Assembly: GCF_900070355.1 (NCBI RefSeq)
Contig: NZ_LN849456.1
Location: 248,001 to 312,000 of the forward strand
Length of the DNA stretch: 64,000 bases
Direction of reading: 5' to 3'
Source: Devriesea agamarum
GTDB lineage: Bacteria; Actinomycetota; Actinomycetes; Actinomycetales; Dermabacteraceae
Within the stretch, counting starts at the first letter, position 1, and each line of letters starts with the position of its first letter. This document shows, piece by piece, positions 1 through 64,000 of the stretch. The notes under the pieces are model-generated. The model was not told the DNA's origin, did no database searches, and saw only the letters and a program-made list of their open reading frames with translations. Made by a program: the position numbers and the translations under genes.

Positions 1-1264
1 GTTTAGCGGTATTGAAACTCGCGCGGTGGAGCCCATGTCTCAGCTGCTGCGCAAAGGGGACATAGATAAAGAGGTCTATGTTCTGCGGCGTCTGCATGCT
101 GACCCTGACGAGGCTGAGGAGAATGCGCTCGATCGACAGCTCGGCCTGCATTTCGACCTCACCGTGCCATTAGCTCGGTATGTGCTTGAGCATCGCTCGG
201 GTCTTTCGTTCCCGTTCCGCCGCTATCAGATTCAGAAAGTCTGGCGGGGTGAGCGGCCTCAGGATGGACGTTTCCGAGAGTTTTACCAGGCCGATCTCGA
301 CGTGGTGGGGGAGAACACTCTGCCTGCCCACGTGGAGGCCGAGGTGGCGGTGGTGATGGCAGACATCCTTGCCCGCCTGCCTCTGCCTGGATTCACCATC
401 CACGTCAATAACCGCAAACTGTCCCAAGGGTTCTTTGAAGCCCTCGGCTTGAGCGACGTGGGAGCGGTTCTTCGCTGCCTCGATAAACTCCCCAAAATTG
501 GTGCCGACGCGGTAGGCACCTTGCTCGCCGACGAGGCCGGAGCCAGTGAATCTCAAATCGCCCTGTTGCTTGAGTTTGCGGCTATCCGCACGCCCGGAAC
601 CGAGTTCGTCGATCGGGTGCACGCGCTGGGAGTGTCTGGTGAGCTGCTGGACGAGGGGCTGGCCGCTCTGTCTGCGACGGTATCGGCCATTGATGAGGCG
701 GCGCCGGGGGTTTGCGTGGCAGACCTGTCTATTGCCAGGGGTCTGGATTACTACACCGGAACGGTGTACGAGACCTTTATCCATGGACATGAAGATCTCG
801 GCTCGATCTGCTCAGGTGGACGCTATGACCAGTTAGTCAGCGACGGCAGCCGGACCTACCCGGGGGTGGGGCTATCCCTTGGCCTTTCCCGACTGGTCTC
901 GCGGATTCTGAAGGCTGATCTTGCGGCGGCGTCCAGGCCCGTTCCAACCTGTGTTTTGGTTGCCGTCACGAGCGAGGAGGAACGACCCCGCTCTGCCCGG
1001 GTAGCCACGATGCTGCGCTCGCGTGGAATCCCGGTGGAGGTTGCCCCGACGGCGGCGAAATTCGGCAAACAAATTAAATACGCGGACCGCCGTGGTATCC
1101 CGTTCGTCTGGTTCCCGGCTGCGGTCGATGCAGAGGCCGATGCCGCCGACGAGGTTAAGGATATTCGCTCCGGCGAGCAGTTAGCGGCCGATGCCCAATC
1201 CTGGATGCCTCCCCAGGAGGACCTCCATGTTCGCATTGTGGCGAAGCAAAATCAGGAGCACTGA
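1..1264 (+). CDS. hisS: Histidyl-tRNA synthetase (5' end outside window)
   Basis: Class II aminoacyl-tRNA synthetase that charges tRNA-His. The frame is open from base 2, so the true start lies upstream and roughly the first 70-80 residues are missing. Visible family features are class II motif 2 (around GRFREFYQ), the histidine-binding segments GLDYYTGTVYE and CSGGRYDQL, motif 3 (PGVGLSLGLSRL) and a C-terminal anticodon-binding domain of about 90 residues starting near VLVAVTSEEE. The ATG at 26 is internal: the residues before it (FSGIETRAVEP) already match the family. A thioredoxin gene follows 57 nt downstream on the same strand. Confidence 0.95.
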   Translation, partial: FSGIETRAVEPMSQLLRKGDIDKEVYVLRRLHADPDEAEENALDRQLGLHFDLTVPLARYVLEHRSGLSFPFRRYQIQKVWRGERPQDGRFREFYQADLDVVGENTLPAHVEAEVAVVMADILARLPLPGFTIHVNNRKLSQGFFEALGLSDVGAVLRCLDKLPKIGADAVGTLLADEAGASESQIALLLEFAAIRTPGTEFVDRVHALGVSGELLDEGLAALSATVSAIDEAAPGVCVADLSIARGLDYYTGTVYETFIHGHEDLGSICSGGRYDQLVSDGSRTYPGVGLSLGLSRLVSRILKADLAAASRPVPTCVLVAVTSEEERPRSARVATMLRSRGIPVEVAPTAAKFGKQIKYADRRGIPFVWFPAAVDAEADAADEVKDIRSGEQLAADAQSWMPPQEDLHVRIVAKQNQEH

Positions 1265-1321
1265 GGTCTACTTCACGTACGATCGGGAACAACGGAACCT
1301 TTAAAAAACGTTAGGACTTAC

Positions 1322-1702
1322 ATGAGCACCATCACTCTCACTAAAGAAAACCACGACGAGACCATCAGCTCGGGGATCGTCCTCATCGACTTCTGGGCGT
1401 CTTGGTGCGTTCCGTGTCAGCGTTTCGGACCAGTTTTTGAGAAGGTCTCCGAGGCTCACCCCGATATCACCTTCGCCAAGGTCGATACCGAGGACCAACA
1501 GGAGCTCAGTGCAAAGTACGGCATCACCTCGATTCCGATGCTGGTGGCCTATCGCGATGGTGTGCTGGTTTACGGCCGGCCCGGCGCGATGAAAGAGTCT
1601 GATCTGGAAGACCTTGTGACTCGCATTGAGTCTTTGAACATGGATGAGGTTCGTGCCGCCTACGCCAAGGCCCAGCAGGAGCAGGACGGCCAGGCTAAGT
1701 AG
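1322..1702 (+). CDS. Thioredoxin
   Basis: Small cytoplasmic thiol-disulfide oxidoreductase of 126 residues. The active-site motif WCVPC lies at about residues 28-32 inside the typical context DFWASWCVPC, and the cis-proline loop is seen as TSIPML. The last ~20 residues (AYAKAQQEQDG...) form a short charged extension beyond the usual thioredoxin fold. A weak Shine-Dalgarno (AGGA) precedes the ATG. It lies just after hisS and is followed by a strong hairpin terminator, so it may be co-transcribed with hisS. The family member (trxA, trxC or other) cannot be fixed from sequence alone. Confidence 0.9.
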   Translation: MSTITLTKENHDETISSGIVLIDFWASWCVPCQRFGPVFEKVSEAHPDITFAKVDTEDQQELSAKYGITSIPMLVAYRDGVLVYGRPGAMKESDLEDLVTRIESLNMDEVRAAYAKAQQEQDGQAK

Positions 1703-1730
1703 ATCTCCCCGCGTGATGCGGTTACGCGAA

Positions 1731-1764
1731 AGGGCCTCCACCTCATGAGGTGGAGGCCCTTTTC
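1731..1764. terminator. Perfect 15-bp hairpin with T-run between convergent genes
   Basis: Positions 1731-1745 pair perfectly with 1746-1760 and are followed by TTTT on the + strand. The site lies between the thioredoxin gene (+) and the helicase gene (-). A short T-run is also present on the other strand, so it could terminate both. Confidence 0.85.
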
Positions 1765-1803
1765 ATGCGCTGGTATCAGCCGTGAGCGGTAAGGAAACTA
1801 GGT

Positions 1804-3648
1804 TTAATACCGTTTACGGCTAAAACGGTCTCGGCCGCCATCGCGGCCTTCGCGGTCGTGCCCCTTATCTCGGCGGGGGCCGGTGTCCCGGGCGATGCGC
1901 AGCATGCGTCCACCGATTCGGGCTCGTCCGATGCGGTCAGCGACCTCAGGGGCGATTTCTCCACGCACCTCTACCAGGGAAAACGTGCTGAAAATGTCGA
2001 TCTTGCCGATGTCTTTTCCGCGCAGGCCTGATTCACCGGTGATGGTACCGACGATGGCCTGAGGAGATGCGTGGTGCGAGTGCCCCACAGCAACCCGGTA
2101 CGAGGTGTATCCCTTGGACGGAGTGCGCGGTCCGCGGCGACGATCCCCGTCGCTGTCCTGGCCGGAGCGTGGTCCGCGTCCGCCTCGGTCAGATCCGCGC
2201 TCGGACCCATCGCGCTCGCGTCCGCCTCTAAGGCTCGCCCCGGTGAACTCTTCATCCTCATGCTGCTGCCCCGGGCCACTGTCCTGAACCGACATTGCGC
2301 ATAGGGCAGCCGCTAGATCTAAGGGATCGGTATCGCTGGAGGCAATAAATTCATCGATCAGAGTCCGGTACATCTGGAGCCGACCGCGGGCGATGCGTTC
2401 TGGTACCTCAGTGAGCAGTTTTTGGGTGCGATGGCGAGAGACATCGGCTGGGGAGGGGATCTGAACTTCGGTGAGTTGCTGGCGGGTCGCTTTCTCAATT
2501 GCTTTTAAGCGTCCTCGTTCATAAGGGGTGAGGAAGGTCAGGGCGCGACCGGTCCGGCCAGCGCGGCCTGTGCGTCCGATCCGATGGACGTAGGCTTCGG
2601 GCTCGCCGGGAACATCGAAGTTCACAACCAAACCGATGCGATCGACGTCGAGCCCGCGCGCGGCCACATCGGTGGCGACTAGGACATCGAGAGAGCCGTC
2701 GCGAAGTCGCTCCACAATGCGTTCGCGTTCTTTTTGGGCTACGTCACCGCTGATCGTAGAGGCGACGACACCCCGTCCGACCAGCGCTGTTCCCACCTCT
2801 TCAGCGGCGGTGCGGGTGCGCACGAACACGATGGCCGCGTCGGTGTCGGAGGTGGCTAGAACTCGCGCTAGCGCCCCGATTTTGTGCCTAAACGGCACCA
2901 CGGCGTATTCCTGGGTGACCGAGGTGACGGTAGTGGATTGGCGGGCCACGCTCACCGATACCGCGTCATTCATATGCTCAGCCGCTACCTTTTTGATAGC
3001 GGGCGGCATCGTGGCAGAGAACAGCGCAACCTGTTTGTCTTCGGGGGCGAAGCTGAGGATCTGATCGACATCTTCCGCGAACCCCATGCGCAGCATCTCA
3101 TCAGCTTCGTCGAGAACCAGATAGCGCAGCGTCGCAAGTTTTAAGTTTCCGCGGCGCAGATGGTCAATTACCCGCCCCGGGGTTCCGACAACGACGTGGC
3201 TGCCGCGGGAGAGAGCTTTCTCCTGGGGGATATATGGGGCGCCGCCGTACACGGCCGTGACGCGGATGCGGGATTCACCGGTGGCGAAGGAACTCACGGC
3301 GTCAGCGACCTGCATCGCAAGTTCGCGGGTGGGGGTCAGAATGAGTGCCTGGGTAGAGGAATCGTTTTTGTCGATTCGCGCGAGCATAGGCAAACCGAAC
3401 GCGGCGGTTTTACCGGTGCCGGTCTGGGCGACCCCAACAACATCCCGGCCAGACAATAGCGCCGGAATGGCTTGTTCCTGAATGGGGGAGGGGGTCGTAA
3501 AACCGAGGGCTTCCACCGCGCGCAGCAGATGGCCGGGTAAACCCAGATCAGCAAAGGTTGTGGATGGGGTCGGGGGCGTGGTCTCGGCGCTGCGTTCAGC
3601 AGCGGTATCGTCCGAGGAAGTAGGGGGCGTTGTGGAGGCCGTAGTCAT
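1804..3648 (-). CDS. deaD: DEAD-box RNA helicase, DeaD/CsdA type
   Basis: ATP-dependent RNA helicase of 614 residues, likely acting in ribosome assembly and RNA turnover. Motifs in order: Q motif (TPSPIQEQAIP, about 52-62), Walker A AQTGTGKT (74-81), PTREL, TPGR, DEAD (180-183), SAT (211-213), ARGLDV and HRIGRTGRAG. A C-terminal DbpA-type RNA-binding domain follows (from about SYRVAVGHSHHASP), then a short basic tail ending in RKRY. A linker rich in Gly, Arg, Asp and Ser separates core and C-terminal domain. It is transcribed away from aspS and converges with the thioredoxin gene. The ATG has only a weak purine-rich site (AAAGAG) upstream. Confidence 0.93.
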   Translation of the reverse strand: MTTASTTPPTSSDDTAAERSAETTPPTPSTTFADLGLPGHLLRAVEALGFTTPSPIQEQAIPALLSGRDVVGVAQTGTGKTAAFGLPMLARIDKNDSSTQALILTPTRELAMQVADAVSSFATGESRIRVTAVYGGAPYIPQEKALSRGSHVVVGTPGRVIDHLRRGNLKLATLRYLVLDEADEMLRMGFAEDVDQILSFAPEDKQVALFSATMPPAIKKVAAEHMNDAVSVSVARQSTTVTSVTQEYAVVPFRHKIGALARVLATSDTDAAIVFVRTRTAAEEVGTALVGRGVVASTISGDVAQKERERIVERLRDGSLDVLVATDVAARGLDVDRIGLVVNFDVPGEPEAYVHRIGRTGRAGRTGRALTFLTPYERGRLKAIEKATRQQLTEVQIPSPADVSRHRTQKLLTEVPERIARGRLQMYRTLIDEFIASSDTDPLDLAAALCAMSVQDSGPGQQHEDEEFTGASLRGGRERDGSERGSDRGGRGPRSGQDSDGDRRRGPRTPSKGYTSYRVAVGHSHHASPQAIVGTITGESGLRGKDIGKIDIFSTFSLVEVRGEIAPEVADRIGRARIGGRMLRIARDTGPRRDKGHDREGRDGGRDRFSRKRY

Positions 3649-3832
3649 TGCAAGCGCTCTTTCATCCAGGCGCGTGGTAGTCGGTGGTCATCGGTGAACG
3701 CACCATCGCGTCGGGCATCTGTCGCGCCGATCAGGCCCTTACCTATTCTAGTCGCCCAGACCCAATCAGGGGAGAGGCCTGGACGCGAGGTCGGTCACCG
3801 TTGGCTTGTGAGAGGTCTAAGTGCTCAGAGGC

Positions 3833-3838
3833 TAAGAT
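3833..3838 (+). promoter_or_regulatory. Possible -10 element of aspS
   Basis: TAAGAT lies about 45 nt before the TTG start chosen for aspS, in the gap between the divergent helicase and aspS genes. No convincing -35 is present at 16-18 nt, so this is tentative. Confidence 0.3.
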
Positions 3839-3884
3839 GCAAAATGGACAGCGATATTTTCTCAACAATTCTAAGGACAGACCG

Positions 3885-5753
3885 TTGCTGCGTACGCATC
3901 ATGTCGGCCATCTCCGCCCTGAGCACACCGGGCAGGACGTCACGCTTACCGGCTGGGTCGCGCGTCGGCGCGATCATGGCGGAGTAGCTTTCCTCGATCT
4001 TCGCGACGATTCGGGAATCGCGCAGGTTGTGGTGCGTGAAGACGATGCCCACCATCTGCGCAATGAATATGTGCTTCGGATCACCGGCACGGTGCAAAAG
4101 CGTCCCGAGGGCAATGAGAATCCCTCCATCCCCACGGGGGAGATCGAGGTGATCGCGCGCGAGGTTGAGGTGCTCAACGCCGCGGCGCCGCTGCCATTCC
4201 CGCTCGATGATCACACCCAGGTAGGCGAAGAAGCGCGGCTGCGTTACCGCTATCTGGACATGCGGCGCAGCGGACCGGCCTCCGCAATTCGGCTGCGGTC
4301 GAAGGTGAACCAGATCGCCCGCGAGGTGCTGGTGAAAGAGGGCTTCATCGAAGTTGAAACCCCCACCATGACCCGGTCTACGCCGGAAGGTGCTCGTGAC
4401 TTTTTGGTGCCGGCTCGTCTGGCACCCGGATCCTGGTATGCGCTGCCGCAGTCCCCTCAGCTGTTTAAGCAGCTGCTAATGGTCGGCGGAATTGAAAAAT
4501 ACTTCCAGCTTGCCCGCTGCTATCGTGACGAGGACTTTAGGGCGGATCGTCAGCCCGAGTTCACCCAGCTCGATATCGAGATGGCCTTCGTCGAGCAGGA
4601 CGACCTGATTGAACTCACCGAGCGTCTGCTGACGGAGATCTGGCGTGCGATCGGCGTGGAGATCCTCACCCCCATTCCTCGTATCACCTATGCCGAGTCC
4701 ATGCGCCGGTATGGCAGTGACAAACCCGATCTGCGCTTTGATCTTGAACTCGTCGAGATGACGGACTACTTCGCCAACACGCCGTTCCGGGTGTTCCAAG
4801 CGCCATATGTGGGCGCTGTGGTGATGGCCGGTGGTGCTTCGCAGTCCCGGCGCACCTTGGATGCTTGGCAGGAATGGGCTAAACAGCGCGGGGCTAAAGG
4901 TTTGGCGTATGTCCTTTTTGCGGACGACGGTAGCGTCGGCGGCCCGGTGGCGAAGAATCTTTCGCAGACCGAACGTGATGGGCTGATGGAGGCGACGGGG
5001 GCAAAGCCTGGCGACTGCGTGTTCTTTGCGGCGGGTGAGACGAAGGTTTCTCGTGCGTTGCTCGGCGCAGCTCGCAACGAGATTGCGAGCCGCCTCGGTC
5101 TCATCGATGAGGATGCGTACGCCTTTGTGTGGGTGGTTGATGCTCCTTTGTTTGAACCGGCGGGTGATGCGGTTGCCGCTGGGGACGTCGCTGTCGGCGA
5201 CGGAGCTTGGACGGCGGTGCACCACGCTTTCACCTCTCCTCGGCCAGAGTGGATTGATCGCTTTGAAGAGTCGCCGGGAGAGGCTCTCGCGTATGCGTAT
5301 GACATCGTGTGCAACGGTAATGAGCTCGGCGGCGGTTCTATCCGTATCCATCAGCGCGATGTACAAGAGCGGGTATTCCGCATGATGGGGATCGACGACG
5401 AGGCTGCGCAGGCCAAATTTGGATTCCTTCTGGATGCGTTCCAGTACGGTGCTCCGCCGCATGGTGGTATCGCGCTTGGCTGGGACCGGCTCGTTGCCCT
5501 GCTTGCCAAGGTGAGCTCGATTCGTGAGGTGATTGCCTTCCCGAAGTCAGGCGGTGGGTATGACCCGTTGACTCAGGCCCCGGCTCCGATCACTGATGCT
5601 CAGCGTAAAGAGGCGGGGATCGATGTGAAGCCGCTTACTGAGGATGCTGTAAAGCCGAAGGCTGAGAGTGCAAAAGCAGCCTCAGACACTGTGGCATCGT
5701 CTGATGTGCATGGACTAAAAGGCACGGCTTCAGCCGCGAATTCTGCAAAGTAG
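3885..5753 (+). CDS. aspS: Aspartyl-tRNA synthetase, probably non-discriminating
   Basis: Class II synthetase of 622 residues with an N-terminal OB-fold anticodon domain, motif 2 ([15 protein letters not shown]), a GAD-type insertion domain and motif 3 (GIALGWDRL). I chose the TTG at 3885: AAGGA lies 7 nt upstream and the protein then begins [10 protein letters not shown] as in the family. Earlier in-frame starts would add an unrelated stretch. Residue 31 is His (RRRDHGG), the residue associated with non-discriminating AspRS that also charges tRNA-Asn for GatCAB amidation. The ~35 C-terminal residues are a low-complexity Ala/Ser/Lys tail. Confidence 0.95.
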
Positions 5754-5794
5754 ACGATTTTTCGCAAAGTAGATAACGTCTGTTAAGTAGACGA
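5746..5794 (+). repeat. Three imperfect copies of AAGTAGA at the aspS stop
   Basis: AAGTAGA recurs at 5748, 5767 and 5785 with 18-19 nt spacing. The first copy supplies the TAG stop of aspS. The first two are also preceded by CA, and the first and third are followed by CGA. The simplest explanation is local duplication. Confidence 0.5.
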
Positions 5795-5818
5795 AATTCT
5801 GCTGGTCAGGTTAGAGCC

Positions 5819-5868
5819 TATATAGATGTCGTGCCCGCCACTTCGGTGGCGGGCACGACATCTATATA
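5819..5868. terminator. 23-bp perfect hairpin with TTCG loop after aspS
   Basis: Positions 5819-5841 pair with 5846-5868 around a TTCG tetraloop. There is no T-run, as is common for actinobacterial terminators. The rest of the 277-nt gap up to 6031 holds no gene I can support. A weaker inverted repeat (CACGCC at 5941, GGCGTG at 5962) is also present. Confidence 0.8.
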
Positions 5869-6030
5869 CGGGGGATTATTGCGGGGTGGGTATGCCTGTA
5901 TACCTGTGGGCCTAACGTATGTACGTATGGCGCTATCTCCCACGCCTCGACAAGGGATTGTGGCGTGAATCGATAGAGGCTAAGTAGATCGGCGGGTATT
6001 AGACGCCCCAGAGGTCAGGTAACTGTGGGG

Positions 6031-6642
6031 TCAGCCGCGGGTGTCGAGCGGATCGCCGTGTTTGACCTGAGCTTTCGGCATGCGCCAGCGACGAATCTGC
6101 AGAGCGCGCATGATCCCATATGACACGACCCCGCGTTCTACCTCTCCGAACCTCTCAGTCAGGGTACGGCGGATAAGACCGCGCAGGCGGATCGAGTCGA
6201 TCAGAGTCAAGATGATACCGCCCCACAAGACGACCAAAAGAAGCGAATGGAGCACAAGGTAGGCAGACGGCACCAGCAAAGGCACGAGCAATATGACGAC
6301 CATAGTGATGAGTGCGATGGGGAAGAAGTACTCGCCCACGTTATGGCGAATATCGACGAGGTCGCGCGTGATCCGTCGCTGCGGTCCGCGATGCTGCGGT
6401 GGCAGATGTCGTTCGTCCCCTGTCACCAGTGCGCGTTGAGCTTGGGCTCGTTCAGCGGCGCGAGCTTCCCGCGCACGACGCGCTGCTTCTTTCCGGTCGG
6501 CAGGCACGAGCGGGCGGCGTCGAGCAGCTTCTGCCTCACGTCGGCTACGCGTTGGCCGTCCCTTGGACCCGGGCCGTTGCGCCTGGAGGAAGTCTTCGGT
6601 GGCGGCCGCGGGATCGGCCGTCTTCTGTCGTCGTCTCAGCAC
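6031..6642 (-). CDS. DUF3043 family membrane protein
   Basis: Protein of 203 residues recognised as the actinobacterial DUF3043 family; its function is unknown. The N-terminal ~90 residues are very basic and rich in Ala and Arg, and are probably cytoplasmic. Two hydrophobic segments follow (about 107-127 and 130-150), then a cytoplasmic C-terminal tail. The GTG start at 6642 is preceded by TAGAAT and exactly 6 nt, with no Shine-Dalgarno, which fits a leaderless transcript and supports this start. It is divergent from the M20 peptidase gene. Confidence 0.85.
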   Translation of the reverse strand: MLRRRQKTADPAAATEDFLQAQRPGSKGRPTRSRREAEAARRRPLVPADRKEAARRAREARAAERAQAQRALVTGDERHLPPQHRGPQRRITRDLVDIRHNVGEYFFPIALITMVVILLVPLLVPSAYLVLHSLLLVVLWGGIILTLIDSIRLRGLIRRTLTERFGEVERGVVSYGIMRALQIRRWRMPKAQVKHGDPLDTRG

Positions 6643-6654
6643 CCGGTTATTCTA
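6643..6654 (-). promoter_or_regulatory. Leaderless promoter -10 of the DUF3043 gene
   Basis: On the minus strand TAGAAT (6649-6654) is followed by 6 nt and then GTG at 6642, so transcription would begin at the start codon. Confidence 0.6.
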
Positions 6655-6710
6655 AGGGGCTAATCGGGACCCGACGACCCGCTTCCGTAACGCGGCCTTC
6701 TCGTCCACGG

Positions 6711-6716
6711 TACCGT
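6711..6716 (+). promoter_or_regulatory. Leaderless promoter -10 of the M20 peptidase gene
   Basis: TACCGT is followed by 7 nt and ATG at 6724. No Shine-Dalgarno is present for this ATG or for the upstream GTG (6715) and ATG (6718). Confidence 0.45.
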
Positions 6717-6723
6717 GATGGGT

Positions 6724-8118
6724 ATGACGCATGCTGATCTGCCCGGGCGCCTTTCGGCCCATATGACCCAGACCCTCAATGACCTGCAAAACCTGGTGAG
6801 AATTCCGTCGGTGGCGTTTCCCGGGTACGACCGTGAGCCCGTGGAACGTAGCGCTGAAGCCGTTGCCGAGCTCCTCCGGGGAACGGGACTACCCGATGTG
6901 CGCATTGAACGTGTGGGGGAGGGAGCTCCAGCCGTCATTGCGCGCCGTCCTGCGAAACCAGGGCGCCCTACGGTGTTGCTGTACGCCCACCATGACGTTC
7001 AGCCCGCTGGTGATCCACATGCTTGGGACTCAGCGCCGTTTGAACCGCAGCAGCGCGGTGACCGTCTATATGGGCGAGGCGCTGCCGACGATAAGGCGGG
7101 CATCATGGCGCATGTCACCGCGCTCCGGCTGGTCGGGGACGAACTTGCTGATCAAGGCCTTGGAGTCACGGTTTTCGTGGAAGGGGAAGAGGAATGTGGT
7201 TCGCCGACGTTCCGCCCGTTCATTGAAACCTTCGCCGAGGATCTTCGCGCCGATGTGATCGTGGTCGCGGACTCCGCAAACTGGGCGGTGGGCAGCCCCG
7301 CATTGACTACGTCGTTGCGTGGCATGGTTGATCTCACCGTGACGGTCTCCGTGCTCGACCATGCGGTCCACTCGGGTCTGTACGGCGGCCCCATCCTCGA
7401 TGCGCTCACTCTGCTTTCGCGTTTGATCTCGACCCTGCACGATGAGCGCGGTGACGTCGCCGTCCCCGGGCTTGTCCGCGCGGACGATCCGTCGGTGGAT
7501 ATGCCAGAAGATGATCTACGACGGGATGCCGGAGTCCTGCCCGGTGTGCAGCTCGCCGGAGATGGTCCGCTCACCGCACGTTTGTGGACGCGGCCTGCGC
7601 TATCTGTGATCGGAATTGATGCTCCGCCGGTCGCCAGTGCGTCGAACACGATGATTCCATCGGCCCGGGCGAAGCTGTCGATGCGTCTTGCGCCTGGGCA
7701 GGATCCGCAGCTAGCCATGGCGGCGCTTCGCGATCACCTGTTGGCACATACGCCGTTCGGCGCAACAGTCGAGGTCAGTGAGGGTGAGCAGGGTAAGGCC
7801 TTTGAGGCACCGGCTCATAGCCCCGCGATGGATATCGCTCGGGAAGCGTTTAGGGCCTCCTGGGGTAAGGATCCGGTCGATATTGGCCTGGGTGGTTCGA
7901 TCCCCTTTATCGCCGATCTGCTTGAGGTATTCCCCGGTGTGGAAATCCTGGTCACCGGGGTGGAAGACCCGGATTCGCGGGCGCACGGCGCTAATGAGTC
8001 GTTGCACTTGGGAGACTTTGAAAAGGTGTGTCTCGCCGAGGCGTATCTCCTTTTGGCCGCTGTGGATCTCGGCGACAAATCGTCGCAGGCTAGTGCTCAG
8101 GCTGCGGAGGGTCAGTAA
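6724..8118 (+). CDS. M20-family metallopeptidase (dipeptidase)
   Basis: Zinc peptidase of 464 residues of the M20/M25/M40 family, likely cytoplasmic and cleaving dipeptides or similar amides. Metal and catalytic residues can be followed: His-Asp in YAHHDVQPAGD, Asp in GRGAADDKAG, the Glu-Glu pair in EGEEECGS, Asp in VVADSANW, and a late His in HGANESLHL. A dimerisation domain lies between about residues 200 and 310. GTG 6715 and ATG 6718 are alternative starts; ATG 6724 is preferred because of the leaderless-type -10. The stop overlaps the next start (TAATG), so the next gene is probably co-translated. Confidence 0.9.
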   Translation: MTHADLPGRLSAHMTQTLNDLQNLVRIPSVAFPGYDREPVERSAEAVAELLRGTGLPDVRIERVGEGAPAVIARRPAKPGRPTVLLYAHHDVQPAGDPHAWDSAPFEPQQRGDRLYGRGAADDKAGIMAHVTALRLVGDELADQGLGVTVFVEGEEECGSPTFRPFIETFAEDLRADVIVVADSANWAVGSPALTTSLRGMVDLTVTVSVLDHAVHSGLYGGPILDALTLLSRLISTLHDERGDVAVPGLVRADDPSVDMPEDDLRRDAGVLPGVQLAGDGPLTARLWTRPALSVIGIDAPPVASASNTMIPSARAKLSMRLAPGQDPQLAMAALRDHLLAHTPFGATVEVSEGEQGKAFEAPAHSPAMDIAREAFRASWGKDPVDIGLGGSIPFIADLLEVFPGVEILVTGVEDPDSRAHGANESLHLGDFEKVCLAEAYLLLAAVDLGDKSSQASAQAAEGQ

Positions 8119-8381
8119 TGCCAGCCCCGGATCGTAAACCTGTCGAAGTCTCCCCGCTCACCGTGCCGCTGATCTTCGTCGGCCTCGTCGTCGGATTCAT
8201 CCTCGGCTACGTCGTGGGAGGCTTCCTCAGCGCGATACTCGGCGTGATCTGTCTGATCGGCTTGCTGGTTCTGGCTTTTTATCGACCTTCGGTGCGCGAG
8301 GCCGCTGCCTGCGGAGCCGGGGCGTTAATCCTCGGGTACCTCGGCGGGATGGGTATTGCGCTGTTGAACCTGTATAGCTGA
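8118..8381 (+). CDS. Small membrane protein of unknown function
   Basis: An 87-residue protein with three hydrophobic stretches (about 15-32, 33-52 and 64-84) rich in Gly, Leu, Ile and Val. I do not recognise a family. Its ATG shares one base with the TAA stop of the M20 peptidase gene, indicating translational coupling. The 284-nt gap after it, up to erpA, holds no further gene I can support. A TTGACA occurs at 8524 but has no matching -10. Confidence 0.65.
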   Translation: MPAPDRKPVEVSPLTVPLIFVGLVVGFILGYVVGGFLSAILGVICLIGLLVLAFYRPSVREAAACGAGALILGYLGGMGIALLNLYS

Positions 8382-8665
8382 CGCTTATCCAGCCGATACG
8401 CGACGTGGTCGATACGAGTCCGAACTGCATTGGCGAGCTGGATGCCCAGATACTGATATCCGGACTACCACCTGTGAGCCATCCCGGCGCGGAGTCAGGT
8501 CGCTGAGGGTAGGTGGCGTACCCTTGACACGTATCCAACGGCGGTTCCGGGGCTGGGAGATCTAATTCGCGCCGCATGATCGGGTCAGTGCGTCCATCAT
8601 CTGCGTGATGTTCGGTGCAGGCCCAAGGAACCGTTGAACTTTCGATCAGAGGAGGCATCCCGACG

Positions 8666-9070
8666 ATGACCACCACCGATACTGTGACTCCTGATTCCCA
8701 GGGGAACACTGCCAGCGTTGCGACGCCGGAAGCTGCGACTGCGGCACATGGTGTCACGCTGACGCCGGTAGCCGCCGAGAAAGTGAAGTCGCTGCTCGAG
8801 CAGGAAGGCCGGGACGATCTTCGGCTTCGGATCGCGGTGCAACCCGGTGGCTGCTCGGGCCTTATTTATCAGCTGTACTTCGATGAGCGTCTTCTCGACG
8901 GCGACAAGACCGTCGATTTTGACGGCGTTGAGGTTGTGGTGGACAAGATGAGCGATCCCTATCTGCTCGGTGCCACCATCGACTTCTCCGACACCATTGA
9001 GAAGCAAGGCTTCACCATCGATAATCCGAATGCCACGAGCTCATGCGCTTGCGGTGATTCGTTCGCCTGA
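8666..9070 (+). CDS. erpA: Iron-sulfur cluster insertion protein, ErpA/HesB family
   Basis: A-type Fe-S carrier of 134 residues that delivers clusters to apo-proteins. The three conserved cysteines are present: C63 in GGCSG and C127 and C129 in the SSCACG motif near the C-terminus. The ATG at 8666 is chosen because a strong Shine-Dalgarno (AGAGGAGG) lies 10 nt upstream; earlier in-frame starts add an unconserved stretch. The first ~28 residues are a Thr/Ala-rich, probably disordered extension. The gene sits upstream of ctaC, as in M. tuberculosis where Rv2204c lies near Rv2200c. Confidence 0.92.
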   Translation: MTTTDTVTPDSQGNTASVATPEAATAAHGVTLTPVAAEKVKSLLEQEGRDDLRLRIAVQPGGCSGLIYQLYFDERLLDGDKTVDFDGVEVVVDKMSDPYLLGATIDFSDTIEKQGFTIDNPNATSSCACGDSFA

Positions 9071-9149
9071 TCAGCAGCTAGGTATGCGGTGATGCTTCCG
9101 TGACGAGGCCGGAGGGCATCATCGGGGTATTGCGCTAGCAGCCAGATCG

Positions 9150-9195
9150 AAGGCTCTGCCTCGGATGCGGTTCACGCTCTGAGGCAGAGCCTTTT
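9150..9195 (+). terminator. Terminator after erpA
   Basis: Positions 9151-9162 pair perfectly with 9181-9192 (12 bp, 18-nt loop), followed by a short T-run. Confidence 0.8.
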
Positions 9196-9568
9196 GGCTG
9201 TCCATGAGCACGTGATTGTCTACCTGGTCATTGCTACTGCAACGCTTAAATTTGGCCGCGTGATGGCCAGGCCTGTCTGTCCAGGAAACGGTGGACATCT
9301 GAGGAGGTTCCGCCGCGCCGTGTCCATCGTAAACGTGCGGCTCAACACGCTAATTCAATGGATTCTGACCTTGTGTCACCAAGAACGCCCCAAAGGGGCT
9401 ATCCTGTAGAAGATCAGAAAACCGTGTGCGTACACGGGACTCCTCCAGCATCATGCGTTTCGCACCGTCCCCGCGGTCGAGACAGGCCCGGATTTGATCC
9501 CTAGGATCAGCCCCGCGGTTGGCAACGACGAGTCTCGATGTCGGCACCGACGAGCGGAAGGTTGGACA
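9196..9568. other. Gene-less leader region upstream of ctaC
   Basis: No protein-coding frame here is convincing. The stretch holds a GC triloop hairpin (GCCCC-AAA-GGGGC, 9387-9399) directly followed by a possible -10 (TATCCT, 9400-9405) without a clear -35. It also has a 6-bp hairpin (CCGTGT/ACACGG, 9422-9437) and a short inverted repeat GATCC-CTA-GGATC (9496-9508). The promoter of the ctaCDF operon is probably here. Confidence 0.4.
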
Positions 9569-10453
9569 GTGCTCCCCCAGACCTCGGACCGCATGCGACG
9601 TGGCGGGCGGATCGCGCTAGCGGCAGCTCTTGTGTCACTCGCGCTGGCTGGCTGCACCGAAGAACAAAAACGTGGATTCCTCCCTGGCGATAGCGCTCAC
9701 GAGATCACGAACCAGACCGGTCGTATTACCGACATGTGGGTTGGATCGTGGATCACTCTTCTCGGAGTTGGGCTTCTCGTCTGGGGCCTGACGATGTGGT
9801 GCGTGATTGCGTATCGTCGCAAGCGCACCACTAAGGGCTATCCAGTTCAGCTGCGATACCACGTGCCGATCGAGATGATCTTTACGCTGCTGCCGATCAT
9901 CATGATCATGAGCCTGTTCTACTTCACCCAGCGCGATGCCACCGAGATTGAGGCACTGAAGCCCAACCCGGATGTGCGCGTGCACGTTGTAGGCAAGCAG
10001 TGGAGCTGGGACTTCAACTATGTGGACTCTGATGTCCACGAGCCCGCCGGCGTCCAGTCCTTTAAGACGGGCGAACCGGGTGCGGAAAAGTACCTTCCCA
10101 CGCTCTGGCTGCCGGTCGATAAAACTGTTCAGTTCGACCTCGACTCCCGAGACGTCATCCACTCGTTCTGGGTGGTCGACTTCCTCTACAAGCGGGATAT
10201 GTTCCCCGGACACACCACCTCCTTCCAGGTCACCCCGACCAAGGTAGGTACCTACAAAGGAAAATGTGCTGAGCTCTGCGGAGAGTTCCACTCCGACATG
10301 CTCTTCAACGTGAAAGTTGTTCCACAGGCGGAGTACGACCAGCACATGCAACAACTGCGCCAGCAGGGCCTTACCGGTCAGCTCGATAACGACTTGAACC
10401 GCAACAAGGAGAGTTGGAACATGCGCAACAACAAGAAGGAGGCGCAGGAGTGA
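9569..10453 (+). CDS. ctaC: Cytochrome c oxidase subunit II (lipoprotein)
   Basis: Subunit II of the aa3-type terminal oxidase, 294 residues, carrying the CuA electron-entry site on the outer face. A lipoprotein signal peptide ends in LAGC with Cys at 29. Two transmembrane helices follow (about 57-79 and 100-120). The CuA ligands are His in VIHSFWV and the cluster C233, C237, H241, M244 ([12 protein letters not shown]). The GTG start at 9569 has GGAAGG 7 nt upstream and puts the signal peptide at the right length; the longer frame from 9494 would not. The stop overlaps ctaD by 4 nt. Confidence 0.95.
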
Positions 10454-12144
10454 GTACGACAACCGCAGCCCCAACGCAGCACTTTGCGCCTGCGCGTAAA
10501 ACCAGCCTGGGCCGACAATTCGTCAAACTTCTTACCACCACCGATCACAAAACCATCGGCATGATGTACATGGCGATGTCCTTCGCCTTCTTCTGCTTCG
10601 GTGGCATCCTCGCGCTGATGATCCGCGCCGAGCTGTGGTCGCCGGGACTACAGGTTGTGGTCTCCAAGGACCAGTACAACCAGCTGTTCACCATGCACGG
10701 CACCATCATGCTGCTCATGTTCGGTACGCCGCTGTTCAATGGTTTTGCGAACTACCTGGTGCCACTCCAAATTGGCGCTGTCGACATGGCGTTCCCGCGC
10801 CTGAACATGTTCGCGTTCTGGCTCACCCTCTTTGGCGCATTCATCGCCTGCGCCGGGTTCCTCACCCCGCAAGGCGCTGCGGCCTTTGGTTGGTTTGCCT
10901 ACGCTCCACTCTCGGATACGACGTTCTCACCGGGAGTAGGTGGAGATTTATGGGTCTTCGGCCTTGCTATGCAGGGCTTCGGAACCATCCTCGGCTCAGT
11001 CAACTTCATCACCACCATCATCTGCATGCGCATGCCCGGCATGACGATGTTCCGGATGCCGATCTTCACGTGGAACATCTTGGTCACCGGTGTGCTGGTG
11101 TTGATGGCGTTCCCGCCCTTGGCCTCGGCCCTGTTGGCGTTGGGTGCTGACCGTCGTTTCGACGCGCAGGTGTTCAACCCGGAAAACGGCGGCCCGGTTC
11201 TATGGCAGCACCTGTTCTGGTTCTTCGGCCACCCCGAAGTGTATGTTCTCGCCTTGCCATTCTTCGGAATTGCAACCGAGATTTTGCCGGTATTCTCCCG
11301 TAAGCCAATCTTTGGGTACAAGACACTCGTCTACGCCACCGTGACAATCGCTGCGCTGTCGGTCACCGTGTGGGCCCACCACATGTACACCACCGGCGCT
11401 ATCATGCTGAACTTCTTCTCCTTCATGACCATGCTGATTGCGGTCCCGACCGGCGTGAAGTTCTTCAACTGGATAGGCACGATGTGGAGAGGGTCGTTGA
11501 CCTTCGAGACACCAATGCTCTTTACGCTTGGTTTCATGACCACCTTCCTGTTCGGTGGTCTGACCGGCGTGATCCTGTCCAGCCCCGTGCTCGATTTCCA
11601 TTTGTCCGACACTTACTTTGTGGTGGCGCACTTCCACTACGTGATCTTCGGAACCATCGCCTTCGAGATGTTCGCTGGATTCTATTTCTGGTGGCCGAAG
11701 ATGTTTGGCTACAAGTTGAACGAGCGCCTAGGCAAAATTCATTTCTGGTTCTTGGTGGTCGGATTCCACACCACGTTCCTCATCCAGCACTGGCTGGGTG
11801 TTGAAGGCGCCCCACGGCGTTACGTGAACTACCTAGTGGAAGACGGCTTTGAGTGGATGAACCGCCTGTCCACCGTGGGCGCATTCATCTTGGCGCTGTC
11901 TACGCTGCCGTTCATTGCGAATGTCATCCTTACGCATATGAAGGGTAAGAAGGTCGAAGTGAACGACCCCTGGGGCTACGGATGCTCTCTCGAATGGGCG
12001 ACCACCTGCCCGCCTCCGCGGCACAATTTCCACGAGCTACCGCGTGTGCGTTCAGAGCGGCCCGCCTTTGACCTCGCTCATCCCGAAGTTGCGGCGGTTG
12101 ACCACGTGCTGCACCAAAAGCCTGACCTGGTAAAGGAGCGTTAG
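10450..12144 (+). CDS. ctaD: Cytochrome c oxidase subunit I
   Basis: Catalytic haem-copper subunit of the aa3 oxidase, 564 residues, with about 12 transmembrane helices. Visible ligands: H83 (haem a), H261 and Y265 in GHPEVY (CuB and the cross-linked Tyr), H310 and H311 in WAHHMYT (CuB), and the later HFHYVIF (haem a3 and a). The GTG start overlaps the TGA of ctaC (GTGA), and AAGGAGG lies 7 nt upstream inside ctaC, so translation is coupled. The last ~40 residues (from [11 protein letters not shown]) are the actinobacterial C-terminal tail. Confidence 0.96.
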
Positions 12145-12149
12145 ACGAC

Positions 12150-12551
12150 ATGAAGACGTTCTCGCGGATCTTCATGATCCTCACCCTCTTCTTCGTCGTA
12201 ATGGGTGTGATCTACGGGCTGTTGTCAAAGTTTGAAGAGCCCATCGGCTTCGCCGCGATCCTCATGCTTGGCGCGATGTCGCTCATGATTGCCGCATACG
12301 TCGGTATGAAGAATCGTGACTACCCCGGTCGTCCTGAAGACAATGAAAACGCCGAAGTCTCCGACGAAGCAGGTGTTCAGGGCAGTTTCGCCCCGTACAG
12401 CTGGTGGCCGTTCTGGGGCGCAATCGCTGCATCGCTCTGCTTCACGGGTGTCGCCGCAGGCTGGTGGATCTTCATCGGCGGTCTCATCGTGGGTATCATT
12501 GCCATCGTGGGTTGGGTTATGGAGTTTTCCCGCGGCCAGTACGCCCACTAA
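12150..12551 (+). CDS. ctaF: Cytochrome c oxidase subunit IV, actinobacterial type
   Basis: Accessory subunit of the bcc-aa3 supercomplex, 133 residues. Four hydrophobic segments can be seen, two at the N-terminus (about 7-27 and 33-52) and two near the C-terminus (about 84-102 and 104-123). The motif SWWPFW precedes the third helix. AAGGAG lies 11 nt upstream of the ATG. It is the third gene of the ctaCDF operon and is followed by a terminator. Confidence 0.92.
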   Translation: MKTFSRIFMILTLFFVVMGVIYGLLSKFEEPIGFAAILMLGAMSLMIAAYVGMKNRDYPGRPEDNENAEVSDEAGVQGSFAPYSWWPFWGAIAASLCFTGVAAGWWIFIGGLIVGIIAIVGWVMEFSRGQYAH

Positions 12552-12615
12552 GCGCTTCATCTCTTATGTTTGCAATTGTGTTTGTCGATTGCGAACATGA
12601 GTACCCCATCACTCC

Positions 12616-12650
12616 GGGCCCCGGTCGTCTAATGCGGCCGGGGCCTTTTG
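12616..12650 (+). terminator. Terminator of the ctaCDF operon
   Basis: GGCCCCGG (12617-12624) pairs with CCGGGGCC (12638-12645), extendable to 11 bp with one wobble pair, followed by TTTT. Confidence 0.85.
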
Positions 12651-12759
12651 CTACGCGTTGATTGGTACGCCTGTTTAGCGGCATTTGAGGCTGGTGTGAT
12701 CCGTTGGAGGGTTTTCGAGCGATTGCTTGCGTCGTGGTCATTGCGGCGCGTGGATGGGT

Positions 12760-13566
12760 TCAAGGCAATATTGCAGTTACCGCTGTCCTCAATTGTCCTG
12801 CCAGGGCAAGGGGCGTGGCCGCGGTAATCTCTAGCTCGGAGATTCGGGGTCCGAAAGCGGCCTTTACGGCTGCTGCGAATCTGCGCGCCTCTGCCGGACC
12901 CGATATGTCTGTTACACAAACGTCTACTCGCGTGGTCGGGAGATGCAGACTCCGCATAATCCCTAGAAGATGGTCGAGGATAAAATCGTCGATCGGCTCG
13001 GGCAGGTGCTGCGAACGTCCTCCTGCTCGGCGAATATTTTCGATAACCCGGGGCAGGGGAGAGGTCCCATCAATAGCGACAAAGGTAGCCGGGTTGATCG
13101 GTTCATACCTCGCGTAGAAATCATTGAGTGCATCGTCTGAGACGAAAAGTGCATTGGCGCCCGACTGGCTATTCCGTAGGCGAAGCCTATGTTTGATCGC
13201 AGCCCGGCTAACAGGAAGGTTGATGTGGACTGGAACGGCGTCGTTACCGGTTGCAAAAGAGCTCATTGCCAGACGCTCTGGCGTACTCCACAGGCCATGA
13301 TCGTAGATAACGTCGTGCCCAGATCGTAGTGCGCTAGTCATGTGATGCTTCGCGTTGCGGATCGCCTCGCATTCATATGAAAAATATTCGGCTTCCGGGT
13401 AGTCAATTCCATAGGCGCCGTGAGTTTCATAGACCAATTCGTCGACGGAGATCCGCACGGCTCCCATCCGGGCCACCTGCGACGCAAACGTGGCTTTACC
13501 TGAGCCGGTGATGCCAGACAGTAGCATCAGAATCGGTTTCTGAGGTTCGGGTCTGGCGTTGCACAT
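12760..13566 (-). CDS. AAA_33-type ATP-binding protein (kinase-like), atypical P-loop
   Basis: Protein of 268 residues. The first ~190 resemble P-loop kinases of the AAA_33/zeta-toxin group: Walker A at 18-25 (GITGSGKA), followed by ISVDELVYE and a lid rich in Arg (IKHRLRLRN). The Walker A Ser/Thr that normally follows Lys is Ala25, with Thr at 26. The C-terminal ~75 residues do not belong to the kinase and I cannot assign them; the pattern VCVTDISGPAEARRF is faintly like the end of DegV-type proteins. It stands alone between the ctaF terminator and a decayed region. Substrate unknown. Confidence 0.7.
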   Translation of the reverse strand: MCNARPEPQKPILMLLSGITGSGKATFASQVARMGAVRISVDELVYETHGAYGIDYPEAEYFSYECEAIRNAKHHMTSALRSGHDVIYDHGLWSTPERLAMSSFATGNDAVPVHINLPVSRAAIKHRLRLRNSQSGANALFVSDDALNDFYARYEPINPATFVAIDGTSPLPRVIENIRRAGGRSQHLPEPIDDFILDHLLGIMRSLHLPTTRVDVCVTDISGPAEARRFAAAVKAAFGPRISELEITAATPLALAGQLRTAVTAILP

Positions 13567-13628
13567 GCCTTATTTATAGCCTGTCTCCTCCCTAGGCTCG
13601 TCTCATTTATGGAGGCAATAGGGTGGTC

Positions 13629-13750
13629 AGGTTGAGGTATGGAAGTTATGCGACGGTCGAGTTGAGCTCTAGAAGTCATCGAGAGGCCAGTGGTCTTTGT
13701 GTACCGGTCGCTAAAAGTCCTATATTCCGAAGTAGACCTCAACCTATACC
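13629..13750. repeat. Imperfect 30-nt tandem repeat and distant inverted copy
   Basis: Within the gene-less stretch 13567-13808, a unit starting GTTGAGGTATGGAAGTTATG (13631) is followed 30 nt later by a diverged copy starting GTTGAGCTCTAGAAGTCAT. The core AGGTTGAGGT (13629-13638) also recurs inverted as ACCTCAACCT (13736-13745). AT-rich DNA follows up to the ABC remnant. Confidence 0.45.
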
Positions 13751-13808
13751 ATGATTAATTTTATTAAGATACCGTATGGTCGATAATGTGACCGATGTTG
13801 AGTAGACT

Positions 13809-14060
13809 ATGCGCCGCGACGCTAGCGTTTTGTTCATCGATGAGCCCGCGGCCTTGCTGGATGCGGTAAACCCGCACGCGGTCATCGATCTGTTTGCTGA
13901 GTTTGCAGAACGTGGGGCAACAGTCGTCGTGTCTACCCATGACAATGAAATGATCACAGCCTGCGCCCATCGCCATGAACTGAATCACCTGAGAGTATCC
14001 GTTCCGCATGGCCGCACTGCTTGCGGCGGCAGCCACTCGCTGAGGAGAAATAATGAATGA
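13809..14060 (+). pseudogene. Truncated ABC transporter ATPase (C-terminal fragment)
   Basis: The 83-residue frame encodes only the end of an ABC ATPase: Walker B (VLFIDEP), D-loop region (ALLDAVN) and the H-loop (VVVSTHD). Walker A, Q-loop and the LSGGQ signature are missing, and an in-frame stop (13803) lies just upstream. The upstream DNA is AT-rich and not recognisably coding, which suggests a deletion or insertion junction near 13800. The final ~25 residues may be out of the ancestral frame. It overlaps the next gene by 8 nt, so the two probably once formed a transporter operon. Too short to be functional. Confidence 0.75.
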
Positions 14061-14439
14061 GTCCGGTATATCGCCATCCAAAATGCGCATAGGTTTAGTG
14101 GTTGGCGTGATTATCTTGGCCGTTGGTTCTATTACAACTGCTTCGATACTGGCCTTTGGATATATAAGCTCAGAGAACGTGAACACGCATCCACCGTGTG
14201 ACCAGCTTCCCGGCGTGGCTGAGGCGCGCCGAGGGCTGGAAAGTAATCCTGATCTGCTGTCGAAATTGAACCAGGTGGGGTCAGGGGTGTCGGTCCGTGT
14301 TGAGTCACCAGGATGTAAGAACCCTGATCAGGCCCTGATCGAGGTCGTATATTCAACAGATGAGGAAGCTACGAGGATAGAGGATGTTTTGACTCACGGA
14401 AGTGGTTTTGGTGTTCCCGTATATGTCCGTGAGCGGTGA
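14053..14439 (+). CDS. Hypothetical single-pass membrane protein
   Basis: Protein of 128 residues with one N-terminal hydrophobic segment (about 12-37) and a soluble, probably extracytoplasmic remainder containing two cysteines (near HPPCDQLP and SPGCKNP) that could form a disulfide. I do not recognise the family. GAGGAG lies about 6 nt upstream of the ATG, and the start overlaps the ABC ATPase fragment. Its original partner appears to be the now-broken transporter, so its present function is doubtful. It may be an orphan remnant. Confidence 0.55.
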   Translation: MNESGISPSKMRIGLVVGVIILAVGSITTASILAFGYISSENVNTHPPCDQLPGVAEARRGLESNPDLLSKLNQVGSGVSVRVESPGCKNPDQALIEVVYSTDEEATRIEDVLTHGSGFGVPVYVRER

Positions 14440-14506
14440 TTCGATGGCTTTCGCGCTAGCATAACCTCCTGCTAGGCATGTGAACCGCCTGCTGCGTAGA
14501 TGTAGA

Positions 14507-14542
14507 AGCGCCGCCGGATAAATCTCCGGCGGCGCTCTCTTT
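14507..14542. terminator. 12-bp terminator hairpin between convergent genes
   Basis: Positions 14507-14518 pair perfectly with 14525-14536, loop TAAATC, followed by CTCTTT. It lies between the + strand membrane protein gene and the end of qcrB and could serve both. Confidence 0.8.
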
Positions 14543-14609
14543 ATGTGGTAAACGATTGGATATCGCTAATTACCGTGGGCTGGATGCCCTCATAGCATCC
14601 AGCATGTGG

Positions 14610-16268
14610 TTAGTGCGGCAGTTCGGTGGAACCGCCGGTAACTTTGTCGATCCGATGCTGCTCATGGTGAGAGTGCTCCAAGGCCTCACGCAGTTCCTTC
14701 GGGGTAATCGGTTCAATACGATCACGGAAGAAGAACGAGCTTGCTTTGGCACGCAGACCAGAGACACCGTGCCCGGCTTTAAGCGGACGGTAGTCGTCGT
14801 GCTGGAGGAGGACCCACCGATCGTATTCGTTGAGCGGTTCATGGATCTCCAACATTTCACCGTTGTCCATGCGGACAACCTTCGAGGTTTCCCGTCCATG
14901 AAGCGCCAAATCTCGCTTGTGCCGCTGGATGGACAGGCACAGACGCTTAGTAATGATGAACGCGAGGATCGGGAATACGAAGAAGGCGATGCGATACAAC
15001 CAGGTGAGGTCGTTAATTGAGAGCGATAGGGCAACGGCCAACAAGTCGTTCGTAGCTGCCAAGCAAAGAACCAAGTAGCACGTAAGCCAGGCGACGCCAA
15101 ATGCGGTCCTCACCGGGGCGTTGTAGGGGAGGTCCAGAACATGATGTTCGCGCTTGTCACCGGTCACCCACGCCTCAATGAACGGGTAGAGGGCGAGGGC
15201 CGCCAGCATGATCCCGTAGAAGGCTAGGGGGATCAGCATATTTAGCGAGATCACGTATCCGAAAATTGTGAACTCCCAGCCCGGCATGAGGCGTAGACCA
15301 CCATCGGTGAAGAGCATGTACCAGTCCGGCTGTGAACCGGCGGACACCGGGGATGGATCGTATGGTCCGTAGTTCCAGATCGGGTTAATAGCGGTGGTCG
15401 CCGAGATCAGAGCAATGATGCCGAAGACGATGAAGAAGAAACCGCCAGCCTTCGCCGTGTAGATCGGGAACAGGGGGAACCCGACGACATTGCGGTCGGT
15501 GCGACCAGGGCCCGGGTACTGGGTGTGCTTATGCAAGACCACGAACACCAGGTGCAGAGCAATCAGACCGAGGATGATCGCCGGGATCAACAGAATGTGA
15601 ACCGTGTACAACCGCGGAATGATGACGTGCCCGGGGAACTCACCGCCGAACATGTAGAACGAGATGTACGGACCGACTAGCGGAATGGATTTCGCTAGGC
15701 CATCTGCAATGCGCAGGCCATTACCGGAGAGCACATCGTCGGGCAGGGAGTAACCGGTGAAGCCCGCGACCATGCCGAGGATCATCAGGGTGAACCCGAT
15801 GAGCCAGTTGATTTCGCGTGGCTTGCGGAATGCGCCGGTAAAGAAAACCCGGAACATGTGCACGTAGATCGCAACCATGAACACGAGCGCGGCCCAGTGG
15901 TGGATTTGCCTAAATAGCAAACCGCCGCGGACCTCAAAGGAGAGGTGCAGGGTCGACTCATAAGCCTTGGACATCGCGATGCCTTTAAGAGGCTCGTAGA
16001 TGCCGTCGTAATGAACCTCATCCATTGAGGGGACAAAGAACATGGTGAGGAAGGTGCCGGAGATCAGCAGAATGACGAAGCTGTACAGCGCCACTTCACC
16101 AAGCATGAATGACCAGTGGTCCGGGAAAATCTTCCGCGCGAAGCCCTTGACAACGTACGATGCCGAGGTTCTGGAGTCGATCCAGTCGGCGCCAACGTTG
16201 CCGAGTCGTTCCATGCGGCCAGGCTTGGCCGATGACTTGGTCTGCTTCTGAGGGGTAAGGGTCGTCAC
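14610..16268 (-). CDS. qcrB: Cytochrome bc1 complex cytochrome b subunit
   Basis: Menaquinol-oxidising cytochrome b of the bcc complex, 552 residues, with about 8-9 transmembrane helices. The four haem ligands are H123/H137 and H223/H238; the 15-residue spacing of the second pair resembles b6-type cytochromes. The quinol-site segment is IWNYGPYDP rather than PEW, normal for actinobacteria. The GTG start at 16268 lies 7 nt after qcrA and fits the family N-terminus; the longer open frame to 16400 overlaps qcrA and is rejected. The long C-terminal cytoplasmic tail (about 120 residues) is typical of actinobacteria. Confidence 0.95.
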   Translation of the reverse strand: MTTLTPQKQTKSSAKPGRMERLGNVGADWIDSRTSASYVVKGFARKIFPDHWSFMLGEVALYSFVILLISGTFLTMFFVPSMDEVHYDGIYEPLKGIAMSKAYESTLHLSFEVRGGLLFRQIHHWAALVFMVAIYVHMFRVFFTGAFRKPREINWLIGFTLMILGMVAGFTGYSLPDDVLSGNGLRIADGLAKSIPLVGPYISFYMFGGEFPGHVIIPRLYTVHILLIPAIILGLIALHLVFVVLHKHTQYPGPGRTDRNVVGFPLFPIYTAKAGGFFFIVFGIIALISATTAINPIWNYGPYDPSPVSAGSQPDWYMLFTDGGLRLMPGWEFTIFGYVISLNMLIPLAFYGIMLAALALYPFIEAWVTGDKREHHVLDLPYNAPVRTAFGVAWLTCYLVLCLAATNDLLAVALSLSINDLTWLYRIAFFVFPILAFIITKRLCLSIQRHKRDLALHGRETSKVVRMDNGEMLEIHEPLNEYDRWVLLQHDDYRPLKAGHGVSGLRAKASSFFFRDRIEPITPKELREALEHSHHEQHRIDKVTGGSTELPH

Positions 16269-16275
16269 AAGTGCC

Positions 16276-17337
16276 TCACTTCTTCTTGTGGATGTCCCAG
16301 AAGCTGGGGCCGACGGGCTCGGGGAAATCGCCCTTCGCCACGAGGTAGCCATCTTGGACCTCGATAGGCAGCTGGGGGAGCGGACGGTGTGCCGGGCCAA
16401 AGATCACTTTGGCCCCGTCGAGAACATCGAATGTGGACTGATGGCATGGGCACAGCAGATGGTGAGTTTGCTGCTCATACAGCGCCACCGGGCATCCGAC
16501 GTGGGTGCAGATCTTAGAGAACGCGAGGATGCCGTCGTAACCGTGCTTGAGGCTTTCCTTATCCTCAATGCGGTCCGGGTCAACACGGACGATGATTGCC
16601 GCTGCTTTCGCGCGTTCTTCGAGGTGGTCAGGCGTATCCGGGGTCAGACCTTCCGGCATGACATGGAAGATGGAACCCACCGTCACATCGGAGGCCTTGA
16701 TCGGAGTACCGATCGGGTCTCGCATAAGCCGCAGGCCCTTCTTCCAGAAGGTGTGATGGAGCTTGTCTCCCGGCAGCGGGCCAAGCGTGCCCAGCGGGAA
16801 CAGCGCTGCCAGCGGGAGCACTGCGAAGGCGCCGATCATCGACCACTTAATCAGGGGCCTACGTCCAATACCCGAGTCGTCGAGGCCGTTCTTCAAAATC
16901 TCGGCGGCCCGAGCCTTAGTATCGGGATCCCCTGCAATGGCGTGACGTTCTTCGACCATCTCGTGGTCGGGCATGAGAGTCTTCGCCCAATGCACGGCCG
17001 CCGCGCCAATAAAGAAGACGGCGATGGCGAGTCCGAGGCCGATGAAGAGGTTGGACCACTTCACCGCAGCTAAAGTCTTGGACTCAGCGAGCAAGTTGAA
17101 CTGGAGCGGGGTAAATAAGAAGTACGACGCGATGAAAATTGCTGTTCCCAGGATGGACAGCAGGAACATCCCGGCGACGAGGCGTTCAGCCCGCTTAGCC
17201 GCCTTCGGGTTGCGGTCGGCGTTACGCAGTTCGTGAGGGGGAAGGCCGGGATTTGGAAAACCCCCGTCTTCCTTAGGGACAAGAGCCTGTGGGGTGTGAT
17301 CGTCGGTGTGTGTCATCTCGTGCTGTTTATCGTTCAC
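16276..17337 (-). CDS. qcrA: Cytochrome bc1 complex Rieske iron-sulfur subunit
   Basis: Rieske protein of 353 residues that carries electrons from menaquinol to QcrC. The [2Fe-2S] ligands are C277 and H279 (CTHVGC) and C296 and H299 (CPCHQS), with the stabilising disulfide predicted between C282 and C298. Three transmembrane helices precede the soluble domain (about 52-74, 93-115 and 165-185), the actinobacterial arrangement. The GTG start overlaps the TGA of qcrC by 4 nt. An internal ATG seven codons in is an alternative. Confidence 0.95.
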   Translation of the reverse strand: MNDKQHEMTHTDDHTPQALVPKEDGGFPNPGLPPHELRNADRNPKAAKRAERLVAGMFLLSILGTAIFIASYFLFTPLQFNLLAESKTLAAVKWSNLFIGLGLAIAVFFIGAAAVHWAKTLMPDHEMVEERHAIAGDPDTKARAAEILKNGLDDSGIGRRPLIKWSMIGAFAVLPLAALFPLGTLGPLPGDKLHHTFWKKGLRLMRDPIGTPIKASDVTVGSIFHVMPEGLTPDTPDHLEERAKAAAIIVRVDPDRIEDKESLKHGYDGILAFSKICTHVGCPVALYEQQTHHLLCPCHQSTFDVLDGAKVIFGPAHRPLPQLPIEVQDGYLVAKGDFPEPVGPSFWDIHKKK

Positions 17338-18131
17338 TTAGCCTTCGCCCCCAGCCACACAGCGCAGCCAAGAAGCAGCGCCAGTCCGATCGTCCATGCG
17401 TACAGGCCTTCGGTCACCGGGCCCAAAGAGCCGAGTGCGAAGCCGCCGGGGGAACCGTTTTCCTTGAGCGCGTGGAGGTAGGCAATGACATCGGTCTTGT
17501 TCTGAGCAGTCAGGTTGTCATCGGAAAAGACCGGCATGTTCTGCGGGCCGGATTCCATCGCCTCGTACACGTGCTTCGGCTGCACATCCAGCAGAGGTGG
17601 TGCGTACTTACCGTGGGTCAGCGCACCGCCTGCGCCTGCGGCGTTATGGCACATAGCGCAGTTGGTTCGGAAGATTTCACCACCGCGGGCGGCATCGCCG
17701 TTAGCGGGATCGGTGTATTTGGCATCGGGAACCGACGGGCCGGGGCTGAGCGACGCAACATAGGCCGAGAGCTGACTAATCTGCTCCTCGGTGAACTGCG
17801 GCGGTTTCTTTTGTGCCTGCGGTCCGCTCATCTGAAGGGGCATGCGCCCGGTGCCGACCTGGAAGTCGACAGCCGCAGCGCCAACTCCGATCAGCGACGG
17901 TCCGACGGTCTTACCGTTTTCTGCCACCCCTTCGGCGTCACGGCCGTGACACGTAGCGCAGTTTGCCAAGAAGAGCTTGTGGCCCTCCTGAACATCCTGG
18001 GCAGATGCCACCTCTGCCTGTGCATCGCGAGGGGCAAGGGCGGCGTACAACCCGCCGGTGGCGATGAGGGCTAGGAGAAGCATCACCACATACGCCATGG
18101 GGTGATGTCGGTGAGCGGCTAGTGCCTTCAC
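17334..18131 (-). CDS. qcrC: Di-haem cytochrome c subunit of the bcc complex
   Basis: Membrane-anchored di-haem cytochrome c of 265 residues, which replaces soluble cytochrome c in actinobacteria. Haem-binding motifs are C58-C61-H62 (CATCH) and C158-C161-H162 (CAMCH). An N-terminal helix (about 12-33) exports the domain and a C-terminal helix ends in GAKAK. I chose the GTG at 18131, preceded by GAGG; the longer frame up to 18290 overlaps ctaE heavily and adds an Arg/Leu-rich stretch without family similarity. Order ctaE-qcrC-qcrA-qcrB. Confidence 0.94.
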   Translation of the reverse strand: MKALAAHRHHPMAYVVMLLLALIATGGLYAALAPRDAQAEVASAQDVQEGHKLFLANCATCHGRDAEGVAENGKTVGPSLIGVGAAAVDFQVGTGRMPLQMSGPQAQKKPPQFTEEQISQLSAYVASLSPGPSVPDAKYTDPANGDAARGGEIFRTNCAMCHNAAGAGGALTHGKYAPPLLDVQPKHVYEAMESGPQNMPVFSDDNLTAQNKTDVIAYLHALKENGSPGGFALGSLGPVTEGLYAWTIGLALLLGCAVWLGAKAK

Positions 18132-18184
18132 GGCGCGAACCTCAATTCGTGGGCTTGGGTCGGGGACGGGGTGGTTAGCTGGGA

Positions 18185-18862
18185 TCAAAATGTTGCTGGC
18201 ACAGCTCCGGTGACGGTGTCGAGCCAGTAGACGATGAAGTAGAGCGCGATCCACACCACATCCACGAAGTGCCAGTAGTAGGAGAGGCAAATAGCGCTCA
18301 CAGCCTCATGGTTCGTGAAGCGCTTTGCGGCGAAGATGCGCCCGAGGACGAGGAGGAAGACGACAAGGCCACCCGTCACGTGCAGGGCGTGGAAGCCGGT
18401 GGTGAGGTAGAACACGGAGCCATAGGGGGAGGAGGACATCGTGATGCCCTTATGGATGAGCTCTGCGTATTCGTAAGCCTGGCCAGCCACGAAGATGGCA
18501 CCCATGATGTAGGTCAGGGTGAACCACTCAATGACACCCCAGGATTTGAGGTTCAACAGTGAACCTGTGCGTCGCTTCTGGTGGCGTTCGGCGGCAAATA
18601 CGCCGAACTGGCAGGTTACGGAGCTTAGAACCAGGATCGCCGTGTTGACGGAGGCGAATCCTTTCGCAAGCTTAGGAACCTCTTCAGCCCACACGTCCGG
18701 TACAACAGCGCGCAGGGTGAAGTACATGGCGAACAGTCCAGCGAAGAACATCAGCTCACTCGACAGCCAGATGATGGTGCCGATCTGAGTCGGGTTCGGC
18801 CTGCTCACGGTATGGCTTGGGGAGGCACTCGGGGCAAGGGTCGCAGCAGTCACGGTACTCAT
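18185..18862 (-). CDS. ctaE: Cytochrome c oxidase subunit III
   Basis: Subunit III of the aa3 oxidase, 225 residues, with five transmembrane helices, the short form that lacks the first two helices of the mitochondrial type. Recognisable segments are [26 protein letters not shown] and [10 protein letters not shown]. It is the first gene of the ctaE-qcrCAB operon. The ATG has no evident Shine-Dalgarno and lies about 13 nt from the predicted transcription start. Confidence 0.95.
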
Positions 18863-18881
18863 TATGTCGTGTTGTCAGGAA

Positions 18882-18910
18882 AATTGTGAACGAGACACGG
18901 AGAACGTCAA
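18882..18910 (-). promoter_or_regulatory. Promoter of ctaE-qcrCAB
   Basis: On the minus strand TTGACG (18905-18910) is followed by 17 nt and ACAATT (18882-18887), a good vegetative promoter. The leader would be only about 13 nt. Confidence 0.6.
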
Positions 18911-19142
18911 TCCGGGGTCGTCACCATTGACCTGGAGTGGACGGGACACGTCCAGTGTAGACGTCCTGACGCCGTGTCGTCTCGTTGTTCAAGAAATCGG
19001 GGTAAATCAAGCCGTAGCCGGGGACGATTCGATACCAAATAGGTGTGGTCGGGCCGTCCGGTTAGTCATGCCTACCGGAGTGGTATGCGCTGCACAAGCA
19101 CCTGAAACGCGCAAGCAACCGAGTCGGGAGGATGGCACAATC

Positions 19143-20261
19143 ATGGGCATGTCCATGCCAAATGCTGCATCACCTGGGTCCGAGCACAGCGTGCCATCTG
19201 CAACGGAGGTCTCTGTTTCTGAGGGCGTCGATCAGTCTGAGAGCTGGCAGGAATTAATGCGTGCCCTGGCTCAGGGGAAGGACTTAAGTCCCGGTCAGGC
19301 GTCGTGGGCGATGGACTGCATGATGCGAGGCGACGTTGGCGGTTCGCAGATTGGCGACTTCTTGGTGGCACTTCAGAAAAAAGGTGTGTCCGGACCTGAG
19401 CTGCGCGCTTTGGCAGACACCATGGTCGCGCACGCACTCAGCCTGGTCGCTCCTGACGGCGCAGTCGATATCGTCGGCACCGGGGGTGACCAGGCGCATA
19501 CGGTCAATATCTCAACCATGGCAGCCATCGTGGTCGCGGCCTGCGGCATCCCGGTCGTGAAACACGGCAATCGCGCATCCACGTCACGCTCGGGATCGGC
19601 AGATGTGTTGGAAGCGCTGGGGGTGCACCTAGGGCTTCCGGTGAGTGATGTTGAACGTATCGGACACGAGGTCGGTATCACGTTCTGCTTTGCGCAGGTA
19701 TTTCACCCGGCGATGCGGCATGTGTCCCAGGTTCGCCGTGAGCTCGGCATTCCTACGGTGTTTAACATCCTGGGACCGATGACGAACCCTGCGCGACTGC
19801 GCTCCATTGCCGTGGGGGCAGCACATCGGCGCACCGCAGAACTCATGGCGGATGTTTTTGCGGCTCGCAGAACTTCTGCCTTGGTCTTTCGCGGCCGCGA
19901 CGGTCTAGATGAGATTACCGTTTGCGATGTCACCGATATTTTTGAAGTACGCGGGGGTTCGATAACTCCCCACGTGTTCGATCCTCGAGATTTCGGTATC
20001 CCTTGGGTTTCCTCTGAGGCTCTGCACGGCGGAAGCGCACAGGATAATGCGGCCGTCGTGCGTGAGGTGTTTTCCGGCCGGGTCGGTGCAGTACGGGATG
20101 CTGTGCAGCTCAATGCAGCCGCGGGCCTGGTGGCGGCGGGAGCGGGGGGCGGTGTGTTCCAGGACCGTTTCCATGCAGCGTTTGACCGGGCTGGTCAGGC
20201 CATCGAGTCCGGCGATGCACAGCGGCTGCTGGAGCGCTGGATTCAGGCGTCATCAGCCTAA
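19143..20261 (+). CDS. trpD: Anthranilate phosphoribosyltransferase
   Basis: Transfers phosphoribose to anthranilate, the second step of tryptophan synthesis, in the cytoplasm; 372 residues. Signatures: the PRPP loop GTGGD, KHGNRASTSRSGSADVLEALG, the RRELG segment and NILGPMTNPA. The ATG at 19143 is preferred because GGGAGGA lies 10 nt upstream; two more ATGs follow within 12 nt. The first ~35 residues are a poorly conserved extension. Gene neighbours are ctaE (divergent) and the exonuclease gene (convergent), not other trp genes, as in M. tuberculosis (Rv2192c). No leader peptide with Trp codons is visible. Confidence 0.94.
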   Translation: MGMSMPNAASPGSEHSVPSATEVSVSEGVDQSESWQELMRALAQGKDLSPGQASWAMDCMMRGDVGGSQIGDFLVALQKKGVSGPELRALADTMVAHALSLVAPDGAVDIVGTGGDQAHTVNISTMAAIVVAACGIPVVKHGNRASTSRSGSADVLEALGVHLGLPVSDVERIGHEVGITFCFAQVFHPAMRHVSQVRRELGIPTVFNILGPMTNPARLRSIAVGAAHRRTAELMADVFAARRTSALVFRGRDGLDEITVCDVTDIFEVRGGSITPHVFDPRDFGIPWVSSEALHGGSAQDNAAVVREVFSGRVGAVRDAVQLNAAAGLVAAGAGGGVFQDRFHAAFDRAGQAIESGDAQRLLERWIQASSA

Positions 20262-20359
20262 GACCGCTACGCCTCGGATACTCGGATACTCGGCACTGTT
20301 GTCTGCCGTTGCCCGCCACCCCTCACCGTCTGACCAGCTAAGCCTGTGTGGACTGAGCC

Positions 20360-22144
20360 TCACCTGGTCGGGGCATTCAGGTGGGATACAGCCCCTTCCC
20401 CGTCGCCTTCGGACAGGGCGCCTGCGACGAGGACTGATTCATCGAAGCGGGCCCTGGGTGCAGAGCCCCACAGTCCGTCAACCTTCACCACCCTGACACC
20501 GGGTGCCTCTAACCAGCGCAGCAGCAGCTCAGCCTCCTGGTGGTAGCCCTGACATAGCGGGCTTGCATGCTCAGCTTCACCCTGCCCCGTGGAAGCTAGA
20601 GCATGAGCCGCGGCTAATGGGTCTGCGTGGCGGGCAATAACCACGCTTCCTGACAGCCGCCCATAACGGACAGCAAGTAGCTCCCAATCGGGCAAGGATC
20701 TGCGGGCGGCGGCTCCGATACGTCCAGAGTTTTTCCGGTCCCGGACCTCGGTGCCAGCTGGACGGGCTGCGATCAAAAGCTGACACTGCGCGAGCTCACG
20801 TAGGCGGCAGGCACGCCGTGCGGCATGAAGGTACATCAGTGCCCGATCCCTTACCGCCGCTGCATCCTCATACCGAGATTGCTCGGCCAAAGCCATCATG
20901 CGAGGCCGGATCATCTCGATAACCGGGGTAGGGTCATCGACCATAATCCGTCGCAGCGCATCATGATGTTCGAGGGGGAAGCCCTGCCCCTGCGTAGAGG
21001 TGTGAGAATCACCTGGGGATTGTGGGCATTCCAAAGACGTGCCACGCCCACCGACAGCATCTAGTAATAGAGCGCGCAACGGCTCAACGTCATGTCGAGA
21101 ACGCAGGGGGCCAATATGAGCCGATCCATCGGATTCATCGCGGGCGATGAGCGCTAAGCGCAGCCCCGTCTCACTCGGCTGGCGCGAAGTCAAGGAGGTG
21201 CCGGGCCGAGGCCCCAGCCGCAGCCAGGCAGAACGCTGACGCACGCTCTGGCGATTCGCACAAGGCCGGTCGGCGGCAATCGCTCGAAGTTCGCGCACCG
21301 CAGCCTCGATTTCCGTGGAGCAAGGAATCACATCGACCCGAACAGCGCGCGGCAACATGTCCAACACGGGACGCCGACGCTCCGACGGGGTGAAATAGGT
21401 CCGCACCCGGGATTTCACATCCAAGCTCTTCCCGATATACAGAGCCTTTCCCTGGGAATCCAGAAATCTATAGACGCCGGGGGAGCTGGGAAGTCCCTCG
21501 GCGAGCGCTCTTTTCGCCTCTTGAACCGGAGTGGGCCGATTATGAGCGAGGCGCAGGCCCTCCAAGGTGGTGATCCCCCGCGCAGAGAGTCGAGCGATCA
21601 GATGATGCAAAACATCCACGGTGGCGCGCGCATCGGCTAGGGCCCGGTGGTCGGGAGTCGTGGTAGCACCGACGTACGCTGCGAGGGTTGCCAGTCGGTG
21701 ATTGCGTACTTCATCCCGTTGATATTCGGATCGTGCCAAACGCAGAGTGTCAATCACCGGCTGGCCCGGCCAGGGGATACCAGCGCGTTCAGCATGAGCA
21801 CGTAAAAACCCGATGTCGAAACGGGCGTTGTGGGCGACTAAAACTGAGCCGCGCGCGAACTCTAAAAACATGGACACCGCCACCCGAGCAGGCGGGGCAT
21901 CCTGGACCATCGCGTTGGTTATACCGGTCAGCGTAGCGATAAAGGCCGGGATGGGCTGCTCGGGGTGAACAAACGTGCGAAACTCCCCACGGACCTCCCC
22001 GCCCACCGTGCGCACCGCGCCGATTTCGGTAATCGAATCGGATTGGGCGTTAGAGCCGGTGGTCTCCAAATCGACCACCACGAAATCCACATCCTGAAGC
22101 GGATGTCCGAGATCATCGATGGTTAGCTGCTGCGAAGTGCTCAC
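20360..22144 (-). CDS. DEDDh exonuclease fused to GIY-YIG (UvrC-like) domain
   Basis: Protein of 594 residues with an N-terminal DnaQ-like 3'-5' exonuclease carrying all five DEDDh residues: D25, E27, D110, H166 and D171. A GIY-YIG nuclease domain like the N-terminus of UvrC follows (GVY 223-225, YIG 236-238). A C-terminal region with a UvrB/C-like helical stretch (near MALAEQSRYEDAAAVRDRA) and an unassigned end complete it. Homologous to the M. tuberculosis Rv2191 type; probably acts in DNA repair. The start codon is GTG. It lies 57 nt after the acyl-CoA ligase gene and may share its transcript. Confidence 0.88.
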   Translation of the reverse strand: MSTSQQLTIDDLGHPLQDVDFVVVDLETTGSNAQSDSITEIGAVRTVGGEVRGEFRTFVHPEQPIPAFIATLTGITNAMVQDAPPARVAVSMFLEFARGSVLVAHNARFDIGFLRAHAERAGIPWPGQPVIDTLRLARSEYQRDEVRNHRLATLAAYVGATTTPDHRALADARATVDVLHHLIARLSARGITTLEGLRLAHNRPTPVQEAKRALAEGLPSSPGVYRFLDSQGKALYIGKSLDVKSRVRTYFTPSERRRPVLDMLPRAVRVDVIPCSTEIEAAVRELRAIAADRPCANRQSVRQRSAWLRLGPRPGTSLTSRQPSETGLRLALIARDESDGSAHIGPLRSRHDVEPLRALLLDAVGGRGTSLECPQSPGDSHTSTQGQGFPLEHHDALRRIMVDDPTPVIEMIRPRMMALAEQSRYEDAAAVRDRALMYLHAARRACRLRELAQCQLLIAARPAGTEVRDRKNSGRIGAAARRSLPDWELLAVRYGRLSGSVVIARHADPLAAAHALASTGQGEAEHASPLCQGYHQEAELLLRWLEAPGVRVVKVDGLWGSAPRARFDESVLVAGALSEGDGEGAVSHLNAPTR

Positions 22145-22201
22145 GAATGCAGGCTAGAACGGGACAGTGACATACGAGGCGCAGCAGCGTCAGCCTCGGG
22201 G

Positions 22202-24019
22202 CTAGTTGCCGGGCCGTGGGCGCGCATAAATGGATTCGATAACGTCGGCGAAGTCATGCACCACAACATTTCGCTTGAGCTTCAACGACGGCGTCAAATA
22301 GCCATTGTCTTCGGTGAAATCGGCGTCGATGATCTGGTAGGCGCGGATGGATTCAGCCCGCGAAACAGACGTGTTCGCAAGATCAATCGCCTCCTGCAAC
22401 GCAGCGCGAACTACCTCATCCTGCGCTGCATCAGCAGCAGACATCGCCGGGCGACCATGGTTGCTCAACCAGGTCGGCAGCATTTCTTTATCCAGGGTTA
22501 GCAGACAGGCAACAAATGGCTTTTGATCGCCAACCACAATGCACTGACTGACGAGCGGATGGGAACGTACCGTGTCCTCCAACATGGCAGGAGCAATGTT
22601 TTTCCCGCCCGCAGTCACGATGATCTCCTTGGTGCGACCGGTGATCGAAATGTAGCCGTCGTGATCTATTTGCGCGATATCCCCCGTGCGGAACCAACCA
22701 TCGCGCAGAGCTGCCCGCGTGGCTTCCTCGTTGCGATGGTATCCATCGAAAACCATCGAACCCTTAACCAGTAATTCACCGTCATCCGCCAGTGCGACGG
22801 CGGCGCCAGGAAGAGGCATTCCAACCGTCCCCATCTTCACGTTCCACGGCGGGTTAATGCTGACCGGTGCCGTGGTTTCGGTTAATCCGTAGCCTTCAAG
22901 AACGGTTATTCCGACGCCTCGAAAGAAATGCCCAAGCCGCGATCCGAGCGGTGCACCCCCGGAAACTGACCAGCGGACCCGTCCGCCAACGGCCTGCCGG
23001 AGCTTCCGGTACACCAGTGCATCAAAGGCCTTGTGGCTAGCCCGTAGATGCCACGGGACATGCCCTGTATCCAGTGCCTGCGAATAGCTTTCCGCGCAGT
23101 GAGCAGCGGCAGAGAATATCTTTCCTTTGCCCTCTGCATAAGCCTTTTGCTCTGCACTATTGAAAATCTTCTCGAAGACGCGGGGGACCGCGAGCAGAAA
23201 CTCAGGACGGAAGGATGCAAGATCGGGTAAAAGAGTTTTCACGTCCGGCGCATGACCGACGGTGGCGCCAACGCCAACTGCAAGCACCGAAATGAGCCGG
23301 GCGAACACGTGAGCAAGCGGCAAGAACATCAAAGTCGATGATCCCGGCGGCATAACCACAGCGCCAAAAAGAGACTCGGCATTGCGACAGGTATCGATGA
23401 AGTTGGCGTGGGTTAAACGAGCACCTTTCGGTCGCCCCGTGGTCCCCGACGTGTAAATAATGGTGGCGAGATCGGCGGCCTTTCGCGATACGCGTGCGCT
23501 CTCGACTTGAGCATCCTCAATCAGTCGGCCTTCATCACTGAGCAGCTCAAGGTCGCCCCTCTCAATAATCCACACCCTCTGGACCCCGGGGATCTCCTCA
23601 CGAACCTGGTCGAGATCCTTCGCGTGGTCGGTAGATTCCACGACCGCAAAGCGAGCACCGCTATCGGCCAGGACCCAGGCGAGCTGAGAAGGCGATGAGG
23701 TTTCATAAATGGGAACAGACACCCCTCCGGCGAACCAGATGGCCCAGTCCACGAGGCTCCACTCGTAGCGGGTTTTAGATATAAGTGCGACGGTATCCCC
23801 GGGTTCTAAACCCGCGGCCAGCATGCCCCGAGCGATTGCCCTTACCTCACCAAGGAAGCGATCAGATGTGACATCTTGCCAGTGCCCGGCATCGTCTTTG
23901 CGCCGGAAGATGGGGATCTGCGGCCACTGATTATGCCGGTCCAGCAGTAACGACGTGATGTTGTCCTCGGGATCGCAATGAGATACCGCCGCGACTGCGA
24001 ACTGGTGACGAGTGGTCAT
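22202..24019 (-). CDS. Long-chain fatty-acid-CoA ligase (FadD15-type)
   Basis: AMP-forming acyl-CoA synthetase of 605 residues that activates long-chain fatty acids with ATP and CoA. Motifs: P-loop YTSGTTGRPKGA, GYGLTETTAP (about 375), the hinge region DGWFRTGD and ITGRTKEIIVTAGGKNIAP. ATG at 24019 is preferred over the TTG one codon earlier; AAGGAG lies 12 nt upstream. The hydrolase gene ends 117 nt upstream on the same strand. Synteny with Rv2187 supports the FadD15 label but substrate is inferred. Confidence 0.9.
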   Translation of the reverse strand: MTTRHQFAVAAVSHCDPEDNITSLLLDRHNQWPQIPIFRRKDDAGHWQDVTSDRFLGEVRAIARGMLAAGLEPGDTVALISKTRYEWSLVDWAIWFAGGVSVPIYETSSPSQLAWVLADSGARFAVVESTDHAKDLDQVREEIPGVQRVWIIERGDLELLSDEGRLIEDAQVESARVSRKAADLATIIYTSGTTGRPKGARLTHANFIDTCRNAESLFGAVVMPPGSSTLMFLPLAHVFARLISVLAVGVGATVGHAPDVKTLLPDLASFRPEFLLAVPRVFEKIFNSAEQKAYAEGKGKIFSAAAHCAESYSQALDTGHVPWHLRASHKAFDALVYRKLRQAVGGRVRWSVSGGAPLGSRLGHFFRGVGITVLEGYGLTETTAPVSINPPWNVKMGTVGMPLPGAAVALADDGELLVKGSMVFDGYHRNEEATRAALRDGWFRTGDIAQIDHDGYISITGRTKEIIVTAGGKNIAPAMLEDTVRSHPLVSQCIVVGDQKPFVACLLTLDKEMLPTWLSNHGRPAMSAADAAQDEVVRAALQEAIDLANTSVSRAESIRAYQIIDADFTEDNGYLTPSLKLKRNVVVHDFADVIESIYARPRPGN

Positions 24020-24136
24020 CAAATCTGTTCTCCTTGGCTTCTATCCGGCCAGATTAAGACAATGTGCTCAGTGCTGACGTGGAGCCAACACGGCGATTGT
24101 ACGGCTAACGTGCTCGCTCTCGGGGCGGATGCGCGG

Positions 24137-24889
24137 TCAGCAGACCTCCTCGAAAAACTCGATGCAGGATTTATGGATGAGCTCGGCGTCGTAATCCTGG
24201 GTCGCAACGTGGAAGCTATGAGCCAAGGTCAGACGGCGAAGCGGACGTGATCGCACGTGCGCCGCGATCTGGTCACTGTCGTGCACATTCACCACGTGAT
24301 CGACCGTCGAGGTCATGAGCAGAAGTGGGGCGGTTACGGAACTCAGCTGGCGTTGCACATGCCGGGTCAGCTGGCGCAGCTCAGCCACGCTGCGCAGGGG
24401 AGTGCGTTCATAGGATTCCTCGCGTCCACCCGGCTTTGCGATATCGCCTCCGATCGAGGGCACACTGGGAATAACAGGAGCAATGAACCTGGCAAACCTG
24501 GCGAGCTGAGACGGCACTGTGAGCGCAGGATTAACCAGCGCCACCGCGCTGATGAGCTGTGGTTTTTCAGCTGCAAGAGCAAGCGACAGGGTTCCGCCCA
24601 TGGACAGTCCGCACACCACCACGGTCTCGGATGTGCGGCTGAGATGGTCGAGCTCAGTGGCCACCGCCTGGTACCATTCGGTCCAACGAGTTCTCGACAT
24701 GTCCTGCCACGAGGTGCCATGCCCGGGAAGTAACGGAATGCTGACATCCCACCCTGCAGAGTCCAGGGCTTCGCCCCAGGTGCGCATGCTCGCGGGCGAA
24801 CCCGTGAAACCATGACAGAGCAGGGCTGCTCGGGACGGGTTAGAGTGAGAGCGACTTCGCCACGGCTTTGAGGCATCGGTGAAGGTCAT
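24137..24889 (-). CDS. Alpha/beta hydrolase (carboxylesterase or monoacylglycerol lipase type)
   Basis: Serine hydrolase of 250 residues. The oxyanion segment is CHGFTGSP, the nucleophile is in GLSMGG, the acid is the Asp in TSTVDHVV and the catalytic His is in HSFHVAT. Likely to cleave short- or medium-chain esters. The ATG has no Shine-Dalgarno; CACTAT lies 5 nt upstream, a possible leaderless promoter. It is first of a probable set hydrolase - acyl-CoA ligase - exonuclease, and divergent from the acyltransferase gene, suggesting a link to lipid metabolism. Confidence 0.85.
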   Translation of the reverse strand: MTFTDASKPWRSRSHSNPSRAALLCHGFTGSPASMRTWGEALDSAGWDVSIPLLPGHGTSWQDMSRTRWTEWYQAVATELDHLSRTSETVVVCGLSMGGTLSLALAAEKPQLISAVALVNPALTVPSQLARFARFIAPVIPSVPSIGGDIAKPGGREESYERTPLRSVAELRQLTRHVQRQLSSVTAPLLLMTSTVDHVVNVHDSDQIAAHVRSRPLRRLTLAHSFHVATQDYDAELIHKSCIEFFEEVC

Positions 24890-24961
24890 GCCCTATAGTG
24901 GCACGCCAGCGGCACGCGTGACGTGTGGTGTGTCGATCCGTCGTCCCGAGGAACGCCCGCT

Positions 24962-25714
24962 GTGTTCTACGAAGCCGCCAAGGCCATCGTTGCCCCCCTG
25001 GTCCATGCGATCTATCGTCCGACTATGACGGGGCAGGAAAATATCCCGTCGCGAGGCGGAGTGCTGCTCGCAAGTAACCATGCCTCATCCGTGGCTGACA
25101 CTGTCTTTCTTCCCATCATGGTGCGGCGCAAGGTTCGCTTCCTCGGTAAGAGCGACTACTTCACCGGCCGCGGTCTGCGGGGCCGAGTGGTCCGCTATTT
25201 CATGAAGGGAGTCGGGACACTTCCCGTGGACCGCACGGGAGGTCGCCATTCGGATGCTGCCATTCGTTCAGGTCTGACTGTTTTGGGGGCAGGCGGTGCG
25301 CTCGCCATTTACCCGGAGGGCACGCGCAGCCCCGATGGCAGGCTGTATCGCGGCAAAACAGGTGTGGCGCGACTGGCTCTGGAAGCTCGGGTTCCGGTGA
25401 TTCCGGTAGCCATGATTGGCACCTTTGATGCTCAGCCCCCGGGACGATTGCTTCCGCGTCGGTCACCGCGCGTCAAAGTGGTGATCGGTGAACCGTTGGT
25501 GTTCGCCCAGTTTTACGGGACCGCCCACGACCGGACGGTCTTACGAGCTGTGACCGACCACATCATGATGACAATCCAGGAGCTATCGGGGCAGGAATAT
25601 GTGCCCGAATATGCCTCGGTCGCTAAACGACGTTTGCAAGCTGAAGCTAAAAAATCCGCTGAGGCAGAATCCGGCATCGCAGATTCTGATGCTGACGCGG
25701 GCTCGGCGTCCTGA
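24962..25714 (+). CDS. 1-acyl-glycerol-3-phosphate acyltransferase (PlsC-like)
   Basis: Membrane-associated phospholipid acyltransferase of 250 residues, related to M. tuberculosis Rv2182c by context. Acceptor motifs are present: the glycerophosphate site EGTRSPDG and a VPVIPVAM block. The catalytic HX4D motif is altered to HX5D (NHASSVAD). GTG at 24962 is chosen because GAGGAA lies 8 nt upstream and the N-terminus FYEAAKAIVAPL fits the family; a longer frame starts at 24923. The ~25 C-terminal residues are an acidic Ala/Ser tail. Confidence 0.87.
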   Translation: MFYEAAKAIVAPLVHAIYRPTMTGQENIPSRGGVLLASNHASSVADTVFLPIMVRRKVRFLGKSDYFTGRGLRGRVVRYFMKGVGTLPVDRTGGRHSDAAIRSGLTVLGAGGALAIYPEGTRSPDGRLYRGKTGVARLALEARVPVIPVAMIGTFDAQPPGRLLPRRSPRVKVVIGEPLVFAQFYGTAHDRTVLRAVTDHIMMTIQELSGQEYVPEYASVAKRRLQAEAKKSAEAESGIADSDADAGSAS

Positions 25715-25898
25715 GCAGCAAGCCCGGGGGTGCTGAGCGCTAGCTCGTAAGCCGACTCGGTATGTTAGTCCGGATGACACCTTCCGGGGCGCGTTCTGAG
25801 GAACTGACGTAGTTGTTATCTGCGTGCGACGAGACGTTCCTTACGTCCACAGAATGAGCGATCTCAAATGTTGTCTGTGGGATGCGGCGCTCGCCCTT

Positions 25899-25910
25899 TA
25901 GGCTGGGGCC
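25899..25910 (+). promoter_or_regulatory. Leaderless promoter -10 of aroG
   Basis: TAGGCT (25899-25904) is followed by exactly 6 nt and GTG at 25911. The same hexamer and spacing precede the GNAT/CoA-ligase gene at 42810. Confidence 0.6.
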
Positions 25911-27305
25911 GTGAATCCTCTCAGACACGATGCACCGGTCCACGTCCGCGATTTCTCGCTGACGGCTAGCACCGACACCCTCAATGTGCTCTCGACGTGG
26001 CGTGAACGTCCGCGTTTGCAGCAGCCTTCGTGGCCTGATGAAGAGCATTTGAACCGTGTGACCAAGGCTTTGCGCACTGCCCCGCCGCTAGTTTTTGCCG
26101 GCGAGGTGGATGTGCTGAAATCTCGTCTGGCAGCGGCCGCACGCGGAGAAGCGTTTCTGCTCCAAGGAGGGGACTGCGCTGAGACGTTCGCGGACTCCAC
26201 TGCGGATAGGATCCGCAATAAAATTCGCACGATTTTGCAGATGGCAGCGGTTTTGACGTATGCGGCATCCATGCCGGTTGTGAAAATGGGTCGGATCGCG
26301 GGCCAGTTTGCTAAACCGCGGTCCAACGATATGGAAACCCGCGATGGTGTGACATTGCCTGCCTACCGCGGAGATGCGGTCAACGGGCATAAATTCACCC
26401 CTGAATCGCGTATTCCTGACCCTGAGCGGCTTTGGCGGATGTACACCACCTCCGCGTCCACTTTGAATCTGCTGCGTGCATTTGTCGGCGGAGGGTTTGC
26501 AGATCTGCGCGAGGTGCATTCCTGGAACCAAGGTTTCATTAAAGGGCCAGGTTATGACCGATACGAAAAACTCGCCCATGACATCGACAAGGCGATTCGC
26601 TTCATGGGAGCCTGTGGAGCTGACTTTGAGGCCCTGCGATTAGTTGAGTTTTTTGCGTCTCATGAAGCGCTTTTACTCGATTACGAAGAGGCTTTATCTC
26701 GCGTCGATTCTCGCACCGGTGAGATTTACGATTGCTCCGGTCACTTCCTGTGGATTGGGGAACGGACTCGCCAACTTGACGGTGCCCATGTGCAATTCCT
26801 GGCGAAAGTGCGCAACCCGATCGGGGTGAAACTGGGACCGACCAGCACGGTGGAAGATGCTCTGCGTCTCATTGATGTTTTGGACCCTGACCGAGAGCCT
26901 GGGCGTTTAACGTTTGTGACTCGGATGGGCGCGACCGTGATCCGAGACCGGTTGCCGGAACTAATCGAAGGGGTCCGGGAAGCCGGTGCGCAGGTTGGTT
27001 GGGTGACCGATCCAATGCACGGCAACACCATCACCTCCTCCAACGGGTATAAAACCCGACGTTTTGAAGACGTCATGGACGAAGTCCGTGGTTTCTTTGA
27101 AGTGCACCGAGACCTCGGCACGGTGCCAGCTGGTTTGCACATTGAGCTCACCGGTGACGACGTCACTGAAGTGCTCGGTGGCACCGGGCATATTGACGAA
27201 CTCGGCTTGGAACGCCGCTATGAGACCTTAGTGGATCCTCGTTTAAACCATCAGCAGTCGTTGGAACTGGCCTTTTTGGTCGCGGAGATGCTTAAAGACC
27301 GCTGA
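25911..27305 (+). CDS. aroG: 3-deoxy-7-phosphoheptulonate synthase, class II
   Basis: First enzyme of the shikimate pathway, condensing phosphoenolpyruvate and erythrose-4-phosphate; 464 residues, usual for the class II (plant-like) family. Characteristic blocks are LLQGGDCAETF (about 80-90), MGRIAGQFAKPRS, the metal-binding Cys and His residues, WIGERTRQLDGAH and GTVPAGLHIELTG. The GTG start lacks a Shine-Dalgarno but is placed exactly for a leaderless transcript. The 196-nt gap before it and the 120-nt gap after it hold no other gene. Confidence 0.96.
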   Translation: MNPLRHDAPVHVRDFSLTASTDTLNVLSTWRERPRLQQPSWPDEEHLNRVTKALRTAPPLVFAGEVDVLKSRLAAAARGEAFLLQGGDCAETFADSTADRIRNKIRTILQMAAVLTYAASMPVVKMGRIAGQFAKPRSNDMETRDGVTLPAYRGDAVNGHKFTPESRIPDPERLWRMYTTSASTLNLLRAFVGGGFADLREVHSWNQGFIKGPGYDRYEKLAHDIDKAIRFMGACGADFEALRLVEFFASHEALLLDYEEALSRVDSRTGEIYDCSGHFLWIGERTRQLDGAHVQFLAKVRNPIGVKLGPTSTVEDALRLIDVLDPDREPGRLTFVTRMGATVIRDRLPELIEGVREAGAQVGWVTDPMHGNTITSSNGYKTRRFEDVMDEVRGFFEVHRDLGTVPAGLHIELTGDDVTEVLGGTGHIDELGLERRYETLVDPRLNHQQSLELAFLVAEMLKDR

Positions 27306-27425
27306 GCGATGTGTTTGTACCTCTTTGTGCCTCGCGGTATAGCGTGCCCCACGGTGCAAAGTGCTCGCTAAACGTCGAGGAATATGTGGCGCGGCCAGGT
27401 GTAAACCGGGGCCAGATACTTTACG

Positions 27426-29606
27426 CTAGATCACTTTAATGGTGATTGTGGAGCCTCGAATTGCCTGCTGCCCGCCAGCCACGGACTGGGAATACACCAA
27501 GTTGAGAATCGGTGCACCGTTCGGAGATTCCACCGCGACCTTGAAACCAGCCGCTTGCAGGGCCGCGGTCGCATCCTGCTGGGATGAACGCACCACATTA
27601 GGAACCTGCACATAGTCAGGGCCTTTAGAGATCACTAGTTTGACCTCTTGGCCTCGGTGCAAAGTACCGCCGGAGGGTGACTGGGAGACCACACTCCCCT
27701 TAGCGACCGTCGATGAGAACGCCTCGCTAGTGGTCACCTTGAAGCCTTTGTCTTCCAAGGCGGTGCGAGCATCAGCCAGACTGCGTCCTGCCTGGTTGAC
27801 TACCTGGATCGGCTCTGGGCCTTTAGAGACCACAACCGAAATGGAGGTTCCGCGGGGAACCGAGGCTCCCGAGGGTGTTTGTGAGATCACAGCCCCGGCT
27901 GGAACGGTTTCTGACCATTGTTCATCGGACAGGGAGAACACTAATCCTGCTTGTTCAATTGCCGAACGGGCTTCGTCTTTGGGTTTGTTGACAATGTCAG
28001 GAATCGCAAAGAGCTGCTGGCCTTTGGAGATGTTGAGTAAAACTGTGCTGCCCTTCGGGCGATCGCTGCCGGACGCAGGGTCAGACGAAATGACATGACC
28101 CGCGGGCACTGAATCGCTGAACTGTTCGTTGGTTCGAGTCTCCAAATCGACAGCTGCTAACCGCGCTTCAGCGTCGGAGAGTGAGACCCCCACGGTATTG
28201 GGCACAATGCGCATAGCACCAGGCCCCTTTTCTTGGTACCACCACACGCCAGCCCAGGCTGCTGCCGCGAGCAGGACCAGCACGCACACAATCGTGATCG
28301 CAATCTTGACCGGACCTCGCGGACGCGTACGACTGCCCATCCGGCGGCGAACCGGAGCCAGAACAATTCCTGAAATCGCGCGTTTGCTGCCACCCTGCTT
28401 GGGCGCGGCGCTGACTGCGTCGTGATCGCCGGCCCCGCCGTCCTCGCCGCGATGATCGCCCTGGTCAACGTCGTCAAAGAGCTCAGCTAACGAAATATCT
28501 CGGGGCTGGGATGAGCCGTTGGCTGCGTCCTGGTTGGGAACGGGAACCACGGCCATGCCGTCAAAACCTGACCGATTCTGGGCGGCAACAAAATGGCCGT
28601 GCTGTGGCCTACCTACACCGAAATCATTCGCGGACGCGCCATTCCGAGGCTCATCCGGAATCTCGCTGAGCACCCCATCCAGACGTGCGGTTTGGGTGGG
28701 CATCGGGCCAGTCGAATCAGAGGTCAGTGGCACCGGCTGAGCGTTGAGTTCTTCAGCGCTTAAGCCGGCCTTGATCTCGCGGATGCTCTGCAGCAAAGTG
28801 AGTGCTGATTCCGGACGATGCCGAGGGTCGCGGGCTGTGCACCAGGCTACGAGCGAATCTAGGGCTGGTGGGACGGTTGCGACGGCGCGTGAGGGAGGTG
28901 GGACATCGTCGTGTACGTGCTGAAATGCCACCTGTACCGGAAGATCCCCGGTAAAAGGCTGACGGCCCGTCAGCATCTCATACGTCATAATGCCCAGCGC
29001 GTACAGATCACTGCGTTCATCTGCTTTGCCGTTTGTCACCACTTCGGGGGCGATGTACGCAACGGTTCCGAGCAGGGTGCCTGACGCTGAGGAGGTTGAG
29101 GTGCCGATAGCTCGGGCGAGCCCAAAGTCGGCCACTTTAGTCAGGCCACTTGCTGAGATGAGAACATTTTCCGGTTTGATGTCGCGGTGGACGATCCCCG
29201 CCTGGTGAGCGGCTGAGAGGGCATCTAGGACGTCGAGGGTGATGTCGAGGGTTTCGCGGACGGTGAGGCACTGGTAGGCGCGCAGGTGATCGCGCAGAGT
29301 CGTCCCTGTGACGTATTCCATCGCCAGGTAGGTCACGCCGTCGTCTTCACCCTGATCGTGAACTGCGACGACGTGGGGGTGGGACAGCTTGGCTGCCGCT
29401 CGCGCCTCCCGGGTGAAGCGTCCTAGAAACTCACCGTCGAGGGCGAGATGGGGGTGCATGACCTTCAAGGCGACCACGCGCTCTAGGCGCTCGTCGGTGC
29501 CGCAATAGACCGTTGCCATACCGCCGCGGGCGATCAAGCGATCAACACGGTATCGCCCGTCGAGGAGGCGACCAATCAAAGGGTCGCGAAGGCTGGTCGA
29601 AGTCAC
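27426..29606 (-). CDS. pknL: Serine/threonine protein kinase with PASTA domains, PknL-like
   Basis: Membrane receptor-type kinase of 726 residues. Kinase domain about 18-280: glycine loop ARGGMATVY, catalytic Lys48, HRD at 140-142, DFG at 160-162 and a Thr/Ser-rich activation loop (about 169-177). A juxtamembrane linker to ~430, one transmembrane helix (about 434-457), then four extracellular PASTA repeats (462-726), which suggests sensing of peptidoglycan precursors. The assignment as PknL rests on position: it is divergent from an Rv2175c-type gene and next to aroG, as in M. tuberculosis. GTG start with leaderless -10. Confidence 0.93.
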   Translation of the reverse strand: MTSTSLRDPLIGRLLDGRYRVDRLIARGGMATVYCGTDERLERVVALKVMHPHLALDGEFLGRFTREARAAAKLSHPHVVAVHDQGEDDGVTYLAMEYVTGTTLRDHLRAYQCLTVRETLDITLDVLDALSAAHQAGIVHRDIKPENVLISASGLTKVADFGLARAIGTSTSSASGTLLGTVAYIAPEVVTNGKADERSDLYALGIMTYEMLTGRQPFTGDLPVQVAFQHVHDDVPPPSRAVATVPPALDSLVAWCTARDPRHRPESALTLLQSIREIKAGLSAEELNAQPVPLTSDSTGPMPTQTARLDGVLSEIPDEPRNGASANDFGVGRPQHGHFVAAQNRSGFDGMAVVPVPNQDAANGSSQPRDISLAELFDDVDQGDHRGEDGGAGDHDAVSAAPKQGGSKRAISGIVLAPVRRRMGSRTRPRGPVKIAITIVCVLVLLAAAAWAGVWWYQEKGPGAMRIVPNTVGVSLSDAEARLAAVDLETRTNEQFSDSVPAGHVISSDPASGSDRPKGSTVLLNISKGQQLFAIPDIVNKPKDEARSAIEQAGLVFSLSDEQWSETVPAGAVISQTPSGASVPRGTSISVVVSKGPEPIQVVNQAGRSLADARTALEDKGFKVTTSEAFSSTVAKGSVVSQSPSGGTLHRGQEVKLVISKGPDYVQVPNVVRSSQQDATAALQAAGFKVAVESPNGAPILNLVYSQSVAGGQQAIRGSTITIKVI

Positions 29607-29618
29607 CTTCCTAGTTTA
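29607..29618 (-). promoter_or_regulatory. Leaderless promoter -10 of pknL
   Basis: On the minus strand TAAACT (29613-29618) is followed by AGGAAG and GTG at 29606. AGGAAG is too close to act as a Shine-Dalgarno. Confidence 0.55.
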
Positions 29619-29789
29619 GGGAAAGGTGTATGGCTCTCGTCGGATTGACATCGGCTAGACGTGTGATCCTTGGGTGAAATAATTGTGGTGGCGTTGAGCG
29701 AAAACCGATAAGGGAATCGCGATGGCGGGTTCCGAAGCACTCAACGTCAGCAGTCGTCATCGTGGGTGCTCACGTGGCACCCTAGAGAG

Positions 29790-30206
29790 GTGACTCAAGA
29801 TCAAAATCTCAGCACCTCGTCGAACCCGGCTCCAGCTGACGACCCAACACCCGAGGACGTTTTAGAACAGCTTGTGTCCTCCTGGCTGACTTTTCCAGAT
29901 GTCGCGGAGGAGTTGGGGGTTGAAGTATCGAAAGTGCGCCGTCTAGTCGAGGACGGGCAACTTGTCGATATCCGCCGTGGTTCACCGCAGGTCCGTTCAG
30001 TACCCGCGGATTTACTGATGGATGGGGATGTTATCCCGCACCTTCCCGGAACCTTGACGGTTCTGCGCGACGCAGGATATTCCGACGCGGAACTGCTGGT
30101 GTGGCTATTTACCGATGATGAGACGTTGCCGGGACGGCCGGTGGATCACCTGCGCAAGGGACAACGAGGTGAGGTGCGACGGCGGGCCCAGGCCCTCGCG
30201 TTTTGA
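29790..30206 (+). CDS. Rv2175c-type helix-turn-helix DNA-binding protein
   Basis: Protein of 138 residues with a winged helix-turn-helix (about residues 34-75: LTFPDVAEELGVEVSKVRRL) and a conserved C-terminal region ending RRRAQALAF. In M. tuberculosis the homologue Rv2175c is a DNA-binding substrate of the kinase PknL, and here the gene is divergent from the pknL-like gene, so the same pairing is likely. The Thr-rich N-terminus could hold the phosphosite. The GTG at 29790 is chosen over an upstream start at 29766; the start evidence is weak. TTGACA at 29645 lacks a matched -10. Confidence 0.85.
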   Translation: MTQDQNLSTSSNPAPADDPTPEDVLEQLVSSWLTFPDVAEELGVEVSKVRRLVEDGQLVDIRRGSPQVRSVPADLLMDGDVIPHLPGTLTVLRDAGYSDAELLVWLFTDDETLPGRPVDHLRKGQRGEVRRRAQALAF

Positions 30207-30294
30207 GCTTCGGCTAGCAGGGGTCTCGGTCCTGGCCGATACTGGTCTTGTTCGGGTCCGGCCCGGGACCGGGGCGAGCGGGCGTGAGAGGGCG

Positions 30295-31539
30295 TTAAGC
30301 CGTGAGGCTCGCCTCAAGTCCCGAGGTATCCGTTGCAGCCAGCAGCAGGTCGATGAGCGCTGAGGCCGCGCTCGATGTGAGCTGCTCCTGGCTGGCGCGG
30401 GTCAGCACATTGCGGGCGGTGCTGCGCAGGGTGTCGATCTCGTTGAGTACCGAAGTGGCTGCTCCCGATATGGACATGAGGTGCTGCGCCTGAGCGAGGT
30501 CGTTCGCAGAGGCCTGCGGATTCCCGATGATGCGATCGAGGTCTGCAAGGTGCTGTGGTTCATGTGCCAGTGCGGCCCGGGTACGGGATAGCAGAACCGT
30601 CCGTTTCCCTTCGGTGAGGTCGGAGGTGGAAGATTTTCCGGTGTTGGCCTGGTCGCCAAAGACCCCCAAAAGATCATCGCGCAGTTGGAACGCGGTTCCC
30701 AGGGGGATCGCGAACTGTTCGAGTGTGTGCAGCAGGTCGTGATTAGCTCCCATTGCTGCGGCTCCCAGCTGCAAAGGACGCAGCACCGTGTAGGAGACGG
30801 TTTTCCAGCGGATGACCGCGAAAGCGGCTGCTTCATCGTGGGCGCACTCGGCCAGCACGTCCTGAACAGTGGCGGTCGCGCGATCCTCGGGGCGTTGAGT
30901 GCTGCTACTACCGGGGGGACGCGTACGGAGTTGATCAGTGCCTTTGGGTATTGCACCCGCCGATGGATTGGCCTGGTGGTGATGGAATCCGTGGGCCTGG
31001 TGGAGAACATCGAGGTACTGACCAGCCATTACTTCGGTTCTCATGAGGTCGAATACAGCTCGCGCCCGGGGCAGCCCATCGAGATCTGGTGCAGCTTGCT
31101 GCTCGCTCCACGACAAGGCAAGGTCGCCGAGAATAATCGCGGTGGCCTCCCCAAAAGCCTCGGGATCGCCGTGTAAACCACGAGCCCGGTGGGCTGAGGC
31201 TGCGGCGACGTGGATGGCGGGCCGACCTCGCCGGGTGGGGGAGTGATCGATCACGTCGTCGTGGATGAGGGCAGCAGCCTGTAACAGTTCAATTGCCGTG
31301 CCGAGCCGGATCAATGCCTCATCTGAGGAGGCGGATGGCTGTGGCACCGCCATCCCGCCCCAGTAGCAGAACTGGGGCCGCAGCATTTTGCCACCGCCGA
31401 GGTAGCTTTCGAGGTCGTCGACCAGATCGCCAATCTGGTGAGAAATGGCAGTCAAATCAGTGCGTCGCCGGTTGAGGTGCTTGCTGAGCGCCTCCCGGAC
31501 CCGGAAGGACACATCGTGCATGTGCGGTGTCGTGGTCAT
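30295..31539 (-). CDS. Polyprenyl diphosphate synthase
   Basis: Trans-isoprenyl diphosphate synthase of 414 residues that extends allylic diphosphates with isopentenyl diphosphate. The first Asp-rich motif is LIHDDVIDHSPTRRGRPA and the second FQLRDDLLGVFGD. Basic patch GKMLRP lies near the N-terminus. An insertion rich in Gln, Pro and Ser (about residues 180-220) separates the two halves. The ATG at 31539 is preceded by AGGA at 6 nt; upstream in-frame starts lack support. Position next to the Rv2175c-type gene matches Rv2173 (idsA2). Product chain length cannot be told. Confidence 0.9.
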   Translation of the reverse strand: MTTTPHMHDVSFRVREALSKHLNRRRTDLTAISHQIGDLVDDLESYLGGGKMLRPQFCYWGGMAVPQPSASSDEALIRLGTAIELLQAAALIHDDVIDHSPTRRGRPAIHVAAASAHRARGLHGDPEAFGEATAIILGDLALSWSEQQAAPDLDGLPRARAVFDLMRTEVMAGQYLDVLHQAHGFHHHQANPSAGAIPKGTDQLRTRPPGSSSTQRPEDRATATVQDVLAECAHDEAAAFAVIRWKTVSYTVLRPLQLGAAAMGANHDLLHTLEQFAIPLGTAFQLRDDLLGVFGDQANTGKSSTSDLTEGKRTVLLSRTRAALAHEPQHLADLDRIIGNPQASANDLAQAQHLMSISGAATSVLNEIDTLRSTARNVLTRASQEQLTSSAASALIDLLLAATDTSGLEASLTA

Positions 31540-31731
31540 CACTGTTCCTGGTTTCGCCATCTCGAAAAGGACAATATCGCAGGTCATGGTCGCTACCGGG
31601 AGTCTGCGGTGTGGGCTGCCATCTTCTCATAAAGGCCGCTATTGCATGGCGAGACATCCCAGATCCCAGGGTTGGTCCCAGTGGGAGGCGGCGGCTTGCT
31701 CACCTATCCACAGGGTGGCTAGTGCCCGGGT

Positions 31732-33042
31732 ATGACCGACATCAGCGGGGCTCTTTTTCTGTGGCACCTACTCCGCGAGTCTTCGACTATGGATACAGCC
31801 CCTTTTCGCACGTCGGGATCCTCCCTGGCAGCCCACGACCCGTCTGAACTCCTCGCATACGCCGTGCTCGCATGCGGATCAGTGCCCGTGAACTCCCTAA
31901 TCTTGATCGGATATATAGACCGGCGTGAAGCCGTAATGGTCCTACGAGTCCACCTCGGCGACCTGCCGAACGAAGACGCCTCACTCGACTCCCTTCAGCA
32001 CGCGCTCACCGACGTAGCCGATGCCTTGCGTCACCGCGGGTGCACAGGTGCCCTAATGCTCATGATCGGATCGGCCCCGTACGGCAATGCCACAGCGGTC
32101 GAACCTAACGATGAAAGCCTCGAACCTTTAGCAGAAGCGATTGCTGACCTCGCAGTGCGTGCGGTGCCGCTGATACAGGCCTTCTGGCAGGGGATGGGGG
32201 TAGACATCCCGACCTGTTGGTGCATCGAATCTGGTCGCATCCTCAGCGTCTCCAGTGACGGATCATTGAGCCTGAAACCGGCTCGCGCCCTGATTCCCTG
32301 GATGGACACTCGGTACGCCGCCGCGACCGTGGCACGCGGGATTCCGTTACCTCCGCTACGACTGACGGACCCATACATCCCCAGTGAACAACACCGTCGT
32401 ATACAACACCTGGTCTATGCCGAGGAAGCCCCGGGATGCACCCTTGAACCCCGTCGAGCCTGGGAGAGATTCGTGACCGCTCGCCGAACAGTGGGCAGTC
32501 AATGGCCACCCGCGACAGACACGGAGACCACGGATTCAACTATGGATACCGAGGCTCCTATGGCCATGTGTGAACGTATACGGACGTTGATGACCAGCAT
32601 TATTGAGACCTCCGCGCGAGACGATCTGATCGCATATTTCGTGCAGCTGTCGGCCATGACACCGCTGACTGAATCGGACGCGATCAAAGGTTTGGTCAGG
32701 GATCCAATGCTTCATCCCCACCCCTATCTTTGCGCAGGTGGAAGCTGGGATGACGACCTTGCAGCCCTCGTGGCAATCGGCGTCCCTTCCCCAGAAATAA
32801 CCCCGCATCAAGCCGGACACACCCTGGTGGGCGGGTGGGCACAAGCGGCTGCCGTGCACGCTTTGTTGGCATGGTGGGATGCCCGGCTTGCGACCGCTTC
32901 CCAGCGAGCTCTGAAGGTGCTTACCCATGTGCCGGGCCACCCTCTGGCACGATTGGTGCTCCAGCTAACGGAGACAGGTCTTCTTCCCGCCTGGGCAGAG
33001 CATCTTATGTCCCCAACCTGTCGCCGCTCCGCGCTGCTGTGA
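31732..33042 (+). CDS. DUF4192 family protein
   Basis: Protein of 436 residues of the actinobacterial DUF4192 family, whose function is unknown. The N-terminal half has the family's ELLAYAVLACGSVPVNSLILIGY block and a CWCIESGR segment; the C-terminal half ends in a repeated helical region (VHALLAWWDARL). Start at 31732 has no good Shine-Dalgarno; an internal ATG at 31789 is possible, since family similarity begins about residue 38. metX follows 81 nt downstream on the same strand. Confidence 0.75.
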   Translation: MTDISGALFLWHLLRESSTMDTAPFRTSGSSLAAHDPSELLAYAVLACGSVPVNSLILIGYIDRREAVMVLRVHLGDLPNEDASLDSLQHALTDVADALRHRGCTGALMLMIGSAPYGNATAVEPNDESLEPLAEAIADLAVRAVPLIQAFWQGMGVDIPTCWCIESGRILSVSSDGSLSLKPARALIPWMDTRYAAATVARGIPLPPLRLTDPYIPSEQHRRIQHLVYAEEAPGCTLEPRRAWERFVTARRTVGSQWPPATDTETTDSTMDTEAPMAMCERIRTLMTSIIETSARDDLIAYFVQLSAMTPLTESDAIKGLVRDPMLHPHPYLCAGGSWDDDLAALVAIGVPSPEITPHQAGHTLVGGWAQAAAVHALLAWWDARLATASQRALKVLTHVPGHPLARLVLQLTETGLLPAWAEHLMSPTCRRSALL

Positions 33043-33123
33043 TCGAGAAAGGCTCTACCTCGCCGGGGCCAACCGCGATCGACTCTCTCCGCCCCATCTA
33101 GCCGAGACAGGAGTGACACGCCG

Positions 33124-34380
33124 TTGAGCGTTATCGAGAATATTCGCCGCAACGCGCCCCTCGGATCGGCCGCAGACCTGGGGCAACAACAAACTGCTTC
33201 CACGAGCCGAAGGAGCCGGCCTGCGGACCAAAGACCAACGGGAGCATGGCTCGCCGGAGATCCCATCGGCCATCGCCAGTTCGCACATGTTGGAGACTTG
33301 CCGCTCGAGAACGGTCATACTCTCCCGGACGTGCAGGTCGCATATGAGACGTGGGGAACCTACCGACCCGACGCCCCCAATGCCGTCCTCGTGCTGCACG
33401 CGCTGACCGGTGACTCCCACGTCACTGGCCCGGCAGGCCCCGGTCACCCCACTCCCGGCTGGTGGGATGACTTAGTAGGGCCGGGAAAACCGCTGGATCC
33501 CGCGCGTTGGTTCATCGTCGCCCCCAATGTGCTCGGAGGCTGCCAGGGAAGCACCGGACCATCCTCATTAGGCCCCGACGGAAACCCCTGGGGGTCGCGT
33601 TTTCCGATCCTCACGGTGCGCGATCAAGTGTCCGCGGAAAATAGGCTGCGCGAACACCTTGGAATTGCGGCCTGGTCCCTGGTGATCGGCGGATCAATGG
33701 GCGGGATGAGAGCCTTGGAATGGGCCATTACTCATCCCACTCAGGTACAGCGCTTAGCACTCATCGCGACCACGGCCTGTTCAAGCGCCGACCAAATCGC
33801 GTGGAATAGTGCCCAGATCGAAGCCATTCGATCCTCAGCAGGATTTAACGGAGGGGACTACTATCACGACCGCGGCGACGGGCCATCGGCAGGTCTCGGC
33901 ATCGCCCGGAGAATCGCCCACATCACCTATCGCACGGCAGATGAGCTCGATCAACGCTTTGGACAGCGGTCCCAAACCGGCGAGGACCCCTCCGACCACG
34001 ACGGTCGCCATGCAGTGACCTCATATCTCGATCACCACGCCGACAAGCTGATCCGAAGGTTCGACGCCAACAGCTATATAGCGTTGGTGCGGGCGATGAA
34101 TACCCATGATGTCGGCCGCCACCGAGGAGGCGTTGAAGCGGCATTGTCACAGGTCACGGCCCGCACACTGGTCGTCGGTATCGATACAGACCGGCTATTT
34201 CCCTATCGGCAGAGTCAGCGCATAGCCGATGGAATTTCACAGGCAACGCTGCACCGCGTGCACTCTCCACGTGGACACGACGCCTTCCTCGCCTCCTCGC
34301 CGGAGATCTCCGAGTGGCTGCAAGCTTTAGTCGGGGATACCCTTTTCTCCAAAGGCGCGACCGACACCCAGGCCAGTTAA
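33124..34380 (+). CDS. metX: Homoserine O-acetyltransferase (MetX family)
   Basis: Alpha/beta-hydrolase-fold acyltransferase of 418 residues that activates homoserine for methionine synthesis in the cytoplasm. The nucleophilic Ser is in GGSMGGMRALEW, the acid in GIDTDRLFPY and the His in HSPRGHDAF. The GCQGSTGPSS block is typical. Family members can use acetyl- or succinyl-CoA; the sequence alone does not decide. TTG start with AGGAG 10 nt upstream. The first ~45 residues are a non-conserved extension. metY or other sulfur genes are not adjacent. Confidence 0.9.
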   Translation: MSVIENIRRNAPLGSAADLGQQQTASTSRRSRPADQRPTGAWLAGDPIGHRQFAHVGDLPLENGHTLPDVQVAYETWGTYRPDAPNAVLVLHALTGDSHVTGPAGPGHPTPGWWDDLVGPGKPLDPARWFIVAPNVLGGCQGSTGPSSLGPDGNPWGSRFPILTVRDQVSAENRLREHLGIAAWSLVIGGSMGGMRALEWAITHPTQVQRLALIATTACSSADQIAWNSAQIEAIRSSAGFNGGDYYHDRGDGPSAGLGIARRIAHITYRTADELDQRFGQRSQTGEDPSDHDGRHAVTSYLDHHADKLIRRFDANSYIALVRAMNTHDVGRHRGGVEAALSQVTARTLVVGIDTDRLFPYRQSQRIADGISQATLHRVHSPRGHDAFLASSPEISEWLQALVGDTLFSKGATDTQAS

Positions 34381-34468
34381 ACGTAGCCAGCCGGGGGATT
34401 CGGCGTGTCGCCGAAGAAATGTCGATGTGGACGGGCTGCCCAACGGCCTGTACTGGAGGACGAGAAGA

Positions 34469-34900
34469 ATGAGTATCGTCGCGGGGTATATGCCCTCCGA
34501 ACAGGGAAGAGCAGCGCTCGCCGCCGCGGTACAGGAAGCTGTTGCGATGCGCACCCGCGTAGTCATCGCCGCCCACGGCTACACCGATGAACAGGGGCAG
34601 CTCACCTGTGCGGATGAAGCCCACGTTCGTGAGCTACTGGCGGATGTCTCATCGGAAATACCGCGGGCCGACACCCTGGACGAGCCGATTGTGGAAACCT
34701 CCGCGGACGTGGATGCCGGAGAATTCATGCTGGAGGTCGGTCGACGCCACCAGGCTCACATGATGGTGATCGGTATTAAACGCAAATCCCGATTTGGCAA
34801 GCTCAGCCTTGGCGCGGCTGCCCAGCGAGTGTTCGTGGAAGCGCCCTGTCCCGTTCTGGTGGTCAAGGATGCCACGTCCCGCGACGCCCCCATTGAATAA
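34469..34900 (+). CDS. Universal stress protein (UspA family)
   Basis: Single-domain UspA-like protein of 143 residues. The ATP-binding loop is seen as GIKRKSRFGKLSLGAAAQRV (G-x8-GK-x-x-LG), and the fold ends with CPVLVVKD. ATG at 34469 has GGAGGA 8 nt upstream. The last residues and stop codon lie inside a 17-nt tandem duplication. Role in stress survival is inferred from the family only. Confidence 0.87.
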   Translation: MSIVAGYMPSEQGRAALAAAVQEAVAMRTRVVIAAHGYTDEQGQLTCADEAHVRELLADVSSEIPRADTLDEPIVETSADVDAGEFMLEVGRRHQAHMMVIGIKRKSRFGKLSLGAAAQRVFVEAPCPVLVVKDATSRDAPIE

Positions 34901-34917
34901 ACGCCCCCATTGAATAA
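34884..34917 (+). repeat. Perfect 17-nt tandem duplication over the uspA stop codon
   Basis: Positions 34884-34900 (ACGCCCCCATTGAATAA) are repeated exactly at 34901-34917. The first copy ends with the TAA stop. Confidence 0.9.
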
Positions 34918-35268
34918 ACGCGTCGGCGAACCATGCGGCTGTCGACCGTCAAACCCTCGGGCAGGGCTCGCACCAGATGTGATCTCTAAGCCGCCCCAAA
35001 TATCTCAGCTCAGACAAAAGCCCAGGTCAAAGGATATCTTGACTGGTGCACGGAGAGCGCATCAGGGAATACTCAGATGGTCCGTCGCGTTGGCCTGGTT
35101 ATAATGTACGAGTTATCGTCCTGCCCGCGGCACCGTGAACGACACCGACCATGATCGGCGTTGTGATCGGTGCTTACCGATTCTGCGCGTCTGCCAGTGG
35201 TAGACCAATCAGAGTTGACGGCATGGAGGACGACCCCACACTCCACGATCACCGGAAGAAGGATACCC
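34918..35268 (+). other. Gene-less leader region of sigA
   Basis: No protein gene is supported. A perfect TATAAT -10 lies at 35100-35105 without a clear -35 and would give a ~160-nt leader. A second candidate promoter nearer the gene is TTGACG (35215-35220), 16 nt, CACACT (35237-35242). The leader contains a 6-bp hairpin (ATCGGT/ACCGAT, 35166-35181). Confidence 0.4.
35100..35105 (+). promoter_or_regulatory. Consensus -10 (TATAAT) upstream of sigA
   Basis: A full match to the vegetative -10 hexamer. The expected -35 position (about 35077) is not conserved. Confidence 0.5.
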
Positions 35269-36927
35269 GTGCCCACACCGGTTCCCCCGAGTATGCCCTC
35301 CGAGTTCGACACTCCTGCGGTGCGCTCCTTGGTTCGTCGCGTGTCCGGAGCAAAGTCGGTGACTCGATCCGGGCTTCGCGACGCTGCACTGTCGGCAGGT
35401 CTCCCCTCCGATCGGATTCTGCTGCTGGAAAAGGCGTTGGTTGCACGCGGCATCACCCTTGAGGACGATCTCGGCACCCGGGCGGTGGCTGCGACCCAGA
35501 AACGAAGCTCGGCCACGGCCTCTGTTGATGAGGATTCCGAGTCGGCTAAAGGCACCACCAAAAAGCTCGGAACGGCCAAAACTGCCGCAAAGAAAGCAAC
35601 CTCCACGCGAGCTAAAAAGGCGACGACGGCCACGTCTTCTACAGCAAAAACAGCTGCGGCGAAGACGACTAAAACAGCCGCTAAAGCTGCCGCGTCGACG
35701 GCTGCCGTAGAAGCCGACAAAGCCGATGCGGAGTCGGTAGCGCCTGAAGAAGCCGCCGCCCCCAAGGCATCCGCGCGCACCACCGCGAGGAAAGCCACTG
35801 CGAAAAAGACTGCTGCCAGTGGCGCCACTGCAAAAAAGACGGCCGCCAAGAAAGCGTCCGGAACCATCGCAGCTAAAGATGCTCCGGATGAAGACGAGGC
35901 TGTAGACGCAGAGGACGTCGCGAAAACAGCGCAGGACGACGATGAACCCGAGAGCGGATTCGTGTTCTCGACTTCCGACGATGACGCTCCTGCCCAGCAG
36001 GTCGTGACCGCGGGTGCGACCGCCGACCCGGTGAAGGATTACCTCAAGCAGATCGGTAAGGTCGCGCTGCTGAACGCCGCGCAGGAAGTTGAGCTCGCCG
36101 AGCGCATTGAGGCAGGCCTGTACGCAGAGCACAAGCTCAAAGAAGACCCGTCGATCGTCAAAACCAAGGCCGGACGAGAACTCGGCATCATCGCTGAAGA
36201 CGGACGACAAGCCAAGGACCACCTGCTCGAAGCGAACCTCCGCCTCGTGGTCTCCCTCGCTAAGCGGTACACAGGACGCGGGATGCTATTCCTGGACCTC
36301 ATTCAGGAAGGCAACCTCGGCCTGATTCGCGCCGTTGAAAAGTTTGACTACACCAAGGGCTACAAGTTTTCCACGTATGCCACTTGGTGGATCCGCCAGG
36401 CCATTACTCGCGCCATGGCTGATCAGGCCCGCACCATTCGTATTCCTGTGCACATGGTGGAGGTCATTAATAAGCTGGCCCGCGTGCAGCGCCAGATGCT
36501 TCAGGACCTTGGGCGTGAACCCACGCCGGAAGAGCTGGCAGCCGAGCTCGATATGACGCCCGAAAAGGTCGTCGAAGTGCAGAAGTACGGTCGGGAACCG
36601 ATCTCATTGCACACTCCGCTAGGTGAAGATGGCGACAGTGAGTTCGGCGATCTGATCGAAGATTCGGAAGCTGTGGTACCTGCGGATGCGGTGAGCTTCA
36701 CCCTGCTGCAGGAACAGCTGCACTCGGTATTGGACACCCTGTCCGAGCGTGAAGCGGGAGTGGTCTCGATGCGCTTCGGGCTCGAGGACGGTCAGCCTAA
36801 GACCCTCGATGAGATCGGTAAGGTCTACGGAGTCACGCGCGAACGCATCCGTCAGATCGAGTCGAAAACCATGAGTAAACTGCGCCACCCGTCCCGCTCG
36901 CAAGTTCTGCGCGACTACCTGGACTGA
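35269..36927 (+). CDS. sigA: Primary RNA polymerase sigma factor (SigA/RpoD)
   Basis: Housekeeping sigma factor of 552 residues. Order: N-terminal region 1.1-like part (~15-70), a Lys/Ala/Thr-rich low-complexity stretch (~85-215), an acidic stretch, region 1.2 ([13 protein letters not shown]), region 2 with [30 protein letters not shown] and [16 protein letters not shown], region 3 and region 4.2 helix-turn-helix ([20 protein letters not shown]). GTG at 35269 is chosen because AAGGA lies just upstream and the product starts just before the conserved part. It is followed by a long hairpin. Confidence 0.96.
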
Positions 36928-36930
36928 GAC

Positions 36931-36992
36931 CGCATACATAGAGCAAGCCCGCCCCCGGAGTATCCGGGAGGCGGGCTTGCTCTATGTATGCG
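36931..36992. terminator. Long hairpin (23 bp plus inner 5 bp) after sigA
   Basis: Positions 36931-36953 pair perfectly with 36970-36992, and an inner stem 36954-36958 pairs with 36964-36968 with a 5-nt loop and one bulged base. No T-run. It separates sigA from the convergent DUF7455 gene and may terminate both. Confidence 0.8.
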
Positions 36993-37001
36993 TCAGAACG
37001 T

Positions 37002-37226
37002 TTAGTTCACAGCCACAGGCTGGGGCTGAAGACGGTCGGTCTCATCAATAACAGCGGAGGCCAGCGGACGCAGGGCATCTGCATGGGCGCGCGCATGGTG
37101 CGCACAGAATGCGAGATCGCCCCCTGCGGTCAGGGTCACCTTGACGTATGCCTGAGCGCCGCAACGATCACAGCGATCGTGGGCGGACAGAACAGGGGCT
37201 TCAAGAGTCGTGCTCATGGCAGCCAT
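37002..37226 (-). CDS. Small DUF7455-type protein with zinc-binding pattern
   Basis: Protein of 74 residues with CDRCG near residue 19 and CAHHARAH near 41, a Cys2/Cys-His pattern that may bind zinc. It matches the short actinobacterial proteins found beside sigA (DUF7455); function unknown. ATG 37226 and ATG 37217 are both possible starts. CAGATT lies 7 nt before 37226, a possible leaderless -10. Divergent from parE. Confidence 0.75.
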   Translation of the reverse strand: MAAMSTTLEAPVLSAHDRCDRCGAQAYVKVTLTAGGDLAFCAHHARAHADALRPLASAVIDETDRLQPQPVAVN

Positions 37227-37296
37227 TCAAACAAATCTGGGCCAAGCACACACCTGGATAACGCCCCGGTTCGCTCACCGCGCAACCGGAAGTCAG

Positions 37297-37308
37297 TAGA
37301 ATCCTTGG
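37297..37308 (+). promoter_or_regulatory. Leaderless promoter -10 of parE
   Basis: TAGAAT (37297-37302) is followed by exactly 6 nt and GTG at 37309. Confidence 0.65.
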
Positions 37309-39438
37309 GTGTCCTCCAGTACCCCAGCTCAGCCGAAAACCTCGCCCTCCGAATACAATGCCCGGCACTTACAGGTGCTCGAGGGCCTGGAAGCGGTGCG
37401 CAAGCGTCCGGGTATGTATATCGGATCCACTGATTCCCGCGGGCTCATGCATTGCCTCTGGGAAATCATCGACAACGCCGTCGATGAGGCTCTGGCCGAC
37501 AATGCCACAGATATTGCTATTCAGCTGCACGCCGACGGCAGTGTTGAAGTGCGCGACGATGGCCGCGGTATCCCGGTTGATATCGAACCGCGCACCGGAC
37601 TGAGCGGTGTCGAGGTTGTGTTTACCAAGCTTCACGCCGGGGGCAAGTTTGGCGGAGGATCCTACGCGGCATCCGGCGGCTTACACGGTGTCGGTGCCTC
37701 GGTGGTCAACGCCTTGTCCGCGCGGCTAGATGTTGAGGTAGATCGCGGCGGCAAAACCTATGCCATGTCGTTTAGGCGAGGGGAACCCGGTGTTTTTGAC
37801 GATTCACACGGCCGCGGTCCGCTCTCACCATTTGCCCCCTTCACGGACGGATCAGAACTGCGGGTCATCGGTAAGGTCAAACGCGCAGTCACCGGAACCA
37901 GGGTCCGATACTGGGCCGATCCGCAGATCTTCATCAAAGGCGCCCACTTCGTCTTAGACGAACTGATTCGCCGAGCCCGGCAGACGGCATTTTTGGTGCC
38001 AGGCCTGCGTCTATTCATCATCGATGATCGACTAGAACGCACCCCTGAACAGCCGCAAACTCATGAGTTCCGTTTCGACGGAGGCATTGCCGAGTTCGTT
38101 GAGTTTCTGGCCAGCGACCAGAAAATCTCTGATGTGAAGAGGCTCCAGGGATCGGGAACCTTCACGGAAACGGTTCCGGTGCTCGATTCCCGCGGACACA
38201 TGATCTCGCGCGACGTGGAACGAACCTGCGACGTAGATATCGCCTTGCGCTGGGGGAGCGACTACGAAACTACGGTGCGTTCGTTCGTCAATATTGTGGC
38301 AACCCCCAAGGGCGGAACCCATCTTCAGGGCTTTGAGCAGGCGCTGGTGAAGGTGATCCGTAAACAGGTTGAAAACCAAGCTCGGCGCGTGAAATTCAAC
38401 GCGAAGAACGAAAAGATTGATAAAGACGACTGTTTGGCGGGTCTGACCGCGGTGCTGACCGTGCGGCTGGATGAACCCCAGTTCGAGGGCCAGACCAAAG
38501 AAGTGCTGGGGACTTCTGCGGTGCGTCAGGTGGTCGCTCAAGTCGTCGAACGTGAACTCACCGAGTTCCTTAGCTCCTCGAAGAAAGGCGAGAAGGAACA
38601 GGCACAGCTGGTGATCGACAAGGTTGTGTCGGAGATGCGGGCCCGGATCGCGGCGCGTATGCATAAGGAAGTGTCTCGGCGAAAGAACGCACTGGAGAAC
38701 TCCTCGATGCCGACAAAACTCGCCGATTGTCGCAGCAACGATGTCTCACGCAGCGAACTCTTTATCGTCGAGGGCGACTCCGCTCTTGGGACCGCGAAAA
38801 ACGCTCGCAATTCAGAGTTTCAAGCTTTGCTTCCGATCCGAGGCAAGATTCTCAATGTGCAAAAGGCGTCGATCACCGACATGCTGAAAAATGCCGAATG
38901 TGCAGCCATTATTCAAGTCCTGGGAGCGGGTTCCGGTCGCACCTTCGACCTGGAAGCGGCTCGATACGGGCGCGTGATTATCATGTCGGATGCCGACGTC
39001 GATGGGGCGCATATTCGTACCCTGCTCCTAACCCTTTTCCACCGCTATATGAGGCCGCTGCTGGATGAGGGCAGGGTATTTGCTGCGGTTCCGCCGCTGC
39101 ATCGGGTGGAGATTATTCACGGTGGGCGCAAACCAAATGAGTTTGTCTACACCTACACCGAAGACGAGTTGCACAAACTATTGAAGAACCTGGAACGTCG
39201 CGGAAAACGCTATAAGGAACCAATTCAACGATATAAAGGATTGGGGGAGATGGACGCTGACCAGCTGGCGGAAACCACCATGGATCCGCGCCACCGAACC
39301 CTACGCCGGGTGCGGATTGAGGATGCCGAAGCAGCAGAGCGGGTGTTTGAACTGCTGATGGGCTCCGAGGTCGCTCCGCGTAAACAATTCATCGTTGAAG
39401 GTGCTGATGAGCTCGACCGGGAGCGCATCGACGCCTGA
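37309..39438 (+). CDS. parE: Type IIA topoisomerase B subunit, probably topoisomerase IV ParE
   Basis: ATPase subunit of 709 residues that drives strand passage. GHKL ATPase motifs: EIIDNAVDEA, DDGRGIPVD, GGLHGVGASVVNAL; then the transducer Lys loop and the TOPRIM domain with EGDSALGTAK, and DADVDGAHIRTLL as metal site. QxK-type KRYKEPIQRYKGLGEMD lies near the end. A ParC/GyrA-like gene lies 0.8 kb downstream in opposite orientation, and the genes are next to sigA rather than dnaN/recF, which favours topoisomerase IV over gyrase. Leaderless-type GTG start. Confidence 0.9.
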   Translation: MSSSTPAQPKTSPSEYNARHLQVLEGLEAVRKRPGMYIGSTDSRGLMHCLWEIIDNAVDEALADNATDIAIQLHADGSVEVRDDGRGIPVDIEPRTGLSGVEVVFTKLHAGGKFGGGSYAASGGLHGVGASVVNALSARLDVEVDRGGKTYAMSFRRGEPGVFDDSHGRGPLSPFAPFTDGSELRVIGKVKRAVTGTRVRYWADPQIFIKGAHFVLDELIRRARQTAFLVPGLRLFIIDDRLERTPEQPQTHEFRFDGGIAEFVEFLASDQKISDVKRLQGSGTFTETVPVLDSRGHMISRDVERTCDVDIALRWGSDYETTVRSFVNIVATPKGGTHLQGFEQALVKVIRKQVENQARRVKFNAKNEKIDKDDCLAGLTAVLTVRLDEPQFEGQTKEVLGTSAVRQVVAQVVERELTEFLSSSKKGEKEQAQLVIDKVVSEMRARIAARMHKEVSRRKNALENSSMPTKLADCRSNDVSRSELFIVEGDSALGTAKNARNSEFQALLPIRGKILNVQKASITDMLKNAECAAIIQVLGAGSGRTFDLEAARYGRVIIMSDADVDGAHIRTLLLTLFHRYMRPLLDEGRVFAAVPPLHRVEIIHGGRKPNEFVYTYTEDELHKLLKNLERRGKRYKEPIQRYKGLGEMDADQLAETTMDPRHRTLRRVRIEDAEAAERVFELLMGSEVAPRKQFIVEGADELDRERIDA

Positions 39439-39480
39439 AAAACTAGCTTCGACCAGCCGCATAGAAAGAAGGCCGAGACC

Positions 39481-40263
39481 ATGCTCGCCACCCGAGTCAT
39501 TCCCTGCCTAGATGTCGATGCTGGGCGCGTCGTCAAAGGTGTGAATTTCCAAAACCTTCGCGACGCGGGGGATCCGGTGGAACGTGCCCGTCGCTACGAG
39601 CAGATGGGCGCTGACGAACTCACCTTCCTCGACGTCACCGCCTCCTCCTCACAACGCGCCACCATGCTCGATGTGGTGCGGCGCACAGCGGAACAGGTGT
39701 TTATTCCGTTGACAGTCGGCGGCGGGGTGCGCGAACCCTTAGATGTTGACCGGCTCCTGCGGGCAGGCGCAGATAAGGTCGGAATTAATACCGCGGCGAT
39801 AGCCCGTCCGCAGGTTGTGCGTGAGATATCCGAACGTTTTGGCAACCAGGTTCTCGTGGTGTCCATTGACGCTCGACGGGTCACTGATGAAACTCCGGAT
39901 GGATCAGCTCGCAACGGCAGCGGATTTGAGGTCACCACCCACGGCGGGCGAAAAGGAACCGGGATCGACGCCATCGAATGGATTGCGGAGGTCTCCCGAC
40001 TTGGAGCAGGGGAGATCCTGCTGAACTCCATGGACGCTGACGGCACCACCAAAGGCTTTGACCTCGACCTCATCCGTATGGCCCGGGCAGCAACCACAGC
40101 GCCGCTGATCGCATCCGGGGGCGCTGGAGCTGCTGAGCATTTTCCGCCGGCTATAGCAGCGGGCGCTGATGCGGTGCTGGCGGCGAGCGTGTTTCATTTC
40201 GGCACGCTGAGTATTGATCAGGTCAAAGGGGCGCTGGCACACGCCGGTTATCCCGTGCGCTGA
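39481..40263 (+). CDS. hisF: Imidazole glycerol phosphate synthase cyclase subunit
   Basis: TIM-barrel enzyme of 260 residues that, with HisH, forms imidazole glycerol phosphate in histidine synthesis. Catalytic Asp residues are in IPCLDVD (D11) and VVSIDARR (about D130), with phosphate loops GGGVRE and ASGGAG. AGAAGG precedes the ATG. It lies 42 nt after parE on the same strand and its stop is only 14 nt from that of parC, so no his genes are adjacent and expression with parE is likely. Confidence 0.95.
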
Positions 40264-40277
40264 AGGCGTGCTTGCTC

Positions 40278-42734
40278 TCAGCCGACAGCGTGCAGCGGTG
40301 CGGGCAACGGGGTTCCAGAACCGTCCCGTCGCCCCAGAGGCTCGGGAAGATCCAGCGGCGTTCCCGATTCGGTGCATGCTCGGGCCGGAACCGGGCACAC
40401 CCATGCGCCGATCAGAACATCTTCTCCGCGCAGAAAACGGTGGCACCGTACCCCTGCAGTCGCCCTTCCCTTGGCCGGGAACTGATCGAAGGCACTGACC
40501 TTCAACGACCCGGTTTGAGTGCCCGGGAGGGCCGCTGAAGACCCGGCAACCGTAATGACCTCGGACAGTCGGGTCGGATCCACGGCGGAAAACGCGATGA
40601 CCGCCGCTGAGGAGGATAGCTTGATCCCCGCCACCCCACCGGCAGCGCGGCCCTGCGGTCGCACTCCGGAACAGGGGAAATGCAGCAGCTGGGCATCAGA
40701 GGTCACGAAGACCAGATCTCGTTCCTGAGCAGCGGACTCATCCAAATCAATGGCGCCAACCACCTCGTCACCGTCTTTTAAGGTGATGATCTCGAAGGAA
40801 TCCCCGCGCGGATAATCAGCGGTGACCCGCTTGACGACACCCGAGCGGGTTCCTAGCGCGATCCCGCCCCCCGAACGCAGATCGTCCGGGGCAACCCGAG
40901 CCAGAGCGAGCGGGCGTTCGCCGCGGTCCAGGTCGAGAAGATCCGTCAGACGAGAACCTCCGGCCAACGAATACGGGCCAGCCGTGGGAGCCAAGGTGGG
41001 AAGATCCACCACCGGTAAACGCACCATCCGGCCATATGAGGTGACCACGCCAACTTCGGAACGAGTTGTGGTCACGGTATGGGAGATGACCACGTCGTGG
41101 GTGCCGCGACTGCCGTGCGGATTGGGCTCCGTGGCATCAACCGTGCGGGCGATCAGCCCGGTTCCCGACAGCAGCACCCGGCAGGGCGCGTCCGGGATTT
41201 CCAACTGAGTTGCCGAGGCACGCGGGGTCTCTGCGGCACGCTCTAACAAAATAGTGCGGCGTGGATTGCCATGGCTCTCGGCCACCTCGGCCAGTTCCGA
41301 GGACACAATCTCGCGCAGTAAGTCCTCAGAGCCGAGGATTTCACGCAGTCGGTCAATTTCGCGCTGCAACTCATCGCGTTCAGCTTCCAACTCAATGCGC
41401 GAAAATTTCGTTAACCGCCGCAAGCGCAGTTCAAGAATGTACTCGGCCTGCATCTGCGACAGATCGAACACACCCATGAGACGGGTGCGGGCAGACTCGG
41501 CATCATCGGACGAGCGAATGATCTGGATGACCTCATCAATGTCCACGATTGCGCGCAGCAAACCGTCCACGAGGTGGAGGCGGTCACTGTGCTTACGCAA
41601 ACGGAACTCAGTGCGTCGCCGGGTGACATCGATGCGATGGGCAACGAACACCTCAAGTAGTTGTTTGAGTCCGAGCGTGCGAGGCTGACCATTGACCAGC
41701 GCGACATTGTTGATACCGAAAGACTCCTCCATCGGAGTGTGCTTAAATAGCTGCTCCAACACGGCGTCCGGATTGAAACCGCTTTTGACGGTTAAAACCA
41801 GTCGCAGACCGTGTTTCCGGTCAGATAGATCCTGGTAATCCGTGATCCCTTGCACTTTCTTCGCCTGCACCGCGTCGCGCAGTTTCTCTGCGACCCGTTC
41901 GGGACCCACCAGGTATGGCAGCTCAGTGACCACGATGCCCTTTTTACGGCTGGTCACATTCTCAATCCGAGTGGTTGCCCTAATTTTGAACGAGCCCCGT
42001 CCCGTACGGTACGCGTCACGAATCCCGTCCAGCCCGACGATTTTGCCCCCGGTCGGAAGATCTGGGCCTGGCACAAAGCGCATCAGATCATCGAGGTCAG
42101 CATCTGGATGGGCTAGAAGGTGCCGTGCCGCCGCCACCACCTCGACCAGGTTGTGCGGGGGCATGTTGGTGGCCATTCCCACTGCAATTCCAGCGGCCCC
42201 GTTGACCAGCAGATTTGGGTACCGTGCCGGAAGCACATCCGGCTGCGTCAGCTGGTTGTCGTAGTTCGGTACGAAATCCACGACGTCTTCATCCAGCGAC
42301 GCCGTCATCAGCAACGCGGCAGAATCCAACCGGGCTTCGGTATATCGTGGCGCGGCCGGACCATCGTCCAACGAACCAAAGTTGCCGTGACCATCGACCA
42401 GCGGCAGGCGCATAGAAAAACTCTGGGCCATGCGCACAAGGGCGTCGTAGATGGCAGTGTCGCCGTGAGGGTGCAACTTGCCCATCACCTCGCCGACCAC
42501 GCGCTGTGACTTCACATGGCCACGGTCAGGGCGCAGGCCCATCTGATCCATCATGTACAAGATGCGGCGCTGCACAGGCTTCAACCCGTCGCGGGCATCC
42601 GGGAGTGCACGCGCATAGATCACCGAATAGGCGTACTCCAGAAATGACGTCTCCATTTCGGTGGCGACATCGACATCGAGGATCCTCTCCTCGTACTCCT
42701 CGGGTGCCGTTTCGGTGCGGTTGCTACGTGCCAT
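40278..42734 (-). CDS. parC: Type IIA topoisomerase A subunit, probably topoisomerase IV ParC
   Basis: DNA cleavage subunit of 818 residues. The winged-helix domain holds LHPHGDTAIYDALVRMAQ (quinolone region), LVDGHGNFGS and the catalytic Tyr in PRYTEARL; a coiled-coil arm (about 420-480) and a C-terminal beta-propeller follow. GHGNFGS rather than GQGNFGS is more ParC-like. The ATG at 42734 fits the family (MARSNRTETAPEEYEER); longer in-frame options upstream overlap the divergent CoA-ligase promoter. CATGAT lies 7 nt before the ATG, a possible leaderless -10. Confidence 0.9.
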   Translation of the reverse strand: MARSNRTETAPEEYEERILDVDVATEMETSFLEYAYSVIYARALPDARDGLKPVQRRILYMMDQMGLRPDRGHVKSQRVVGEVMGKLHPHGDTAIYDALVRMAQSFSMRLPLVDGHGNFGSLDDGPAAPRYTEARLDSAALLMTASLDEDVVDFVPNYDNQLTQPDVLPARYPNLLVNGAAGIAVGMATNMPPHNLVEVVAAARHLLAHPDADLDDLMRFVPGPDLPTGGKIVGLDGIRDAYRTGRGSFKIRATTRIENVTSRKKGIVVTELPYLVGPERVAEKLRDAVQAKKVQGITDYQDLSDRKHGLRLVLTVKSGFNPDAVLEQLFKHTPMEESFGINNVALVNGQPRTLGLKQLLEVFVAHRIDVTRRRTEFRLRKHSDRLHLVDGLLRAIVDIDEVIQIIRSSDDAESARTRLMGVFDLSQMQAEYILELRLRRLTKFSRIELEAERDELQREIDRLREILGSEDLLREIVSSELAEVAESHGNPRRTILLERAAETPRASATQLEIPDAPCRVLLSGTGLIARTVDATEPNPHGSRGTHDVVISHTVTTTRSEVGVVTSYGRMVRLPVVDLPTLAPTAGPYSLAGGSRLTDLLDLDRGERPLALARVAPDDLRSGGGIALGTRSGVVKRVTADYPRGDSFEIITLKDGDEVVGAIDLDESAAQERDLVFVTSDAQLLHFPCSGVRPQGRAAGGVAGIKLSSSAAVIAFSAVDPTRLSEVITVAGSSAALPGTQTGSLKVSAFDQFPAKGRATAGVRCHRFLRGEDVLIGAWVCPVPARACTESGTPLDLPEPLGRRDGSGTPLPAPLHAVG

Positions 42735-42797
42735 ACCTCTAATCATGCCTGAGCAGTGGGATTTCCTCGGACACCTCATGCCGCTGGCGTGCCCGGC

Positions 42798-42809
42798 TAG
42801 GCTATGGAC
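42798..42809 (+). promoter_or_regulatory. Leaderless promoter -10 of the GNAT/CoA-ligase gene
   Basis: TAGGCT (42798-42803) is followed by exactly 6 nt and ATG at 42810, which decides between the ATGs at 42804 and 42810. Confidence 0.6.
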
Positions 42810-45506
42810 ATGGTGCGGATCACGGACAAAGACGTAGCGAGCCTGTTTTGGCGTCGGCCTCGCTACCCTGCGCACTGGGAGGCGGACATTGCCCTGCGCG
42901 ACGGCAGCGCAGCCCACCTGCGCCCAATCCGTCCAAATGACGCCGACAAACTCCAAAGCTTCCACAAACGGCAATCACCGGAGTCCGTCTACTTTCGCTT
43001 TTTCGCCCCGATGGCCGAGCTGTCACCGCGAGACCTCAAAAAGTTCACGGTGGTGGACTACCACGATCGCGTCGCCTTGATTGTCTTAATCGGTGAGGAC
43101 ATCGTCGGGGTAGGTCGGTATGACCGCAGCGGGCCGCAGGAAGCGGAAGTGGCCTTTAACATCGCAGACGCATTCCAAGGACGCGGCCTGGGCTCCATCT
43201 TGCTCGAGCACCTGGTGGCAGCGGCTCGGGAACGCGGCATCCGCCGGTTTAATGCCGAGGTGCTTCCCACCAACCATCGGATGCTCGCCGTATTCACCGA
43301 CGCCGGATTTGATATTCAACGCACTATTGATGACGGGGTTGTGCTGGTCAGCTTCGCCATCGATCCCACGGAGCGCTCGACCGCTGTGATGACGGAACGA
43401 GAACAGTGGGCCGAGGCGCAGGCGACAAAGCGACTGCTCAGGCCCCGGTCGATCGTCGTGGTCGGGGCATCTCGGCGCCCCCGTGCGCTTGGTCGGAGGA
43501 TTCTCGACAATATCGAAGCCAGCGGTTTTGAGGGTCCGGTCTACGCGGTTAACCCCGAAGCGTTTGAAGTGGATGGGCGCACTAGCTATGCGCGAGTAAC
43601 CGAACTGCCGGGTCCAGCCGACCTCGCCATTGTGGCGGTCAGAGCGGATCAATGTCTCAGCGTGATCAATGACTGCGCCGCGCATGGGGTGCAGTCGGTG
43701 ATTGTGCTGTCCGGAGGGTTCGCCGATGACGGATATGACGGTGCTCGACTTCAGCGCGACCTGGTGTGTGCCGCCCGCGCCCACGGCATCCGTTTACTCG
43801 GCCCCGCCAGCATCGGGTTGTTGACGACCTCACCCGATCATCCGTTAAACGCCTCCTTAGCTCCCCGGATGCCAAAACCTGGACGTCTCGCGCTGGCCGG
43901 ACAATCCAGCGCGTTAAGCGTTCAGCTGCTTGCCGGGGTTGATCGCCGCGGTCTTGGGTTCGCAACCTTCGTATCCGCGGGGAACCGAGCGGACGTGTCC
44001 CTCAATGACTGTCTGCAATTTTGGGATGACGACCCGGACGTCGAGGTGATCGGCCTGGTCATGGAGTCAATGGGTAATCCGCGCAAGTTCACGCGGATTG
44101 CGCGTCGGCTCACCCGCCACAAACCCGTGGCGGTGCTGCGTCCGCTCTCAAGCTCCATCACGACGCCACCCGGCCACCAGGTGCGAAGCTCCCGTCTTTC
44201 TCGCCGTGCTCTCGATCAGGTGCTGGCAAGTTCTGGTGTGGTGCAGTGCGAAACCATGGAACGTCTGCTGGACACCCTGGAGTTTTTCTCCTCCCAGACG
44301 GTTCCGAGCGGTGGCCGTCTCGGGTTGCTATCGAATCAGGGCGCGCTCGCCACGGTGATGCGCGGGGTGGCTCGCCACGCCGGTTTAACCGTGGTGCGCG
44401 CCAATGCCGATATCCCGGTGGTTGCAGATCTGCGACGTATCCGACGCTCCTTTGACGACATGCTGTCTGGAGGGGATCTCGACCTCGTGGTGGCAGCGTT
44501 CCTCGATCCGGTAACTGGCGACCTCAGTGATCAGGTAGAGGAAATGGTGCGCGCCAGTGAGCGCCACGGGATTCCGATTGCCCTTAGCTTGATTACCGAT
44601 CCAGTCCAGTTCGATGCCATTCGTAAGCGGTTTGGTGCGAAGGTTCCGATCTACGATTCCGCGGTACGTGCCATGAATGCTGCTGCTGACGCGGTGCACT
44701 TCGGTCGGCACCGGGCTGCGCAGACAGCGCCTCGTGAACACCGAGATGATGTCAACCCTGAGGGCGTGCGCCGCCTAGTTGCTAAAGCGCTTGATGTTTC
44801 TAAGGGGCGACCGGCGCGCATGCAACCGGAGTACGCGCATAAGCTGCTCTCGCGCTACGGACTGGATGTGATGCCGAGTCGGATGGTGACCACCTTCGAC
44901 GAGGCCCGCGAAGCTGCCATGGAACTCGGATTTCCTGTCGCCCTGAAGAGCTCGGACCCGGTGTTGCGCCATCGCCCTGACCTCGGCGGGGTGCGGTTAG
45001 ACATCCCCGATGTGGTGCATCTACGGCATGCTTTCGAGGGGATGCGCCGCGACCTCGCCTTCAGCCAGGCGCCCTATGAAGTTCAGCGTATGGCCCCGCC
45101 TGGGGTCCCCGTGGTGATCCGCAGCGTTGAAGACCCGTCCCTTGGCCCGGTGATCTCGTTTTCCCTGGCCGGGGATGCAACGGATCTTCTCGATGACATC
45201 GCCTACGCGATCCCTCCACTGTCTCGAGACGATGTGGATGCCTTGCTGCGCGCCCCGGCTACGGCTCGCAGACTCGGCGCCTACCGGGGGCTGCCAGCCT
45301 TGGACCGTGACGCTCTGGCAGAGGTGGTGGTGCGGGTCGGTTTGCTTGCGGAGGCGTTCCCTGAGATTCGCGAGCTGGAACTGTACCCGGTGATTGTCTC
45401 GCAGCGCGGGGTGAGCATTGTGAGCGCTCATGTGGAGGTCGCCACGCCGTTGAACCGGGTGGATTCACCGAGACGAACTCTGCTATCCATGTCTGAACGG
45501 GATTGA
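42810..45506 (+). CDS. GNAT acetyltransferase fused to NDP-forming acyl-CoA synthetase
   Basis: Protein of 898 residues. N-terminal GNAT domain (about 15-190; acetyl-CoA loop AFQGRGLGSILLEHL), then a CoA-binding domain (SIVVVGASRRPRALGRRIL), a succinyl-CoA-ligase-like flavodoxin domain (GRLALAGQSSALSVQLL), and a C-terminal ATP-grasp domain (EYAHKLLSRYGLDVMPS, GFPVALKSSDPVLRH). This resembles protein lysine acetyltransferases of the PatZ/Pat group but with the GNAT at the N-terminus, as usual in actinobacteria. It may acetylate metabolic enzymes; the ligase part may be only regulatory. Divergent from parC. Confidence 0.85.
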   Translation: MVRITDKDVASLFWRRPRYPAHWEADIALRDGSAAHLRPIRPNDADKLQSFHKRQSPESVYFRFFAPMAELSPRDLKKFTVVDYHDRVALIVLIGEDIVGVGRYDRSGPQEAEVAFNIADAFQGRGLGSILLEHLVAAARERGIRRFNAEVLPTNHRMLAVFTDAGFDIQRTIDDGVVLVSFAIDPTERSTAVMTEREQWAEAQATKRLLRPRSIVVVGASRRPRALGRRILDNIEASGFEGPVYAVNPEAFEVDGRTSYARVTELPGPADLAIVAVRADQCLSVINDCAAHGVQSVIVLSGGFADDGYDGARLQRDLVCAARAHGIRLLGPASIGLLTTSPDHPLNASLAPRMPKPGRLALAGQSSALSVQLLAGVDRRGLGFATFVSAGNRADVSLNDCLQFWDDDPDVEVIGLVMESMGNPRKFTRIARRLTRHKPVAVLRPLSSSITTPPGHQVRSSRLSRRALDQVLASSGVVQCETMERLLDTLEFFSSQTVPSGGRLGLLSNQGALATVMRGVARHAGLTVVRANADIPVVADLRRIRRSFDDMLSGGDLDLVVAAFLDPVTGDLSDQVEEMVRASERHGIPIALSLITDPVQFDAIRKRFGAKVPIYDSAVRAMNAAADAVHFGRHRAAQTAPREHRDDVNPEGVRRLVAKALDVSKGRPARMQPEYAHKLLSRYGLDVMPSRMVTTFDEAREAAMELGFPVALKSSDPVLRHRPDLGGVRLDIPDVVHLRHAFEGMRRDLAFSQAPYEVQRMAPPGVPVVIRSVEDPSLGPVISFSLAGDATDLLDDIAYAIPPLSRDDVDALLRAPATARRLGAYRGLPALDRDALAEVVVRVGLLAEAFPEIRELELYPVIVSQRGVSIVSAHVEVATPLNRVDSPRRTLLSMSERD

Positions 45507-45599
45507 TCACCGGTCCCAGATGGGCGCCTGTCTGTGCGGGGTGTTGGCCATGCTGATATCACACGGGCTACTTTGTGCGGGCAGACCGGGGTGAGATGA

Positions 45600-45611
45600 C
45601 AGAATATCTAT
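45600..45611 (+). promoter_or_regulatory. Leaderless promoter -10 of the DUF5998 gene
   Basis: CAGAAT (45600-45605) is followed by exactly 6 nt and ATG at 45612, without a Shine-Dalgarno. Confidence 0.5.
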
Positions 45612-46178
45612 ATGACCGTGACGCTTCCTTCGGACCTGCACGGCGATCTTGATCGTGCAGGGTATTTCCCTCAGGCCGCCATTGCGGTGCTTGAACGGGC
45701 TATTGCTGGCGCGGAAGTGTCTGCTTATCTTGTCCGTCCGGAGACTGCTTTTGACGGCCCGGAAGTTCGACGGCATCTCACCGTCCTGGCGCTCACGCCA
45801 CGGCATTTGGTGGTTGTTCATGTCGATGATGACCCCGCCGACGACTTGAACCCGATGCAGGTCATCGCCTCCACCGAAAAAGTCCGGTTATCGCGGATCG
45901 TCGCGGTGGGTCTATCCCAGGTCTTTCCCACGGATGGGTCGCGGGTTCAGGATCAGGAAAGCGAAGTGACCCTGGGGATCACGTGGGGCAATACCCGGCG
46001 GCTGGATCTGGAACGAGCTTGGTGCGATGACCCTCACTGTCAGGCCGACCACGGATACTCCGGCACCGCATCCCCGTCCGACATTGCCCTGCGCGTCAGC
46101 GCCATTGCGGATGGCGCACAAGCAGTGGCCGACGCGCTCGCCTTCCATGCGGCACTCACCGAAGCTGTTGACCTGTGA
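45612..46178 (+). CDS. DUF5998 family protein
   Basis: Protein of 188 residues of the actinobacterial DUF5998 family, function unknown. No membrane segment. Recognisable parts are the opening LPSDLHGDLDRAGYFPQ and the block LTVLALTPRHLVVVHVDD. The stop overlaps the GTG of the following phosphatase-superfamily gene by 4 nt, so the two are translationally coupled. Confidence 0.82.
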   Translation: MTVTLPSDLHGDLDRAGYFPQAAIAVLERAIAGAEVSAYLVRPETAFDGPEVRRHLTVLALTPRHLVVVHVDDDPADDLNPMQVIASTEKVRLSRIVAVGLSQVFPTDGSRVQDQESEVTLGITWGNTRRLDLERAWCDDPHCQADHGYSGTASPSDIALRVSAIADGAQAVADALAFHAALTEAVDL

Positions 46179-47377
46179 ACCTGTCGTCCTCGACGAGCAG
46201 TGGCCAGCAGGTCGAGATGCCGGATGATTGGCTGCCTGCGCCGTGGACGCGTGGACAGCGGCCAGGCATTGTCGATGTGATGGCGAACGTTGCCGCACAT
46301 CGCCAGGGGCGCGATGTGGTGCTGCTTCTGGATGGTCTGGGTTCCCTTCTGCTGGAGGAACATCGCGCTCACGCCCCGACCCTGCGCGCCCTAGCCCGCG
46401 ATACCCGCACAATCCGCACCGTTTTACCTTCCACCACCGCCGTGGCATTGGCATCGCTGATGACGGGCGAGAGTCCCCTCCGGCACGGCATCTGCGGCTA
46501 CGAGGGTTTTGACCCGGATCAACGCCGGGTGTTTTCACATCTGGCCTGGGATGACAGGCTCGATCCGCGGGTGTGGATGCCGTTACCGAATATTGCGCAA
46601 CGAACTGATCGCCGCTGCATCCAGGTGGGGCCCAGAAACTTTGAAACCTCAGGCCTTACCCGCGCGCTATATCACGGGTGGGGTTTTATGGGCCATGCTG
46701 CGCATAGTGGCCGGGTCGATACGGTGTTGAGCGCGGTTCGTGCCGCGGGGCCGGATGGCCTGGTGTATGTGCATCTGCGGGATATTGACCACGCAGGGCA
46801 TGTCGGCGGCACGCGCTCAGAGTCTTGGCGAACCGCTCTCGAAGATGTGGATGCCGATATTGGGGCGTTGCTTCGCCGGCTGCCGCGTGGAACCAGGGTG
46901 AGCATGCTGGCTGACCACGGCATGGTGGACACAGATCCTCAGCACATTATTGACCTGGCCAAAACGCCGCTCGCCGACGACATCGATCTGATTGCCGGCG
47001 AACCTCGCGCCGGGGTAATCGTGCTGAAAACCGGGGTGGATCCGGATCAGGCCGTCACTCGTTGGCAGGACGTACTAGGTCAGTTCGCTCACGTCATGAC
47101 CAGTGAGTGTGCCCTCGCCGCAGGACTTTTTGGTCCGCCGGAGATTACTGTTTCAGAATCCATTGGCTCGGGATCCGTGGGGTCAGGGGCCACTGCCTCG
47201 GACGCTACGGCGCGCAGGATGCGTCCTCGGTTTGGGGATCTGATTGTGTTGGCGAGGCAGCGAGCAATTGTGGCTGACTCCCGCCATCACTCACAGCAGG
47301 CGATGAATCTAGCGGGTGTTCACGGCTCCGCAACCCCCGAGGAATGCCTCATCCCGCTGGTACACGTTCTCGTCTAA
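46175..47377 (+). CDS. Alkaline-phosphatase-superfamily protein (nucleotide pyrophosphatase/phosphodiesterase type)
   Basis: Protein of 400 residues. Metal site and nucleophile: Asp in LLLDGLG, nucleophile Thr in LPSTTAVALAS, Asp and His in RDIDHAGHVG and Asp-His in LADHGM. A family member that hydrolyses phosphodiester or phosphomonoester bonds; the substrate is unknown. There is no signal peptide, so it is probably cytoplasmic. GTG start overlapping the DUF5998 stop (GTGA). It converges with sepH after 42 nt. Confidence 0.85.
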   Translation: MNLSSSTSSGQQVEMPDDWLPAPWTRGQRPGIVDVMANVAAHRQGRDVVLLLDGLGSLLLEEHRAHAPTLRALARDTRTIRTVLPSTTAVALASLMTGESPLRHGICGYEGFDPDQRRVFSHLAWDDRLDPRVWMPLPNIAQRTDRRCIQVGPRNFETSGLTRALYHGWGFMGHAAHSGRVDTVLSAVRAAGPDGLVYVHLRDIDHAGHVGGTRSESWRTALEDVDADIGALLRRLPRGTRVSMLADHGMVDTDPQHIIDLAKTPLADDIDLIAGEPRAGVIVLKTGVDPDQAVTRWQDVLGQFAHVMTSECALAAGLFGPPEITVSESIGSGSVGSGATASDATARRMRPRFGDLIVLARQRAIVADSRHHSQQAMNLAGVHGSATPEECLIPLVHVLV

Positions 47378-47419
47378 GCCTGGCTGATGATGCGCTGACG
47401 ACGGTGCACAAGTTAGAAG

Positions 47420-48811
47420 TTAGCCACCTCGAGGTCCGAAAACGATCTCGTCCCAGCTGGGGACGCTGGAACGCTTGGAACGACCCTGCCCCTTGGTCTT
47501 TTTAGCGGGTCCCTTAGCGTCTTTCTGAGCCGCCGGATCCATCTCAGGCGGCAGAACCGTCTTATCTGGCGCCTTGGAGGACGTGTCCTGGGACTGAGAG
47601 TTTGCAGAACTAGGGCTGGACTCGCTGGTTGCCGAGCTGTGCGCGCTCTGGTGCGTCTGCGAATTATCACCGGTCGTGGCGGTGGTGGAGTGTGGATGCT
47701 CTAGCGGTCTGACCGGAGATACAGATAGGGGGCTTGTTCTTGCACTCTCACCGGATGCGGGGCTTGCCGCGCTGGAAGCGGAGTTGGGAGTGACTGAACT
47801 CGGCATAGCTGGCTGCGAGTTTGGGGCCAGCACCTTGGCCGGAGTCTGCGCCACGTCAAGGCTTTCCCACAGGGGCCGGACCGTGCCGGTGGTGTCCGGA
47901 AGCTGACCATTGTCAAACAGCGGTTCGGTTGTGGAATTAGTGTCGGCGCCCGGGTGGAGGCTTGATCGAGGCCATCTGCCGTTGTCCTCGGCAGGGCTGG
48001 GGGTATTGGAGGATTCGGAGGCAGAGGGCGCCGAGTTATTGGGAACCGCGCGAATACCGCGCCGCGCATTCAACGCATCCAGGGTGGCTTCGTCAATCTG
48101 CCCGGACCGCGCCGCAGGATGACCGTAGTGGCGCGGGGGGATCCGGCGAAGCGGCAGGTGCTGAGGCTGCTCAGTGACGCCGCCATCTGCTTCCACGTCA
48201 TAAACCCAGCTCTTGACCGCGCTCAGCCGGGGCCTGCCCCGAGGGGGTTCCTCGTCTTCATCGTCGGTGAGCCAGCGCGCTTCATCATCGGCAGGCACTA
48301 CGCTTTGACGCGTCATATCAGCGACCCATTCCGCGCTGCGCGAGCGACCCGCGGCAGTAAACACCATGTGCAGTGTCCAGGTGCCATCGGGGCGTCGCCA
48401 TGCATCCCAAGTTTGCTCAGGGTCAGCTTGGCGGGTCAGTAGGCGGTCCTCGACAACGTCATTCAGGGTAGGGCCGCCTCCCCGTCCCACATGGAAGTTG
48501 CGGGCCCGTTCAGCGATAAATGCGCGTTCGGCCAGTACCGGACCTTCGTAACGTCGAATGTGGTCGACGGGTAGGCCGGAGGATGCTGCAATTTCTTCAG
48601 CATCTAGTCCGGAGCGCAGCATGGACTGAATCTCGCGAGGGCGTACCGGGGTGCGTTCGTCAGCCTGAATGGTTCCTAAAAGGGGGCGATCTCGCCGAAC
48701 GGCGGCGCGAAGGGCGTCGTCAATCAGAAGCGTGTATCGCTCGCCGTCGGAGTCGGTGAGTACGACGTGGTCGCCATCGTCGTGCAGACCGGACAACTCG
48801 AGCTCTCGCAT
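47420..48811 (-). CDS. sepH: Septation protein SepH
   Basis: Actinobacterial cell-division protein of 463 residues that interacts with FtsZ. The conserved N-terminal DUF3071 domain covers about 1-170 (MRELELSGLHDDGDHVVL; TPVRPREIQSMLRSGLDAEEIA with a helix-turn-helix-like element at about 65-85; ERARNFHVG). The middle and C-terminal part is long, Ser/Pro-rich and disordered, and ends in a short conserved tail (SVPSWDEIVFGPRGG). The ATG is preceded by AAGGACAAGG. Confidence 0.9.
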   Translation of the reverse strand: MRELELSGLHDDGDHVVLTDSDGERYTLLIDDALRAAVRRDRPLLGTIQADERTPVRPREIQSMLRSGLDAEEIAASSGLPVDHIRRYEGPVLAERAFIAERARNFHVGRGGGPTLNDVVEDRLLTRQADPEQTWDAWRRPDGTWTLHMVFTAAGRSRSAEWVADMTRQSVVPADDEARWLTDDEDEEPPRGRPRLSAVKSWVYDVEADGGVTEQPQHLPLRRIPPRHYGHPAARSGQIDEATLDALNARRGIRAVPNNSAPSASESSNTPSPAEDNGRWPRSSLHPGADTNSTTEPLFDNGQLPDTTGTVRPLWESLDVAQTPAKVLAPNSQPAMPSSVTPNSASSAASPASGESARTSPLSVSPVRPLEHPHSTTATTGDNSQTHQSAHSSATSESSPSSANSQSQDTSSKAPDKTVLPPEMDPAAQKDAKGPAKKTKGQGRSKRSSVPSWDEIVFGPRGG

Positions 48812-49202
48812 CCTTGTCCTTTCCTCGGTGCGCCTTCCCGTACGGGTCGCGGGAGTGCTCGTGCGTCGATCATAGTGGGCCGGGGCATCGGTGCAGGGGA
48901 GGCGCTACGAGTCGGAGCGGCTGAACGCTCTGGCTGATCAGCAGGCTCGATCCGCTATGCTGACCGAATCCGATCCGCCTGGGTAGATAGTCCCCACTTG
49001 TCTCCTCATGTGGGTCGGTGTGTTTCCGCTGGTCATAGGCTTGACTTGTGAAATTTCTAGAAAGCTTAAGTTTCTAATTGCATCTTTGTGGGTGGCGGTG
49101 GAATAATCACGGGTCGTTCCGCGTCACCTGACGTGCGGGCCCTGTGTCCGCCGCACGGTGCAACGAGCGCGACCCCCACTCTCTACCAGGAACGGACCAT
49201 CG
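48812..49202. other. Gene-less region between sepH and the DUF4193 gene
   Basis: Divergent intergenic region with no supported gene. The main feature is the AT-rich palindromic stretch at 49041-49079 listed separately. A short DNA segment rich in GT (49001-49045) precedes it. Confidence 0.4.
49041..49079 (+). promoter_or_regulatory. Promoter/operator candidate upstream of the DUF4193 gene
   Basis: TTGACT (49041-49046) is followed by overlapping palindromes: TTTCTAGAAA (49054-49063) and TAGAAA-GCTTAAG-TTTCTA (49058-49076). TAAGTT (49067-49072) is a possible -10 but with a 20-nt spacer. AT content is far above the surroundings. Confidence 0.4.
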
Positions 49203-49502
49203 ATGGCCACCGATTACGACGCCCCCCGCAAGACCGACGAAGACCTCGGAGAGGATTCAATCGAGGAACTTAAAGGGCGCCGCAATGAATCTTCGACCCC
49301 GTCGGTTGATGAAGACGAGGTAGAAGCCGCGGAAGGGTTTGAGCTACCCGGAGCGGACCTCTCCGGTGAGGAGCTCTCCGTGCGAGTGCTGCCCCGCCAG
49401 GCAGATGAATTCACCTGCGGTGAATGCTTCTTGGTGAAGCACCGCAGTCAGATTGATCATGTGGAGGGCAATCTGATCATCTGTAAAGAGTGTGCGTCCT
49501 GA
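49203..49502 (+). CDS. DUF4193 family protein
   Basis: Protein of 99 residues of the DUF4193 family, which is widespread in actinobacteria; function unknown. A strongly acidic N-terminal half (about 1-62) is followed by a compact C-terminal part with two CxxC pairs (FTCGEC and ICKEC), a likely zinc site. ATG 49203 is preferred because AGGAAC lies about 10 nt upstream; the longer open frame from 49158 lacks support. Position before the DUF3093/dut block matches Rv2699c. Confidence 0.87.
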   Translation: MATDYDAPRKTDEDLGEDSIEELKGRRNESSTPSVDEDEVEAAEGFELPGADLSGEELSVRVLPRQADEFTCGECFLVKHRSQIDHVEGNLIICKECAS

Positions 49503-49880
49503 CATTGTCGGGGTCGTGCCACGTTACATGCACGTGCCTAGTGGTGGCCGGGTTGAACGGGTTTTATCGCGCTGAAGAAGCCTGACGCGGGCCCGGCCCA
49601 CAGGCCGAACGCGAGGTTGGGGCCTAAAGCGTCAGTGCTTGAGGAGAACCCGGCGCGGCCTAGAGCGTGAGCCTCGCGTCGTGTGAGGACTGCTTGTGAC
49701 GTGGATGATCAGCGTCTCCAGAAATTCGTGTGCCGCTGATGTATGTGACACTGATCGATCTGTGCCGCGCCGCTAATCAACCTGCGTTGCGTCCCTAAAT
49801 CGCGGCGCCTGGTCATGCAGGTTTCTACCACGCGGGTTGCTACACGGGGCTTGAGGGCGTTCGCCGGCTAATACCGCCGC
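49503..49880. other. Gene-less 378-nt stretch
   Basis: No protein frame, tRNA or known RNA family signature was recognised. GC-rich short inverted repeats are present around 49590-49690 but none is a clear terminator. Confidence 0.4.
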
Positions 49881-50432
49881 TTATTGCGCTGTCGATGTCT
49901 GTATGGACATGGCGCGCTGTAGCTCTTCAGGCCGCCGGGTTGAGATCAGCCAGTAGGGAGTCGGGTCTTCAGGGTCGAGGACCTCCGCTACGACAGCCCT
50001 ATGCGCTGAGGCTCGAAAACAGTGGTAGGCCAGCGGTTTAATTTCTGGCCCCATCAGAGCCTGGATGCGTTCACGCTCGATGATCTCAGCTTCACCCAGC
50101 AAACTGAGCGGGATCCGGGCGCGTCCTGCCGCGATCTCAGATTTGTCCACGCGGATCACCGGCGAGGTGAACCAGAGCACCACTAAGGCGATGATGAGAC
50201 CGATAATCCCCGTGATCAGCGCTGCCATCGGGGATACGGGAACCATAATCAGGCCGAACGCTGCCCCGAAAACACCGCCGATGAACCACACGAGGCCGGA
50301 CGGTGTGACACGTTCGGAGAAGATGGGTTCGCTGAGGGGTGCTGGGTGGCTCTGAGAAACGTCAGAAGGGCTACTGGAGACGTGAGAGGCATCGTTGGGT
50401 GGTGAGGACGGGGGAGTGGACGAGTCCTGCAT
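49881..50432 (-). CDS. DUF3093 family membrane protein
   Basis: Protein of 183 residues. The first ~40 are Ser/Pro-rich and disordered, then two transmembrane segments (about 47-66 and 69-88) and a cytoplasmic C-terminal domain (from SPVIRVDKSEIAAGRARIPL) that is the conserved DUF3093 core. It stands beside dut as in other actinobacteria (Rv2698). The ATG has no Shine-Dalgarno; GACGAT lies 6 nt upstream, a weak leaderless -10 candidate. Confidence 0.85.
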   Translation of the reverse strand: MQDSSTPPSSPPNDASHVSSSPSDVSQSHPAPLSEPIFSERVTPSGLVWFIGGVFGAAFGLIMVPVSPMAALITGIIGLIIALVVLWFTSPVIRVDKSEIAAGRARIPLSLLGEAEIIERERIQALMGPEIKPLAYHCFRASAHRAVVAEVLDPEDPTPYWLISTRRPEELQRAMSIQTSTAQ

Positions 50433-50507
50433 GCATCTATCGTCCCACAGCTGGGCGGTATGCGCTGGGGCAGATCATGTGACTGCAGGTCGCACCGCTA
50501 ATTGTCG

Positions 50508-50520
50508 TATGGTTTACGGC
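50508..50520 (+). promoter_or_regulatory. Leaderless promoter -10 of dut
   Basis: TATGGT (50508-50513) is followed by 7 nt and ATG at 50521. Confidence 0.55.
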
Positions 50521-51069
50521 ATGACTGCACACCACCGCGCAGAGCAATCAACAGCGCTGGGCCTTCCGGTTGCCCTCATTGCCACGGAAACGTCGGGTAC
50601 CCCTGAGGGCGATCATGCCGAACATCCTCGAAACGCACCTGCGCAGCCAACCCTGCCTTCTCGTGCACATCCTGATGACGCCGGCCTAGATTTGGTCTCT
50701 GCCTGCGATGTGGTGATTGAACCCGGCAGCCGCGCTCTGGTTTCCACAGGGATTGCAGTAGCGCTACCTCCGGGGACCGTGGGTATGGTGTGTCCCCGGT
50801 CGGGTCTGGCAGCCAAGCACGGAGTCACCGTCCTCAATGGTCCGGGTATTGTTGATGCCGGTTATCGCGGTGAGATTAAAGTTGCGTTAATTAATACGGA
50901 TCAGCGTGCCTCGTTTGCTATCCGCGCTGGCGACCGTATTGCACAGTTGGTGATCCTTCCAGTTGTCCCCACCACGCCCAGACTGGTCTCGCAGCTGCCA
51001 CAGGCAGCCCGCGGCGATCACGGGTTTGGATCCAGCGGAGGTTTCCAGACCCCGGCTGGGCAGGCGTAA
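50521..51069 (+). CDS. dut: dUTP diphosphatase
   Basis: Trimeric dUTPase of 182 residues that converts dUTP to dUMP. All five motifs are seen: DAGLDL (1), PRSGLA (2), GIVDAGYRGEIKV (3), DRIAQLV (4) and GFGSSGG (5). The N-terminal ~45 residues before ALPSRAHP-like segment (TETSGTPEGDHAEHP) are longer than in E. coli dUTPase. Start chosen at 50521 from the leaderless-type -10; an open frame extends upstream but overlaps the DUF3093 gene. Confidence 0.94.
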   Translation: MTAHHRAEQSTALGLPVALIATETSGTPEGDHAEHPRNAPAQPTLPSRAHPDDAGLDLVSACDVVIEPGSRALVSTGIAVALPPGTVGMVCPRSGLAAKHGVTVLNGPGIVDAGYRGEIKVALINTDQRASFAIRAGDRIAQLVILPVVPTTPRLVSQLPQAARGDHGFGSSGGFQTPAGQA

Positions 51070-51116
51070 GTCTCGCCAGATGAGCATTGAGACAGGCATA
51101 AAAAGGAGTGAACGCA

Positions 51117-51881
51117 TTGGGTTTGTTTAAGCGTCGCAGCACATCCGAGGATCAGACCCAGATTGATTCGACGAACCAGGAATCCGGCATCGACGAGACG
51201 GTCGAGGCTCACGATGACCACACCCACGATCAGGCCCGAGCAGTCGACGGGAATACGACGGATGGCGACAATGAGTACCTCTGCGGCGGGCCGTGGGATG
51301 AACAGGACGCCCCAGAACGTGATCGGTTAGATCTCGGTGGCATTCACATCCCCATGATCCCGGGCATGGAATTGCGTATGGAGGTCGACCAGGCCAGCGG
51401 AACCGTCACCGCGGCTAATGTGCTGATCGAAGGATCATCGCTACAGATCCAGGCATTTGCAGCTCCTCGGTCGCGAGGACTGTGGGACGAAGTGCGCCCA
51501 GCCCTGCGCGAGAGCGTGGTTGACCAGGGTGGAACCGCAGAAGCATCTACTGGTCCTTTTGGGGCGGAACTGCTCGCGAGGCTACCGGTGCGGCGCGGAG
51601 ACGGACGCACCGGATACCGGCCGGCTCGTTTCGTCGGCATCGACGGACCGCGATGGTTTGTTCGGGCCATTATCTCCGGGGCTGCGGTGGGACACCCTGA
51701 CCAAGCCCGCAATATTGAACGGGTTCTGTCCGATGTGGTGGTCGTGCGCGGACGGGAAGCTATGGCACCTCAGGAACTCATCCCGCTGCATCTGCCCGGC
51801 CAGCGTCCGGGTTTAACTCCGACCAACACCCCCGGTTTGGAGCCGTTAGAGCGCGGACCCGAAATCACGGAAATCGGATGA
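51117..51881 (+). CDS. DUF3710 family protein
   Basis: Protein of 254 residues of the actinobacterial DUF3710 family (Rv2696c-like); function unknown. N-terminus MGLFKRR, then an acidic disordered stretch (to ~65), and a conserved globular domain from RLDLGGIHIP. The TTG at 51117 is chosen because AAGGAG ends 8 nt upstream; the GTG at 51108 overlaps that Shine-Dalgarno and is rejected. Located 47 nt after dut. Confidence 0.85.
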   Translation: MGLFKRRSTSEDQTQIDSTNQESGIDETVEAHDDHTHDQARAVDGNTTDGDNEYLCGGPWDEQDAPERDRLDLGGIHIPMIPGMELRMEVDQASGTVTAANVLIEGSSLQIQAFAAPRSRGLWDEVRPALRESVVDQGGTAEASTGPFGAELLARLPVRRGDGRTGYRPARFVGIDGPRWFVRAIISGAAVGHPDQARNIERVLSDVVVVRGREAMAPQELIPLHLPGQRPGLTPTNTPGLEPLERGPEITEIG

Positions 51882-51933
51882 GAATCACCCCGGTGTCACC
51901 TGTGCCGTCGGCAGATCCGAAAGGACGGATACC

Positions 51934-52314
51934 TTGCCCACCCGGTTGACCTTACGCTCCCGCTTGAAGGCCTTTTTTGCATCGGCGGAGTCACACGACG
52001 CCCGGCTGGCTCAGGAACAGGCCGCCAAAGCTGGATACGACAGCGTGGCTGCCATCACCGACCGCCGGAAGGTCAAGCTGATCGGGTTTATTTCCTCAAT
52101 GGTTCTTCACCCCAAGCAGACAGCCGCTAGCGTGGAGGCCGACCTGAACGATGGGACCGGAACCATCACTTTGGTGTGGCTTGGCCGGCACGATATCGAC
52201 GGTATTGTGCCAGGAGCTAGGCTGAGCGTCGAGGGTTTTGCGGCTCGCCGCGATGGCCGACGTGTGATGTACAACCCGCGCTACCGACTTCATCGCAGCG
52301 CTGAAGAGGACTGA
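51934..52314 (+). CDS. OB-fold nucleic-acid-binding protein
   Basis: Protein of 126 residues with an OB-fold (about 45-120: KVKLIGFISSMVLHP; TITLVWLGRHDIDGIVPGARLSVEGF), homologous to the Rv2694c type. Probable nucleic acid binding is inferred from the fold only. TTG start with AAAGGA upstream. Followed 4 nt later by the DUF3159 gene, so the two are one operon. Confidence 0.82.
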   Translation: MPTRLTLRSRLKAFFASAESHDARLAQEQAAKAGYDSVAAITDRRKVKLIGFISSMVLHPKQTAASVEADLNDGTGTITLVWLGRHDIDGIVPGARLSVEGFAARRDGRRVMYNPRYRLHRSAEED

Positions 52315-52318
52315 CGAC

Positions 52319-53089
52319 ATGGAATCGAGCCCGAACCAGAACGCGGAGCGCTTACCGAACACGCCATCTGTTGACGTGGTGTCAACCCCGTCATCACGGC
52401 TATCGACGCCGCCAGAAAGGCCCATCCGTACGGCGAGTGTGATTGCCAGCGATGAATTCTCTGTCGCCGACGCCATGGGTGGATGGCGCGGTGTGATCGA
52501 ATCGGTAGTACCGACGCTTCTGTTCGTGGTGCTGTTTGTGATCCTGCGCGATGTGATGGTGCCGGGGATCTTCTCGGTTGTCGCTGTCGTGGTGCTCGCG
52601 ATCGCACGCCTTATCCAGCGGCTTCCGTTGTCGCCGGTGATTGGTGGCGCGATCGGGATTGTGATCGGTGCGGTGTGGGCCATTCGCTCTGGTGACGGTT
52701 CGGACTTTTATGTGCCCGGGCTGATTTATAACGCGGTGTTTTTGGTGGTGCTGCTGGTCACGATCTTTGCGCGGACGCCCCTTATCGGGGTGCTGGTGGC
52801 GGTGCTGGATAAGAACACCTGTACCTGGCGCAACGACGACGATGCCCGCCGCACCTACACCGCAGCCACCTGGGTTTTTGTGGGGTTGTTCGCACTCAAG
52901 CTCGCTGTGCAGGCGCCGCTATACTTTGCGGGTGCAAGTGACGCGTTGGGGGTGGCGAAACTGGTGATGGGTCTGCCGCTGTTTGCGCTGACTCTATGGA
53001 TTTGCTGGATGATGCATCGGGCGTTGAAGATGCGTCAACGCGGTGCGACCCCGACCGCATCGCAAAACTCCCCAGATTTGGCGAAATAG
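52319..53089 (+). CDS. DUF3159 family membrane protein
   Basis: Polytopic membrane protein of 256 residues with about six hydrophobic segments and the conserved opening AMGGWRGVIESVVPTLLFV. Function unknown; often next to the OB-fold protein, dut and TrkA genes. The ATG lies 4 nt after the OB-fold gene stop. The 163-nt gap after it is GC-rich and contains no gene I can support. Confidence 0.85.
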   Translation: MESSPNQNAERLPNTPSVDVVSTPSSRLSTPPERPIRTASVIASDEFSVADAMGGWRGVIESVVPTLLFVVLFVILRDVMVPGIFSVVAVVVLAIARLIQRLPLSPVIGGAIGIVIGAVWAIRSGDGSDFYVPGLIYNAVFLVVLLVTIFARTPLIGVLVAVLDKNTCTWRNDDDARRTYTAATWVFVGLFALKLAVQAPLYFAGASDALGVAKLVMGLPLFALTLWICWMMHRALKMRQRGATPTASQNSPDLAK

Positions 53090-53252
53090 CCCCGTGCCCG
53101 CGGGGAACTCTGTGAATGGGGGAGCAGTCTCTTGCATGGGACCCTTTGACTGAAGCGAGCCCCGGGCAACGGCTTGCCGACCGGGCAACGGCTTCGCGGC
53201 GAGATAAATGCGATGAGTCTGCCGAGGGGGCGTGATGTCGTCCGGTAGTGGC

Positions 53253-53963
53253 TCAGTGCGAGCTAGGTTTGACCACGGGTAAAGACGCCGTGGTCGCCTC
53301 AACTTCGCGGGGGACTAAAAGCTTCTGTAGCGCTTCTTGGCTTCCGTGCTCGGCCAGGAACAGCAATTCGTCGCGTTCCTCGAGCGCGTCGTGAGCGGTG
53401 GGGGCGACAGGTTTACCGTCGCGGATAATTCCCACTAGAACGCATCCCGGGGTCCAGCGCACCGAACCGACCGTGCGCCCGATCATGGGGGAGGTTTCAG
53501 GCAGGGTGATTTCTACCATTTGGGTGTCGCTGCGAGAAAACTCGAAGATCTTCACCACCCGCCCGACGGAAACCGCTTCCTCAACCAGGGAGGTCATGAT
53601 GCGCGGGGTCGAGACGGCGACGTCTACTCCCCATTGATCATCGAACATCCATTCATTGCGCGGATGCGACACCCTGGCTACGGTCCGAGGAACCCCGAAC
53701 TCTGTTTTGGCGAGCAGAGAGACCACTAGGTTCACTTTGTCGTCACCGGTCGCAGCGACCACCACCTCCACCGATGCGAGGTCGGCTTCAGCCAGCACGC
53801 TCATCTCACAGGCATCGCCCTGGAGCCACTGCGCTTGCGGCACATGGGCTAGGCGTTCTGGGGTGGTGTATTTGTCGATGAGTAACACATTGTGTCGTTT
53901 ACCGACTAGTTCCCGGGCTATGGAACGGCCAACGCTTCCGGCTCCGACAATGGCGATACGCAT
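53253..53963 (-). CDS. TrkA family potassium uptake regulatory protein (second gene of pair)
   Basis: Cytoplasmic NAD-binding RCK protein of 236 residues. Rossmann motif GAGSVGRSIA at the N-terminus (7-16), NAD-binding Asp in LLIDKYT, then an RCK_C domain (about 140-215). It pairs with the TrkA gene 124 nt upstream on the same strand; the pair corresponds to CeoB/CeoC of mycobacteria. The membrane subunit TrkH is not adjacent. AAGAGG precedes the ATG. Confidence 0.87.
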   Translation of the reverse strand: MRIAIVGAGSVGRSIARELVGKRHNVLLIDKYTTPERLAHVPQAQWLQGDACEMSVLAEADLASVEVVVAATGDDKVNLVVSLLAKTEFGVPRTVARVSHPRNEWMFDDQWGVDVAVSTPRIMTSLVEEAVSVGRVVKIFEFSRSDTQMVEITLPETSPMIGRTVGSVRWTPGCVLVGIIRDGKPVAPTAHDALEERDELLFLAEHGSQEALQKLLVPREVEATTASLPVVKPSSH

Positions 53964-54087
53964 CGTTGATGTCCTCTTCTTGCTGCCCCGCGGGGCCTTG
54001 GGTCTGGGTTGCCCCGAAGGGCCTAGGGTCTATGGCTGTTGGTCCCACGGCAAGCTGTGGGCGAGAGACGGGAAAGGCGAGGTTGTC

Positions 54088-54756
54088 TCACCCTTCTTTA
54101 TCGTCCTTGCGGTGGGCGAGAACGAGCTCAGCTTCATCAATCTCGGCCACCGGTGCCATGAGGTGGATGCGGTCGCCCTCCTGGAGTAAGTCCCCCGGGC
54201 GCACGAGCACGCCGTCGCCGAGCCGGGTCAGATAGACGACGCGACCGCGGGTGAGGCGTTCAATATCGCTGATGCAGGTGCCAGTCCAGGACGGGTCGGC
54301 ATCAATCTCGTGCATGGATAAGCACCCGGAGACATCCGTGAACTCGTGCGCCGGATTCCCGGGAATCATACGGCGCATCACTTGGGCCGCGGACCATTTT
54401 ACCGAGGCCACCGTGGCGATTCCTAGGCGCTCGTACACCTCCGCGCGTCGCTGGTCGTAGATCCGGGCCACCACATGTTTGACGCCGAAGGTTTCCCGGG
54501 CGACCCTCGCGGAGATGACGTTGGAGTTGTCGCCGCTTGAGACGGCGGCGAAGGAATACGCCTCATGGATCTGGGCTTCTTCCAAGGTCTCGCGGTCAAA
54601 ACCGATGCCCGTTACGCAACGACCGCCGAAGGATGCGCCGAGCCGGGTGAAGGCGCGGGGATCTTGGTCGATCACTGCCACGCTGTGACCCATAGCTTCG
54701 ATCTGGCGCGCTAAGGTCGCGCCGACCCTCCCGCACCCCATAATCACGAAGTGCAC
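54088..54756 (-). CDS. TrkA family potassium uptake regulatory protein (first gene of pair)
   Basis: RCK protein of 222 residues with Rossmann motif GCGRVGATLA (7-16) and Asp in AVIDQDP, followed by RCK_N and RCK_C domains. The GTG at 54756 is chosen because GGAAGGAG lies about 6-7 nt upstream and the protein starts MHFVIMGCGRV; the open frame beyond (to 54837) is not conserved. GC-rich inverted repeats (for example GCCCCGCGGGGC at 53985-53996) lie in the gap before the second gene. Confidence 0.88.
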   Translation of the reverse strand: MHFVIMGCGRVGATLARQIEAMGHSVAVIDQDPRAFTRLGASFGGRCVTGIGFDRETLEEAQIHEAYSFAAVSSGDNSNVISARVARETFGVKHVVARIYDQRRAEVYERLGIATVASVKWSAAQVMRRMIPGNPAHEFTDVSGCLSMHEIDADPSWTGTCISDIERLTRGRVVYLTRLGDGVLVRPGDLLQEGDRIHLMAPVAEIDEAELVLAHRKDDKEG

Positions 54757-54884
54757 GATGTCTCCTTCCGCGTCGACCCGATCAGGCGACGGTGTGAATG
54801 ATAGAAACTGCGCCGGAAAACGCAGCGGCCACCACATTATCCCCGTAAGGACCGTTTGCTGTCATGGAACAGGCTCGTGGACGC

Positions 54885-54897
54885 TACCCTTATGCGT
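54885..54897 (+). promoter_or_regulatory. Leaderless promoter -10 of the APC permease gene
   Basis: TACCCT (54885-54890) is followed by 7 nt and GTG at 54898. Confidence 0.45.
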
Positions 54898-56940
54898 GTG
54901 CCCGGCGCATTTCAAACCCTAAAGCGTCTCGTGGTGGGTCGCGCGTTCGCCAGCGACCGCCTCGAGAGCACCCGTCTGCCCAAGCGCATCGCGCTTCCGA
55001 CCTTCGCCTCCGACGCCCTGAGTTCTGTTGCGTACGCGCCGGATGAGATCTTATTGACGCTCGCCTTGGCCGGTGTGGCGACCTATTCGCTCAGTCCGTG
55101 GATTGCGGTTGCCGTGGTCGCGGTGATGGCGGTGGTTGTGCTCACTAACCGCAAGAATGTCGAAGCGTATCCCTCCGGTGGTGGCGACTATGAGGTGGTG
55201 CACACCAACTTAGGTGGGGGCGCTGGCCGCGTGGTGGCGTCGGCGCTGCTGGTGGACTATGTGCTGACCGTCGCTGTCTCGATTTCGCAGGCCGCCCAGT
55301 ACGCATCCGGGGCGCTTCCGGTGTTGCACGGATACGAAATGATCCTCACCATCGCGCTGATCGCATTGCTCACGGTGATCAACCTGCGCGGTATCAAAGA
55401 ATCGGGTCGCGTGCTGGCGGTCCCCGTGTATCTATATATGGGCTCAATTGGTCTAATGCTGGCCTGGGGCGGGGTTAAAGCGCTCACCGGCAGTTTGGAG
55501 ACCGCTCCGAGCGCGAACTTTGAGATTGTTCCGGCCACCCAGTTTGAACAGGGACTGACCGCCCTCGGCGGAGCTTTCCTGGTACTGCGCGCCTTCTCCA
55601 GCGGATGCGCCGCGCTGACCGGGGTGGAAGCGATCGGCAACGGTGTGCCGTCTTTCCGCCCGCCGAAGTCGAAAAATGCGGCCACCACGCTGTTGTTGCT
55701 CGGCGGGATCTCCTCGGTCATGATTTTGGGCATTATCGCGTTGGCTCGCGTTACCGAGGTGCATTTCGTCGAAGATCCGCATGCTCAGCTGCGCTTACAC
55801 GGGGAGGCAATTCCGGCTGGTTATCGGCAGATCCCGGTGATTGGTCAGGTCGCGCAGGCAGTGTTCCATGCCTCCAGCCCCCTGTTCTATCTGATTTCCT
55901 TTGTGACGGGTCTGGTGCTCTTCCTCGCCGCTAATACGGCGTTTAACGGTTTTCCGAACCTCGCCAGTGTGCTCGCGAAGGAAGGCTATTTGCCGCGGCA
56001 GCTCAGGTCGCGCGGAGACCGTCTGGCCTACTCCAACGGGATTTTGGCACTGTCGGCGACCGCGATTTTGCTGGTGTGGGTCACCGGAGCGGAAGTTACC
56101 CTCCTGATCCAGATGTACATCGTGGGAGTCTTTGTCTCTTTCACGTTCAGCCAGTTCGGTATGATCCGGCACTGGACCCGACTGCTCGCGATTGAAGCCG
56201 ATGCCCGTAAGCGCAGGCATTTCAGGCGAAACCGCGTCACCAACGCCATCGGTTTTGCCATGGTGACAACTGTGCTCGTCATCGTGTTGATCACCAAGTT
56301 CACGCACGGCGCGTGGGTTGCGGTCACTGCGATGGCGCTGCTGTGGGTCGCTATGTCGATGATCTCGAAACACTATGCCGGGGTTCGGGAGGAACTGCGG
56401 GTCGATCAGGATCCTGAGGATTCCGAGGACAGCGGGGCAGTGGCCGAACCCGGATCGGTGTCGGTGCATCCCTCGCGCTCGCACGGCATCGTGCTGGTGT
56501 CGGTGTTGAATAAACCTGCGTTGCTCGCCATGGGGGTGGCGGGGGCCAACCGGCACACCACGTTCGAGGCCGTCACTGTGCAGGTGGACGATAGCGACAC
56601 CGCGGAGCTGGTTGACCAATGGCGTAGCCAAGATGTCCAGGTTCCGCTGCGGATTCTGTATTCGCCGTATCGCGACTACGTGGGACCGATCCTGAATTAC
56701 ATCCGAACGGTGAATCGGCGCAGCCCTCGCGACGTAGTCGTGGTCTATATCCCTGAATTTATGGTGGGACACTGGTGGGAATCCATCTTGCACAACCACT
56801 CAGCGCGTAGGCTCAAGGCCAGATTGCAGATCCTTCCCCATGTGGTCGTGGCATCCGTGCCCTGGCAGTTAACCTCGTTGCGTCGGGCGATCCAGCAGGC
56901 AGAGGCCGACGGTGATATTCCGAGATTGGCGGCACGCTAG
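54898..56940 (+). CDS. APC-family amino acid/cation permease
   Basis: Integral membrane transporter of 680 residues with about 12 hydrophobic helices in the first ~490 residues, then a cytoplasmic domain. Conserved blocks: FASDALSSVAYAPDEIL, YPSGGGDYEVVHTNLGG and NTAFNGFPNLASVLA. Homologues sit beside trk genes (Rv2690c), so potassium or amino acid uptake is possible; the substrate is not decidable. ATG at 54892 is an alternative start. Divergent from the TrkA pair. Confidence 0.85.
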   Translation: MPGAFQTLKRLVVGRAFASDRLESTRLPKRIALPTFASDALSSVAYAPDEILLTLALAGVATYSLSPWIAVAVVAVMAVVVLTNRKNVEAYPSGGGDYEVVHTNLGGGAGRVVASALLVDYVLTVAVSISQAAQYASGALPVLHGYEMILTIALIALLTVINLRGIKESGRVLAVPVYLYMGSIGLMLAWGGVKALTGSLETAPSANFEIVPATQFEQGLTALGGAFLVLRAFSSGCAALTGVEAIGNGVPSFRPPKSKNAATTLLLLGGISSVMILGIIALARVTEVHFVEDPHAQLRLHGEAIPAGYRQIPVIGQVAQAVFHASSPLFYLISFVTGLVLFLAANTAFNGFPNLASVLAKEGYLPRQLRSRGDRLAYSNGILALSATAILLVWVTGAEVTLLIQMYIVGVFVSFTFSQFGMIRHWTRLLAIEADARKRRHFRRNRVTNAIGFAMVTTVLVIVLITKFTHGAWVAVTAMALLWVAMSMISKHYAGVREELRVDQDPEDSEDSGAVAEPGSVSVHPSRSHGIVLVSVLNKPALLAMGVAGANRHTTFEAVTVQVDDSDTAELVDQWRSQDVQVPLRILYSPYRDYVGPILNYIRTVNRRSPRDVVVVYIPEFMVGHWWESILHNHSARRLKARLQILPHVVVASVPWQLTSLRRAIQQAEADGDIPRLAAR

Positions 56941-56984
56941 GAGCAGCGGGTGGCCGGCGCACCCATAGAAAGGACCGGAAGCTC

Positions 56985-58370
56985 GTGAACGGGGAGTTCC
57001 CACCTGAGGACCAGCAGGAGCCGCCCTCCCGGACAGCGCGGGGGAGCAAAGGGCAGCTGCTGACGCTGACCTGCGGTGCAGCAGCCCACGGCGGTACGTT
57101 TGTGGCGCGGCACGAGGGCCGGGTGGTGTTCGTGCGCGGAACGGCACCGGGTGAAACCGTGGTGGCCAGATTGCTCGATGATTCGGCTGAGCGCGCAACG
57201 GCGCGGTTTTGGCGAGCCGAGACCGTTGAGGTCTTAGACCCATCGCCTGACAGGGTGCCGTCGGTGTGGCCGGAGGCTGGGATCGGTGGAGTCGGAGGAG
57301 CTGATTTCGCTCACATTGCGCTGCCGGCGCAGCGACGGTTAAAAACCGAAGTGTTGCAGGATCTTTTGCGCCGCGCCCGGGTGCGGACCTTGGATCTCGA
57401 GGAGGTCCAGGTGGAGCCTGCCCCTGGGGACCACGACGGTTTAGGGTGGCGCACGCGGGCACAGTTTGCGGTCAGCGACGGACGGATCGGTATGCGCGGC
57501 TGGCGTTCCCATGAGGTTTTTGATGTGGGGGAGAACCCGTTGGTTGTTCCCGATATCCGTGCGCTCGGTGTGACGTCGTGGACGCCTCCGGCGAATGTCG
57601 TCGGGGTCGATGTCGTGGCCCCGAGTAACGATGTGCCGGCGGTCATTCTTCGTGTAGATGAGCGCATTCCGGCGGCACAGCGCACTGAGCACACCCTGCG
57701 AACCCTGTTGGAGGCGCTACCGAGCGCGTGGGACGGGATCCAGGTGCTCGCGGGCTGGCGCGGTGATCTCAGGACGCTGCGCGGCAGTGGAACAGTATCT
57801 GAGGTCGTCGGTGAGGGCGATATGCAACGCCACTACCAGGTGGCCGCTCACGGGTTCTGGCAGATTCATCGTAAAGCGCCGTCTGTACTGGTCGAAGCGG
57901 TGATGGCAGCGGCCGGTGCGAAGCCTGGCGACCGGGTGTGGGATCTTTTCTCCGGTGCGGGGTTGTTCACGGTGCCGCTGGCTGAGGCCGTGGGTATCAC
58001 CGGTCACGTGGTCGGAGTGGAGGCTTCGGCTCGGGCGACTGCGGATGCGAGGGCAAACCTGGTGGGATATCCCGGGGCTGAAGCGGTCGCGGCTGATGCG
58101 GCGAGGTGGGCTCGGGAACAGTCTGAGCGTCCCGATGTGGTTGTTCTTGACCCGCCGCGGGCTGGTGCTGGAGTGGAGCTGACCCGCGTGCTGTGTCGCG
58201 CGGCGCGTCGTCGGATCGTGTACGTCTCGTGTGACCCGGCTACCCTCGCCCGGGATATGCGGGTGGCGGAAGACAGCGGCTGGGCGATTGCTGAGGTGCG
58301 GGCATTGGATCTGTTCCCTCACACCCATCACGTCGAGTGCGTTGTGATGCTGACACCGCGTCATGAATGA
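56985..58370 (+). CDS. TRAM-domain SAM-dependent RNA methyltransferase (RlmD/TrmA type)
   Basis: rRNA/tRNA uracil-5-methyltransferase family member of 461 residues. An N-terminal TRAM domain (about 20-90, GGTFVARHEGRVVFVRGTAPGE) and a C-terminal Rossmann domain with SAM motif DLFSGAGLFTVPLAE, LDPPRAG and the catalytic Cys region VSCDPATLARD. The four-Cys iron-sulfur cluster of RlmD is not visible. GTG start with AAAGGACC upstream. 44 nt after the permease gene and homologous to Rv2689c by position. Confidence 0.88.
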   Translation: MNGEFPPEDQQEPPSRTARGSKGQLLTLTCGAAAHGGTFVARHEGRVVFVRGTAPGETVVARLLDDSAERATARFWRAETVEVLDPSPDRVPSVWPEAGIGGVGGADFAHIALPAQRRLKTEVLQDLLRRARVRTLDLEEVQVEPAPGDHDGLGWRTRAQFAVSDGRIGMRGWRSHEVFDVGENPLVVPDIRALGVTSWTPPANVVGVDVVAPSNDVPAVILRVDERIPAAQRTEHTLRTLLEALPSAWDGIQVLAGWRGDLRTLRGSGTVSEVVGEGDMQRHYQVAAHGFWQIHRKAPSVLVEAVMAAAGAKPGDRVWDLFSGAGLFTVPLAEAVGITGHVVGVEASARATADARANLVGYPGAEAVAADAARWAREQSERPDVVVLDPPRAGAGVELTRVLCRAARRRIVYVSCDPATLARDMRVAEDSGWAIAEVRALDLFPHTHHVECVVMLTPRHE

Positions 58371-58377
58371 TAAGGTT

Positions 58378-58395
58378 TATCTTGACATCAAGATA
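58378..58395. promoter_or_regulatory. Inverted-repeat operator candidate upstream of acnA
   Basis: TATCTTGA-CA-TCAAGATA is an inverted repeat with perfect 8-bp arms, 78 nt before the acnA start. It overlaps or follows a possible -10 TAAGGT (58371-58376). Such palindromes are typical of MarR/PecS-type repressors; TamR-like regulation of aconitase is known in Streptomyces, but the regulator here is unknown. Confidence 0.5.
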
Positions 58396-58473
58396 GTGGT
58401 GATTTCCGGCTCGTCCGCTGACGTCGCGTCGCGCGGCAGGTGAGGGGTCACCCACCACGCGAAGGAGTGCATC

Positions 58474-61272
58474 GTGAGCACTATCAACACGTTCGGTGCG
58501 AGGACCACGCTCAACGTCGGTTCTCAGGATTACGAGATTTATGCGCTCAAGTCAGTTGAGGGCGCCGACCGGCTTCCTTACAGCCTGAAGGTGCTGCTCG
58601 AAAACCTTCTGCGCACCGAAGACGGCGCCAACATTACCGAGGAGCACGTCCGCGCCTTGGCAGGATGGGACCCCAGCGCCGAACCGGACACCGAAATCCA
58701 GTTCACCCCAGCGCGCGTGATCATGCAGGACTTCACCGGGGTCCCCTGCGTGGTGGACCTCGCCACCATGCGTGAAGCTGTGGCCGACCTCGGGGGAGAC
58801 CCGCACCGGATTAACCCGCTAGCCCCCGCCGAAATGGTGATCGACCATTCCGTGATGATCGATATCGCGGGTCGCCTCGATGCGCTCGAACGCAATATGG
58901 AGCTCGAATACGAGCGCAACCGCGAACGCTATCAGTTCTTGCGCTGGGGCCAGACAGCATTTGACGACTTTAAAGTGGTGCCGCCCGGCACCGGGATCGT
59001 GCACCAGGTCAATATCGAATACCTGGCCCGAACGGTAATGACCCGTGAGGTTGAGGTCGACGGCAAAACCGTGCTGCGCGCCTACCCCGACTCGTGCGTC
59101 GGCACCGACTCTCACACCACGATGGTCAACGGTCTCGGTGTTCTCGGCTGGGGGGTTGGCGGTATCGAAGCCGAAGCAGCCATGCTCGGACAGCCGGTGT
59201 CCATGCTGATTCCACGAGTCGTCGGGTTCAAACTCACCGGCGATATCCCGCCCGCAGCCACCGCCACCGACGTGGTGCTCACCATCACCGAGATGCTGCG
59301 CAAACACGGCGTGGTCGGCAAATTCGTTGAGTTCTACGGCGAAGGGGTCGCCGCGGTACCGCTGGCAAACCGCGCCACCATCGGGAACATGAGCCCGGAG
59401 TTCGGTTCAACCTGTGCCATCTTCCCCATCGACGATGTGACTATCGACTATCTCCGGTTGACCGGACGCAGCGATGAACAGCTTGCGCTCGTCGAGGCGT
59501 ACGCAAAGGAACAGGGCATGTGGCTGGACCCCTCCCGCGAGGCGGTCTATTCCGAATACCTGGAACTGGACCTGTCTACCGTTGTGCCCTCCATCGCCGG
59601 CCCGAAGCGCCCCCAGGACCGGATCGTGCTCACCGACGCGAAAAAGGCTTTCCGACAGGTCCTTCCCAGCTATGTCGGTGCCGATGCAGAGGCTTCAGAC
59701 GAAGCAGCTGACGTGGCATCCTCGTTCCCCGCCTCTGACCCCGCCACACCGGAATCAGACCCCGAAGGCGAAAGCTCAGCCCCGGAAAAAACCGCCGTCG
59801 TCGGCCGAGCAAGCAAACCCACCCCGGTGAAGGGGCACGACTTCACCATCGACCACGGCATCGTGTCAATCGCCTCCATCACCTCCTGCACCAACACCTC
59901 AAACCCGTCAGTGATGATGGCCGCCGCATTGCTCGCGAAGAACGCCGTGGACAAGGGCCTTTCCGCAAAGCCATGGGTGAAAACCTCCATGGCCCCCGGA
60001 TCCAAAGTGGTCACCGACTACTACGAAACCGCTGGACTATGGCCCTACCTGGAAAAACTCGGCTTCCACTTGGTGGGATACGGGTGCACCACCTGCATCG
60101 GGAACTCTGGCCCGCTCGCCGAAGAGATCTCCGCAGCCATCAATGACGCCGACCTTGCAGTGACCGCCGTGTTGTCCGGGAACCGCAACTTTGAAGGCCG
60201 CATCAACCCCGACGTGAAGATGAATTACCTGGCTTCACCGCCGCTGGTCATCGCATACGCCTTGGCGGGGACGATGGACTTCGACTTCGAGACCGACCCG
60301 CTCGGCACCGACCCCGACGGCAACCAGGTGTTCTTACGCGATATTTGGCCCTCACCCGCCGACGTGGAAGACACCATCGCCCGAAGCATCACGCAGGAAA
60401 TGTTCCGCAAGGACTACTCAGATGTCTTCACCGGCGACGAACGGTGGCGCGCCCTGCCAACCCCAGACGGCGCCACCTTCGCGTGGAACGAGGACTCCAC
60501 CTACGTGCGCAAACCCCCGTACTTTGAGGGCATGGGGCGCGACCCGGAACCAGTCACCGACATCACCGGTGCCCGGGTGCTGGCCAAACTCGGTGACTCC
60601 ACCACCACCGACCACATCTCCCCAGCTGGAGCGATTAAGGTCGACTCCCCGGCCGGACGATACCTGCGTGAACACGGCGTTGAGCGCAAGGATTTCAACT
60701 CCTATGGCTCCCGACGCGGCAACCACGAAGTGATGATCCGCGGCACCTTCGCCAACATTCGGATCAAAAACCAGTTGCTGGACGGCGTCGAAGGCGGTTA
60801 CACCAAGAACTTCCTGACCGGTGAACAGGCGTTTATCTACGACGCTGCCCAGGACTACGCCGCAGCGGGCGTCCCGCTCGTAGTACTCGCCGGCAAGGAA
60901 TACGGCACCGGATCCTCGCGCGACTGGGCAGCTAAAGGCACCAAACTCCTCGGAGTGCGGGCGGTCATCGCTGAATCTTTTGAACGCATCCACCGCTCAA
61001 ACCTGATTGGGATGGGCGTGCTGCCGTTGCAGTACCCCCAAGGTGAAAACGCTGAATCTCTTGGCCTCACCGGGGAAGAAATCTTCGCGATTTCTGGCAT
61101 CGCTGCGATCTCGAACGGTCCCGCCCCGCGCGCCGTGCACGTGGTTGCCACCGCGCCCGACGGCAAAGAAACCAGCTTCGACGCCGTGGTGCGCATCGAC
61201 ACCCCCGGAGAAGCGGACTACTTCCGTCACGGCGGCATCTTGCAGTACGTGCTGCGGCAGCTTGTCGGCTAG
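58474..61272 (+). CDS. acnA: Aconitate hydratase (AcnA/IRP type)
   Basis: Citric-acid-cycle enzyme of 932 residues interconverting citrate and isocitrate. The [4Fe-4S] ligands are C472 (SCTNTSNPS), C538 and C541 ([10 protein letters not shown]). Other blocks: [33 protein letters not shown] and [11 protein letters not shown]. An acidic Ser/Pro/Glu-rich insert of ~50 residues (about 403-455) lies between the first three domains and the Cys472 segment, so the protein is longer than usual. GTG start preceded by AAGGAG. Confidence 0.96.
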
Positions 61273-61413
61273 GAAGTGAGCTGCGAGGTTATCGGGCTGA
61301 TAGGCGGTCTGGTGACTGATGCGGTCTCGCTATTGGTCCGTTAGGGCGTGTAGCAGTGAGACGTTTATCGGCGTGTATGGATCATGCACGCGGCTCTCCG
61401 TAAGGGCGTAACG

Positions 61414-61457
61414 AACACCCTGCCAGGCTTCGGCTTGGCAGGGTGTTTTGTTGTTTA
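61414..61457 (+). terminator. Terminator after acnA
   Basis: Positions 61414-61428 pair with 61433-61447 (15 bp with one G-T wobble) around a TTCG loop, followed by TTG and TTGTTT. Confidence 0.85.
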
Positions 61458-61546
61458 GGGGCGGGGGCGAGGGTGGGCTGTGTGATGACGGTGTGTGAGT
61501 GGACGGAGTGGGTTTGCCGAGCGCTCAGGGAATAATCACGTACGCG

Positions 61547-61571
61547 CTATCTCGATAGGGGAGAGTCTCCC
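61547..61571. promoter_or_regulatory. Two adjacent inverted repeats upstream of the ApeA-like gene
   Basis: CTATC-TC-GATAG (61547-61558) and GGGAGA-G-TCTCCC (61559-61571) abut each other about 60 nt before the -35. They could be operator half-sites or a hairpin; no regulator gene is adjacent. Confidence 0.35.
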
Positions 61572-61630
61572 TTGTTCGAGGATGGGATATTTGAATAATT
61601 CGAGCCTGCTTTCGCGCTGGTAAGGACTGC

Positions 61631-61659
61631 TTGACAATAAATGTGGGCGGTATCACAAT
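61631..61659 (+). promoter_or_regulatory. Promoter of the ApeA-like gene
   Basis: Consensus TTGACA (61631-61636) is followed by 17 nt and CACAAT (61654-61659). Transcription would begin near 61666, giving a leader of about 31 nt. Confidence 0.65.
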
Positions 61660-61696
61660 GATAGCTGTAATGTTGATTGATGAGGAAAGAAATACG

Positions 61697-63133
61697 ATGA
61701 GTGATCCATTAAATCTTGACGGTTCCTATGAGTGGTCGGGCCACTGGTGGCTACCGGGCAATCCGGACAATAAAGTGGATGGTGCGCTTCGGTATGACAA
61801 ACATAAGGGTCTCGAACTATCCTTAATTGGCGGGTTTGATGACCGCAGCATAGAAAGATCCTCGCATAATGTGACCACCATTCGAGCATGCACGCAGGAG
61901 TGGGATGTAATTTTCGGTAATGCTGAGGATTGCAAAATCACGCTTATAGATGGCGCGCCTAGGTATACTCCGCATCGAGTCTGCTATGAGTCGATAAAGC
62001 TTGAGAAGCAGATTATTGTGGCGGAAATTGCTCTCGTTGGTGCTCATGTAAATAGTGAGAATGAGCCAAAATTCTCCATAGGGCAAGTTTCCGTTGAAAA
62101 CTTAGGTAGTTGGGCCGTTTCGTCGCGACCTTTTTGCGATTCGGATGTTTTTGGGGTGAGAGTAAAGAGTGATAGTGGCGAAGAGTTTGCTTTAGGTCGA
62201 TACCCTTCGGATTTTGTTGACGATGGGAAACCCGGTATGGATGTCAATTCCATCACCAATGCTGTGTACATGCAGTTTTCGTCACCCATTCCCTATTCTT
62301 TGGGAAGTGCAATCTCGCGTGTTCAATCAATCCAGAGCCTAATAACGTTCGCAGCTCACCGCGCAGCTGGAGTGATATGGTTGCGTTTAAAAACTATGAA
62401 TTTAGCTTCAAGTTTTCAAAGTGATAAAGCTGCGTTAACAGTCGATGTAATCTATCCGCCTAATATAGTAGGAAACTCCAAGGCTGAAGATGTCGAACGT
62501 CGCCATATGCTTTTAGCTTGTGATAGCGCAATCTTTGAGAGGGTTATCTTAGGCTGGCTAGATGTGTGCGAAAGTCTCCTCCCGGCGACGAACCTGCTCC
62601 TTGTGTTCCACTATGCATCAGACCGTTACATTGAAAGTTTGATACTTATGGCTGTTGGTGCTGCTGAAGCGCTGCATCAAAGTCTAGGCATAGATGAGTT
62701 ACCCATGCCTAAAGAAGTATTCGGTGAAATACGTGAAAATATGCTCACTCAAGCACCCAAAGACCTACGTCCGCGCTTTAAATCCATGATTCAAAATAGG
62801 ATGACACTCCGTGAACGGTTGCTTGCACTCGCCGCCAGGCCGGACCAGCAAGCGGTCTCGAAAATTGTATTGGACGTCGAGTTGTGGGCGAAGAAGGCAG
62901 TGCGTGCGCGTAATGAGCTCGCGCATACAGCCGCCACTAAAAATCATTCACTGGAGGAATTGTTCGCAATCGTAGAGGTCACTAGGGCTGTCGTAACCTT
63001 GAATATCCTGCATGAACTTGGCGTGTCTCCCGAACGGCAGCGGGAAATTGTCGAAAGAAATCGGTGGATGCGTGGAGTTGTGAAGCAATCCAAACACTGG
63101 TTTAAGGGACAGGATGACGAATCGCCCAAGTAG
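61697..63133 (+). CDS. ApeA-like HEPN-domain protein, probable abortive-infection gene
   Basis: Protein of 478 residues. The N-terminus (GHWWLPGNPDNKVDGALRY, about 14-32) matches ApeA N-terminal domain 1. The C-terminal ~180 residues resemble the ApeA-type HEPN domain, with the RNase motif R405-N-x3-H410 (RNELAH). ApeA proteins are single-gene anti-phage defences thought to cleave RNA on infection. ATG 61697 is chosen because GAGGAAAG lies 7 nt upstream; the longer frame from 61631 starts inside the promoter. AT-rich and codon use unlike its neighbours (many AAA, ATA, TTA), a sign of transfer. No partner gene. Confidence 0.8.
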   Translation: MSDPLNLDGSYEWSGHWWLPGNPDNKVDGALRYDKHKGLELSLIGGFDDRSIERSSHNVTTIRACTQEWDVIFGNAEDCKITLIDGAPRYTPHRVCYESIKLEKQIIVAEIALVGAHVNSENEPKFSIGQVSVENLGSWAVSSRPFCDSDVFGVRVKSDSGEEFALGRYPSDFVDDGKPGMDVNSITNAVYMQFSSPIPYSLGSAISRVQSIQSLITFAAHRAAGVIWLRLKTMNLASSFQSDKAALTVDVIYPPNIVGNSKAEDVERRHMLLACDSAIFERVILGWLDVCESLLPATNLLLVFHYASDRYIESLILMAVGAAEALHQSLGIDELPMPKEVFGEIRENMLTQAPKDLRPRFKSMIQNRMTLRERLLALAARPDQQAVSKIVLDVELWAKKAVRARNELAHTAATKNHSLEELFAIVEVTRAVVTLNILHELGVSPERQREIVERNRWMRGVVKQSKHWFKGQDDESPK

Positions 63134-63561
63134 CCTGTAGGGGTCTTGTGTGTTTTTCGTCATAACGTCACTAGGAAGCGCTGATTAGTGATCGATATAT
63201 TCGGTAGCTAATCCGCCGCCAACTAGTTGAGATAACGCCGAATTGTGCCCATTTTGTGTTATCTAAGTTGCCGTTTTGCTTTGGGAGATTTGACATTTTC
63301 TGACTCTAATACGTTCTGCGAGGTCGGTCGGTGTGAGTCTGGCCTGTTTGCGTACCTCACGGAGGCGGTAAGTCTGAATCTTAGCGAGCTTCCATTCTTT
63401 ACGGGTCATGACTTACGCGCGATCAATGGGATGTTTAATAATAAAATCCTTAAGGGAGAAGACCTTCGTAATCACTCTCTTTTAACTTGTTCAAGTGATC
63501 GTTAAAAGACCATCGGCTATAGAAGTTTTTGCACCAGCGATTTTTCGTGCAAACCTTACTA

Positions 63562-63708
63562 TCAATGATCGACATAGTCTGCGGAGCCCCTTTCCTTCTT
63601 GAGCTGCGCCTCACGCCTCGCCCTCTCCGCCCACTCACCCCGGGCGTCGATACCTGTCGGGTTCCGATCCGTCCACCCGGTTTGCTCGCGTGCGATGAGC
63701 AAGATCAT
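63562..63708 (-). CDS. Doubtful small protein (48 residues)
   Basis: A minus-strand frame reading MILLIAREQTGWTDRNP and a charged tail (WAERARREAQLKKERGSADYVDH). The charged, amphipathic composition resembles a real protein end rather than random frame, but there is no Shine-Dalgarno and no recognised family. It may be a remnant of a longer gene. Confidence 0.25.
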   Translation of the reverse strand: MILLIAREQTGWTDRNPTGIDARGEWAERARREAQLKKERGSADYVDH

Positions 63709-63790
63709 GGTGGTGCGTCATATCGGTGCAGAGCTCGTGAAGGTATGCACACATGTGAGTGAAAAGCTCGTCGTAGCTGGTCGGCGGGGT

Positions 63791-63796
63791 TAGGCT
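63791..63796 (+). promoter_or_regulatory. Possible -10 of dxs
   Basis: TAGGCT, the same hexamer as before aroG and the GNAT/CoA-ligase gene, lies about 34 nt before the dxs ATG. Here the leader would be ~27 nt and carry a Shine-Dalgarno. Confidence 0.35.
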
Positions 63797-63829
63797 TTCC
63801 GCGTTCGCCCATTGTTCGGGAGGAAAGAT

Positions 63830-64000
63830 ATGACCACGACTGTGCCGGAGCTCGCCGTGCTAGATGAGATCACTCCAAGTGCCCTGCGTGCACTCGGTGC
63901 ACAGGAGCTCCCACAGCTCGCAAGCGACCTGCGCCGCCGGTTAGTGGAAACGGTGTCCATCCACGGCGGTCACTTGGGGCCGAACCTCGGGGTCGTGGAA
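63830..64000 (+). CDS. dxs: 1-deoxy-D-xylulose-5-phosphate synthase (3' end outside window)
   Basis: First enzyme of the non-mevalonate isoprenoid pathway, thiamine-diphosphate dependent. Only the first 57 residues are in the window; they match the family N-terminus (PSALRALGAQELPQLASDLR, then GGHLGPNLGVVE). The ATG is preceded by GGGAGGAAAG. In M. tuberculosis dxs1 (Rv2682c) also lies in the same conserved neighbourhood as dut and trk. Confidence 0.92.
   Translation, partial: MTTTVPELAVLDEITPSALRALGAQELPQLASDLRRRLVETVSIHGGHLGPNLGVVE

Follow-up and report, generated by a model that had tools for sequence, protein, structure and literature searches.

An apparently intact but divergent ApeA family gene between acnA and dxs of Devriesea agamarum

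INTRODUCTION

The anti-phage system ApeA was reportedly tested in Escherichia coli by Gao et al. in 2020. In a commentary, the ApeA of that study is described as having HEPN domains (PMC7699616), and a review table places the tested ApeA under the HEPN family PF18735, a label under which this table groups several systems and which may be loose (PMC10952713). The ApeA domain family as such, i.e., PF18862 together with PF18739 (ApeA/BMEI1217 HEPN), is treated in a 2013 survey of HEPN proteins, in which the N-terminal domain (ApeA-NTD1) is characterized as abundant, poorly conserved, mostly beta, approximately 300 residues long, fused to HEPN, and with several conserved aromatic residues (PMC3710099). 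RnlA, PrrC, Csm6, and Cas13 carry a HEPN domain with an R-x4-6-H motif; HEPN RNases are listed in a further article, which also cites a preprint whose title refers to the activation of ApeA by deoxydinucleotides (PMC13405049).

Here, we analyze an apeA-like gene of Devriesea agamarum. The window, i.e., the whole stretch of DNA that was analyzed, comprises 64,000 nucleotides (bases 248001-312000 of a 2.96-Mb contig, which is the single contig of the genome). The encoded protein, referred to as the window protein, has in common with the ApeA domain family the two-domain order as well as a similar length, the R-x4-H motif, an occurrence as a single gene, a patchy distribution, and often mobile or defense surroundings; it differs in being only 39-43% identical to the nearest clade. 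With RnlA, PrrC, Csm6, and Cas13, it shares the HEPN domain and the R-x4-6-H motif, while its putative sensor, the ApeA N-terminal domain, sets it apart from such RNases.

RESULTS

The gene is open and encodes both ApeA domains

The features of the region are given below in window coordinates. We take the flanking genes to be acnA (aconitase) and dxs. The family sample consisted of 47 genomes judged to be Dermabacteraceae, including that of D. agamarum, which is the only one of its genus.

58474-61272, plus strand: acnA, the left core flank; open frame of 932 aa, matched in 47/47 family genomes
61413-61448, plus strand: terminator-like hairpin after acnA; 16 pairs and a T-rich tail
61631-61659, plus strand: promoter-like TTGACA-17-CACAAT upstream of apeA; 10/12 consensus match, by itself no proof of function
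61682-61689, plus strand: Shine-Dalgarno-like GAGGAAAG just 5′ of the ATG at 61697
61697-63133, plus strand: apeA-like gene; intact frame of 478 codons (478 aa) from the ATG at 61697 to a stop ending at 63133
61730-62557, plus strand: ApeA_NTD1 domain, residues 12-287 (PF18862, E = 1.8e-32); mostly beta strands in the model
62645-63034, plus strand: HEPN_Apea domain, residues 317-446 (PF18739, E = 4.8e-20); helical in the model
62909-62926, plus strand: RNELAH, the R-x4-H motif at residues 405-410; R405 and H410 present in 42/42 other ApeA proteins
63194-63475, minus strand: decayed HigA-like (XRE) antitoxin gene with in-frame stops; 44% identity over 95 residues to an intact relative (G021)
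63736-63758, plus strand: short pre-dxs element common to relatives; aligned in 8/20 oriented relative intervals (82-95% identity)
63830-64000, plus strand: start of dxs, the right core flank, which runs past the window edge; matched in 30/47 family genomes (E 1e-60)

The mechanical open reading frame of apeA begins at a TTG at 61631. Because this codon lies inside the promoter-like match and GAGGAAAG precedes the ATG at 61697, we take the ATG as the start. The promoter-like matches around apeA are weak and no commoner than expected by chance (2 found versus 2.9 expected from shuffling), and a single terminator-like hairpin was found near the acnA end versus 2.5 expected. A plus-strand open reading frame at 63245-63505 had no Pfam or PADLOC match and was rejected as a gene because the decayed antitoxin gene lies on the opposite strand.

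Based on Pfam, the window protein matches PF18862 with 113.4 bits (cut-off 25.5; profile positions 1-271 of 271) and PF18739 with 72.8 bits (cut-off 24.4; positions 1-135 of 136). Thus, the profile search that had been proposed in a preliminary description of this DNA yielded both profiles named there, and the assignment of an ApeA N-terminal domain and a HEPN domain made in that description, its gene coordinates of 61697-63133, and its motifs GHWWLPGNPD and RNELAH at residues 405-410 are all correct. ABC-ATPase, CARF, CRISPR, and antitoxin domains were not matched in the window protein in Pfam, and NCBIfam gave no match at E 5. Among the PADLOC models, two of PDC-S58, which we regard as a candidate label only, match at 4.4e-37 and 3e-13 and a third only at 0.0098, and the Cas13-ApeA model matches at 5.7e-9.

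To describe conservation, we used 42 other ApeA proteins, of which 31 are from an actinobacterial clade, two from distant genomes, and nine plasmid borne. The window protein keeps 14/14 of the columns that are invariant in these proteins (G15, W18, G29, L41, G74, L83, G115, W139, W287, E324, H327, R374, R405, and H410) and 6/8 of those conserved at ≥95%. That it belongs to the ApeA domain family is nearly certain, and the gene is apparently an intact but divergent member of this known family.

The resemblance to the ApeA of Gao et al. lies in the name and in the description as HEPN. PF18739 is matched, and PF18735 is not at E 10, by the window protein and by one relative each from Streptomyces and E. 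coli. Set against the PF18735 entry in the review table (PMC10952713), this suggests that the window protein and the experimentally tested E. coli ApeA may, judging from their sequence families, be less close than the common name implies. As a separate observation, E. coli SC418 (L153) was the only one among 5426 E. coli genomes with a DNA relative of a Photobacterium plasmid apeA at the sensitivity used; this relative has both ApeA domains and is located between integrase genes marked incomplete.

The predicted structure has a beta-rich N-terminal and a helical C-terminal half

An AlphaFold model built from 36 rows (mean pLDDT 83.7, pTM 0.82) was used instead of an earlier, poor 8-row model (pLDDT 63). 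Up to approximately residue 252, the model is mostly strands, although residues 202-220 form a long helix; from residue 280 onward, it consists of helices. The pLDDT is mostly around 90 in the C-terminal half, and the model is least certain at residues 172-187 and 237-243. The beta-rich model and the kept tryptophans agree with what the survey says about ApeA-NTD1 (PMC3710099).

In the structure prediction that had been suggested earlier, the C-terminal half is helical, and its alignment to HEPN toxins is weak, with Z scores of 5.7 for 8yuf_B (3.4 Å, 111 residues) and 5.2 for 8xeh_D (3.1 Å, 102 residues), where Z scores below 8 are suggestive and no proof; both alignments fall within residues 291-442. 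For the N-terminal domain, the best VIA-align rows were Hcp tube proteins (Z 4.9-6.2), which we read as a common barrel arrangement and not as kinship. Foldseek searches with the model against the PDB and viral models returned nothing at E 0.001; one viral protein model was reported at E 0.041 with a probability of 0.93. Because phmmer and profile searches of solved structures found no solved ApeA relative by sequence, we infer the HEPN dimer and the signal pocket discussed below.

The window protein is an outlier of the actinobacterial clade

The window protein is 39-43% (median 41%) identical to 30 actinobacterial clade members, while these members are 51-99% (median 66%) identical among themselves; identity to 11 other ApeA proteins (nine plasmid borne, two distant genomic) is 16-26%. 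These values support the earlier proposal that this is a divergent actinobacterial member of a described system, ApeA, and no new system. An IQ-TREE analysis of 45 rows places the window protein within an actinobacterial clade of 27 rows (100/100); its nearest rows are three from Dermabacter and Brevibacterium, with incomplete support (90/97). Its end branch is 1.45 versus a median of 0.22, and long branches are placed insecurely. The ApeA tree mixes genera, as expected for transfer.

The window protein departs most from the clade consensus at residues 161-200 (8/40 in agreement) and 241-280 (10/40) and least in the HEPN core at residues 401-440 (28/40). Eighteen columns present in >80% of the clade are missing from the window protein, and it differs at 11 of the 77 columns that are invariant in the 31 clade rows. 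We found no close relative suited to measuring selection. This outlier status could mean that the trigger differs or that constraint is relaxed.

The preliminary description had noted a diverged body, which these data bear out, and had taken it to mean that the trigger may be new; the divergence by itself does not establish this because nine of the 14 invariant residues have positions up to and including 287, all of them are kept, and the 2013 survey already describes the domain as poorly conserved (PMC3710099). A related possibility is that the window protein represents a divergent ApeA branch in which the N-terminal domain senses a signal other than that of the main actinobacterial clade, with the HEPN output unchanged. 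The low agreement at 161-200 and 241-280, the 18 missing columns, the well-kept HEPN core, and the long branch would all fit this; however, every universally invariant N-terminal residue is kept, the stretches at 172-187 and 237-243 are also those of least certainty in the model and may be variable loops, and ApeA-NTD1 is poorly conserved in general (PMC3710099). Altogether, we consider a changed signal unlikely.

The gene has foreign composition and lies at a variable site

Composition was compared among window genes of ≥200 aa, called with a home-made gene caller and with apeA measured from 61643. Among the 38 called genes, apeA has the lowest GC3 and the most deviant codon use: its GC is 0.47 and its GC3 0.46 versus a mean GC3 of 0.67 and a minimum of 0.55 for the 37 other genes, and its codon divergence is 0.223 versus a mean of 0.083, a standard deviation of 0.032, and a maximum of 0.179. 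The picture given earlier of an AT-rich single gene with foreign codon use between acnA and dxs is, therefore, accurate.

While acnA was matched in 47/47 family genomes and dxs in 30/47 (E 1e-60), ApeA was matched in 7/47. In 28 family genomes, including that of D. agamarum, acnA and dxs are adjacent on one contig. The gap between them, measured from the match ends, is 196-480 bp in 22 and 1875-6156 bp in six of these co-linear genomes; in D. agamarum, it is 2561 bp. This gap contains apeA in D. agamarum only (1/28) and lacks it in the other 27; the second apeA carrier among the 28 (G043) has the gene on another contig. Thus, the survey of the acnA-dxs interval called for in the preliminary description shows a patchy gene. 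Likewise, the outcomes that it had named as speaking against its reading did not occur: the profiles matched, the C-terminal half was predicted to be helical, and the gene was neither conserved family-wide at this locus nor normal in codon use. Separately, we noticed that dxs was unmatched at E 1e-60 in 17/47 family genomes, including all four of one genus (g3; 99-100% complete), which could reflect loss of a pathway gene or an over-strict cut-off.

The five other filled gaps hold mixed cargo: a 5TM/ECF-like membrane protein (G023), an unnamed protein (G015), a PQQ-propeller protein (G037), a TetR protein with an aldo-keto reductase (G033), and, by eye only, sensor-kinase-like and other genes (G010). 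A PADLOC search with the three cargo proteins of G023, G015, and G037 gave no match. This mixture argues that the acnA-dxs gap is a variable site and no dedicated defense site.

A TGCACA-ATGTG block related to the pre-dxs element is present in 15/20 relative intervals, and the element or the block is present in 4/5 of the other filled gaps. Because the pre-dxs element is common to relatives, the insert can be placed between the acnA hairpin and approximately 63720, and composition places it at roughly 61.5-63.6 kb of the window. No tRNA was found in the 64-kb window, and the acnA-dxs interval did not match Rfam at E 1; thus, no tRNA-type attachment site was found. The apeA-like gene, an insertion between acnA and dxs, was quite probably acquired horizontally. 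We also observed that a block like GTGAAgATnTGCACAGATGTGA and the part following it (63720-63790) lie upstream of dxs in 15/20 relative intervals, perhaps as a shared regulatory site.

In Brachybacterium sp. YJGR34 (G025), approximately 13 kb separate acnA from the contig end, and an apeA lies on the same strand 9 kb downstream of acnA. Based on PADLOC, this stretch also holds a ThsB-like TIR protein (2.1e-73), a PycC-like cyclase (3.9e-98), and a Tmn-like P-loop protein (7.5e-42). Since dxs is located on another contig, 318 bp from the contig end, the two contigs probably join, which would place this apeA at the same site; the joining is an inference. The YJGR34 ApeA is 92.5% identical to a Brevibacterium sp. 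CS2 protein and 40.3% identical to the window protein. These identities disfavor one ancestral insertion for both genes and make separate arrivals more likely.

apeA is patchily distributed and has unlike neighbors

ApeA_NTD1 was found in 7/47 family, 41/396 order (40 above the cut-off), and 12/396 phylum genomes, the D. agamarum genome being included in each, and in 0/14 control genomes. With the window protein as query, relatives were found in 3/396 phylum genomes and in 19 records of a plasmid collection, all at <60% identity, and none in phage records, viral contigs, or a first scan of species genomes; the Photobacterium relative as query matched one unannotated phage record at 23%. At least 37 actinobacterial apeA loci were obtained from the species-genome collection by means of two short patterns.

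Among the 357 called neighbors at 32 apeA loci, we sought a conserved operon partner and found none; no gene family occurs at more than 10 of the loci. By eye, ychF is the commonest neighbor (10 of the 32 loci), followed by an ABC-transporter family (7) and a family resembling type I restriction (4). When 112 neighbors from the 32 loci were compared with PADLOC at 1e-10, the best 25 of 164 matched families included type I restriction (at least three), oligonucleotide-cyclase (at least two), and type II methyltransferase (at least two). By comparison, 53 household proteins of the window and downstream matched 55 families, the best 25 of these each in one protein. Because the counts do not discriminate, the case for a defense neighborhood rests on the kinds of matches. 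Relatives' apeA genes adjoin unlike neighbors, and no intact partner is present between acnA and dxs in the window; these genomic data suggest that apeA may work as a single gene.

The gene that we presumably recognize as ychF from its start, GLPNVGKSTLFNALT, is located upstream of apeA on the same strand, at 21 bp to 6.6 kb, in 14/37 actinobacterial loci from several genera (L070, L076, L078, L080, L085, L090, L092, L093, L096, L097, L098, L101, L103, and L105, with L092 and L093 among those that are close kin). The stretch downstream of ychF is likely an insertion hotspot. A study on pneumococci describes a satellite prophage upstream of ychF (PMC10383233).

In four related Rhodococcus plasmids (L107:5290-5949, L113, L114, and L116), a gene for an RNase_T-type 3′-5′ exonuclease lies directly upstream of apeA; in L116, an IS3 element splits apeA. 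At E 1e-3, the other scanned apeA sequences contained no relative of this exonuclease; its position would be suggestive if ApeA answers to DNA dinucleotides.

A HigA-like antitoxin gene is broken beside the open apeA

The statement in the preliminary description that no defense gene is adjacent holds for intact genes; it overlooked the decayed HigA-like gene on the minus strand at approximately 63194-63475. This remnant matches the intact antitoxin of G021 with E 1.7e-22 against a 697-base stretch, or 2.1e-8 when scaled to 1 Mb; in G021, the antitoxin gene follows its own HigB-like toxin gene (names by eye). The remnant alone matches HTH_19 at 0.0025, which is under the Pfam cut-off. A 67-aa piece of it has matches in 8/47 family genomes (D. 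agamarum included) and in eight plasmid records with an XRE or helix-turn-helix annotation. In YJGR34, the side of apeA that faces dxs carries a shorter remnant of this antitoxin family (L015:421-546), and a seemingly intact HigBA pair follows apeA in Rothia nasisuis (L085:11910-12724). HigBA-type genes or remnants were found at these three distinct loci and no others among 59 apeA sequences scanned (some are duplicates); of 16 control stretches, only L012, which overlaps the window, matched. With only three distinct loci, we rejected HigBA as a partner of apeA.

With the antitoxin gene broken and the adjacent apeA still open, it seems that apeA is being retained. Could apeA itself be a relic, having arrived with a toxin-antitoxin module that is now being lost together with it, and encode a nonfunctional protein? 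The broken neighbor, the long branch of the window protein, and damage to apeA elsewhere (an early stop in L089 and a late stop in G042) would be in line with such decay, but 478 open codons, the retention of 14/14 invariant residues, and a start region with a Shine-Dalgarno-like site make it very unlikely. Several apeA copies are split at contig ends, have stops, or match only partially (L007/L008 of G007, L005 of G042, L089, and L103-L105), as would be expected if the gene is frequently acquired and lost.

Only the broken HigA-like gene was found next to apeA and no cognate antitoxin, e.g., MNT. Although, among solved structures, the C-terminal half is best matched by toxins of HEPN-MNT pairs and R. 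nasisuis has a HigBA pair after apeA, it is highly improbable that the window protein is a HEPN toxin of a toxin-antitoxin pair or a household RNA-processing enzyme instead of a defense protein, given the lack of an intact antitoxin-like partner between acnA and dxs, the small number of HigBA-type loci, the patchy distribution, and the different architecture conferred by the ApeA N-terminal domain.

DISCUSSION

In our judgment, it is quite probable that D. agamarum gained this gene by horizontal transfer and that it encodes an apparently functional anti-phage protein of the ApeA domain family, acting as a one-gene system. The anti-phage reading is supported by the matches to PF18862 and PF18739, the kept residues, the patchiness, the codon use, the kinds of neighbors (including the ThsB-, PycC-, and Tmn-like proteins in YJGR34), and the decayed antitoxin gene beside an open apeA. 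This role is deduced from the family and its neighborhoods, and the trigger and the RNA target are putative. According to this model, the window protein would be a sensor and effector in one: the beta-rich N-terminal domain would bind a signal made during phage infection; binding would rearrange a HEPN dimer such that R405 and H410 of two subunits form one RNase site; and the activated RNase would cut RNA and stop translation, so that the infected cell arrests and releases no phage. Deoxydinucleotides could be such a signal, if the preprint title cited in PMC13405049 applies here.

We speculate, with little expectation that it will hold, that two further elements come together at this locus: a diverged ApeA whose re-tuned sensor responds to another phage signal than the main actinobacterial clade and an acnA-dxs gap that serves as a small site at which interchangeable cargo docks recurrently and in which ApeA was taken up twice beside remnants of one antitoxin family.

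Beyond the identification made in the preliminary description, the present analysis adds the site survey, the broken antitoxin neighbor, and the association with ychF. Defense genes outside large islands may be sought at two kinds of places, between acnA and dxs in this family and downstream of ychF in many actinobacteria. Moreover, this ApeA, isolated and distant from the main actinobacterial clade, helps to ask which N-terminal residues read the infection signal.
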